Positions 1-35,130 of a stretch of 35,130 nucleotides of DNA are shown here, piece after piece. Made by a program: the position numbers and the translations under genes. Position 1 is the stretch's first letter. Each line of letters starts with the position of its first letter. This DNA comes from a virus, in the IMG/VR virus record IMGVR_UViG_3300010430_000269, positions 1-35,130 of that record. One strand, 5' to 3'. The notes under the pieces are model-generated. The model was not told the origin of the DNA and ran no database searches. It worked only from the letters and a program-made list of their open reading frames with translations.

Positions 1-2022
1 AAAGATATGCTTATGACTGCTAAAGATAGAATGGGTATTGACGCTTTTTCTATGCCTCCAGAGCAATTACCTGAGAGCGACGAAGAGAAGGAGTTACATA
101 TGAATTTAAAATATAAGCCTTCTATTGAAATATCTGAGGAGTTAGCCTTGCAGTCAATATTTAATGAAAATAGATATGATGACACCACTAAAGAGAGAAT
201 GGGGTTAGATTCTGTTGATTTAGGAATGGTTGCTGCTAAACATAGGTTTGACCATAAAGATGGTATAAAATTAGAGTACGTTGACCCTGCTGATTTAATT
301 TGGAGTTATACAGAAGACCCTTATTTCCAGGATGTATTCTATTGGGGAGAGTTTAAGAACACTAATATATCTGAAGTGTTTAAGGAGTTTCCTGAATTAG
401 ATAAAGCTCAGAGAGAAGAAATACAAAGTATCGCTGGCTCTTGGAATGATTATTATTCTTTAGATTCTAATTATAATAATGATAATTTAGATGGTAAAGT
501 AGGTTTGCTTTATTTTGATTATCAGACAACTAGAGATAGAATATTTAAAAAGAAAAAAACAAAAAAAGGAGGTTCTAAAGCAATAGAGAGAGAAGATGAT
601 TTTACTTATAATGGTGGTGAGGATGTTGACTTTAAGAAGCTTACTAAAACTGATATAATTTGGTTTGAAGGAGTTATTGTGTTAGGTACTAATATTATAT
701 TGAAGTGGGAGTTATGTAAGAATATGGTTAAAGAAGATTCTAATTTAACAGGTTCTCAATTAGCAACTAAATCAAACTATGTTGCTTGCGCTCCTAAGCT
801 ATATAAAGGATATATAGATAGTTTAGTTAGTAAAATGATTCCTATTGCTGATGATGTTCAAATTTCATGGATGAAACTACAACAGATAAAACAAAGATTA
901 GTTCCTGACGGTCAATATTTAGATGTTGATGGTTTGGCAGGGATAAATCTCGGTAACGGACAAAACTACACTGTAACAGATGCTTTAAATATGTATTTTC
1001 AAACAGGTACAGTTATAGGGAGAAGTTCTACTGTAGGAGGGGAATTTAATCACGCTAAAGTTCCTATTCAAGAAATTAGACACTCTTCTGGTCAAGATAA
1101 AATTAACTCTATATGGTTTTCTATTCAAAAATCATTAGATATGATTGCTAATATAACAGGTATAAATCAAGCTGTAGATGCATCTAACCCAGATAAAGAT
1201 AGTTTAGTTGGTATTCAAAAATTAGCTGCTTATAATTCAAATGTAGCAACAAGACACGTTTTAAGGTCTGTTATGTATGTAACTAAAGAGTTAGCAAGAT
1301 GCGCTTCTACTAGGTTATCTGATGTATTAAAGTATTCTGAACTTAAAGATGACTTTATAAGAAAGATAGGTAGAACTGCTGTAACTAATCTAGAAGAGAT
1401 AGCTAAGTTACATTTATTTGATTTTGCTATTGATATTGAATTGCATCCTGATGAAGAAGAGAGAGCTAAATTGGAGGCTGATATTTCTTTAGAGATTCAA
1501 CAAGGTAATTTAGGTGTTGAAGATAAGTATGAGATATTAGCTATAAAGAACATTAAGTTAGCCTCTAGTTATCTTGCTATAAAGAAGAAGAAAGTAATGA
1601 AAGAGAAGCAAGAACAAAAGATGCAAGAAATAGAAGCTCAGAAGCAAGCTAATATTGAAAGTTCAAATGCAGCATCTCAAGCTCAAATGCAGACTAAACA
1701 GATGGAGGGTCAAATTAAGTCGCAAATAGAGCAATCTAAGATTCAAGGTGAAATAGCTAAATTGCAAGAAGAAGCTAGACTTAAAGAGCATCTTATGGCT
1801 GTAGAATTTGATTATAACATGAAGTTAAAAGGAATAGAAGTTCAAGGTCAAAAAGATAAAGAAAAAGAAAAAGAAGATAGAAAAGACGAGAGAACGAAAA
1901 TACAAGCATCTCAACAAAGTAAAATGATAGAGCAAAGAAATCAAGATGGAAGTGCTATAGAGTTTGAAAGTAATAATGATAGCTTAGATAGGTTTAGTTT
2001 AGGTAGTTTCGACCCTAGATAA
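1..2022 (+). CDS. Phage portal protein (5' end cut off by the window)
   Basis: The frame is open from base 1, so the first ATG at 7 is probably internal and the N-terminus is missing; 673 codons remain. Portal proteins form the dodecameric ring at one capsid vertex through which DNA is packaged and ejected. The assignment rests on its position directly before an acidic scaffold-like gene and the major capsid gene, on its size, and on a mixed alpha/beta body followed by a long K/E/Q-rich helical tail (about residues 525-650, predicted coiled coil by eye). A lysine-rich patch (KKKKTKKGG, about residue 181) lies in the middle and could contact DNA. The length and tail suit portals of crAss-like podoviruses. 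I see no diagnostic catalytic motif, so the call depends on synteny; a different head-vertex protein is possible. Confidence 0.7.
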   Translation, partial: KDMLMTAKDRMGIDAFSMPPEQLPESDEEKELHMNLKYKPSIEISEELALQSIFNENRYDDTTKERMGLDSVDLGMVAAKHRFDHKDGIKLEYVDPADLIWSYTEDPYFQDVFYWGEFKNTNISEVFKEFPELDKAQREEIQSIAGSWNDYYSLDSNYNNDNLDGKVGLLYFDYQTTRDRIFKKKKTKKGGSKAIEREDDFTYNGGEDVDFKKLTKTDIIWFEGVIVLGTNIILKWELCKNMVKEDSNLTGSQLATKSNYVACAPKLYKGYIDSLVSKMIPIADDVQISWMKLQQIKQRLVPDGQYLDVDGLAGINLGNGQNYTVTDALNMYFQTGTVIGRSSTVGGEFNHAKVPIQEIRHSSGQDKINSIWFSIQKSLDMIANITGINQAVDASNPDKDSLVGIQKLAAYNSNVATRHVLRSVMYVTKELARCASTRLSDVLKYSELKDDFIRKIGRTAVTNLEEIAKLHLFDFAIDIELHPDEEERAKLEADISLEIQQGNLGVEDKYEILAIKNIKLASSYLAIKKKKVMKEKQEQKMQEIEAQKQANIESSNAASQAQMQTKQMEGQIKSQIEQSKIQGEIAKLQEEARLKEHLMAVEFDYNMKLKGIEVQGQKDKEKEKEDRKDERTKIQASQQSKMIEQRNQDGSAIEFESNNDSLDRFSLGSFDPR

Positions 2023-2040
2023 ATGTAATCTATTATTTCG

Positions 2041-2048
2041 TAATTTTG
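2041..2048 (+). promoter_or_regulatory. Bacteroidota-type -7 promoter element TAATTTTG
   Basis: TAATTTTG matches the TAnnTTTG -7 element of Bacteroidota housekeeping promoters and lies 37 bases before the start of the scaffold-like gene in a 63-base gap. No clear TTG is seen about 20 bases upstream, so strength is uncertain. No other promoter is seen before the major capsid gene, so the two genes are probably transcribed together from here. Confidence 0.5.
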
Positions 2049-2085
2049 CATTGAATATATTTATAATTTTAATACAGTTGAAAAA

Positions 2086-3153
2086 ATGAAGTTTACTTTA
2101 CTAGATGGTAGTGAGGATAATGTAGAACAAAATCCAACCAACCAAGAAGAGAGTCAAGAGACTCAAGACGTTCATAATGATAATGAAGAAAATAATTCTG
2201 AGGAAAACCAAGAAGAATTAGAGGAAATTGAAGAGGTTGTTGATGGTAATGAATCTGAAGAAGAGTATGAGTATATAGATATTGACTCTGATGAAGATTT
2301 AATTAACTATGTGAAAGATAATCCTGAAATATTAAATCAACTTTCCCTTAAAGAGCAAAAAGAATTACCTGAAGACGTTAAGCGTTATTTAGAGTTTAAA
2401 GAAGAGACAAATGGTCGTTCTTATTCTGACTTCTTGCAATACCAACAAGATTTTTCTGAAATGGATTCTGAAGAAAAAGTTAAAAGGTATATTGCTGAAA
2501 ATAATCCTACTTTTTCAAAAGAAGATGTAGAGGATGAATATAAAGAAAGATTTAGTTTTGATGAGGATTTAGATGATGAATCTGATATTAAAAAGAAGCA
2601 AAGAGAATTAAAGAAAATATCTGCTAGTGCTGATAAATATTTTGATGAAGCAAAAGAAAAGTGGGGTAAGCCATTAGGGTCTGATGAGACTAATATCCCT
2701 AAAGAGTATGTTGAATCAAAGAAAGCTTGGGATGAGTTCCAACAACAACAATCAGAAGTAGAAGAGGTTAATAAAGATAAGTCTAATTATTTTATGACTA
2801 TGACTGAAGATATGTTTCACAATGAGTTCAAAGGTTTTGAATTTAAAGTAGGTGATGACGTTATTCAGCATGATGTAAATAATGTAGATGAAGTTTTAAA
2901 ATCTCAAACCGACCTTAATTCATTTTTCAATAAATTCCTAGATTCAGATGGATATATTGAAGATGTAGAAGGTTATCACAAGGCAATCTATGTTCTACAG
3001 AATTATGAGTCAATCTTAGAAAATGTGTATAATAGTGCTATAGCTAATCACATTGAAAAAGATGCAGAGACTTCTAAGAATATAGACATGGGTAGGTCTA
3101 GAAAGTCTCCTGAGACTATAAAATCAGGACTTAAAATGAAAATTATAAATTAA
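2086..3153 (+). CDS. Acidic scaffold-like protein between portal and major capsid genes
   Basis: The 355-residue product is highly acidic in its first 80 residues (runs of E and D with E/Q/N-rich low complexity) and is mostly helical and charged, with a short basic C-terminus (KSGLKMKIIN). Lying between the portal and major capsid genes, an acidic coiled-coil protein with a basic tail is the usual profile of a capsid scaffolding protein, which templates shell assembly and then leaves or stays in the head. I see no protease catalytic triad, so self-processing is not indicated. The start follows an A-rich stretch (GTTGAAAAAATG) typical of Bacteroidota ribosome entry. The function is inferred from composition and position only; a head-completion or internal cargo role is the alternative. 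Confidence 0.55.
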   Translation: MKFTLLDGSEDNVEQNPTNQEESQETQDVHNDNEENNSEENQEELEEIEEVVDGNESEEEYEYIDIDSDEDLINYVKDNPEILNQLSLKEQKELPEDVKRYLEFKEETNGRSYSDFLQYQQDFSEMDSEEKVKRYIAENNPTFSKEDVEDEYKERFSFDEDLDDESDIKKKQRELKKISASADKYFDEAKEKWGKPLGSDETNIPKEYVESKKAWDEFQQQQSEVEEVNKDKSNYFMTMTEDMFHNEFKGFEFKVGDDVIQHDVNNVDEVLKSQTDLNSFFNKFLDSDGYIEDVEGYHKAIYVLQNYESILENVYNSAIANHIEKDAETSKNIDMGRSRKSPETIKSGLKMKIIN

Positions 3154-3169
3154 AAAAACTTTTTAGAAA

Positions 3170-4507
3170 ATGGCATTAAATGCAGTTCCAGGAGTAAAAT
3201 TAACTCCTACAGCAACAAAAGAAGTTTTGTCTACTAATTACTTAGAGGCAGGTGACTTCGATTTTACTAACCAGTACTTACCAGAGTTATACGACAAAGA
3301 GTTTGCTCGTTACGGTCAACAATCTATTAAAGGATTCCTTGAAAGAATGGGTCAGGAGGTTTCTATGCAATCTGACTTAATCAAGTGGTCTGAAGAAGGT
3401 CGTTTAAGACCAGTAGGTGAGGGTGTTACTAGAGCAGCTAACGTATTTACTTTAGCAGGACATACTTTCCGTAATAACGATACAGTTATTATTGGAGATG
3501 CTACTGCAATTGAAAAAGGTATTGTTACAGCTAATGACGCTACTACTTTCACTGTAGCTCCAGCTAATGCAGCAGGATGGACTATTGGTACAACTGGTTT
3601 AAAATTATTTACTTACTCTAATGAGTATGGAAAAGGTACTAACGGAAGAGATGAATCTTTAGAAGCTCAACCAGACATCTTCGAGAACAACCCAATCATC
3701 ATTAAAGACAAGGATACTGTTAACGGTTCTGATATGGCTCAAATCGGATGGATTCAAGTTGAAGGTGAAAATGGAATGGGGTATTTATGGTATTTAAAAT
3801 CTCGTTCTCAAACTCGTATGCGTTTTGATGATTATATCGAAATGGGTATGGTTGAAGGTGTTTCTTTTGAAGCTGGTTCAGATGCTAAGACTGCTGGATA
3901 CAATGGTACAGAAGGTTTCTTTGAAGCTGTTGAGCAAGGAAATATTTTCGATGGTGAGATTACTACTTTAGATGATATTGATGAAGTATTAGACCGTTTA
4001 AATAAGCAGGGAGCTATCTCTGAGTATATGATGTATAACAAATTTTCTCAAGATAGAGCAATTGATAAGTTATTAGCTTCTCAAAACTCTTACGGAGCTG
4101 GAGGTACTTCTTACGGAGCTTTCAATAACGATGAGAAGATGGCGTTAAACTTAGGATTCTACGGATTCAAAGTAGCAGGTTACGAAATCTACAAGAATCA
4201 ATGGAAATATTTAGATGACCCAACTGCTAGAGGTTTATTTGAAGGTTTAGCTACTGTAAACGGAGTTTTATGTCCTTCAGGAACTAAGACTGTTTATGAT
4301 AATGTATTAGGAAGTAGAGCTACTTTACCTTTCTTACACGTTAAATATCGTAAGTCAGCTACAGAAGACAGACGTTATAAAGTATGGCAAACAGGTTCAG
4401 CAGGTGGAGCTAACACTTCTGACTTAGATGCTAACGAGTTACAATTGTTAACTGAGCGTGCTTTATGTACTATGGGAAGAAACAACTTCGTAATGATAAA
4501 AGGATAG
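3170..4507 (+). CDS. Major capsid protein
   Basis: A 445-residue protein placed as expected for the HK97-fold major capsid protein after portal and scaffold. The N-terminal part (TNYLEAGDFDFTNQYLPELY) precedes helical segments. A beta-rich, T/A/G-rich insertion (about residues 100-165) would fit an E-loop or surface insertion domain, and the C-terminal region ends in a compact GRNNFVMIKG. Codon choice is visibly different from the neighbours: Arg is often CGT, Asn AAC, Phe TTC and Tyr TAC, whereas flanking genes use AGA, AAT, TTT and TAT. That is the mark of translational selection on a very abundant protein. The gene is followed by an intrinsic terminator, as expected for an independently abundant transcript. 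The assignment is by synteny, size and expression bias rather than by a motif. Confidence 0.8.
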   Translation: MALNAVPGVKLTPTATKEVLSTNYLEAGDFDFTNQYLPELYDKEFARYGQQSIKGFLERMGQEVSMQSDLIKWSEEGRLRPVGEGVTRAANVFTLAGHTFRNNDTVIIGDATAIEKGIVTANDATTFTVAPANAAGWTIGTTGLKLFTYSNEYGKGTNGRDESLEAQPDIFENNPIIIKDKDTVNGSDMAQIGWIQVEGENGMGYLWYLKSRSQTRMRFDDYIEMGMVEGVSFEAGSDAKTAGYNGTEGFFEAVEQGNIFDGEITTLDDIDEVLDRLNKQGAISEYMMYNKFSQDRAIDKLLASQNSYGAGGTSYGAFNNDEKMALNLGFYGFKVAGYEIYKNQWKYLDDPTARGLFEGLATVNGVLCPSGTKTVYDNVLGSRATLPFLHVKYRKSATEDRRYKVWQTGSAGGANTSDLDANELQLLTERALCTMGRNNFVMIKG

Positions 4508-4531
4508 GTAAAATCCTATAATAAGTATATT

Positions 4532-4560
4532 AAAGAGGGTTTTTTACGACCCTCTTTTTT
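4532..4560 (+). terminator. Intrinsic terminator after the major capsid gene
   Basis: AAAGAGGGT (4532-4540) pairs perfectly with ACCCTCTTT (4549-4557) over an 8-base loop and runs into a T tract ending at 4560. It starts 24 bases after the capsid stop codon. The next promoter element begins two bases later. Confidence 0.9.
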
Positions 4561-4561
4561 G

Positions 4562-4569
4562 TATCTTTG
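4562..4569 (+). promoter_or_regulatory. Bacteroidota-type -7 promoter element TATCTTTG
   Basis: TATCTTTG is an exact TAnnTTTG element 25 bases before the start of the next gene. The upstream promoter region overlaps the capsid terminator hairpin, so the T tract and the promoter share sequence. This compact terminator-promoter fusion would reset transcription after the capsid gene. Confidence 0.65.
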
Positions 4570-4594
4570 CATTAATAATTAAATTTAAATTAAA

Positions 4595-5326
4595 ATGAAA
4601 ACAGAATCAATTGACAGGTTATTTATCCTGAAAAAAGACAATCCTCCTTTACAATACATTTTAAGGAATCGTCACAAGAAAAACTCACCATTACTTTACT
4701 ACGACAAAGAAAACAATAAACAACGTGCTTTACGTTATGCTACTAATCATAGTTCTCCTTTCCAAGATGAGCAAGATGGAGAAGTTGTTTTAGGTAGTAT
4801 TGTTTTTAAGAATGGTAAATTGGAAGTTTCAGCTTCAGAGCCAACATTACAAGAGTTTCTTATGATTCATCCATTAAGAAACATTACTTTTGAGTTGTTT
4901 GAGCCAGAGAAGCAAGCAGAAAGAGAATTAGATGCTTTAGAAATAGAAGCAGAAGCTATTGCAAAAGTATTTGAAATGGAGGCTGATGAATTGGAGAGTA
5001 TCGCTTTAGCTATCCCTAGTATTGGAGAAAAAGCACTAACAGAAAAAACATCTGTTGTTAAGAGGGATGTTATGATTTTTGCTAAAACAGAACCTAAAGC
5101 ATTCTTGTCTTTATTATCTGATGATTTAACAGCTTTAAAAGGATTAGGTATTAGAGCTGTAGATGCAGGATTATTAAGTATTAAGAACGAAGCGTTTTAC
5201 AATAATGATACAATAATTTGTAAAATTCCTTTTGATGAAACAGATTCATATAGAACATTAGCTAGATATATGAAAACTAAGAATGGTCAAAAGCTTCAAG
5301 AGTTTTTAAATAGTAAATTAAAATAA
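4595..5326 (+). CDS. Virion-associated protein of unknown role (candidate auxiliary head protein)
   Basis: I do not recognise the family. The 243-residue product has a beta-rich N-terminal part (to about residue 100), an E/A-rich helical middle (about 105-160, with the repeat-like ELDALEIEAEAIAKVFEMEADELE) and a compact C-terminal part. It stands alone as a transcription unit: its own promoter element lies 25 bases upstream and a terminator follows at 5382. It sits between the capsid and ring-protein genes, where crAss-like phages carry auxiliary capsid or head-decoration proteins, so a head-associated role is the best guess. The start ATG follows an A/T-only leader (AAATTAAAATG). A chaperone or assembly factor is equally possible. 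Confidence 0.45.
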   Translation: MKTESIDRLFILKKDNPPLQYILRNRHKKNSPLLYYDKENNKQRALRYATNHSSPFQDEQDGEVVLGSIVFKNGKLEVSASEPTLQEFLMIHPLRNITFELFEPEKQAERELDALEIEAEAIAKVFEMEADELESIALAIPSIGEKALTEKTSVVKRDVMIFAKTEPKAFLSLLSDDLTALKGLGIRAVDAGLLSIKNEAFYNNDTIICKIPFDETDSYRTLARYMKTKNGQKLQEFLNSKLK

Positions 5327-5381
5327 TTTTTTGTATATTTACATTGGATTAGAGTGTAAGTAACTTCCATGTTATTTAGTT

Positions 5382-5414
5382 AAGCCTTTAGACTGCAATC
5401 TAGAGGCTTTTTTT
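5382..5414 (+). terminator. Strong intrinsic terminator in the gap after the 243-aa gene
   Basis: AAGCCTTTAGA (5382-5392) and TCTAGAGGCTT (5399-5409) form an 11-bp stem containing one G-T pair with a 6-base loop, followed by a T run to 5414. It ends the transcript of the upstream gene, 55 bases after its stop. The intervening 5327-5381 has no open frame; a weak TATATTTAC just after the stop could drive a short RNA but is not convincing. Confidence 0.88.
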
Positions 5415-5443
5415 GTACACTAATATCACCCCTATTTTTTGAT

Positions 5444-5451
5444 TATCTTTG
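5444..5451 (+). promoter_or_regulatory. Bacteroidota-type -7 promoter element TATCTTTG
   Basis: Exact TAnnTTTG match in the terminator-bounded gap, 27 bases before the first ring-protein gene. It is the likely start of the tail/adaptor operon that runs through the 1532-aa gene. No good TTG lies at the ideal upstream distance. Confidence 0.6.
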
Positions 5452-5478
5452 CATATACATTAATTTTTCCATAATATT

Positions 5479-6177
5479 ATGATAAATAACGTAAGAAATA
5501 CGGTGTTATTCATGCTTAACAAAGAGAATAGAGGGTATATATCTCCCTCTGAGTTCAATCAATTTGCAGACTTAGCACAGATGAATATATTTGAAGATGA
5601 TTTTCATGCGTACTCAAAAGCTATAGTTAAAGAAAATTCTAGATTATATAATAGTGACTACTCTAATTTACCTAGACATTTAAGGGAGAGATTAGATGTT
5701 TTTTCTAGTACAACTAATTTATCTTATAACTCTTTAGAAGAAGAATGGAGTACTTCAGAGGGTGATTTTTACAGATTATTAAACATTACATATCAAGGTA
5801 ACGATGTAGAAGAGGTTTCTAAATTAGAGATTAATAGAGTGTTAAAAAACAATCTTATAGCTCCATCTAAAGAATACCCTATTTATATAAAGATTGGTGA
5901 TAAGTTTAAGATATACCCAGATGTATCTGATGATACAGTAGAAGCTTTGTATATTAGAAGACCTAAATCTCCTAAATGGACTTATACAGATGTAGCAGGG
6001 AATCCATTATTCAATCCATCTGCATTGGATTATCAAGACTTTGAGTTACACCCTTCTTGTGAGATGGAATTAATAATTAAGATACTTTCTTATTGTGGAA
6101 TAAGTATTAGAGAAGACGAGGTTGTTCAAGCAACTCAGAATCTAGATACAATGGAAAAACAGAATCAAGGACTTTAA
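5479..6177 (+). CDS. Ring/adaptor-like protein 1 (head-tail connector)
   Basis: A 232-residue protein with a helical N-terminus whose pattern (NNVRNTVLFMLNKENRGYIS, then PSEFNQFADLAQMNIFEDDF) I associate with the small connector proteins found before the large tail-tube or muzzle gene in crAss-like phages and Cellulophaga podoviruses. Such proteins stack below the portal to form the collar. A beta-rich middle (IYIKIGDKFKIYPDVSDDTVEALYIRRP) and a helical C-terminus (CEMELIIKILSYCGISIREDEV) also fit an adaptor fold. It is the first gene of a tight run: 11 bases to the next gene, then 1 base to the third. The exact structural position in the virion is inferred. Confidence 0.6.
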   Translation: MINNVRNTVLFMLNKENRGYISPSEFNQFADLAQMNIFEDDFHAYSKAIVKENSRLYNSDYSNLPRHLRERLDVFSSTTNLSYNSLEEEWSTSEGDFYRLLNITYQGNDVEEVSKLEINRVLKNNLIAPSKEYPIYIKIGDKFKIYPDVSDDTVEALYIRRPKSPKWTYTDVAGNPLFNPSALDYQDFELHPSCEMELIIKILSYCGISIREDEVVQATQNLDTMEKQNQGL

Positions 6178-6188
6178 AATATATATAA

Positions 6189-7064
6189 ATGAGTAATATT
6201 ATTAATCCACCTATAGATTACTATGATAACGAGAGTAATTGGGGAAATTATCAATATATATCTTTATCTGATTTAGTAAATAACTTTATAACAAACCAAG
6301 TAGGTAATGATAAGTTATTGAACAATATAAAGAGGTATAATGTGATATATCATATGAAAAGAGGTATTCAAGAATTTACTTTTGATGCTTTAAAAGAGAT
6401 TAAGACACTAGAGTTGGAGCTTAATGATAATTTACAGATACCACTACCGCATGATTATGTGTCTTATGTAAGAATATCTTGGGTAGATAAAAATGGTAAA
6501 TTACATCCAATGTCTACTAATCCTAACTCTAAGTTATCTAAGGCTTATTTGCAAGATAATGAGTATAACATTCTATTTGATGAAGATGGGTATCCATTAG
6601 AAGCTAATGAAAGTGAAATGCAGAAGAATTACAGAAATTATGATTTTATTGGAAATATAGATAATGATTGTAATGATGAGTGTGGAATATATACTAACTC
6701 TGATTTTAGATATGGAGCAGACCCAACAAGAAATGGAAATGGATATTTTACTATAGATAAAAGGAAGGGAGTAGTTGCGTTTAGTTCTAATGTTGGTGGT
6801 GAGTTAATAGTTTTAGAATATGTATCTGATGGATTAGAATACGAATCAGACCAAGTAATGATACATAAATTTGCTGAGAAGGCTTTATACGACTATGTAA
6901 AACTAGAGTTATTAAGAAATAAGTATGGTGTGCAAGAGTACATTATAAATAGAACAAAGAGAGATTACGATACGTCTTTTAGAAATGCTAATATTAGACT
7001 TCAAGAAATAAGACTTAATGAACTTATGTTTCATATTAGGGGTCGTAAAAAATGGATAAAGTAG
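6189..7064 (+). CDS. Ring/adaptor-like protein 2 (tail tubular protein A-like)
   Basis: This 291-residue protein contains the segment QIPLPHDYVSYVRISWVDKN (about residues 92-111), a pattern typical of tail-tubular/adaptor proteins in which a beta-hairpin follows a helical start (IKRYNVIYHMKRGIQEFTFD). It ends in a helical region with basic residues (GRKKWIK). Position between the first connector-like gene and the giant tail gene supports a role in the ring stack that joins portal to tail. The stop codon is one base from the next start, implying translational coupling and coordinated stoichiometry. A D/N-rich loop (about 150-180) lacks recognisable function. Assignment is by synteny and remembered family pattern. 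Confidence 0.6.
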   Translation: MSNIINPPIDYYDNESNWGNYQYISLSDLVNNFITNQVGNDKLLNNIKRYNVIYHMKRGIQEFTFDALKEIKTLELELNDNLQIPLPHDYVSYVRISWVDKNGKLHPMSTNPNSKLSKAYLQDNEYNILFDEDGYPLEANESEMQKNYRNYDFIGNIDNDCNDECGIYTNSDFRYGADPTRNGNGYFTIDKRKGVVAFSSNVGGELIVLEYVSDGLEYESDQVMIHKFAEKALYDYVKLELLRNKYGVQEYIINRTKRDYDTSFRNANIRLQEIRLNELMFHIRGRKKWIK

Positions 7065-7065
7065 T

Positions 7066-10000
7066 ATGAAAATACAAAATAACTTTTTAAAATCAACAGT
7101 AAATAAGGATTATGATGAAAGGCTAACTCCTAACGGACAGTTGGTTGATGCTCAGAATTTCTTTGTTAGTTCTGAGGATGGTTCTGGAGCTGGAGTTGGT
7201 AAGAATGTTTTAGGTAATGTTCAAAAAACAACACTAGGTATTGTTGGAGGAGAGACTATTGGTAGTATTGCTGATGGCTCTAGAGATAGGATATTTTATT
7301 TTCATAAGGGGGATAACTTTGATTATGTAATAGAGTATGTTTTACCTACAGATACAGCAACAATTGTACTACAAAGTACTTCTGGTGGTATTCTTAACTT
7401 TAATTTAAATAATAGAATAACTCATATAGATATATTCGAGAGTGATGAAGATTCTTATTTATTATCATGGACTGACGGCTTAAACCCTCCTAGAGTAATA
7501 AATATAGATAGAGCTAAAACTTATGGTGTAGATGGGTTTACAAGTGCTGAAATATCTGTAATAAAAGCTCCACCATTAATTAATTTAGTTTCAACTCCTA
7601 AACAAACTACGCAACCTACTGGTAGTAACTTTATGGAGGATAGGTTTCTATCTTTTGCTTATAGATATAAGTATAATGATGGTTATTTTTCAGCAATATC
7701 TTCTTTTACTGAACCTATATTTGTTCCAAGTAATTTTGAACTTGACAGAAATACTGGTGACAATAATGGCATGATTAACTCTGCTAATGCTGTTGATTTA
7801 GAATTTAATGTTGGAAGTAGAGATGTTATTGGTGTAGATTTATTATTCAAAGAAACAAATTCATCTACAGTTTATGTTATAGAGAAGTTTAATAAAAGTG
7901 ATGAAGGGTGGGCTGATAATTCATCTCAAACTTTTGAGTTTAATAATAGTAAGATATATTTGCCATTACCTGAGAGTCAGTACTTTAGAAACTTTGATAA
8001 CGTACCATTGACAGCTAATGCACAGGCTAAAACAGGAAATAGACTTACTTATGGTGACTATGTAGAAGGTAGAGATATTGATGAAGCTATGGATTTCTCT
8101 GTTACTTTTGAAGGCGAAGATGTAGCTTCTTTAACATATGACACAACAATAGAGAACGGTAACTACACACCTAGAACATTCTCTAATATTATAGATTGGG
8201 AGAGTAAGACGATAAATAGTGGTACAGATAATACTAATTTAGATTTAGCTACTAATGTTATGACAATGACGATGGCTATAAACTCTACATTAGATTTTAC
8301 TATAGATGTAACGCTTAATTCTACTGACCCTTCTGATACAGCTAAAGTTATTATAACTGATTTTGGTTCTCAGATTGCATCTAGTTCTGTTTTTGATACA
8401 AGTATATCTTTTGCTTATCAAATAGATAATACATCAGGAGGAGCAACTAAAGATGTAGAACTTAGGTTTTATGTGCAAAAAGAAAGTGGTGATGTGATTT
8501 ATGATTGCACTATGAATGTAGATTATCAGATTGCTGCTGTCACTGATTATGATTTTGATTATGATGCTGAATACCAAGAGTCTTACTTATTAAATGGAAC
8601 TCCAGCATTATCAGGTAACATAATGAACAAAGGTCAGTTTGATGTTGATTTTACAGATTTTGACTTTAGTGAAGGTAATTTCTTGTTTATAGACTACGAA
8701 GCTCGTTCTAATTTAAATGAAGATGCTTCTAATATATTTGCAGGATTATTTTACATCATTCCAGAAGATTATACTGATTTAACAGATTTTTTCACTAATT
8801 CTGACTTTCAGGACTTTATGGAAAATGAAAGTAGGACAGATGGTCATTCTAAATATTTTAGAGATAATTATATAGGAGCAAATGGTACTGTCGATGAATT
8901 TCAAGGTTTTAGAGTTAGTCAAGTAGGTAATACATTAAAATTCTTGTTGCCATACACTAGATTTGAAGTTACTGATGCTTTGGGTACTTATGATGTGGAG
9001 GAGCTTTATAGACTTATTATAGCTGAAGCATATGCATCTTTTCCTGGGGCTTTCTCTAGTATGCATAGTAATAGAGATTATGAAGTTGCTATGATTTATA
9101 TGGATGAGCAAGGTAGGAAAACAACAGCTCTAACAAGTAAAAACAATACCGTTTACATACCTAATAGTAATAGTATTACTCAGAATAAATTAAAAGTAAC
9201 GGTAAATCACAATCCTCCTGATTGGGCTAGTAAATATAAGTTTGCTATAAAACAAACGAAAGGTAATTATGAGACTGTTTATGGAACAGTATTTTATGTA
9301 GATGGAAGTTTTATATGGTTTAAAATTATAGGAGGTATTAAGAATAAAATAAACGAAGGAGATTCTTTAATAGTTAAGAGAGATTCTGATGGAGTTGTAG
9401 AAGGAGATAATGTTGTTATAACAAAAGTTTTAGCTGTAGAAGATAAACCTAGTGACTTTATTGATGGTAATAATGACGAATCAGGTACACCTATTACAGA
9501 AGAAGAAGGAACATACGTTAAGATTTTACCTAGAGACTTTACAGTTAATTACGACCCTGAGTCTTTTATAAATACCAGAGATATTAGTGCTACTAGCACA
9601 GATAGACCTTTCTCTGAAGTTGGTATATCAGTTTGGGAGGTTGATACAACTGGTACTGCTTATGTTCCCCCATCTGTTCCTGATGAGATAGTTAAGTTTG
9701 ACCCAATAACAGGTGTTTACACTGTCAAAAGAGCTTTAGTTACAAAAGGATTATCTACTTACGATAAAGAAAATGATACTATAGTTCACACTGAAATACC
9801 TAGTGGCTCTTCTGTTAGGTTATTATTAAGGTCTGTTAGGCAGAATAGATTGGCTGCTGTGCATGAAAAAGTGTATTATGCTAGTACAGATTATGATAAT
9901 TTTGAAGATTTCTTCAATGTAGAGATACAGCCAAATATACCTTTAGATACTAATGTGGTAGGAGAAGAATATTCTAATGTATCTATAGTAAGGGGGTACG

Positions 10001-11664
10001 CTTATTATAGAGACACAATTGATGATTTCGTTTACCCTGAAGGAAATAGAGATTTTGTAGAAGACCCAACTGGTTATATATTCCTTAAAGCCGAAGGTGT
10101 TTATGCTGGTAATGGTAGTGTTGGTGGTAGGAAAGGTAGGTTATCTGCTTTTGTTGATGTTAGAATATCTAATAATTTCTTAGTATTTGAGACAGAACCA
10201 GAGGAGCAAATTGAGTCGCCTTTTTATGAAACTCCTGAGACTTATAGTATTAGTGGAGGAACTCATGAATTTACAGACCATCTACTAAGTAAGGCTTATA
10301 ATTGTTTTTCTTTTGGTAATGGAGTTGAAAGTTATCAAGTTAGAGATAGGTTTAATGAGAAGAATGTTACATTAAACGCAATACCAACTAGTGTTAGTGA
10401 AGATGAGTATAAACAAATTAATAGGTATGCTGATTTAACTTATAGTGGTATTTATCAGCCAAGTACTAATGTAAACTCATTAAACGAATTTAATCTATCT
10501 CAAGCCAACTTCAAGGATGATATTGAGAAGAGGTATGGTAAAATAATAAAACTATTTCCAACTGAAACTGATTTATTAGTTATACAGGAAGATAAATGGA
10601 GTAAAGTGTTATATGGTAAAGATTTGTTATATAATACAGATGCTACAACTAACTTATCTAGGATTGCTGAAGTATTAGGTCAACAAGTAATGTATGGTGG
10701 TGAATATGGTATATCAACTCACCCTGAGTCTTTTGATAAATACTCTTTTAATTCTTATGCTACAGATGTAAATAGAGGTGTAGTAATGAGGCTTAATAAT
10801 TCTAATGGACTATCTGAAATATCTCAATTCAATATGGTTGATTATTTTAAAGAGTTATTTAGAAATAACACTATAGATAACATTATAGGGGAGTATGATG
10901 CTTTTTATGATGTATATATATTAAATATAAAATATACAACCCCATCACTAGACAGTGAATATGTTACTTGGTTGTTTAGTGATAAAGATAAAGGTTTCTT
11001 AACAACCACTACATTTAATCCTGATGATATGGTTAGATTGAATAATGAATTTATATCATTTAAAAACGGAGATGTTTATTTACATAACAGAGGGGCATAT
11101 AATACTTTTTATGGAGTTAGAGAGCCTAGTAAGTTTTCATTCAATTTTAGTCAAGAGCCTAGTATGAGAAAGCTGTTTAGAAATATATCTATAGAGGGTA
11201 TTGATTCATGGGATATAGATTTAAAGACAGACTTACAAAACGGATTCATTAATAAGATTGATTTTGATAAGAAAGAAGGGGTGTGGTATGCTTATGTAAG
11301 AGGTGAAGAAAATGCAGTAGACCTATCAACTTTATCTATGCAAGGAGTTGGTCAGATAAGTGAAATCAATGGTAATATACTTAGTTTCACTAGTGATGTT
11401 CCTAATATAGTTAGTGTTGGGGATAAAATCTATAATACGTCTATAACAGAAATTGGAACTATTACAGATAAAACTAATTCAACTATTACAATGGATACTG
11501 TAGTGGGATTAAGTGTTAATGATTTTGTAATATCATCAAAACCACAATCTATAGAAACAAGTGGATTATTAGGTTATTACATGAGAGTTGATGCTGAATT
11601 AGATACAGAGAATTACACTGAAGTTTACGCTGTAAACAGTGAAGTATCAAAGAGCTATGAATAA
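7066..11664 (+). CDS. Giant tail-tube/muzzle-like stabilisation protein
   Basis: At 1532 residues this fits the tail tubular protein B-like or 'stabilisation/muzzle' protein that closes the short tail of crAss-like podoviruses. The opening (KIQNNFLKSTVNKDYDERLT, followed by NGQLVDAQNFFVSSEDG) is the pattern I associate with that family: a declaration-like N-terminus followed by beta-propeller-like repeats. The body is almost wholly beta-rich, with many aromatic and Asn/Asp/Gly turns, and lacks transmembrane segments. The C-terminal 150 residues form a small beta domain (VGDKIYNTSITEIGTITDKT) that could be a surface module. It would gate DNA and cargo exit. No enzyme motif is evident. It ends the operon that begins at 5479; a promoter element follows five bases after its stop. 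Confidence 0.68.
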   Translation: MKIQNNFLKSTVNKDYDERLTPNGQLVDAQNFFVSSEDGSGAGVGKNVLGNVQKTTLGIVGGETIGSIADGSRDRIFYFHKGDNFDYVIEYVLPTDTATIVLQSTSGGILNFNLNNRITHIDIFESDEDSYLLSWTDGLNPPRVINIDRAKTYGVDGFTSAEISVIKAPPLINLVSTPKQTTQPTGSNFMEDRFLSFAYRYKYNDGYFSAISSFTEPIFVPSNFELDRNTGDNNGMINSANAVDLEFNVGSRDVIGVDLLFKETNSSTVYVIEKFNKSDEGWADNSSQTFEFNNSKIYLPLPESQYFRNFDNVPLTANAQAKTGNRLTYGDYVEGRDIDEAMDFSVTFEGEDVASLTYDTTIENGNYTPRTFSNIIDWESKTINSGTDNTNLDLATNVMTMTMAINSTLDFTIDVTLNSTDPSDTAKVIITDFGSQIASSSVFDTSISFAYQIDNTSGGATKDVELRFYVQKESGDVIYDCTMNVDYQIAAVTDYDFDYDAEYQESYLLNGTPALSGNIMNKGQFDVDFTDFDFSEGNFLFIDYEARSNLNEDASNIFAGLFYIIPEDYTDLTDFFTNSDFQDFMENESRTDGHSKYFRDNYIGANGTVDEFQGFRVSQVGNTLKFLLPYTRFEVTDALGTYDVEELYRLIIAEAYASFPGAFSSMHSNRDYEVAMIYMDEQGRKTTALTSKNNTVYIPNSNSITQNKLKVTVNHNPPDWASKYKFAIKQTKGNYETVYGTVFYVDGSFIWFKIIGGIKNKINEGDSLIVKRDSDGVVEGDNVVITKVLAVEDKPSDFIDGNNDESGTPITEEEGTYVKILPRDFTVNYDPESFINTRDISATSTDRPFSEVGISVWEVDTTGTAYVPPSVPDEIVKFDPITGVYTVKRALVTKGLSTYDKENDTIVHTEIPSGSSVRLLLRSVRQNRLAAVHEKVYYASTDYDNFEDFFNVEIQPNIPLDTNVVGEEYSNVSIVRGYAYYRDTIDDFVYPEGNRDFVEDPTGYIFLKAEGVYAGNGSVGGRKGRLSAFVDVRISNNFLVFETEPEEQIESPFYETPETYSISGGTHEFTDHLLSKAYNCFSFGNGVESYQVRDRFNEKNVTLNAIPTSVSEDEYKQINRYADLTYSGIYQPSTNVNSLNEFNLSQANFKDDIEKRYGKIIKLFPTETDLLVIQEDKWSKVLYGKDLLYNTDATTNLSRIAEVLGQQVMYGGEYGISTHPESFDKYSFNSYATDVNRGVVMRLNNSNGLSEISQFNMVDYFKELFRNNTIDNIIGEYDAFYDVYILNIKYTTPSLDSEYVTWLFSDKDKGFLTTTTFNPDDMVRLNNEFISFKNGDVYLHNRGAYNTFYGVREPSKFSFNFSQEPSMRKLFRNISIEGIDSWDIDLKTDLQNGFINKIDFDKKEGVWYAYVRGEENAVDLSTLSMQGVGQISEINGNILSFTSDVPNIVSVGDKIYNTSITEIGTITDKTNSTITMDTVVGLSVNDFVISSKPQSIETSGLLGYYMRVDAELDTENYTEVYAVNSEVSKSYE

Positions 11665-11668
11665 TTCG

Positions 11669-11676
11669 TATATTTG
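11669..11676 (+). promoter_or_regulatory. Bacteroidota-type -7 promoter element TATATTTG
   Basis: TATATTTG matches TAnnTTTG and lies 57 bases upstream of the 200-aa gene, starting five bases after the giant tail gene stop. It would give the three cargo-like genes their own transcript. The T/A-only stretch between it and the start codon holds no other signal. Confidence 0.55.
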
Positions 11677-11733
11677 CGTATGCGGTTATTTTTTATATAT
11701 TAAATTAATAACAGTAAAAGAAATTATAAAAAT

Positions 11734-12336
11734 ATGTTTGGAGCAGCAATAGCAGGTATAGGCTTACTTTCAAGTGGAATACAAGCTCTCTCAGGAGCTA
11801 GTCAAAAGAGCGCAGCGAAAAAAGCTTTAGCTGGATATAAGAGACAAGATTTAGACAACGTATATAAAGACGTTCAGGTATCTACTAGAGGTGCTGATTT
11901 ACAAAAAGAGCAACAAGCTAGGTTGCAAGCAGGTCAAATAGATGCATTAGCAGGAGCAGGAACAAGAGGACTTATCGGAGGTTTAGGCAGAGTGGAAGAT
12001 GGTAGTCAAGCAGTTTCTCAACAGATAGGAGCTGATTTAGATAAACAGCAAAAAGAAATAGACCAGTTAAGAGCGCAAGACGAAACTAGAATACAACGTA
12101 TGCAAGAAGCTAGAGAACAAGCTGATATAGCAGGATTGTCTTCTCAATATCAAGCAGGTCAACAACAAATGTGGAGTGGTATAGGTGGTATGGCTCAAAG
12201 TGCTATGGCTGGATTAGGAGCTATGGGTCAAGGACAATCTCAAACTCAAGGTAGTCAAGTTTCAGCGCCAGGAGTTCAGCAAGTTGTATATAGAGACACA
12301 GGTAGTGGAACTAGGTATAATCAAACCTTTAATTAA
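11734..12336 (+). CDS. Small cargo/ejection-type virion protein
   Basis: A 200-residue Ala/Gly/Gln-rich protein. Its first 20 residues (MFGAAIAGIGLLSSGIQALS) are hydrophobic with small residues, like the amphipathic membrane-seeking start of podovirus ejection proteins. A central helical, charged, Q-rich region (about 45-130) should form a coiled coil, and the Gly/Gln-rich tail (about 135-185) is low complexity. It lies right after the giant tail gene and 3 bases before the 478-aa gene, the position of internal cargo proteins that leave the capsid with DNA in crAss-like and T7-like phages. I cannot name a domain. The role is inferred from composition and neighbours. Confidence 0.5.
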   Translation: MFGAAIAGIGLLSSGIQALSGASQKSAAKKALAGYKRQDLDNVYKDVQVSTRGADLQKEQQARLQAGQIDALAGAGTRGLIGGLGRVEDGSQAVSQQIGADLDKQQKEIDQLRAQDETRIQRMQEAREQADIAGLSSQYQAGQQQMWSGIGGMAQSAMAGLGAMGQGQSQTQGSQVSAPGVQQVVYRDTGSGTRYNQTFN

Positions 12337-12339
12337 GAT

Positions 12340-13776
12340 ATGGCTGTAGTAGGAAGAAAAGGAACATTTGCAACAGTACAAGCTCCTAGTGTAGACTTTG
12401 GTGCTATGACAGAAAGAGCTGTTGATAAGCAGTTAGCTAGAGAGGATGCTAGAAGAAAAGAAGCTGAGGCTAAGAAGTTAGCTCAAGCTAAAGCTGAAGA
12501 TGCAGCTAAAAAAGCTAGAGCTGAAGAGATAAAAGGGGATATTAAAGCTGCAAAAGCGACAGGTAGAAGTTCTGTGGATATATCTAATAGAAGATTTGTA
12601 GACCAAGCTAGAGATAATGCTTACCAAGCAAAAAAGAAATACATAGAAACAGGAGACCCTAAATACAAGAAAGAATTTGACGACCAAGTTTATCAGGTTG
12701 AAAATCTAGCTAACTCTATAGATAGCATGAATACTCTTCTTACTAATGTGTCAGAGAATTACGACCAATATAACTCTAAATTTATGCCTGAATTTGAAAA
12801 GTTATTTACAGGTATTAATAAAGGTAATGTCAATGTAAGTACTAAGGATGGTCAAATGATGGTTACTACATATGATTTAGACCCTAATGGAGATGTTGTT
12901 GATATAAAAACACAAAGTATAACAGATATACTTCAAGAACCTATTAGAGCTTCTGAATATGAGTCTAAGAAGAAAGATTTTATGTCTTTAAATAAACCTG
13001 ATGATGTTACAACTGTAAGTGGATGGAAGTCTACTAGAAAAAAAGAAGTTACAGATAGGCTTGAGGGTAGGATAGATGTTTTTGCTGATAAATTATCTAA
13101 AGACCCTAATGAATTTGCTGATTGGTATGTAGATGAGTATGGTTTAGAAGAGTATAACAAGAATAAAGGAAACTTTAAACAAGAAGATTTTGACAACTTT
13201 AAGACATCTATAAAAGAGGATATAAAAGAATCTTATCCTGTTTTTAAACAAGAAAGCGGAAGTCCTAGAACACCATCTGCTAAAACACCATCTAAAGAAA
13301 TTGTAACGGTAACTAAGACACCAAAAACTTTAGGTGTATCTAGAACATATAATTTAGCAGAAAGTGATGATAATTATAGTTTAAGTCCTAATGCTCAATT
13401 CTTAAACTTTAAAGTAAAAGATAAAGGTAAGTTGAGTAATGTAGAATCTACTTCTGGAGAAAAAGCTTTAACTATAAACACTGTTTATTATGATAAAGGT
13501 AAAGTATACGTTAAGGTTTCTGAAGTAGAAACTGAAGGTATTACAGGTGGTGTCTCAGCACAATCTGGTGGTAGGGATAAGGTAACTCTATCTCAAAGAG
13601 ACACTAGAAAGACTAGAAATGAGTACTTAATATCTGAAGACCAACCAGATAGGTTAGATGAAGCTTTAGCTTTGCTAGGACACGATAAAGATAGTGTTAC
13701 TCTTCTGTTTTCAGGAGAAACCTCATCGCAAGAGAAACCATCTGCACAAGATTTAATAAACAAGTATAGACAATAA
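12340..13776 (+). CDS. Internal virion (cargo) protein candidate
   Basis: The 478-residue product starts with a long A/K/R/E helix (about residues 20-75, REDARRKEAEAKKLAQAKAE) predicted to be coiled coil. A mixed middle with PDDVTTVSGWKSTRKKEVTD follows, and then a Lys/Ser/Thr-rich linker (about 305-330, repeats of TPS/TPK). It starts three bases after the stop of the 200-aa gene and is followed six bases before the 2017-aa gene, so the three are one translational unit. Helix-rich proteins in this slot of short-tailed phages usually lie inside the capsid and are ejected into the host. No catalytic motif is visible. A tail-fibre role is less likely because there are no collagen-like or receptor-type repeats. 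Confidence 0.45.
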   Translation: MAVVGRKGTFATVQAPSVDFGAMTERAVDKQLAREDARRKEAEAKKLAQAKAEDAAKKARAEEIKGDIKAAKATGRSSVDISNRRFVDQARDNAYQAKKKYIETGDPKYKKEFDDQVYQVENLANSIDSMNTLLTNVSENYDQYNSKFMPEFEKLFTGINKGNVNVSTKDGQMMVTTYDLDPNGDVVDIKTQSITDILQEPIRASEYESKKKDFMSLNKPDDVTTVSGWKSTRKKEVTDRLEGRIDVFADKLSKDPNEFADWYVDEYGLEEYNKNKGNFKQEDFDNFKTSIKEDIKESYPVFKQESGSPRTPSAKTPSKEIVTVTKTPKTLGVSRTYNLAESDDNYSLSPNAQFLNFKVKDKGKLSNVESTSGEKALTINTVYYDKGKVYVKVSEVETEGITGGVSAQSGGRDKVTLSQRDTRKTRNEYLISEDQPDRLDEALALLGHDKDSVTLLFSGETSSQEKPSAQDLINKYRQ

Positions 13777-13782
13777 TATATA

Positions 13783-16700
13783 ATGGATAAAGAGTTAGAA
13801 GCAATAGTTCAAAGAATGATTGACGCTGGAGAGTCTGAAGAAAATATAGCTTTAGTTATAAAGAGTTATAAACCATTAAAAAAAAAAGAAGATTCAGAAC
13901 CTACTTCTCAAGAAAATCAATTGGAATCTCAAGTACAACCTCAAAAGGAACAGGGTACATTGGATACAGACGCTCAAAAGAAGGTATCGGCATCGGATAT
14001 TTCTACTGGAGAAGTAAATAATATTGTTTATTTAAGTGATGAAGAGTTAGGAATAGCTCCAATCGAATATGAGTACAAGCCTGTCTTAGATGAGATGGGC
14101 GAACAAGTTTATTATACTGACAAGGAGTCAGGTCAATTAAAACCAGCTCAACAAAAAGTATTAAAGGGATATGCTTCTGAATCCGAGTATGAAAAAGCTA
14201 GATTTGATGCATTAGAAGAAAGAGCTACAGGAAAAGCTCCTTCTAAGGATTATGAAAATTACTTAGTTGCTACAGATATAACTCAAGACGATAAAGATAA
14301 TATTGAACTTGAAATACAAGATGAACTAGCAGGTGATACATTAGGTGAGCAAATTAAAAGTGGATGGAATACTTTTGCTGATACAATTACTACTATTGGT
14401 ACTTTCGGTAGTGAAACAAAAGCTCCTGAGTTCCTTAGAGCTAACGAATATCCATATCAAAAACAATCAGACCAAGCTAAATCAGAATTAATAAAAGAAT
14501 CTGATGGAGATGAAAATAAGGTGACTGATGAGATGATAGAGGAAAGAACTCTTGATATTGTTAGAAAAGAAAAAGAAAATGCTTTAAAGGCTGATAAAAA
14601 TAGAGAATACTTAAAGGGATTATCTGAAGAAGATAGAAAAGCTTTAAACATTGAAGGTGTTGAGAAATATAAAAGCATAACTGATAGAAATAAATATCTA
14701 TTAACTAAAGCTAAGTTAGCTGAAGGTAAAATTAAATCAACCCAAAGAAAGAAAGTAAAAGCAGAGGAGATAATTAAGAGTCCTGAAAATTTCACATTCG
14801 ATAAAGATGTTGAAATGGCTGTATTAGAGAATGGTAAAAAAGTTCCTGTTACAGTATTAAATGAATATGCTAAAATAATAAAAGAATCTAACGAACAAGC
14901 TAATGAGCTTAATGATTTAGCTAACGATTATATAACTAATAATGAAAAATTAGGTTCAGTAGAGGAAGAGGTTGATTATTTAGGTAGAATATATGATACT
15001 TCTGAAAAAGTAAAATCAATAGTAAGACAAGGTGGTGGTGATTTTTATGTTAACACTGTATATGGATTACCTTTATTTATGGATGAAGTTATTGGTGGTA
15101 ATATTATTGAATCAGAAGAAAGTAGAGAAGAGGCTATTCAGAAGACAAAAGAGTGGGAGGAAGCTAAAGAGCTTGAGAAAAGTAGACTATATAAAGATGT
15201 AGATTTCAATAATCTATCTGTAGATAATGTAGGTGAATTTATAACTCAAGAATTATCAACTCAAGCACCTATTTTTATTCAAATGGCTTTACCTGGAGGT
15301 GTCGCTTCTTTAGGTGCTACTTCTACAGGAGATAAGTATTCTGATATGATTTTAGAGGAAAGGTTGCAAGGTAAAAAGTATTCTAAGGGAGAAAAATTAA
15401 CTGCATCTTTAGGTTTTGGATTATCTGAAGCTTTCTTAGGGTCTTTACCAACTAAAAATATATTTTCTCGCTCTATAAATGCAATGAGTAAACAAGGTAA
15501 GAGAGAGTTGTTTAAGTCAGGTGTAAGTTCTTTTTATAATAAAGCTAAAGGAAATGTTAAAGATATTGTAAAAGAGGGTTTAACTGAATCAATAACAGAA
15601 GGTTTGACTCAAGTAACTCAAAATGCTATAGATATAGGTGTATTAGATAAAAAAGATGTATCTATATTTGATGGAGTAGACCATGCTATGTTTTCTGGAG
15701 GACTTATTGGTGCTGGAATAAGGGTTGCTCCTGCTGTTACTGGAGTTATAATGAAGCCTTTTGCTAACACTTCTGAAAGGAATCAAGTAACGGAAAATGT
15801 CAAGAAAATATTTGATTTACAAGAGAAGTTGAATAGTGGTACTTTAGATGTTGAAGCTAGAAAGCAAGTAGAGGGTTACATTAAAACTCTTGAGTCTGAA
15901 AATATATCTATAATAGAGGGTATAGAGAAAAAGGTGAAAAATATATCAGAAGAATCTTTTGAGGCTGTCAAGGATATAACTAAAAAACAAAGTACAATTC
16001 AAGCTGAAGCAGAAAAAGTAAAAAGTAATACTACTTTAGACAACGAAACAAAATCTGAAATACTTAAAGGCTTAGAGTCTGAGTTTAATTCTCTTGAAAC
16101 TAAAAGGTTAAAAATAATATCTAAAGATGCTACAGTTTTAGATGCTTTACCTGATAACGAAGTAGTTAGATTACAAGATAAGGCTAGTAGAGAGTTGTCT
16201 AAAGAAATGAAAGATAAGGGGGTTGAAAACTTTAATCTTACAGAAGAACAAATTAATGAACGTGCAATAGAAATTTATAATAATCAAAAACAAGTTAAAC
16301 AAAATGAAAAAGAATTATCAGAACAACAAAGACAGGCAACCAGTGAAGAAATCATTGACGCAAAAGCCGATGAAAGTATTATCACAGAACCAAAAGACAC
16401 AGAAACCGAAGTTCAAGAAGAAGTAGAGGTTGATGAGATTACAGAAAAAGATACCAAACAACAAGAGGAGCAAGAGGTTTTACGAGAGCAAGATGAAGCA
16501 AAAGTCGTTGATAGAAAGAAGAAAGAAAAAGCTGTAGTTAAAAAATCTAAAGCAGCAGTAAAGAATATAAAGAAAGGTAAAGTTGGAACTATAAATAAAA
16601 GGAATAATATTTTTATTCAAGTTGCTTCTATACCTTTTAAATCTATACCTGATTCTATGATAGATAAATATAATTCTATTATAGAACAATTAGGGTCTAG

Positions 16701-19700
16701 AAGAAAGGTGTTAGAACTAGAGAAAGACCCTGAGTTTAGGAATCAAGTTAGAGAAGTTATAGATGCTGTTAATGAAGAAAATCATACTATAGATTCTTTA
16801 AGGATTAGGCTTGATAATTTTGAAGGTAAAGATAAAGACTTCAATAAGACAGTTAACAATATGATAGAGTCTGGAATTATATCTGCAAAAGAAGGAGATA
16901 TAATGAAGAGAAGAAAAGACAGTTTTATTGTTAAAGAACCTAGTGCTAGAAAAAAGAAAGAGACTAGAAGTTTGGAGACATCTTCTATTCAATCTAATTT
17001 ACCTAAATTAAATACTAAGGGAGATTTAAGTAAACGTCAGGTTGATAATGTAAGAAAAATAAAATCAATATCTGACGCTGATTTAGTAGGTCTTTCTGAT
17101 TTAGAAATCACAACATTAAACAGGGCTATAAATAATATTATAGATAATGATATTCATCCTGCTTCAATTCAAGATGTTTTAAGGACTGTTGAGGCTAATA
17201 GAGCTAAAAAGGAGATAAAAAGAGTATCACCTAAACTTGGAGCTAGATGGTGGAACATAAAAACTAATTTGAAAACTGGTATAAAGAACTTATTTGGAAA
17301 ACCTATAAGTAAGGCTAAACAAAGAATAAAACAAGCTGATTTAGCTAGTATAGACACTCAACTAAATAATTTAAAAGATAAAACTGTATTTAAAACTGTA
17401 TTCTCTAATCTTGCAAAAGCTAATTCTATTTTTGAAGCAAAGGCTTCTGACGTAGCTAATGTACTTAAAGGGGTTAGAGATAAATTAGGTAATCAAGATA
17501 AGCAAGTGGAATCTGGTATGAAAGTTACTATGTATATGATTGCTAAATATAAACAATCTAATCCAGAGGTTTCTTCTATTTTTAGTGTGCCAGAGTATGT
17601 GAAATCAACATTAAATCTACCTGACGGAAAACATATAAATCAAAAAACTAGAGATAAATTAAAAGAAGTTTTTGATTCATTTGTTGATAGTGGAGTAATA
17701 AAAGGTAATGAGGTTGATGTTGACACAATGTACAACTCTCTTAATTCAAAAGAAAAGAACGCTGTAATAAAAATAAGAGAACAATTAGATAAACAAGCTG
17801 ATGAAGCTTATGATACTAATTTATATGATAGTCAAAACGCTTCTGTATTCCTTAAAGACTATTTCCCTTTAAATACGGTTGGCACTGACTTCAATAAAGA
17901 CCTTAAAGACAAGATGAATCAGTTTTCTAATCCATCTTTTAAATCTAAAAACTTACAAGAATTAACAGCAACAAAAGCTCACCCTATATCTTTTAACCCT
18001 TTCAGTACTGCTTACAATTCTATTAGAGGTACGATGTTTCAAGATGCGTTCTTACATGAGAGTAGAGTTAAGAATAAAATGTTTAACGACTTACTTAAAG
18101 ATGAAAGTTTATCTTCTAAGGAACGAGGTGTTATATCTGATATAAAAGAAGTTTATGATAATCAGTTAGAATCTATGGTTAACAGAAATTTTAATACTGA
18201 TGAAACAGGTCAGATACTAAATGAAGCTGCATCTTATATAGCTAAAACTGGATATAGAGTTATGTTGGCTGGAGGAGTTAGAGCAGGAGTTGAATTTGTA
18301 TCTAATATGTTTGCTATAGTGGCTTCTCATGGAGATGTTGTTATGGATGGATTTAATGCTATAACAGAAATAACAGGCGGTAAATTTTTTAATAAAAGCA
18401 AAGAACTTAGAGATTTTCTAACAAATGCAGGTGCATCTCAAATAGATAGATTTACAAGTCCTACTCTTGAAAAGGTTGGTAGAGTTGATTTTGAGTTAGG
18501 TAAAGCTGTAAAAGATATTGGTCAAAGTAATTTAGATTCCACTTCTAAAAAGATATTGAAAGGTCTTTATAAAAGAACAGGAACTAAATTTATAACAGAT
18601 AGTGTAGCTAAGTTACATGACACTTTAATTTCTGCTCCAGATACAGTAACGGCATTACCTGTTTGGATGGGTAGATTTGTTGATGAGTTCAAAAAGAAGA
18701 CAGGAGAAAAGCCTGATTTAGATAAGATAACTAATAATGATAGAGAGTATTTTGATAAATACCATGAAGCTATAAATCATGCTTCTACAGAAGCTAATAA
18801 ACATACAAAAAGACTTGCTTCATCTAGAAACAAATTTGAAGGAGAAGTTGCTGTTGATGGTAATAGTGTTTACCAAGCATATAAAAGGTTTAATGGGTTC
18901 TTCAGGAGTTTCCTTAGAAATGAATTTATATCTATGAAAGAAGCTGTACATGACCTTGTTTTAGGAGGAGAAATGACTAGAAGTGAAGCTGCTAGATTGT
19001 TAGGTGGTGTATTAGCTAGGCAAGTTTTCTATACAGGAGCAATGCAGTATTTCGGAGGTTTAGTTTATGGGGGTATAGCTTCTGCTATGGGATATGAAAA
19101 AGATGATGAGGTGATTAACCAAGAAGATATAGATAATGCTAAGACAAAAGAAATGAAAGAATTGTTGTCTAATATGAGAGGTTTAATTAAAGATATGGAG
19201 AAGGATTACCCTGATTTATTTAAAATAAAAGAAGACCCTAATGCTATAGAGACAACTGGTAATGCCTTATTAAGCACACTAACAGGTATAATGACTGGTA
19301 CAGGTGGTAACGCTCAAAACTTCTTTTGGAATCAAATGGCAGAAATGGCTAATTATCATTATGGAGAAAGTGTAACTAGAGATGAAGGCGAGGAGTATAA
19401 TAGATTTGACAATGGTTTATATAGAACATTATTTCCTGTCGATGAAGAATTTGACCCTAAAGATTTAAGAGAAGGTGTTACTAAGAGTGCTTTAGGTGCT
19501 TACTCTCCTTTTATTGATGCAACAACTAGAGGTAATACTTTTGATATAGCAGGTACTTTAGGATTAGTTCCAATGTATAAAGATATGAAATCATTGAAAA
19601 ACCAACTTAAATATAAAACAGTAAGAGGTTCTAAATCTTGGTATGTAGATAAATTAGACTTAACATTATCTGAAGGAATAAAAAGACTGTTAGGAGATGA

Positions 19701-19836
19701 AGGTATTAGTTTAAATGAAATGAAAGAACAACTTAGAGAACAAGGTGTGAAAGAAAAGGATATAGATAGGATGTCTAAGAATATGATGAAACTCGCTAAG
19801 AATTATGGTATATTAATTAAAGAAGAGGGGAATTAA
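13783..19836 (+). CDS. Giant (2017 aa) internal virion protein, LPD-type
   Basis: The largest gene of the window. The N-terminal 1000 residues are highly charged K/E-rich helix with several coiled-coil stretches, including a Q/E-rich low-complexity part at about 830-900. One short hydrophobic Gly/Ala-rich patch lies near 510-545 (PIFIQMALPGGVASLGATST) and another near 625-650. The C-terminal part contains FRSFLRNEF followed by LARQVFYTGAMQYFGGLVYG, a pattern I associate with the large polyvalent protein (LPD) modules at the ends of giant phage virion proteins. Such proteins are packaged and injected, in T7 gp16 fashion. I do not see lysozyme, protease or polymerase active-site motifs. It is the last + strand gene: its stop codon lies in the loop of the terminator hairpin. 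The specific biochemical role is unknown. Confidence 0.55.
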   Translation: MDKELEAIVQRMIDAGESEENIALVIKSYKPLKKKEDSEPTSQENQLESQVQPQKEQGTLDTDAQKKVSASDISTGEVNNIVYLSDEELGIAPIEYEYKPVLDEMGEQVYYTDKESGQLKPAQQKVLKGYASESEYEKARFDALEERATGKAPSKDYENYLVATDITQDDKDNIELEIQDELAGDTLGEQIKSGWNTFADTITTIGTFGSETKAPEFLRANEYPYQKQSDQAKSELIKESDGDENKVTDEMIEERTLDIVRKEKENALKADKNREYLKGLSEEDRKALNIEGVEKYKSITDRNKYLLTKAKLAEGKIKSTQRKKVKAEEIIKSPENFTFDKDVEMAVLENGKKVPVTVLNEYAKIIKESNEQANELNDLANDYITNNEKLGSVEEEVDYLGRIYDTSEKVKSIVRQGGGDFYVNTVYGLPLFMDEVIGGNIIESEESREEAIQKTKEWEEAKELEKSRLYKDVDFNNLSVDNVGEFITQELSTQAPIFIQMALPGGVASLGATSTGDKYSDMILEERLQGKKYSKGEKLTASLGFGLSEAFLGSLPTKNIFSRSINAMSKQGKRELFKSGVSSFYNKAKGNVKDIVKEGLTESITEGLTQVTQNAIDIGVLDKKDVSIFDGVDHAMFSGGLIGAGIRVAPAVTGVIMKPFANTSERNQVTENVKKIFDLQEKLNSGTLDVEARKQVEGYIKTLESENISIIEGIEKKVKNISEESFEAVKDITKKQSTIQAEAEKVKSNTTLDNETKSEILKGLESEFNSLETKRLKIISKDATVLDALPDNEVVRLQDKASRELSKEMKDKGVENFNLTEEQINERAIEIYNNQKQVKQNEKELSEQQRQATSEEIIDAKADESIITEPKDTETEVQEEVEVDEITEKDTKQQEEQEVLREQDEAKVVDRKKKEKAVVKKSKAAVKNIKKGKVGTINKRNNIFIQVASIPFKSIPDSMIDKYNSIIEQLGSRRKVLELEKDPEFRNQVREVIDAVNEENHTIDSLRIRLDNFEGKDKDFNKTVNNMIESGIISAKEGDIMKRRKDSFIVKEPSARKKKETRSLETSSIQSNLPKLNTKGDLSKRQVDNVRKIKSISDADLVGLSDLEITTLNRAINNIIDNDIHPASIQDVLRTVEANRAKKEIKRVSPKLGARWWNIKTNLKTGIKNLFGKPISKAKQRIKQADLASIDTQLNNLKDKTVFKTVFSNLAKANSIFEAKASDVANVLKGVRDKLGNQDKQVESGMKVTMYMIAKYKQSNPEVSSIFSVPEYVKSTLNLPDGKHINQKTRDKLKEVFDSFVDSGVIKGNEVDVDTMYNSLNSKEKNAVIKIREQLDKQADEAYDTNLYDSQNASVFLKDYFPLNTVGTDFNKDLKDKMNQFSNPSFKSKNLQELTATKAHPISFNPFSTAYNSIRGTMFQDAFLHESRVKNKMFNDLLKDESLSSKERGVISDIKEVYDNQLESMVNRNFNTDETGQILNEAASYIAKTGYRVMLAGGVRAGVEFVSNMFAIVASHGDVVMDGFNAITEITGGKFFNKSKELRDFLTNAGASQIDRFTSPTLEKVGRVDFELGKAVKDIGQSNLDSTSKKILKGLYKRTGTKFITDSVAKLHDTLISAPDTVTALPVWMGRFVDEFKKKTGEKPDLDKITNNDREYFDKYHEAINHASTEANKHTKRLASSRNKFEGEVAVDGNSVYQAYKRFNGFFRSFLRNEFISMKEAVHDLVLGGEMTRSEAARLLGGVLARQVFYTGAMQYFGGLVYGGIASAMGYEKDDEVINQEDIDNAKTKEMKELLSNMRGLIKDMEKDYPDLFKIKEDPNAIETTGNALLSTLTGIMTGTGGNAQNFFWNQMAEMANYHYGESVTRDEGEEYNRFDNGLYRTLFPVDEEFDPKDLREGVTKSALGAYSPFIDATTRGNTFDIAGTLGLVPMYKDMKSLKNQLKYKTVRGSKSWYVDKLDLTLSEGIKRLLGDEGISLNEMKEQLREQGVKEKDIDRMSKNMMKLAKNYGILIKEEGN

Positions 19837-19850
19837 ACCCCTCTGTTTTT
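19824..19850 (+). terminator. Intrinsic terminator closing the virion module
   Basis: AGAGGGG (19824-19830) pairs with CCCCTCT (19838-19844) over a 7-base loop that contains the stop codon of the giant gene, followed by GTTTTT. It separates the rightward virion transcripts from the leftward cassette genes. Confidence 0.9.
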
Positions 19851-19878
19851 ATTCGAAAATACAAACCATTACTTTCGA

Positions 19879-19904
19879 AAATAACAATAAAACATATTGT
19901 ATTT
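19879..19904 (-). terminator. Hairpin at the convergence point, possible minus-strand terminator
   Basis: AAATA plus CAATA (19879-19889, with a bulged A at 19884) pairs with TATTG plus TATTT (19895-19904) over loop AAACA. On the minus strand it is followed by only a short T tract, so termination is plausible but weak. It lies where minus-strand transcription of the cassette genes should stop. A direct repeat TTCGAAAAT (19852-19860 and 19874-19882) flanks it. Confidence 0.35.
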
Positions 19905-19920
19905 ACTGGTGTTATGCAGT

Positions 19921-19942
19921 GGTTTGTATATATACTAGTTAG
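19921..19942. repeat. 22-bp perfect direct repeat, copy 1 (partial attC-like arm)
   Basis: This 22-bp sequence, starting GGTTTGTATA and ending TACTAGTTAG, occurs again without mismatch and in the same orientation at 33749-33770. Read on the minus strand it begins with CTAAC, the R''-type end of a cassette, then TAG and the self-complementary GTATATATAC. At both places it lies at the 3' end of a minus-strand open frame, and neither copy is followed by the matching second arm. The simplest reading is the conserved first half of one attC type whose second half has been lost. The TAA stop of the 107-aa frame (19939-19941) is inside it. Confidence 0.75.
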
Positions 19943-20262
19943 CCACAAAAACCGCAATGTGGGCATTTATCGGCTGGCTCATACCATTTATCGCACTCAT
20001 CACATTGCCATGTAGCTTTACTATTTTGCGGTTTCAGTTCGCTTCGCTGGCTAACAATGTGTTTATGTAATGCTGGTTCTGTGCTCGCATCAGCATCCTG
20101 CAAATAGTCATGTAAAAATAATAAAGCTTTATATGCGCTTAAATTATCTGTGTAACACTTCTTAAAGTATTCGGTATTGCCAAATATTTGTTCATCTGTG
20201 TAGGTGTAGTCTGCACTTCTAATACCTACCATTATTAAATAATCTTCAAATGTTAGTTTCAT
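19939..20262 (-). CDS. Chimeric zinc-ribbon protein reading across a cassette junction
   Basis: A 107-residue frame with a C-terminal zinc ribbon, CDECDKWYEPADKCPHCGFC (about residues 87-106), whose two Cys pairs would bind one zinc ion. The N-terminal 60 residues (MKLTFEDYLIMVGIRSADYT onward) are helical and acidic. The frame starts inside the variable part of attC-like site 4 and runs through that site's L' and R' arms (about residues 64-72, TEPALHKHI). It then ends in the next cassette, with its TAA in that cassette's R''. So it appears to join an N-terminal domain from one cassette to a zinc ribbon from another. Base composition is visibly less AT-rich than the phage genes around it (29 G/C in the 60 bases 20041-20100). 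Whether it is expressed or a by-product of the junction is unknown. Confidence 0.6.
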   Translation of the reverse strand: MKLTFEDYLIMVGIRSADYTYTDEQIFGNTEYFKKCYTDNLSAYKALLFLHDYLQDADASTEPALHKHIVSQRSELKPQNSKATWQCDECDKWYEPADKCPHCGFCG

Positions 20263-20339
20263 ATCTTTATTATTTTTATTCTCACGTATTAAGTTTAGTG
20301 CTGTATTGCCGCACTACACAAACACCCAACGTTACCTGT
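20047..20339 (-). other. attC-like site 4, unusually long (contains the start of a gene)
   Basis: Minus-strand order: R'' ACAGGTAAC (20339-20331), 5-base spacer GTTGG, L'' GTGTTTGTGTAGTGC (20325-20311), then 237 bases, L' GCATTACATAAACAC (20073-20059), 3-base spacer ATT, R' GTTAGCCAG (20055-20047). The 15-base arms pair at all positions if two G-T pairs are allowed. Spacer sizes and sequences (GTTGG, ATT) match site 2 (GTTGA, ATT), which supports homology. The loop region holds a small inner hairpin (AGTGC/GCACT) and the first two-thirds of the 107-aa frame. At 293 bases it exceeds the usual 50-150 base range of integron attC sites. Confidence 0.6.
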
Positions 20340-20347
20340 AATAAAAA

Positions 20348-20590
20348 TTACTTATCATCGGCAAAGTTTAGTAAATGCCAGTTAGCTTCCGAGCCAACTA
20401 TTCTAATTTCATCGCTTGTCCAATCTTCATTCCTACCAACACAAACACCTTTAAATGTTTCTTTAGTTAAGGAGCAAGTTGTCTCTTGTGCCATAACCAG
20501 AGTTCCTTGACTCTCATAAACTTTGCCCTTTAATATAACTTTTCTGCTTTTTTCAAGTTTATAAGGCATTTTAAAATCTTCTTTTTTCAT
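20348..20590 (-). CDS. Cassette-borne small protein, unknown function (80 aa)
   Basis: I do not recognise the family. The product (MKKEDFKMPYKLEKSRKVIL onward) is short, soluble and beta-rich by pattern, with two Cys (in ETTCSL and GVCVGR) and a conserved-looking VGRNEDWTSDEIRIVG segment. The start at 20590 is chosen because the frame upstream of it has only a TTG that lies inside the recombination site. A second ATG (MPYK) seven codons on is also possible. The gene occupies most of its cassette: it starts 24 bases after the opening GTTACC and stops 8 bases before the closing ACAGGTAAC. Such tight packing of one short gene between sites is typical of integron cassettes. No promoter of its own is visible. 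Confidence 0.6.
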   Translation of the reverse strand: MKKEDFKMPYKLEKSRKVILKGKVYESQGTLVMAQETTCSLTKETFKGVCVGRNEDWTSDEIRIVGSEANWHLLNFADDK

Positions 20591-20606
20591 TGTCGTAATT
20601 TTAAAA

Positions 20607-20743
20607 GCAGGTAACAATGTGTATAATCTATTGCTATTTACTGCTTGGTTAATGTTTATTTTTTGTTTAATTAATTCTTTTTTTTAATCCGATAGTTTTC
20701 GCTTGTTTACACGCAACATATCATATACTTGTCCGTTAGCAAA
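20607..20743 (-). other. attC-like site 3
   Basis: Minus-strand order: R'' TTTGCTAAC (20743-20735), spacer GGACAA, L'' GTATATGATATGTTGC (20728-20713), 78-base variable loop, L' GCAATAGATTATAC (20634-20621), spacer ACATT, R' GTTACCTGC (20615-20607). The L arms pair at their ends (GTATA/TATAC and TTGC/GCAA) with unpaired bases between, as in imperfect attC stems. R'' overlaps the TAA stop of the 83-aa gene. The R'' is the exact reverse complement of the opening bases of the same cassette at 20997-21005. Confidence 0.7.
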
Positions 20744-20987
20744 CATTTAGAAGGTCTGCTTCTTTTTGGAATGTGTTTTTCATTTCCTCAATCTTGTTGT
20801 TTAATTCAATTAAAATTTGATGATATTCGGCTTGTTTATTACCTACTTGTTGGTCTGCAAACTTCAATTTAGAATAAGCATCTTCTTGGTATTCATAAGC
20901 TATTTTTAATTCAGTTTTTAATTTATTAGCCTCTGTTCTTACTTGGCTAATTTCTTGTTGTATTTTATCAAATTTTTTAAAGTCCAT
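20736..20987 (-). CDS. Cassette-borne coiled-coil protein (83 aa)
   Basis: The product (MDFKKFDKIQQEISQVRTEA onward) is one long amphipathic helix over nearly its whole length, with heptad-like spacing and abundant E/K/Q, so a dimeric or trimeric coiled coil is likely; no signal peptide or membrane segment. Function is unknown. An in-frame TTG further upstream lies inside the recombination site, so the ATG at 20987 is preferred: it is ten bases after GTTAGCAAA and follows an A/T-rich stretch. The TAA stop is embedded in the closing R'' (TTTGCTAAC), so the gene and its recombination site are fused, as often seen for integron cassettes. A small structural or inhibitor role would fit but nothing proves it. 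Confidence 0.6.
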   Translation of the reverse strand: MDFKKFDKIQQEISQVRTEANKLKTELKIAYEYQEDAYSKLKFADQQVGNKQAEYHQILIELNNKIEEMKNTFQKEADLLNVC

Positions 20988-20996
20988 AATAAAACG

Positions 20997-21117
20997 TTTG
21001 CTAACAATGTATAACAAGCATTGTTAGTCTTTTTTAAGTTAGTATTTGTTTAATTTTAAAATTATTCAATATTTGCGGTCTAATAGCTCAACGCTTGTTA
21101 TACTCAACGTTACCTGC
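20997..21117 (-). other. attC-like site 2 (perfect 11-bp inner arms)
   Basis: Minus-strand order: R'' GCAGGTAAC (21117-21109), spacer GTTGA, L'' GTATAACAAGC (21103-21093), 73-base variable region, L' GCTTGTTATAC (21019-21009), spacer ATT, R' GTTAGCAAA (21005-20997). The L arms are a perfect 11-bp inverted repeat. The outer TAAC/GTTA pair is separated from them by unequal unpaired spacers, the central-spacer geometry of attC sites. A further perfect inverted repeat CTAACAATG/CATTGTTAG (21001-21009 and 21019-21027) is nested at the R' side. Its R'' mirrors the opening bases of the methyltransferase cassette 9/9. Confidence 0.78.
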
Positions 21118-21121
21118 AATA

Positions 21122-22033
21122 CTACGTTAGTTGTATATTTTTGAAGATGTGTGCTATTACATCTACTGTCCAACCATCACCTAATATACAAGCCGATTCG
21201 TTCTGTGTTAATGTATCTGTATATCCTTCTGGTACAGTTTGGCATTTTTCACGCTCTCTATTGTTCATATATCTAACACCATCATAAATACTTAAATCCA
21301 TACCACTAATTAACAGGTCAATTTCTTTGGCACTTTTACCTTTAAAGTTTTTATCAAAATGCTCTTTTATGTTATCAAAATGCTCTTTACTTTTAAAAAT
21401 TAGAGTAGTAAACCCAGTGTTAAAATATCTGTGGCACATTTTAATAGGTGTGCTTAATGGTCTAGAGTCGCTTTCCAATAAAGTTCTTGCTTTTATTCTA
21501 TCAGAATACCCATTAATTAAAGCATCGTTCAATTCTAATCCTAAATCTTTAGGTTGCTCTACGTTTGGTATGTTAGTCCAGTACAATCTATGTCTTAAAT
21601 GTGGTGCTAACTTTTCCGAGTTTATCACAATAGGTTCACAACCTAAAACTTCAGTAATAAAGTCTTGATGTTCTTTTTTCATTCTTACATTTTCAAGCAA
21701 AAAGTATTTAGGTTTAGTTTCTTTCAATAATCTAACATATTCAAAAAACAAACCACTTTTTTCACCTTTAACACCTAACCTTTCTTTATTAGCTCCACTA
21801 AAATCTTGACAAGGGCTACCACCAATAAGCAAATCTATTTTAGGTAAATCGACGGCTTTTATTTTTGTTATATCACCTAACCTATTAACAATATCTTGTG
21901 GGTAGTTTTTGTTAGCTACTTCAATAGCGTATTCTTTTATTTCGCTACTATAATAATTAGTAACAGGTACATTAGCTTTTTCTAAAGCAATTCTACCACA
22001 ACTCATTCCATCAAATAAACTTAATACATTCAT
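21122..22033 (-). CDS. DNA (cytosine-5) methyltransferase, cassette-borne
   Basis: Transfers a methyl group from S-adenosylmethionine to C5 of cytosine in a DNA target. Visible motifs in order: SAM-binding motif I (LSLFDGMSCGRIALEKA, residues 4-20), catalytic motif IV (GGSPCQDFSG, Cys75 the likely nucleophile), motif VI (LLENVR, 113-118), motif VIII-like (RHRLYWTN, 147-154) and a C-terminal MNNREREKCQTVPEGYTDTL followed by LGDGWTVDV, which is motif IX/X-like. At 303 residues it is complete and compact; target specificity cannot be read. No restriction endonuclease is adjacent, so it is solitary and probably masks phage DNA from host restriction or alters expression. It is the only occupant of its cassette: the stop is 4 bases from the closing R''. 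No own promoter is seen. Confidence 0.92.
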   Translation of the reverse strand: MNVLSLFDGMSCGRIALEKANVPVTNYYSSEIKEYAIEVANKNYPQDIVNRLGDITKIKAVDLPKIDLLIGGSPCQDFSGANKERLGVKGEKSGLFFEYVRLLKETKPKYFLLENVRMKKEHQDFITEVLGCEPIVINSEKLAPHLRHRLYWTNIPNVEQPKDLGLELNDALINGYSDRIKARTLLESDSRPLSTPIKMCHRYFNTGFTTLIFKSKEHFDNIKEHFDKNFKGKSAKEIDLLISGMDLSIYDGVRYMNNREREKCQTVPEGYTDTLTQNESACILGDGWTVDVIAHIFKNIQLT

Positions 22034-22070
22034 ATTTTTATAATTTTTATTTTGTTCTTAAATCCGTACA

Positions 22071-22127
22071 GCAGGTAACAACGTATAAAGTGCATTAAAA
22101 CGCACCTTATACAATACCGTTATAGGC
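22071..22127 (-). other. attC-like site 1 (compact, 57 bases)
   Basis: Minus-strand order: R'' GCCTATAAC (22127-22119), spacer GGTATT, L'' GTATAAGGTGC (22112-22102), 8-base loop GTTTTAAT, L' GCACTTTATAC (22093-22083), spacer GTT, R' GTTACCTGC (22079-22071). The arms pair at 10 of 11 positions. The TAA stop of the phosphoesterase gene lies within R''. The loop is shared with the sites at 25255 and 34193. No GTTATAGGC is found at the head of the upstream operon, so the phosphoesterase itself does not look like a cassette. This site may be the resident landing point that received the array. Confidence 0.7.
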
Positions 22128-23340
22128 TAAAATCAAAAACATTAACCCCTTTATTTCCATTGCTCTCTGTAATAGTATATCCTGGTTTTGTACTCCATCC
22201 TCCGTATTCAGAATAAGAATTACCTGTAAACAAACTAGCACAAACTTGTCTCCTACAATCTATAGAATCATCTGAAATCATTTTAAAATTAGATAGTTGT
22301 TTTGCATTTAGTTTAGCTATTCTACTATGTAAGTGACCTTCCATTATAAAGTTAAAATAACCTTTCTCTCCATACTCCCAACATAATTCCTCTGTGCTCT
22401 TACTTTTTGTATAACCATGATGACCATGATTCAATATGTAACACACATCATCAACTATATGTTTTATGATTGAAGTACTGAACTCTACATTGTATCCTAA
22501 TAGTTTTAATCCCCAAGAAATCAATTCAGCAGCACCACCTTCAGTATCCTCATCTTTAGAACTTGTTACTCTATCGTGATTACCAGCTACTATTTTTATA
22601 GTATCAAGGTTATTTATTCTATCTAAAAAATGCTTCTTAAATAACTCTACAAACAACTTAATAGCGGATACTCCAAACATACCTTTATCTAATCCTTTCC
22701 AACTGTTTTTATGATTTAAACCAGTGAAACTTTCTATTAAATCCCCTAATATGTGTATATGCACATTTGAATATGAAAACCTATTGATTCCATAGGCTGC
22801 TGTTTCAAGCATATCACATAATATACTTATATTGAAGTCAGGGGTATTTTTCATAGCTGATATATAAGCTCCGAAATGAAAGTCTGTCAATGTTATAACA
22901 CCCTGTCCTCTTCCTGGAGTACTTATATCTCTCTTAGGGTTCAGTGTATTTAATTGTCTTTCTAGTTCACCTATATAATCAAAGTCATCTCCATTCAAAG
23001 AGTTTTCTTTAAATAGAATATTGTAAAACGGAGTTCCTGTATGACTTACAAGTTTATAATTCTTAACATCTTCTCTAGGTAATTTATAATGAGAGCAATA
23101 CTCATCAATATCCATCATATACCCATTATCATTCCATGCAGACAAAACAAAAGGAACTTCTTTATTGTGTTTCAATGGCTTACTTGTTTTTTTGCCACTT
23201 CTAGAATCTAATATAAACTGCCATTGCTCTTCTGTTATTTTGTATCTAGCATTCTTTCTTTTTCTTTCATTAGGCTTAACCTTTAATCCAAGTAGTTCAG
23301 CTTCGTGTTTTTTTAGCCATCTTGTAGATTTCTTACTCAT
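22120..23340 (-). CDS. Calcineurin-like metallophosphoesterase
   Basis: A 406-residue protein with all five phosphoesterase motifs: DFHFG (153-157, D and H metal ligands), GDLIES (199-204), GNHDR (253-257), GHHGY (306-310) and GHLH (335-338). These bind two metal ions and hydrolyse phosphodiesters. The N-terminal 140 residues are a separate basic region (WLKKHEAELLGLKVKPNERK onward), possibly DNA-binding. Homologous proteins in phage replication modules are thought to act as nucleases or phosphatases related to SbcD/Mre11, but no SbcC partner is seen. The start at 23340 overlaps the upstream gene by 8 bases. The C-terminus (NVFDFSL) runs into attC-like site 1, whose R'' supplies the stop codon, so the original end of the protein may have been different. 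Confidence 0.85.
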   Translation of the reverse strand: MSKKSTRWLKKHEAELLGLKVKPNERKRKNARYKITEEQWQFILDSRSGKKTSKPLKHNKEVPFVLSAWNDNGYMMDIDEYCSHYKLPREDVKNYKLVSHTGTPFYNILFKENSLNGDDFDYIGELERQLNTLNPKRDISTPGRGQGVITLTDFHFGAYISAMKNTPDFNISILCDMLETAAYGINRFSYSNVHIHILGDLIESFTGLNHKNSWKGLDKGMFGVSAIKLFVELFKKHFLDRINNLDTIKIVAGNHDRVTSSKDEDTEGGAAELISWGLKLLGYNVEFSTSIIKHIVDDVCYILNHGHHGYTKSKSTEELCWEYGEKGYFNFIMEGHLHSRIAKLNAKQLSNFKMISDDSIDCRRQVCASLFTGNSYSEYGGWSTKPGYTITESNGNKGVNVFDFSL

Positions 23341-23812
23341 CTTCTTGTTTTTTAAATGTTTTTAACATAAAGCACAATGGGAATGCTTCTTTATCTAAGT
23401 AACCATTAACATCTTCAACTTCTCCATTTATATCGTAAAACTTATCGTTTATTTTAGTTATTACATGGTCTGAATTATAGTAATACTCTCCTCCGAAAAC
23501 ATCACTTAAAACTAAATGAAACTTCCAACATCCAAAAGATTCTGGTTCGTATCTGCCAAATGTATCATTAATCTTTTCTATAAAAGAAATAACTCTATTA
23601 TGAATATCTTTAGCTCTACCTATCCTAACTTTCTCTTCTAAAGCTAAATCAATAAGATTGTCACAATTAAAGTTAATACCTTTCCTATCTTCATCCATTA
23701 AGCATTCATAAAGCCTTGTGGTATGGTGATTTAATTTGTCTGAGACCTTATTAATTCTTTTAACTCTATCAGAGCCGAGTTCACTTAAATTCTTTTGTCT
23801 GTTGGCATTCAT
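23333..23812 (-). CDS. Hypothetical protein between nuclease and phosphoesterase genes (159 aa)
   Basis: I do not recognise this protein. The start is placed at 23812 (MNANRQKNLSELGSDRVKRI), where TAATG couples it to the stop of the upstream nuclease gene; a longer frame would overlap that gene by 42 bases. The N-terminal half is helical and basic (about residues 10-90). The C-terminal half is beta-rich with aromatic residues (HLVLSDVFGGEYYYNSDHVI). It is overlapped by 8 bases by the phosphoesterase gene, so three genes form one tightly coupled operon from the promoter at 24284. The association suggests a role in DNA processing, but that is context only. Confidence 0.65.
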   Translation of the reverse strand: MNANRQKNLSELGSDRVKRINKVSDKLNHHTTRLYECLMDEDRKGINFNCDNLIDLALEEKVRIGRAKDIHNRVISFIEKINDTFGRYEPESFGCWKFHLVLSDVFGGEYYYNSDHVITKINDKFYDINGEVEDVNGYLDKEAFPLCFMLKTFKKQEDE

Positions 23813-24279
23813 TATTTTAGTTTTGATAATATGATTAGTAATACTTTGTCGCACTCTTTTTGAGTATGAGGCATATAAAGATGATAGTCTAGTTTGTTTT
23901 CTAATATATATTTCTTAAACAATTTATACCTCATATTAAACTCCGAAGTACGAAAACCTTTTGTTTCTATTATAAACTTAGTTTCACCTATTGTAATAAC
24001 GAAATCAGGGGTGTATTCAATCTTTCTTACAGATTTTCCACTACCCCTGTCTACCATGTCACCCTTACCATTCGATTGTCTTTCGTATGATTCGTTTTTA
24101 AATTTAAAACCACTTACTACTACAAACTTTTCTTGCTCATATGTGAACTTTACCCCAGATTTTTTAAGTATTTTATACATATGACCTTCAAGCCTACTTT
24201 TAAACTTAATACCGTCTACAGTTTGCTTTTTAGATTTTATTAATCTTCGGTCTGATTTATTTCTTCTTTTATAACTCAC
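23812..24279 (-). CDS. PD-(D/E)XK endonuclease (junction resolvase-like)
   Basis: A 155-residue basic protein with the nuclease core signature: an E in KSRLEGHMYKILKKSG (Glu31), then EYTPDFVITIG (Pro91, Asp92) and FIIETKGF (Glu105, Lys107). This is the E...PD...ExK metal-binding pattern of the phage endonuclease I / Vsr-like fold. Such enzymes cut branched or replicating DNA, here plausibly resolving recombination intermediates for packaging. The start is a GTG at 24279: the frame has no ATG before Met34, and conserved-looking sequence begins well before that. The ATG overlapping at 24281 is followed at once by a stop. A TATCTTTG promoter element ends only four bases before the GTG, so the message may be leaderless. 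Confidence 0.75.
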   Translation of the reverse strand: MSYKRRNKSDRRLIKSKKQTVDGIKFKSRLEGHMYKILKKSGVKFTYEQEKFVVVSGFKFKNESYERQSNGKGDMVDRGSGKSVRKIEYTPDFVITIGETKFIIETKGFRTSEFNMRYKLFKKYILENKLDYHLYMPHTQKECDKVLLIILSKLK

Positions 24280-24283
24280 ATAC

Positions 24284-24291
24284 CAAAGATA
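24284..24291 (-). promoter_or_regulatory. Promoter element for the nuclease-phosphoesterase operon
   Basis: TATCTTTG on the minus strand matches TAnnTTTG and lies in an A/T-rich gap. Transcription would begin at or within a few bases of the GTG at 24279. No clean TTG is found at 20 bases upstream, only a T-rich stretch. Confidence 0.6.
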
Positions 24292-24330
24292 GTATTTTTT
24301 TTATTATAAATCAGAAAAATATACAAAATT

Positions 24331-24414
24331 TTAATTTAATAATTTATTTGCTACGTTGCTACAGTTAGTAACTATTAAGTTGTTGTTTGTTTCTATTATT
24401 ATTATTTGATTCAT
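24331..24414 (-). CDS. Very small coupled ORF (27 aa)
   Basis: MNQIIIIETNNNLIVTNCSN begins at an ATG that overlaps the stop of the 135-aa gene in TGATG and ends at 24331, just before the promoter of the next operon. The overlap suggests translation by re-initiation. The sequence is hydrophobic at the N-terminus and Asn-rich, with no recognisable family. It could be a genuine small phage peptide or chance readthrough of an AT-rich gap. Confidence 0.35.
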   Translation of the reverse strand: MNQIIIIETNNNLIVTNCSNVANKLLN

Positions 24415-24821
24415 CACGTTAATTTTTTTATTGCGTTTTCTGTTAGTATGAAATCTATATCTGCTGTTTCATTGAACAACTCTTCTATAGTTTTATTTTT
24501 GCTTTCATATACTTTTAACATTTGTATATCTATTTCATTCATAGGTATATTTTTAAACAAAACCTTTTCCCTTGCTATTCCATGTTTAAAGAATGTATCA
24601 GTATCTTTTATTAATTCCTCTTCGTCAATAATATTTCCCTCTTCATCACAAGGAATAAACATTTCTAGTTTTAAAGGTTGTTTTAGGAGTCTAGCGTATT
24701 TAATATTTTTAGACCTTTCTAAAATCTTTTGCTCGTCTATTGTGTTGTTATGTAATTCTTCCCTAGATAATTTATCTAGAATAGGTGTTAATACATAATC
24801 TGTCATTGATATTAGTTTCAT
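24414..24821 (-). CDS. Hypothetical acidic protein (135 aa)
   Basis: I do not recognise the family. The protein is charged and mostly helical, with an acidic centre (EEGNIIDEEELIKDTDTFFK, about residues 59-78) and a helical end (DIQMLKVYESKNKTIEELFN). It starts four bases after the stop of the 123-aa gene and shares its transcript. A second in-frame ATG (MTDYVLT) five codons on is a possible alternative start; I keep the first because it sits closer to the upstream stop and gives the usual coupled spacing. No membrane segment or signal peptide. Neighbouring small genes are of the kind phages use for host takeover, but that is only context. Confidence 0.65.
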   Translation of the reverse strand: MKLISMTDYVLTPILDKLSREELHNNTIDEQKILERSKNIKYARLLKQPLKLEMFIPCDEEGNIIDEEELIKDTDTFFKHGIAREKVLFKNIPMNEIDIQMLKVYESKNKTIEELFNETADIDFILTENAIKKLT

Positions 24822-24825
24822 AGTT

Positions 24826-25197
24826 CTATTTGTTTAATGTGTTTATATCTATTGCTAAACCTTTTGAAATAAGTCCGAATACGTCGAAATGATGTTGTAA
24901 TAACAATTGCATTGTACTGTATGTTATTTCACCTAAATCACCTACAATAACCCATCTTAAATCTCCGCTTGCATATTCTTGTATCATTTCATAAATATCA
25001 CAACAACTTTTTAAATCCGATAATGGTCTTAGTATTGGTTTGAATTTTTTTGTATGCACGTATATTTCGTTTATGTAAATAGCATTATTTATCTTTTTTA
25101 AACTACGCATTTTTATTTTTTTATTTTCTTCATTAGTTTTTAATACCTCTAAATCATAAGGTAAATAAGGTGCTAAGTGTTTTAATTCTAGTTTCAT
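24826..25197 (-). CDS. Conserved phage hypothetical protein, LISKGLAID-type (123 aa)
   Basis: The sequence carries patterns that I have seen in a widespread but uncharacterised family of Bacteroidota phage and prophage proteins: an opening LKHLAPYLPYDLEV, a central region listing settings-like text (FKPILRPLSDL) and a C-terminal QHHFDVFGLISKGLAIDINT. The function of that family is unknown. The fold looks mixed alpha/beta and soluble. Its ATG overlaps the stop of the 15-residue remnant upstream (ATGA), and the 135-aa gene follows four bases later. The recombinogenic cassette site at 25255 lies directly upstream of this pair, and no promoter element is seen between, so transcription probably continues from 26350. 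Confidence 0.75.
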   Translation of the reverse strand: MKLELKHLAPYLPYDLEVLKTNEENKKIKMRSLKKINNAIYINEIYVHTKKFKPILRPLSDLKSCCDIYEMIQEYASGDLRWVIVGDLGEITYSTMQLLLQHHFDVFGLISKGLAIDINTLNK

Positions 25198-25241
25198 AAT
25201 CTATTATTTAGTATTTCGTTTGCTTTTCCTGTTAGTTTCAT
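25194..25241 (-). pseudogene. 15-codon remnant of a small gene beside the cassette site
   Basis: MKLTGKANEILNNRL is the opening of a coupled reading frame whose TGA overlaps the next ATG (ATGA). The opening words MKLTGKA recall the start of a longer small protein often found upstream of the 123-aa family in Bacteroidota phages, so this could be a truncated copy. The ATG lies 14 bases beyond attC-like site 5. It may be a leader peptide instead. Confidence 0.3.
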
Positions 25242-25254
25242 TATTTATTTATTT

Positions 25255-25310
25255 TTAGTTAACAAAGTATAAACTACATTAAAACGATAGTTTATACGGT
25301 AGTTATATAC
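25255..25310 (-). other. attC-like site 5 (compact, 56 bases)
   Basis: Minus-strand order: R'' GTATATAAC (25310-25302), spacer TACC, L'' GTATAAACTA (25297-25288), 11-base loop TCGTTTTAATG, L' TAGTTTATAC (25276-25267), spacer TTT, R' GTTAACTAA (25263-25255). The L arms are a perfect 10-bp inverted repeat. The geometry and loop match site 1 at 22071 although the flanks are unrelated. Confidence 0.7.
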
Positions 25311-25407
25311 AAGTGGCTTGCTGTTTAAAGTTTCGACCATTTTGCCGATGTTGGGAATATGGTTAATCGCAGTAAACACTATACCTAACAAGCCACCAGA
25401 TATATAA
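25263..25407 (-). mobile_element. Solitary 145-bp cassette without a clear gene
   Basis: The cassette opens at GTTATATAT (minus, 25408-25400) and closes with R'' GTATATAAC of site 5 (8/9 complementary). The mirror extends inward as CAAGCCAC (25389-25396) against GTGGCTTG (25313-25320). Upstream of its opening there is no attC stem, only ACGGTAG, so it looks inserted singly at a secondary G^TT site. Removing it joins GGTAG to TTAACTAAAAATA. One frame (GGLLGIVFTAINHIPNIGKM) is open across the unit on the minus strand but has no ATG, only TTG and GTG codons, so coding is doubtful. Confidence 0.6.
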
Positions 25408-25414
25408 CTACCGT

Positions 25415-25537
25415 TTAACAAATCTTAAACCAAGCCCATTTAAAAAAGCATACTACACCCATTGCGAATATTACATACACTCCTAGCATTAAAAAAAAGC
25501 TCAACCATCTAAATAGTTTATAATATATTCTTTTCAT
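25415..25537 (-). CDS. Single-span membrane protein, holin-like candidate (40 aa)
   Basis: MKRIYYKLFRWLSFFLMLGV and its continuation YVIFAMGVVCFFKW give a basic N-terminus followed by one 22-25 residue transmembrane helix and a short aromatic tail. The start overlaps the stop of the 21-aa frame by one base (TAATG). Two genes upstream lies a secreted 3D-domain protein, so a small membrane protein here is a reasonable holin, pinholin or spanin-helper candidate; nothing in the sequence proves it. The stop codon lies 7 bases from the opening of the inserted cassette, so the insertion spared the gene. Confidence 0.5.
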   Translation of the reverse strand: MKRIYYKLFRWLSFFLMLGVYVIFAMGVVCFFKWAWFKIC

Positions 25538-25602
25538 TATTTTCTTAATCGTTTTTGCCATTTAGCAATTTTCTTTTCACATTGTTGTTTTGTGTATTTC
25601 AT
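25537..25602 (-). CDS. Tiny basic peptide (21 aa) coupled to the membrane protein
   Basis: A 21-residue frame, MKYTKQQCEKKIAKWQKRLR with one more Lys, starts five bases after the stop of the 3D-domain gene and shares one base with the start of the 40-aa membrane protein. It is strongly basic and should form an amphipathic helix with one Cys and one Trp. The linked spacing on both sides argues for translation, but its length makes chance possible. Confidence 0.4.
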   Translation of the reverse strand: MKYTKQQCEKKIAKWQKRLRK

Positions 25603-25606
25603 AATT

Positions 25607-25972
25607 CTATTTAATTAATTTTATAATAACATTACTCCATTTCCCTAATCTAACTTCTTTATTAACTAAGAAGTCAATTCTTTTAGTATATCTCTTATTC
25701 ATTTTATCTCTAACAATCCACACCCCATCGTACTTCCCTGCTCCACTAACCATTACTTTAGATTTATTTGGAAATCTACTTAGTAAATCTCTAGATACAG
25801 CTATTATTCTATGCTTATATGGATTTTTAAGGTCTATTTTAAACATAAAAGCAGTATGCTGAACGTCTGTGTTACATTGTTCTGGAACAGCGTTGTAAAC
25901 TGTTGCTATAACTTTCTCTGTTTGAGCGTTGATTGTGGAGACACAAAACATAAATATTAGTAATACTCTCAT
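25607..25972 (-). CDS. Secreted 3D-domain (double-psi beta-barrel) protein, lysis candidate
   Basis: A 121-residue protein with a clear signal peptide (MRVLLIFMFCVSTINAQ, cleavage likely near residue 16). The mature part resembles the 3D domain shared by MltA-type and Rpf-associated murein enzymes: VIATVYNAVPEQCN at the front, IIAVSRDLL in the middle, then GKYDGVWIVRDKMNKRYTKR followed by IDFLV, which places Asp residues as in the EDTGG...RIDIFF pattern. This domain acts on or binds peptidoglycan in the periplasm. It starts two bases after the 118-aa gene and is followed by a basic peptide and a small membrane protein, which together look like a lysis-type cluster. A host-wall role in entry or release is inferred; catalysis cannot be confirmed by eye. 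Confidence 0.6.
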   Translation of the reverse strand: MRVLLIFMFCVSTINAQTEKVIATVYNAVPEQCNTDVQHTAFMFKIDLKNPYKHRIIAVSRDLLSRFPNKSKVMVSGAGKYDGVWIVRDKMNKRYTKRIDFLVNKEVRLGKWSNVIIKLIK

Positions 25973-25974
25973 AC

Positions 25975-26331
25975 CTAAAAACTTTTTAATCCAAATCTTA
26001 ATCTATTTCTAATTGATTTCTTCTCTTCACTTTCTCTATCAGATAAATCATATTCTAAAGATTTCAGTTCTATGTTAAGCAGCTTCTTAGCTTGAGATTG
26101 AACGTAATATAAATCACAAACATAAACAAAAGGTAAATTATTAAATAAATCTGTTTTATCAGAATCATTTATTACAGATATTTGATAATCTCCCTTAGTT
26201 AAATCAAGTATATCATACTTATTTCCATCTCTAACAAATTTAAATGAGTGATATAAAATCTCCTCTCTATCGTCAATTAATTGTTGTACTGGTAATATCT
26301 TTCTAGCTTCTTCAAATTTTTCTTTAGTCAT
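25975..26331 (-). CDS. Hypothetical protein, first gene of the 26350 operon (118 aa)
   Basis: I do not recognise this protein. It is soluble, with a short N-terminal helix (MTKEKFEEARKILPVQQLID), a beta-rich middle (KFVRDGNKYDILDLTKGDYQ) and a basic helical end (DRESEEKKSIRNRLRFGLKS). It begins only 19 bases after a strong promoter element and is two bases from the 3D-domain gene. No membrane span or metal motif is visible. It may help the downstream lysis-like genes or be an unrelated early function. Confidence 0.65.
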   Translation of the reverse strand: MTKEKFEEARKILPVQQLIDDREEILYHSFKFVRDGNKYDILDLTKGDYQISVINDSDKTDLFNNLPFVYVCDLYYVQSQAKKLLNIELKSLEYDLSDRESEEKKSIRNRLRFGLKSF

Positions 26332-26349
26332 AATTTATCTTATTTAATC

Positions 26350-26380
26350 CAAATGTAGTTAATTATTTTTTACTGTGCAA
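26350..26380 (-). promoter_or_regulatory. Full Bacteroidota promoter (TTG-N20-TACATTTG)
   Basis: On the minus strand TTG (26380-26378) is followed after exactly 20 bases by TACATTTG (26357-26350). This is one of two sites in the window with both elements at ideal spacing. It lies in the 57-base gap after the primase-helicase gene and should drive the 118-aa, 3D-domain and small membrane genes, and by read-through the region beyond. Confidence 0.75.
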
Positions 26381-26388
26381 GTTTTTTT

Positions 26389-28374
26389 TTAAAATGGAAC
26401 ATCCAAATCATCTACATCTCCAGGAAAAGCAACCTTCTCAATAATAGGAGCTTCAAAAGCATCTGCTATATTTTCTATAGGCTTTACTTTATGGTTTATA
26501 TATTCTGATTCAGATATTTCTTTTATTGAATTATCTTTAACTGATAACGGATTTCTATAATATTGTCTAGTTACAGTTCCATTCTGATTAAACACAGGAG
26601 CAGATAAATCAAACCAATACTTTTGATAGTATAACTCTATGTAGTGGTCATCAGGAGTTATGTTACATCCTAATTTTTTAGAACGAACCTTATCTATCTT
26701 CATCTCTGTTTTATTAGCATCTACAGCTCCTTTATCTCTATCAAACACAATAGAAACATCAGCTTTATTTGCAAAAACACCAAACTCTCCATCAGTTGTA
26801 TTAGGCATACCCTTCTCTCTTTGTTTACCTATTCTTGGGTGTTGAGAAATCCATACTGAACAATAGCTTTTTCTAAAATTTATTATATTTCTAGAAGCTG
26901 TTATTGCTTCTGAATAATCCCAATTATCTTGGTTTTCTCTTGGTGCTACAGAATTTATAGGGTCTATAAATAAAGCATAAATATCATATTTTATATAAAA
27001 AGCTTTAGCTACTTGCAAAGCTTTATCCACGCTTCTAACATCTTTCAAGAATATAAAGTGTTCCTCAATAAACGCTCTACCCTCATCATGTCTCTTTTTG
27101 TCGTTATTTTTTACTTCTTTAGGGTTGTCGTTTAAATAAAATGATAAAGCTGTCTCTGCATAATCATCTTCACTATTTTCAGCAGCAAATATTAACCACT
27201 TTAAACCATGAAGTTTAGAGCCTAGTACTTGTAAAAATTGTGTAACTGTGGTTTTTCCTATATTAGTTCCAGCCGTTATAGTATAAAGAGACCTTTTTCT
27301 ATATCTAAAGAACTCATCAACTCTTGACATATTAGTTTTAAGTCCTATCTCTATCTTGCCATCATACCAATCATCTACTACACCCCATATTTCAGAATAA
27401 GGAACTGCATAGTTATCTAACTCATCCTCTTTTATTTCCTCTCCTTCTACATCTGTTTTAACTTCTACAGTAACACCATAACCTAATTTATACAAAGACT
27501 TTGCAGCTAATTTAAAATCTCCACCATGTTCTAATACACAATAAACTGCTGACTTCTTATATCTAGTTTCTGGCTCAAAGTCTGTAGATGTGCTAAATAC
27601 AGAGAATCTTTCTTTGTCAAGCTCATAGTACCCAGAATGCTTAGCATCTGAACTTCCAGGTCTAAGTAACATAACTCTGTCACCACTTCTTCTAACTTCT
27701 TTCCATCCATTATTAATTAATAACCCAATAGTATCTTCTGAAGAAACCTTCTCATCATAATCATCAAAGGCAGTTTTAATTGTAGCATTACTTACTACAA
27801 CCTCTTTCCTATCATCTCTATAAGTATTATAAGAGCGAGCTAAAGACATTAAGAAATCTCTATCTAATTTAGATATGTAATTAACTGTAGATATTCTACC
27901 TTGAATAAAAGAGTATCCATTAGAAGGATATATTAAAACATAACCTCCAACACCTCTAGTTTCTAGTAGGACTTTTACTTTTTCTCCTTTCTCTTTCTCT
28001 TCGTTCGTAGCTTCTCTTCTAGCTAATTTAGCATTACCATCTTCTAAATCTTTACATTTGTAAAACCAATGATAACCTCCATTAACAGTAGTTTGAATAA
28101 CCATCTTTTTGTATAACTCTTGTGAATAAGATTTAACTTCCTCAATGTAAGATTCGTAAAGACCTCCTTCAATATCATACTTTAAATCAAAGTCTATACA
28201 TTCTAAATCATCTCCAGTTGCTATAGCTATACCTTCTACATGACTAAGCCTTTGGACTTCTTTAATATCAACTCCATCTTTCCAACTTCCAACTATTGGT
28301 TGTTTTTTATTGTTAGTTGGTACAAGTTTTAAACCTTGATTTAATCCTGATATTATTTTACTTTTTAAGTTCAT
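26389..28374 (-). CDS. Primase-polymerase / DnaB-type helicase fusion
   Basis: A 661-residue replication protein. Residues 1-190 resemble the archaeo-eukaryotic primase (bifunctional primase-polymerase) fold: ECIDFDLKY (59-67, the DxD metal pair at 61 and 63), GGYHWFYK (99-106, His102) and TRGVGGYVLIYPS (139-151). The C-terminal half is a RecA-type helicase domain with Walker A AGTNIGKTT (368-376), Walker B ALFIDPINS (467-475) and a downstream WISQHPRIG. The protein would unwind the fork and lay primers. It follows the winged-helix initiator gene by three bases in one operon. No separate DNA polymerase gene is in the window. The end (FPGDVDDLDVPF) is an acidic tail with terminal aromatic residue, like an SSB-type interaction tip. 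Confidence 0.85.
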   Translation of the reverse strand: MNLKSKIISGLNQGLKLVPTNNKKQPIVGSWKDGVDIKEVQRLSHVEGIAIATGDDLECIDFDLKYDIEGGLYESYIEEVKSYSQELYKKMVIQTTVNGGYHWFYKCKDLEDGNAKLARREATNEEKEKGEKVKVLLETRGVGGYVLIYPSNGYSFIQGRISTVNYISKLDRDFLMSLARSYNTYRDDRKEVVVSNATIKTAFDDYDEKVSSEDTIGLLINNGWKEVRRSGDRVMLLRPGSSDAKHSGYYELDKERFSVFSTSTDFEPETRYKKSAVYCVLEHGGDFKLAAKSLYKLGYGVTVEVKTDVEGEEIKEDELDNYAVPYSEIWGVVDDWYDGKIEIGLKTNMSRVDEFFRYRKRSLYTITAGTNIGKTTVTQFLQVLGSKLHGLKWLIFAAENSEDDYAETALSFYLNDNPKEVKNNDKKRHDEGRAFIEEHFIFLKDVRSVDKALQVAKAFYIKYDIYALFIDPINSVAPRENQDNWDYSEAITASRNIINFRKSYCSVWISQHPRIGKQREKGMPNTTDGEFGVFANKADVSIVFDRDKGAVDANKTEMKIDKVRSKKLGCNITPDDHYIELYYQKYWFDLSAPVFNQNGTVTRQYYRNPLSVKDNSIKEISESEYINHKVKPIENIADAFEAPIIEKVAFPGDVDDLDVPF

Positions 28375-28377
28375 GGG

Positions 28378-29172
28378 CTATTTTTTGTTTTTTTCTTCAT
28401 TAACAGTGTAATGCATCATCTTACTGACATCATATTGTTTTTTTACAGGAGCAGAATGTTCTGAATTATAAACATCAACCCACCATTCTCTTTTATCTGC
28501 TCTAAGAAAGAACTCAGGAGTTATACTTCTGTATTTAGAATCTTTATGCCAATCAGATTTACAAGCAGCTTCTATAGCTTTTCTAATGTCAGGTATATAA
28601 ATATTAATTAAGTCTTCTTCAGAAACATCTTCAATGAATTTATTCCATGCTAAAACTACCTTCTTATTTTTAATTGTAACACTGCTTCTTTGATTTACAA
28701 ACTTCTCTTTTAATCCGTTGAACATTTTTAAATATCTCTCTAATAAATCTTGTCTAACTGCTTCGTTTTTCTTCTTTGATTTATTAATATTAGTATTAAT
28801 AGTATTATTGGGTGCAATTTTTGCACTACCCTTTGTCAAATTTTGCACTACCCCTAGTTCATTTTTTGCACTACCTCCGTTCATTTTTTGCACTACCAAT
28901 TTAGTTACAGAATATTTATTGTAAGTAACACCATAATTAACCACTTGATTCTTTTTTATAAAACCAAAATCAACTAGTTTTTTTATAGTTTTTATAGCTG
29001 TGTTTCTAGAGCAGTTTAAAGTATCTTTGATGTAATTTATACTACCTGTAAATTCACTATTTCCATCTTGAGAAAATCCGTATATTATAGCGAAAACAAT
29101 GAGTTCATTACCTTTTAATTCCAACTCATTAATCATCCATCCTTGAATGGTGATGTAGTTTGTATTTTTCAT
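28378..29172 (-). CDS. Winged-helix replication initiator-like protein
   Basis: Residues about 1-75 form a winged-helix DNA-binding domain: a GWMINELELKGNELIVFAII helix, then GSINYIKDTLNCSRNTAIKT as turn and recognition helix, and LVDFGFIKKNQVVNYGVTYN as the wing. This layout is typical of phage replication initiators and DnaD/RepA-like proteins. A Lys/Asn-rich linker (about 95-130) leads to a helical C-terminal domain with LAWNKFIEDVSEEDLINIYI and a WHKDSKYRSITPEFFLRADK motif common in phage initiation proteins that load helicase. The primase-helicase gene follows three bases later. The 125-base leader carries a hairpin terminator and GTCGGAC motifs, suggesting autoregulation or origin function. 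Confidence 0.7.
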   Translation of the reverse strand: MKNTNYITIQGWMINELELKGNELIVFAIIYGFSQDGNSEFTGSINYIKDTLNCSRNTAIKTIKKLVDFGFIKKNQVVNYGVTYNKYSVTKLVVQKMNGGSAKNELGVVQNLTKGSAKIAPNNTINTNINKSKKKNEAVRQDLLERYLKMFNGLKEKFVNQRSSVTIKNKKVVLAWNKFIEDVSEEDLINIYIPDIRKAIEAACKSDWHKDSKYRSITPEFFLRADKREWWVDVYNSEHSAPVKKQYDVSKMMHYTVNEEKNKK

Positions 29173-29173
29173 A

Positions 29174-29283
29174 TCCGACAGTTTATAAGAACAAAAAACC
29201 TCTAGATTTCAAGCGTATTGTCGGACTGGCTCTCCATCTAAAGGTTGTGTAAATATTTTTAAAAGACTGTTAATTTGTCCGAC
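29174..29283. promoter_or_regulatory. GTCGGAC motif cluster in the initiator leader
   Basis: On the + strand TCCGACA (29174-29180), GTCGGAC (29220-29226) and GTCCGAC (29277-29283) occur within 110 bases of an AT-rich leader; the last two are exact inverted repeats. The first lies on the start codon side, the second in the loop of the terminator hairpin and the third near the promoter. They are candidate binding sites for the winged-helix protein encoded just downstream, acting as operators or origin iterons. Confidence 0.45.
29193..29246 (-). terminator. Terminator hairpin inside the initiator leader (possible attenuator)
   Basis: Minus-strand AACCTTTAGAT (29246-29236) pairs with ATCTAGAGGTT (29207-29197), 11 bp with one wobble, over a 28-base loop, followed by a T run to 29193. 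It lies after the promoter element at 29304 and before the initiator ATG, with no promoter between. It either terminates the upstream operon incompletely or conditionally stops initiator transcription. Its arms share CCTTTAGA and TCTAGAGG with the terminator at 5382. Confidence 0.7.
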
Positions 29284-29303
29284 CAAAAATAACAAATCTA
29301 CAG

Positions 29304-29311
29304 CAAAGATA
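29304..29311 (-). promoter_or_regulatory. Promoter element for the initiator-helicase operon
   Basis: TATCTTTG on the minus strand matches TAnnTTTG, 10 bases after the stop of the 96-aa gene and about 130 bases before the initiator start. It would transcribe through the terminator hairpin and GTCGGAC motifs of the leader. Confidence 0.55.
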
Positions 29312-29320
29312 CAAAAAAAT

Positions 29321-29611
29321 CTACTTATCTTTTTTGCTATGCTTCAAAACTTTATCAACAATACCATTTACAGATTTAGAATCTTCATTATAAGCCATAA
29401 AATATCTTTGATGTTTAATAATATCACCAACCTTATAGCTTTTAGTCATCATTTCTATAAAGTCAAAATGTTCTCCAGATAAATTAGAAAAACTATTATT
29501 AGATTCATAGCTTTCTACAATATCATAATCTTTTTCAAACCTCTGTAATTCTTTAATTGTTTTGTTTAAAAGGTTTTTTAGTTTTTGTTTAGGAGAATGT
29601 ATCCTTTTCAT
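29321..29611 (-). CDS. Hypothetical protein (96 aa)
   Basis: I do not recognise this protein. It begins with a basic helix (MKRIHSPKQKLKNLLNKTIK) followed by an acidic/aromatic middle (DYDIVESYESNNSFSNLSGE) and a region YKVGDIIKHQRYFMAYNEDS that reads like a small beta unit. It ends the operon that starts at 33634: the next promoter element lies 10 bases after its stop. A purine-rich AGAGGAA directly before the ATG could serve as an unusually good ribosome site for this genome. Confidence 0.6.
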   Translation of the reverse strand: MKRIHSPKQKLKNLLNKTIKELQRFEKDYDIVESYESNNSFSNLSGEHFDFIEMMTKSYKVGDIIKHQRYFMAYNEDSKSVNGIVDKVLKHSKKDK

Positions 29612-29681
29612 TTCCTCTAAATAATGTAATGTTATTTGAGAGCTTATAAGGAAACAAGATACTATTCTAAGTTTCTCTTTT

Positions 29682-30026
29682 TTAGTCGTATTTTTCGTTT
29701 AATAAATCATTTAATGATTCTTTAAGTTCCTTATTTTCTTGAACTAAAATCTTATTGTTTTGTTTTAATTTCTTATTATCATCTACAAGACGATTATTAA
29801 GTATAACTTGGGTATCATATAACCTTTTATGTTTTCTATATCTACCCTCATAACTCTCAAATTCTTTTTTACCATTTAATTTATATAAAGCCTCATCTCT
29901 TTCAGATGTAAGTACTCCAATCTCTCTTTTTAAACTTCTCAGAACAGATACAAGTTTAGCTACTGTTTCGTCTTTAGAGTACTTTTTATAACTATTCATT
30001 AACATTCTATCGTTGTATCCTCCCAT
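29682..30026 (-). CDS. Coiled-coil protein (114 aa)
   Basis: MGGYNDRMLMNSYKKYSKDE opens a protein that is almost wholly charged helix, with heptad-like leucines from about residue 25 to the end (LVSVLRSLKREIGVLTSERD; KELKESLNDLLNEKY). It should form an elongated coiled-coil oligomer. No catalytic motif. The gene follows the 62-aa membrane protein by three bases, and a 70-base gap without an open frame follows it. A Rz-like spanin role was considered, but it lacks both a signal and a membrane helix. Confidence 0.6.
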   Translation of the reverse strand: MGGYNDRMLMNSYKKYSKDETVAKLVSVLRSLKREIGVLTSERDEALYKLNGKKEFESYEGRYRKHKRLYDTQVILNNRLVDDNKKLKQNNKILVQENKELKESLNDLLNEKYD

Positions 30027-30029
30027 AAT

Positions 30030-30218
30030 TTAATATTTAAAGTTAACGTAAATTAAATCCCACAACCAGAACAAGACTATTCCAATTATTGATGATGGTG
30101 GAATATACTCTATTCCTTCATCTTTTAAAATTTTGTAATTAACATGAGATATTCTAATACCTATAACTAAGTATATAGCAATCACAATGTAAAACAATAA
30201 ATCTCTAACTATATCCAT
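30030..30218 (-). CDS. Small two-span membrane protein (62 aa)
   Basis: Two hydrophobic helices are visible: residues about 6-23 (DLLFYIVIAIYLVIGIRI) and about 42-60 (SSIIGIVLFWLWDLIYVNF), joined by a charged loop with an acidic segment (KDEGIEYIPP). It should sit in the inner membrane with both ends on the same side. Function is unknown; holin, superinfection exclusion or anti-receptor roles are all possible. It is packed between the pyrophosphatase gene (5-base gap) and the coiled-coil gene (3-base gap), so it belongs to the replication operon rather than to a lysis cluster. Confidence 0.6.
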   Translation of the reverse strand: MDIVRDLLFYIVIAIYLVIGIRISHVNYKILKDEGIEYIPPSSIIGIVLFWLWDLIYVNFKY

Positions 30219-30223
30219 AATTT

Positions 30224-30613
30224 CTATTTTAATATTTTACTAAAATCAGGCTCTCTGAAATTCTTACTCTTTAATATCTTGCCTAATGGTTTTCTAGGGT
30301 CATAAGCACCATTCTCTCCGTTTATAACAGGTTTTCCGTTGTCATCTAGTTTACTCATGTTAGAAGAATATATCTCGTTAAAAATAGCTTCTATCTTATC
30401 TTCTAATCCATGATGAACTATAGTGCCACATAGTACAAATAATTGGTCTCCAAGTGCATCTGCTATATCATCTAAACATTCAGCATCCATATATTCTTCA
30501 TTCTCTTCTTTCATTAGGTTATATCTAAGGTCAAAAGGAGGAGCGTACATATCATCTACACTAACATTAAATGCTTTATTAAATTCTTTTAATTTATCTG
30601 TATATTGTTTCAT
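30224..30613 (-). CDS. MazG/PRA-PH-like nucleotide pyrophosphohydrolase
   Basis: A 129-residue all-alpha NTP-pyrophosphatase. It shows the paired metal-binding motifs: EENEEY (36-41) and DIADALGDQLFVLCG (49-63), i.e. ExxEE followed by the DxxxD helix. A C-terminal part (NGENGAYDPRKPLGKILKSK) closely follows the pattern of phage phosphoribosyl-ATP pyrophosphohydrolase-like proteins. Such enzymes hydrolyse (d)NTPs to monophosphates; in phages they adjust nucleotide pools or lower host alarmone signals. It sits in the replication operon beside another nucleotide-linked protein (86 aa). The ATG at 30613 lies inside the end of a 27-aa upstream frame. Confidence 0.82.
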   Translation of the reverse strand: MKQYTDKLKEFNKAFNVSVDDMYAPPFDLRYNLMKEENEEYMDAECLDDIADALGDQLFVLCGTIVHHGLEDKIEAIFNEIYSSNMSKLDDNGKPVINGENGAYDPRKPLGKILKSKNFREPDFSKILK

Positions 30614-30677
30614 ATTTATCTATATTTTCTTTATACCATTCTTGGTATTCATAATAATATTCTTTACTTCCTATCAT
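30594..30677 (-). CDS. Small overlapping ORF (27 aa)
   Basis: MIGSKEYYYEYQEWYKENID followed by seven residues fills the gap between the 86-aa and pyrophosphatase genes. It starts 4 bases after the former's stop and overlaps the latter's start by 20 bases. It is Tyr/Glu-rich and helical. The overlap on one side and near-abutment on the other suit a coupled small gene, but the family is unknown. Confidence 0.4.
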   Translation of the reverse strand: MIGSKEYYYEYQEWYKENIDKYETIYR

Positions 30678-30681
30678 ATTT

Positions 30682-30942
30682 TTAATCTTTAAACTCATCA
30701 AAAGAAGTCCAATCATTCTCAACGCAAACCAAAACTAAGTAACCAATTAAGTCAGATACATCGTTCTTTTGTAATGTTTCATTATTCTTTACTCTAGCTA
30801 ATTTATCATCAAGTCTTTGTCCTACTTTGCATTTACCTTGAAATATATTCAATGGTTCTAAAGCAGCATTACCATACTTTAAGTTTTTATACTCTAATAA
30901 GTCAGACATAGAGTTTGTTATTTTTTTAAATTTACTTTTCAT
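30682..30942 (-). CDS. DUF1599-like small protein, possible nucleotide-pool enzyme (86 aa)
   Basis: The pattern LLEYKNLKYGNAALEPLNIF with KVGQRLDDKLARVKN and KNDVSDLIGYLVL resembles a recurrent phage protein related to DUF1599 / nucleotide-modification associated domains, themselves near the all-alpha NTP-pyrophosphatases. Conserved-looking K, YG, RLDDK and DVxDLIGY would form the helix-bundle active region. Its start shares ATGA with the stop of the DnaA-like gene, and a MazG-like gene lies just downstream, so a joint role in dNTP handling is reasonable. The family assignment is from memory and moderate. Confidence 0.55.
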   Translation of the reverse strand: MKSKFKKITNSMSDLLEYKNLKYGNAALEPLNIFQGKCKVGQRLDDKLARVKNNETLQKNDVSDLIGYLVLVCVENDWTSFDEFKD

Positions 30943-31478
30943 GCTTCTATCATATTTAAAATTGAATTAGCTCTAAGTAGAAATAAATCTTTAGACTTTT
31001 CATCTAGGTTATTAAATCTATCTGTAATACTGTATAATCTATTTTGTTCTTTTACTTTTATAACTCTATCTAATCTCCTTTTGATATTGTTTTTATCTCT
31101 TTTTAAATCCAAATACTTAGATTTTAGTTCCTCAAATTCAATCATAGAAAACATCTCACTTTCTTCTTTTGACGGCTTCATTTGATTGTACCTCTCATAA
31201 ATAATATAAGATTTCTTGTCGTAAATAGGAAGCATAGGGAAAATTTTATTCAAAGAATAAACTACTGTAGCGTGGTCTCTATTCATAGATTTACCTATAA
31301 TTGGCGTAGATAATCCTGTCTCATCTTTAGCTATCTGATAATAAATAGCTCTAGCATAAACATAATCTCTAGTTTTATTTTTCTTTGATATATCTTTTAT
31401 TCCAAACTCCCTTTCTATATATTTCTTGATATAACTAAGAATATACATAGTTTTACCGTTTTTTTTATCTAAACTCAT
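30939..31478 (-). CDS. DnaA domain IV-like DNA-binding protein without ATPase
   Basis: A 179-residue protein whose residues about 35-85 match the DNA-binding domain IV of DnaA: ARAIYYQIAKDETGLSTPII (42-61) followed by MNRDHATVVYSLNKI (65-79), equivalent to the bacterial signature GRDHTTVLHA that contacts the DnaA box. There is no Walker A or B motif, so it cannot act as an ATP-driven initiator. The rest is a long basic helix (KYLDLKRDKNNIKRRLDRVI). It could compete with host DnaA, mark the phage origin or repress host replication. It overlaps the next gene in ATGA and follows a 100-aa gene by four bases. Phages of Bacteroidota often carry this stand-alone domain. Confidence 0.75.
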   Translation of the reverse strand: MSLDKKNGKTMYILSYIKKYIEREFGIKDISKKNKTRDYVYARAIYYQIAKDETGLSTPIIGKSMNRDHATVVYSLNKIFPMLPIYDKKSYIIYERYNQMKPSKEESEMFSMIEFEELKSKYLDLKRDKNNIKRRLDRVIKVKEQNRLYSITDRFNNLDEKSKDLFLLRANSILNMIEA

Positions 31479-31482
31479 AATT

Positions 31483-31785
31483 TTATTTTTCTAATGATTC
31501 TCTAGTTAATTTATATAACCTAAATACCTCTTTCCAAACATTAAACTCATTGAATTTTTGCCTATTGTATTTTCTATCTGATTTACTTTTATCTATTCTA
31601 AGATAAGTGTCTTTTTTATTACCACTAGAAGTAAGGTCTTTGTCTAAATACAATCTCTTAATGTAAAACTCCCTCCATGCAAATGCTTCAGGAACGTAAG
31701 CTATACCTTTTTTAATACAAAACCTAGCATTCTCTAGCTCTTCTAAAACAGGAGAATATATTTCTCTTTTTTTATACCTACTCAT
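31483..31785 (-). CDS. Hypothetical basic protein (100 aa)
   Basis: The ATG at 31785 (MSRYKKREIYSPVLEELENA) overlaps the end of the flap-nuclease gene (GATGAGTAG), so the two are coupled; the frame extends one TTG codon further but ATG is preferred. The protein is basic, with a helical N-terminus, AYVPEAFAWREFYIKRLYLD in the middle and a charged C-terminal stretch (SKSDRKYNRQKFNEFNVWKE). No motif is recognised. Its place between nuclease and DnaA-like genes suggests DNA work, from context alone. Confidence 0.6.
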   Translation of the reverse strand: MSRYKKREIYSPVLEELENARFCIKKGIAYVPEAFAWREFYIKRLYLDKDLTSSGNKKDTYLRIDKSKSDRKYNRQKFNEFNVWKEVFRLYKLTRESLEK

Positions 31786-32488
31786 CAAACTCTACTTTAT
31801 CAAAATTTACACAAGGTCTAGCATCATCTCTCAAAAACAACATAACATAATTCTTATCCCAAATAATTCTAGCGTCGTTTTTAAAGCGATTTACATAAGT
31901 TCGGTATGTTGATATAAAAAAGTTTTTAGAGTTGTTTAAAATCCTCTCTGCGCCTTTCTGACCTATCCCTTTTATACCTCCAACATTATCAGAGCTATCG
32001 CCTTTTAACATCTGAATGTAAAAGTTATACTTTGATTCTTCTTTAGATACATCTGATACCTCACCAAATCTATTGTAATACAAATCATAATAAGTTAACT
32101 CTTTTGTCTTGTAGTCTTTATCATTTGCTGCAACAATAACTTCAGTAAAAGGAAATTCGTTGTTTAAATAGTTGAGTGTGGAGACAACAGAATCATCCGT
32201 TTCTTCAAGGTAAGATAAATAAGGATTATAAGTTTCTATTATATACTCTTTAATCTCTTTAAAATTAGCAGGTAAAGGTTTTCCTTTTCTATTTGCTTTG
32301 TAGGTGTGATTTAATATTCTTCTAAAAGACTTACTTCCTGGAGCTTCTAAGAAAACTCTATAGTGAGATGCATCTGTTTCTTCTACAATCTGAGATATTA
32401 TTCCATCTATTCTATCTTTATATTCCCCTAAATCCTCCATCGCCTTATAACAAAGAGAATCAGCATCTATCAAAACTACTCTTTCCAT
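31778..32488 (-). CDS. T5-type 5'-3' exonuclease / flap endonuclease
   Basis: A 236-residue member of the 5' nuclease family, with acidic metal-binding motifs in order: LIDADS (6-11), the arch region YKANRKGK (63-70), EETDDSV (95-101, corresponding to EADD), AANDKDY (120-126, corresponding to SxDKDL) and KGDSSDNVGGIKGIGQKGAE (162-181), which also carries the helix-hairpin-helix. It removes RNA primers and 5' flaps and can degrade host DNA. Length is near that of phage enzymes without a polymerase domain. It follows the annealing-protein candidate after a 62-base gap that holds a hairpin, and overlaps the 100-aa gene. All key Asp residues appear intact. Confidence 0.88.
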   Translation of the reverse strand: MERVVLIDADSLCYKAMEDLGEYKDRIDGIISQIVEETDASHYRVFLEAPGSKSFRRILNHTYKANRKGKPLPANFKEIKEYIIETYNPYLSYLEETDDSVVSTLNYLNNEFPFTEVIVAANDKDYKTKELTYYDLYYNRFGEVSDVSKEESKYNFYIQMLKGDSSDNVGGIKGIGQKGAERILNNSKNFFISTYRTYVNRFKNDARIIWDKNYVMLFLRDDARPCVNFDKVEFDE

Positions 32489-32503
32489 ATTTAATACTTT
32501 ATA

Positions 32504-32535
32504 AAAGTAAAAGGGCTATTACACCCTCTTACTTT
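32504..32535 (-). terminator. Long hairpin between annealing-protein and exonuclease genes
   Basis: Minus-strand AAAGTAAGAGGG (32535-32524) pairs over 12 positions, one of them G-T, with CCCTTTTACTTT (32515-32504) around an 8-base loop, and continues as TATAAAGT. The T tract is interrupted, so it may be a partial terminator or an RNA-processing or stabilising element setting the ratio between operon halves. Confidence 0.6.
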
Positions 32536-32550
32536 AGATTAACAAATAAA

Positions 32551-33219
32551 TTACTTAATTATAGCTATACCTTTAGCTTCTTCAGGTGATATACCTAACT
32601 CTGTTATTTGAACTTCTGTTAATTCAAATTGTTCTCTAAGTTGTTTCAACCCTTTGTTTCTATTAACACTATCTAAAACAGTTTTGATTTTAGCTATATC
32701 TGTAACTTTCTTTTTAGTTTTAGGAGCTTCAGATTGAGGTGTAGATTGTTTCTTTAAACCAAACTCCTCTTTCATTTGATTAACATATTTATTATCATCG
32801 TAATACCCCATAAACACATCAGCATTGAATCCAAGTTTACTTAGAGCTTTAGTTGTCATATCAGTATCTATCTTCTTCATAAAGTCATCGTCAACTTTTA
32901 AATGACCTTTAGATGTCTTGTATGATACTTTTATAGATGAATTAACAGGGAATTTTCTCTCTGAATTATTATCAGGGTACTTAAATACAGCAGATGCTAA
33001 ACACAACTTAGTTTCCCCTACATCAATAAATTCTCTAGTAATATCATATAACCCCCAAGTAGAGCCATACATCCCCCATTTATTAGTGGCTTCTTTTATT
33101 TGGCTGATAGCATTAATAGCCGTAATATTCATAGCTCCTAGTTTTGCATTTTTAGTTTTACTAGGGTCTGTTTTCTCTACGCTATTCCAAAAGTTTAAAT
33201 TATCTTTATTTTCACTCAT
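32551..33219 (-). CDS. Candidate single-strand annealing (ERF/Sak-like) recombination protein
   Basis: A 222-residue protein directly downstream of the ssDNA-binding protein. The core (INAISQIKEATNKWGMYGST; then a beta-rich region with KLCLASAVFKYPDNNSERKF) and the helix DTDMTTKALSKLGFNADVFM followed by GYYDDNKYV resemble the end of ERF/Rad52-like annealing proteins, where a conserved 'TKALSxLGFxADVF' helix follows the beta sheet. A flexible linker (about 155-175) leads to a small C-terminal helical domain (LREQFELTEVQITELGISPE). Pairing with SSB and exonuclease genes is the classic phage recombination set. The family call is moderate: no catalytic residues exist to confirm it. Confidence 0.5.
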   Translation of the reverse strand: MSENKDNLNFWNSVEKTDPSKTKNAKLGAMNITAINAISQIKEATNKWGMYGSTWGLYDITREFIDVGETKLCLASAVFKYPDNNSERKFPVNSSIKVSYKTSKGHLKVDDDFMKKIDTDMTTKALSKLGFNADVFMGYYDDNKYVNQMKEEFGLKKQSTPQSEAPKTKKKVTDIAKIKTVLDSVNRNKGLKQLREQFELTEVQITELGISPEEAKGIAIIK

Positions 33220-33232
33220 ATCTCAATGCTCA

Positions 33233-33601
33233 TTAAAATAATTCTTCTTCTTCCTCTTCCACTACATTCTCATAACTTGAGTTTAATTTTTCAACTTTCC
33301 AAGCAGATGTCTTATAAAAAGAAGCTTCACCACTACCATCTCTTTTTTGATAGGTACTCTTCTTTAAATTAAAATGAACTGTAACTTCATCACCTATATT
33401 GTTTTTACTAGCAAAATCCCTAGCCATATCAATATATTCTCCGTTTTTAAAGAACTCAAATAATCCTATTTGTGGATAACTTTCATTTTGAGGATTGCTT
33501 TCTGTAACCTCAAACTCTACATTAGCCCATTCTCCTGAAGCAGACTCTCCAGTTCTAGGTTCTTTAATTTCTGTAATTCTTCCTGTGAATTGTAATTCCA
33601 T
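33233..33601 (-). CDS. Single-stranded DNA-binding protein (DUF3127-type OB fold)
   Basis: The 122-residue product has the look of the DUF3127 SSB-like family common in Bacteroidota phages: MELQFTGRITEIKEPRTGES at the start, then EWANVEFEVTESNPQNESYP, QIGLFEFFKNGEYIDMARDF, VTVHFNLKKSTYQKRDGSGE and FYKTSAWKVEKL, i.e. the strands of an OB fold. The end is acidic with a terminal aromatic (EEEEELF), the SSB-type tip that recruits partner proteins. It coats ssDNA during replication and recombination. It is the first gene of its operon, 33 bases after a full promoter, and is followed by the annealing-protein candidate (13 bases). Confidence 0.8.
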   Translation of the reverse strand: MELQFTGRITEIKEPRTGESASGEWANVEFEVTESNPQNESYPQIGLFEFFKNGEYIDMARDFASKNNIGDEVTVHFNLKKSTYQKRDGSGEASFYKTSAWKVEKLNSSYENVVEEEEEELF

Positions 33602-33633
33602 AGTTTCTATTATATTTAATTATTAATTGTTTA

Positions 33634-33664
33634 CAAATTTAGTTTAAAAAATGTTAATAACCAA
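33634..33664 (-). promoter_or_regulatory. Full Bacteroidota promoter (TTG-N20-TAAATTTG)
   Basis: Minus-strand TTG (33664-33662), exactly 20 bases, then TAAATTTG (33641-33634), 33 bases before the ssDNA-binding gene. It should drive the replication operon down to 29321. The remaining 33665-33748 holds a 15-codon frame (MDIRRNKLRSAHLPI, 33667-33714) that I do not count as a gene. Confidence 0.8.
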
Positions 33665-33748
33665 GATTAAATTGGTAAATGTGCGCTTCTTAATTTATTT
33701 CTACGAATATCCATTTTCAATCTCTTTATTTATAAGGGTTAAACATTG

Positions 33749-33770
33749 GGTTTGTATATATACTAGTTAG
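33749..33770. repeat. 22-bp perfect direct repeat, copy 2
   Basis: Identical over 22 bases and in the same orientation to 19921-19942. It lies 7 bases beyond the stop of the 127-aa minus-strand gene, as copy 1 lies at the stop of the 107-aa gene. Flanks differ on the left (AAACATTG versus TTATGCAGT). It presumably marks the R''-L'' half of an attC-like site that lost its other half. Confidence 0.8.
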
Positions 33771-33777
33771 TTGTAAT

Positions 33778-34161
33778 TTATTTCTTAACCCAACGTAGTT
33801 CTGTACCTCTCCGTAAATGAACAAATTTAAGTTCATAACCTTTATTCATCATTTCTTCCATTTCCTTAATCTCGTTCAGTTGTCTATCACTAAACTTTTG
33901 TTCATTTCCTTCTGCATCTTTTATGGTTACATACTGCTTTGCAAACTCATAAAAACTACACCTAACATCAGGTATAGTGCATTGTTCTTTCTTTGTATCA
34001 GGCTTACTCTCCACAACATCGGCTATACCCAAATTTTTAACTTTATTCATTGCTTTAAGCATAGTATCAATTGTATCTGTGTCGTAAACATAGGCTACGT
34101 CACAGCCACATATTTCGCTTAGTATGTTCATGTACTTTTTATGGTTTATTTCTGTAATCAT
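33778..34161 (-). CDS. Probable cassette-derived protein, unknown function (127 aa)
   Basis: I do not recognise the family. The protein is mixed, with an N-terminal helix-strand region (SEICGCDVAYVYDTDTIDTM), a Lys/Glu linker and a C-terminal unit CSFYEFAKQYVTIKDAEGNE, SDRQLNEIKEMEEMMNKGYE and LKFVHLRRGTELRWVKK. Codon use is less AT-biased than neighbouring phage genes, as in the 107-aa cassette gene. It lies upstream of the SSB promoter, separated from other phage genes by an attC-like hairpin (34193-34245) and the 22-bp repeat. It looks like a single inserted cassette with decayed ends: the expected opening GTTAGTTGT, the mirror of its closing ACAACTAAC, is not found. No promoter element is seen in front of it. 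Confidence 0.65.
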   Translation of the reverse strand: MITEINHKKYMNILSEICGCDVAYVYDTDTIDTMLKAMNKVKNLGIADVVESKPDTKKEQCTIPDVRCSFYEFAKQYVTIKDAEGNEQKFSDRQLNEIKEMEEMMNKGYELKFVHLRRGTELRWVKK

Positions 34162-34192
34162 TTCTTTTTTATTAAGTCGTTAAAATTTCTGT

Positions 34193-34245
34193 GCATAGCC
34201 GTGAGCGTTGTAAAACATTAAAACGATTTTACAACACGGTATATA
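34193..34245 (-). other. Decayed attC-like site 6
   Basis: Minus strand: ATATACCGT, then GTTGTAAAATC (34235-34225), loop GTTTTAAT, GTTTTACAAC (34216-34207), GCTC, then ACGGCTATGC. The inner stem is 10 bp with one bulged base, and the outer ACCGT/ACGG part pairs for several more. Loop and bulge position equal those of sites 1 and 5. The outer boxes lack the exact AAC and GTT, so recombination competence is doubtful. Confidence 0.5.
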
Positions 34246-34259
34246 AATAATAAATAATA

Positions 34260-34403
34260 CTAAAACTTCCATTCAACAATCATAAATTGCGTCCAATATC
34301 CTAAAAAGTAAAACCTATTTCTTACTCGCCAAATCCATCTAAACAATGAACCATACCCAGCATCCCCAATGTGTTTTCTAAAATTTAATGTTATTGTTTT
34401 CAT
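34260..34403 (-). CDS. Small basic aromatic protein (47 aa)
   Basis: MKTITLNFRKHIGDAGYGSL continues with FRWIWRVRNRFYFLGYWTQF and ends MIVEWKF. It is rich in Arg, Trp, Tyr and Phe, with a semi-hydrophobic stretch (about 19-44) that could associate with the membrane surface. The family is unknown. It starts 18 bases after the 126-aa gene in a stretch preceded by AATTTACGGAT, a leader similar to that before the initiator gene, and stops 15 bases before attC-like site 6. Coding is supported by the intact frame and operon spacing. Confidence 0.5.
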   Translation of the reverse strand: MKTITLNFRKHIGDAGYGSLFRWIWRVRNRFYFLGYWTQFMIVEWKF

Positions 34404-34421
34404 ATCCGTAAATTTTAAATT

Positions 34422-34802
34422 TCATATAACAGTACCGTTGATTGTGGAATAAAATCTATTTAATAAATCTTCATGACCATTCTCTTTAATAAAATCTTTC
34501 AGCAGGTTGTAATTAGATTCACTCTTCATATCAGATTTAATTATATTAAATTGTTTCTTCATTATTTTATTGCTCTGCAATTGGCTTTGAATTTTATTTG
34601 CTTCACAGGAAGAACTACATTTATTTAACTTCTTGTGTAAATCCCTACCTCTTTTCTCATAATGGTTAAGTCTGTTTTTAGCTACTTCCATTAAAACTAA
34701 ATCTAGCTTAGTACCTACAATAGAGTTAATGTCATCTATAGATAAGAAATCTCTACTTAAAATCTCTTTACTTATTTCATTTAAAATATTTTCCTTACTC
34801 AT
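34422..34802 (-). CDS. Hypothetical helical protein with paired cysteines (126 aa)
   Basis: I do not recognise this protein. It is nearly all helix, with an N-terminal MSKENILNEISKEILSRDFL, a basic central helix (AKNRLNHYEKRGRDLHKKLN), a KCSSSCEANK segment at about residue 61-70 with two Cys four residues apart, and a C-terminal NLLKDFIKENGHEDLLNRFY. It starts five bases after the stop of the 49-aa gene. A regulator or a small scaffold are both possible. There is no helix-turn-helix that I would defend. Confidence 0.6.
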   Translation of the reverse strand: MSKENILNEISKEILSRDFLSIDDINSIVGTKLDLVLMEVAKNRLNHYEKRGRDLHKKLNKCSSSCEANKIQSQLQSNKIMKKQFNIIKSDMKSESNYNLLKDFIKENGHEDLLNRFYSTINGTVI

Positions 34803-34807
34803 ATAAT

Positions 34808-34957
34808 CTAATCTTTTAAATTAACTTTACCATAAACTTTATTTAAGTGATTGTATTTTTCTTCAGAAGCTTTTTTAATTGCTTCAATATACTCTTTTTT
34901 AGAACCATTAACAATAATTTCTAATGGTATATCTAATGTTATTTTTATCGTTGCCAT
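34808..34957 (-). CDS. Small hypothetical protein (49 aa)
   Basis: MATIKITLDIPLEIIVNGSK continues with KEYIEAIKKASEEKYNHLNK and ends VYGKVNLKD. A short beta strand pair followed by an amphipathic helix would give a ribbon-helix or small alpha/beta fold. It begins 13 bases after the stop of the partial gene, with an A-rich leader (AAAAAAAACATG), and ends five bases before the 126-aa gene. The frame and spacing support a real gene; the function is unknown. Confidence 0.55.
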   Translation of the reverse strand: MATIKITLDIPLEIIVNGSKKEYIEAIKKASEEKYNHLNKVYGKVNLKD

Positions 34958-34970
34958 GTTTTTTTTATTT

Positions 34971-35130
34971 TTAAAATGGTAATTTTCCTATCTTAGGTTT
35001 TACTAAATGATTTCTTAATTTAGTTAAAGAATAAAATTTTCTATTTATATAATACCCTAAACATCTATTTTTATACTGTTGTTTTATTTCTCTGCTAGTT
35101 TTCGTATTGAAACATCTTTTACATTTTGTA
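34971..35130 (-). CDS. Partial gene at the window end, Cys-rich small protein
   Basis: The frame is open to the window edge and has no start codon here; the visible C-terminal part reads TKCKRCFNTKTSREIKQQYK, NRCLGYYINRKFYSLTKLRN and HLVKPKIGKLPF. CKRC and a later Cys (CLG) suggest half of a zinc-binding unit, and the protein is very basic, so nucleic-acid binding is likely. It begins the small-gene series that runs to 34260. Confidence 0.5.
   Translation of the reverse strand, partial: TKCKRCFNTKTSREIKQQYKNRCLGYYINRKFYSLTKLRNHLVKPKIGKLPF

Follow-up and report, generated by a model that had tools for sequence, protein, structure and literature searches.

A probable integron-type gene cassette array in a Bacteroidota podovirus, and the lineage of its attC-like sites

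The array and its surroundings

The window, by which is meant the whole 35,130-nt stretch analysed (phage record IMGVR_UViG_3300010430_000269, a Bacteroidota podovirus), carries four minus-strand units between attC-like sites at 22118-19938 (Table 1). Each unit carries a single gene and has ends complementary to each other, as expected of an integron cassette. The phosphoesterase gene at the 5' edge, whose TAA stop codon sits within the R'' box of site A, is a phage gene conserved without such sites in relatives (L001-L021, model R1). Cassette 1 encodes a C5-cytosine DNA methyltransferase; the function of the 80-aa ORF of cassette 3 is unknown, Pfam and PHROG searches having given no match, and the zinc-ribbon matches of cassette 4 are sub-threshold. 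The cassette 4 gene begins inside the hairpin loop of site D, a design also seen in a Freya_10 cassette (phage Freya).

Table 1. Features of the array and its flanks (all on the minus strand; R1 and R2 are covariance models)
Feature	Position	Strand	Details
Fifth attC-like site	25256..25310	(-)	upstream of phosphoesterase block; 35.8 bits (R1); 46.1 bits, E 4e-8 (R2)
Phosphoesterase (exonuclease-like) gene	22120..23340	(-)	5' edge of array; phrog_284, E 9e-15
attC-like site A	22069..22127	(-)	R'' GCCTATAAC 22127-22119; R' GTTACCTGC from 22079; 65.5 bits, E 2e-13 (R1); 66.6 bits (R2)
Cassette 1	21109..22118	(-)	bounded by exchange points; site A core, then leader, methyltransferase gene, R'' GCAGGTAAC; own start vs own end GTTACCTGC 9/9
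C5-cytosine DNA methyltransferase gene (cassette 1)	22033-21122	(-)	PF00145, E 4e-36
attC-like site B	20995..21119	(-)	R'' 21119-21109; R' from 21005; loop about 73 nt; 40.5 bits, E 6e-7 (R2)
Cassette 2	20735..21108	(-)	site B core and coiled-coil 83-aa ORF (20987-20736); own start vs own end GTTAGCAAAC 10/10
attC-like site C	20603..20745	(-)	R'' 20745-20735; R' from 20615; loop about 78 nt; 29.2 bits, E 2e-4 (R2); homologous site in phage JQ
Cassette 3	20331..20734	(-)	site C core and 80-aa ORF (20590-20348); own start vs own end GTTACCTG 8/9
attC-like site D	20045..20341	(-)	R'' 20341-20331; R' from 20055; very long loop; 9-bp arms GTGTTTGTG/CATAAACAC, about 250 nt apart, near 20327-20317 and 20067-20056
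Cassette 4	19938..20330	(-)	site D core; 107-aa ORF (20262-19939) with a terminal zinc ribbon; own start vs own end GTTAGCCA 8/9
Terminal R'' GTGGCTAAC	19948-19938	(-)	distal edge of array; box position

Sites A, B and C (E <= 2.1e-4) lie on one strand over 1.6 kb and so satisfy the definition of a CALIN, which asks for at least two attC sites in the same orientation and no integrase; no PF00589 match to a tyrosine recombinase is present anywhere in the 35-kb record, which is probably a fragment. A complete integron, with integrase gene and attI in cis, is not found in the window, nor is the canonical orientation of genes relative to the attC core, since the phage genes lie behind the core and host genes in front of it. 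Relatives do have a recombinase in cis and, in Freya, a fixed platform point. An Rfam scan of the window gave no match, and no involvement of a tRNA or tmRNA was found. The less AT-rich composition previously claimed for the array is not borne out (GC 0.312 versus 0.305, with 36% of equal-sized windows as high). When folded singly, the site sequences beat their shuffles by no more than a modest margin (z of -2.2 for site A, -2.5 for B and about 0 for C), and this weak signal is not relied on; the structural evidence is the covariation across the site family.

The site family and its exchange point

Model R1, from whose training set the window was excluded, finds site A, and model R2 recovers B, C and the fifth site. 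Neither model reaches site D or the array's distal edge; site D is supported by its arms and its own-end mirror. Across 56 sites, 10 pairs show double changes, with a covariation score of 0.41 against 0.14 for shuffled sites. Own-end complementarity is observed far beyond chance over 167 adjacent site pairs from phages and bacteria, with 1076 matches against 560 +/- 17 (maximum 622) in permutations. The earlier note, made from the sequence of the window alone, had proposed the array of boxes, the single gene per unit and the own-end mirror, and all of these are upheld.

Homology breakpoints and natural deletions place the exchange point at AAC^ in R'' (the caret marks the break), on the 5' side of the hairpin in the direction of the genes. 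Read on the opposite strand, this corresponds to the canonical G^TT of the earlier note, and the hairpin core therefore travels ahead of its gene. The methyltransferase cassette is shared by the window and Synechococcus phage S-CBS2, with homology stopping exactly at a GGTAACG box. Site A has homologues in S-CBS2 and in Tenacibaculum phage JQ, and sites A and C are both shared with JQ, the homology beginning at TAAC. Exchange exactly at the core site, as expected of an integron cassette, is seen in the S-CBS2 boundary and in the precise losses in phages Freya and Danklef described below.

Distribution in phages and hosts

It is highly probable that the locus is an integron-type cassette array, whose hairpin units are moved by a tyrosine recombinase absent from the known part of the genome. 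The interpretation as integron-like cassettes, already made in the earlier note, draws support from the boundaries common to unrelated phages, from long arrays lying beside a recombinase and from precise losses and gains of single units. The rival that survives best, though we consider it improbable, is that the array is an inert remnant of an ordinary IntI integron, captured by illegitimate or homologous recombination. The window does lack a recombinase and the relatives of the phage lack the array; moreover, off-target and illegitimate recombination have been suggested for several phage array boundaries by Qi et al. (PMC9892861). However, one exact site subtype is present in 53 IMG/VR contigs, as against only three convincing occurrences in 84,980 species of bacteria and archaea. 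The polarity of genes relative to the site is opposite in phages (186:7) and hosts (1:91), and no cassette proteins are common to the phage arrays and the sampled host arrays. Further, none of 299 Flavobacteriaceae genomes has an IntI scoring over the NCBIfam cut-off (control genomes gave no match either), and a classical class 1 integron locus gave no match with R2.

A Parabacteroides match (L160) was judged to be due to chance. The R1 search of 905 kb from 99 other viral loci gave no matches. In 20 XerC/XerD control loci there were only two weak hits, both in one locus.

Sites are absent from all 50 capsid and phosphoesterase relatives of the window phage, so that turnover within its own lineage has not been seen. 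The empty or refilled sites anticipated in close relatives were thus not found; equally, the refuting outcome of relatives that all carry the same genes in the same order does not apply, as these carry no sites. In L001, which has the closest relative of the phosphoesterase (64%), the corresponding gene end carries no site; this is compatible with an empty site, yet L001 is too distant to serve as proof. In other phages, relatives of the methyltransferase (66-82% identity) are for the most part plain genes with no sites, so there is no fixed link between this gene and cassettes. A comparison with Elemovirus was set aside, the portal being related and the gene neighbourhood different.

The recombinase of the lineage

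In Flavobacteriaceae chromosomes, arrays of 9 to 20 sites adjoin a recombinase of 375-390 aa. The same adjacency is observed in viruses: among 80 loci chosen by their recombinase alone, sites lie upstream in 53 of the 59 that have at least 1.5 kb of upstream sequence, with 195 sites upstream and 3 downstream. Virus records selected by their attC sites, by comparison, contain a recombinase in only 4 of 50 cases; many IMG/VR records are fragments. The arrays accompany the recombinases of this lineage rather than the XerC/D encoded on the chromosomes of those genomes.

The spacing from box I Arg to box II His is 83-90 residues in these recombinases and 131 in IntI1, which indicates that they lack the IntI additional domain and do not meet the description of a complete integron in this respect. 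TIGR02249 matches them below its cut-off and in two pieces, and their best family is NF040815 (XerA/integron integrase). In a tree, the phage and host recombinases group with IntI1 and apart from Xer, a grouping that is only suggestive because IntI1 was the sole canonical IntI included. PMC7790495 attributes single-strand recombination to the I2 helix of the IntI additional domain. The function of the lineage recombinases, that is, activity without this domain and action on a single-stranded hairpin, is inferred.

Natural losses and gains

Precise losses and gains of units are observed in cultured Polaribacter phages, Freya and Danklef, which are relatives of the window phage in site class only. 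The Freya recombinase shares no more than about 38% identity with the family found in large phages, and R2 gives only two sites in this phage, one strong and one weak. In six of the eight Freya isolates compared, the 43,454-b remainder of the genome is identical (0, 1 or 4 substitutions overall), and every length difference is a loss or gain between AAC^ points. The five breakpoints are the only five occurrences of TTnTTnnnAAC in the 5.6-kb region, and there is a fixed platform point 46 b before the recombinase. Similarly, Danklef_3 lacks one 781-b methylase cassette present in Danklef_5, with its junction at AAC^. The integrase annotated in Danklef is a mere fragment of 43 aa.

Since sites of the same type resemble each other, such changes could arise by homologous recombination between repeated sites, without a dedicated recombinase. 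This is very unlikely, as the deletion junctions share only 3-4 bases (AAC) and always fall at the box, never elsewhere in the hairpin, and a recombinase gene adjoins the arrays in most recombinase-selected loci. Least tenable is the idea that the tandem hairpins between the small phage genes serve as terminators or as some other structure in the transcript: they do lie between co-directed genes, and canonical attC sites are thought to be weak terminators (Qi et al., PMC9892861), but their loops are long and variable, own-end complementarity holds over whole units, and exact units are exchanged between unrelated phages and near-identical isolates, the precise losses refuting this as a full explanation. 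Ordinary terminators, named beforehand as a possible refutation, thus fail on covariation, own-end pairing and exact deletions. A regulatory side role of the hairpins remains possible.

Discussion

In the integron-type mechanism that we favour, each unit comprises a hairpin-forming attC-like site, then one gene, then a closing box complementary to the start of the unit. A tyrosine recombinase acting on the hairpins would excise units as circles and insert them at other sites, the strands being exchanged at AAC^G, or C^GTT when the complementary strand is read; both the circular intermediate and the single-stranded substrate are inferred. The natural recombinase of this site lineage most likely belongs to the IntI/XerA-related subfamily that has no IntI additional domain and that adjoins such arrays in the chromosomes of Flavobacteriaceae and in many large phages. 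Its identity for the window phage is likewise an inference: as the window lacks a recombinase, exchange must occur in trans or by a gene on a missing part of the genome, and the enzyme could be supplied by the host, a co-infecting phage, a prophage or that unsequenced part. The cargo, a DNA cytosine methyltransferase in this case, probably protects the DNA of the phage against restriction and would be exchanged between phages, its function again being inferred.

Many features are shared with the classical integrons (class 1 and the Vibrio superintegrons), namely one-gene cassettes, attC hairpins with R and L boxes, own-end cassette pairing, a related tyrosine recombinase and long one-strand arrays. 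The differences are the lack of the additional domain in the lineage recombinase, the reversal of phage genes relative to the site, and an own-end pairing of about 10 bp in place of the 7-bp GTTRRRY box. In Treponema-type integrons the integrase is co-directed with the cassettes. The Flavobacteriaceae recombinase likewise points the same way as the cassette genes and is found at their 5' end, but is of another subfamily, and in phages the recombinase is placed at the 3' end instead.

The kind of system is already known, phage-borne integrons or cassette arrays having been reported in 21 phages, including Polaribacter phage P12002L, by Qi et al. 2023 (PMC9892861); the earlier view that no well-described phage uses such arrays is therefore out of date. 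P12002L, which formed part of the IntI1 assay of that study, carries a site of the same lineage in its array, at about 38031-38094, where a methyltransferase gene and a Mom-like gene flank it. The phage CALINs described there (P12002L, Tetrasphaera phage TJE1 and Pseudoalteromonas phage PH101) are likewise integrase-less arrays of virulent phages with DNA methyltransferase cargo. As far as the available text goes, however, that article describes neither such a recombinase nor Flavobacteriaceae host integrons, and neither a reversal of polarity nor this type of natural excision, and Synechococcus, Tenacibaculum and Cellulophaga are absent from its main text. The earlier note had missed the family of recombinases, the integrons of the hosts, the reversal of gene polarity and the fifth site (25310-25256), which lies outside the range it gave.

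No description was found in the literature on Bacteroidota integrons, on IntI without the additional domain or on jumbo-phage integrons, subscription papers and preprints being mostly uncovered. As far as the literature covered shows, the Bacteroidota/phage attC lineage to which the sites belong is new. Within the same scope, so are the tyrosine recombinase without the IntI additional domain beside this lineage, in Flavobacteriaceae arrays of up to 20 sites and in viral loci; the reversal of phage genes relative to the site as compared with host genes; and the near-identical Polaribacter phage isolates (Freya, Danklef) that differ by units at AAC^, including a DNA-methylase cassette. A wider proposal, towards which we lean with some reserve, is that phages, including giant ones, own an integron system, with a recombinase lacking the additional domain, attC-like hairpins and reverse-polarity anti-restriction or orphan cassettes, which has spread into a recombinase-less podovirus and forms a separate branch parallel or ancestral to IntI.

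Integrons have their place in textbooks as the devices by which bacteria capture genes, and the enzyme behind them is believed to require an extra domain for recombining folded single-stranded sites. The same kind of site here adjoins an enzyme that has no such domain, both in Flavobacteriaceae and in numerous phages, and cultured phages whose differences lie essentially in their cassettes alone are already available. Three questions thereby become testable: the course of integron evolution, whether cassette exchange lets phages escape restriction, and how phages carry genes between hosts as different as Flavobacteriaceae and cyanobacteria.

The array in the window and its sites

The finding of a cassette array is sound in its core. 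Four short units lie on the minus strand behind the phosphoesterase gene of the window, and in each of them the first 8-10 bases are complementary to the unit's own last bases (9/9, 10/10, 8/9 and 8/9 at the box positions in the table), as the earlier note had held. The window is a linear virus record of 35,130 bases whose structural genes resemble those of the Flavobacterium elemo phages (portal 62% identical); elemo phages have records of about 60 kb, so that the window is probably only part of a genome.

Features of the cassette array region (R'' and R', outer site boxes; R1 and R2, the narrower and wider covariance models)
Feature	Position	Strand	Remarks
R'' boxes	22127-22119, 21119-21109, 20745-20735, 20341-20331, 19948-19938	minus	
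R' boxes (starts)	22079, 21005, 20615, 20055	minus	
Fifth attC-like site	about 25256-25310	minus	Upstream of phosphoesterase block; 35.8 bits (R1), 46.1 bits (R2); not in the earlier note
Gene of unit 1			C5 DNA methyltransferase (PF00145, 4e-36)
Gene of unit 2			Coiled coil, 83 aa
Gene of unit 3			Orphan, 80 aa
Gene of unit 4			Protein of 107 aa, zinc-ribbon end

A search pattern for the site-A type, TAAC-N1-4-TTGTATA-N8-38-TATACGNTGTTA, matched 53 viral contigs, in which the stems show compensating changes and the outer boxes vary, and gave four matches in 84,980 bacterial and archaeal species, three of which (Winogradskyella, Ulvibacterium and Algibacter) look real. The attC-like plan proposed for the window sites was recovered by covariance models for three of the four. 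R1, built from 42 site-A type sites with the window left out, scored site A at 65.5 bits (E 2e-13) and had no match among other viral loci totalling 905 kb, whilst R2, built from 56 phage and host sites, scored A, B and C at 66.6, 40.5 and 29.2 bits. Site D is below the reach of both models and rests on its 9-bp arms and own-end mirror. The box of the fifth site does not mirror site A, and therefore the 3.1 kb between them is not one clean cassette. Covariation in the site family is strong, with double changes in 10 of 18 pairs and a score of 0.41 against 0.14 +/- 0.01 for shuffled alignments, falling below 0.1 when the alignment was slid. Sites were found in 41 of 299 Flavobacteriaceae genomes with R1 and in 54 of 149 with R2. 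Both at site D (20341-20045) and in a cassette of the Polaribacter phage Freya (L384, 3794-3975), the gene starts inside the hairpin loop.

Units match their own ends

The claim that unit ends mirror their own start and not that of a neighbour holds well beyond the window: over 167 neighbouring site pairs there were 1076 matches, against 560 +/- 17 with permuted partners (maximum 622). When the test was repeated on further phage loci, selected by their recombinase, it gave 625/903 against 383 +/- 13. Own ends match at 0.61-0.90 per position over positions 4-10, against 0.30-0.43 between the two boxes of one site (positions 5-10), and the paired box is therefore about 10 bp. Pairing runs to about position 10, is almost always absent at position 11 (0.01) and returns at position 12. 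A pattern AATT-N7-AAC / GTT-N7-AGTT is conserved across the site alignments and may reflect an extra recombinase contact.

Homology with unrelated phages respects the unit boundaries. The window methyltransferase unit is also present in Synechococcus phage S-CBS2, where homology spans the gene and ends exactly at GCAGGTAACG, and sites A and C are shared with Tenacibaculum phage JQ, with homology that starts at TAAC, covers the hairpin and reaches into the leader of the gene. From these limits it is inferred that exchange is at AAC|G and that in phages each gene is preceded by the hairpin core with which it moves. In one viral contig (L023) an 86% identical methyltransferase lies in a unit with different boxes; in another (L022) a 91% identical gene is accompanied by degenerate remains of a cassette end.

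Natural turnover

Isolates of Freya, whose size range (43,978 to 48,920 b) is given by Bartlau et al. (PMC8776804) without mention of integrons in the main text, differ essentially only by cassettes at AAC| beside the integrase (L384, L385, L389-L394). Over the remaining 43,454 b of the genome, Freya_1, 3, 5, 8, 9 and 10 are identical, Freya_2 differs by 4 bases and Freya_6 by 1. The isolates differ in length only immediately upstream of an integrase of the array-recombinase family, 38% identical to the large-phage recombinases: losses of 4942, 4100, 3198, 902 and 307 b relative to Freya_10, and a new unit of 472 b in Freya_6. Every breakpoint is AAC|, and within the 5.6-kb region the motif TTnTTnnnAAC has exactly five copies, one at each of the five breakpoints. 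One end, AAC|ACCCC, 46 b before the integrase, is common to four losses and the gain, and looks like a platform analogous to attI.

In the sister species Danklef, the array regions of two isolates differ by one unit of 781 b that carries a gene for an adenine methylase and is again bounded at AAC|; it is present in Danklef_5 (L397, 37833-38614) and precisely missing from Danklef_3 (L398). Because the annotated Danklef integrase is a fragment of only 43 aa, this points to a recombinase acting in trans or to loss of the integrase after the event. No turnover is seen in the window phage itself, and none of its 50 capsid relatives carried sites.

The associated recombinases

Among 50 viral records with sites, just 4 contain a tyrosine recombinase, in three of them about 0.5-3 kb from the array (one of these assuming a circular record). 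In the reverse test, 80 viral loci were fetched by recombinase alone; of the 59 that had 1.5 kb or more of sequence upstream, 53 had R2 sites there, giving 195 sites upstream against 3 downstream, at a median distance of 689 b and all on the recombinase strand. These contigs reach 362 kb, carry neighbours such as T4-type RNA ligase/tail-fibre attachment, helicase and SbcC genes, and have a large-terminase match in 15 of 50 cases.

Long one-strand arrays are also found on Flavobacteriaceae chromosomes (L189, L190, L192-L194, L200, L202), with 20, 12 and 9 sites in L193, L200 and L202, abutted by a recombinase of 375-390 aa. The enzymes beside these arrays are N-terminally extended and lack the additional domain of the integron integrase (IntI). 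Of twenty control loci, taken around XerC/XerD-type paralogues from these genomes, only one gave matches, two weak ones. Genes run in one direction relative to the site in phages (64:4 and 122:3 in two sets) and in the opposite direction in hosts (1:91), whereas the side of the array on which the recombinase lies, again relative to the site, is the same in both. No cassette protein was common to phages and the sampled host arrays; between phages they often are, chiefly DNA methyltransferases.

The best family for the recombinases is NF040815 (XerA/integron integrase), followed by TIGR02249 in two pieces, the gap being the IntI additional domain. In the literature, single-strand recombination by IntI is ascribed to the I2 helix (PMC7790495). 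Between box I Arg and box II His the spacing is 83-85 in the enzymes of phages, 84-90 in those of hosts and 87 in that of Freya; Xer has 96 and IntI1 has 131. In a FastTree phylogeny with a single canonical IntI, phage and host enzymes join IntI1 and are separated from Xer with a support of 0.87. No IntI above the NCBIfam cut-off was found in 299 Flavobacteriaceae genomes, in a search without a positive control. A Persicobacter plasmid (Cytophagales) has one R2 site (L388, 3674-3806), in a region with a gene for a recombinase of 43% identity; the lineage may not be confined to Flavobacteriaceae.

Relation to known systems

The earlier note's view that no well-described phage is known to shuffle accessory genes in this way is outdated: phage cassette arrays with methyltransferase cargo are already described by Qi et al. 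2023 (PMC9892861), as is IntI1 recombination of phage attC sites, one from P12002L. The P12002L array contains a window-type site. IntegronFinder 2.0 gives Salinibacter ruber as a complete integron in Bacteroidetes; Ghaly et al., in their attC taxonomy, have no Bacteroidota model. In the literature searched, which excluded preprints, supplements and most subscription papers, we saw no account of the recombinase systems of Flavobacteriaceae or phages. Recombinase function is inferred, and none of the evidence comes from an assay. Phage cassette arrays are known in kind and the window array is a variant of them, the context of which holds more interest than the window taken by itself.
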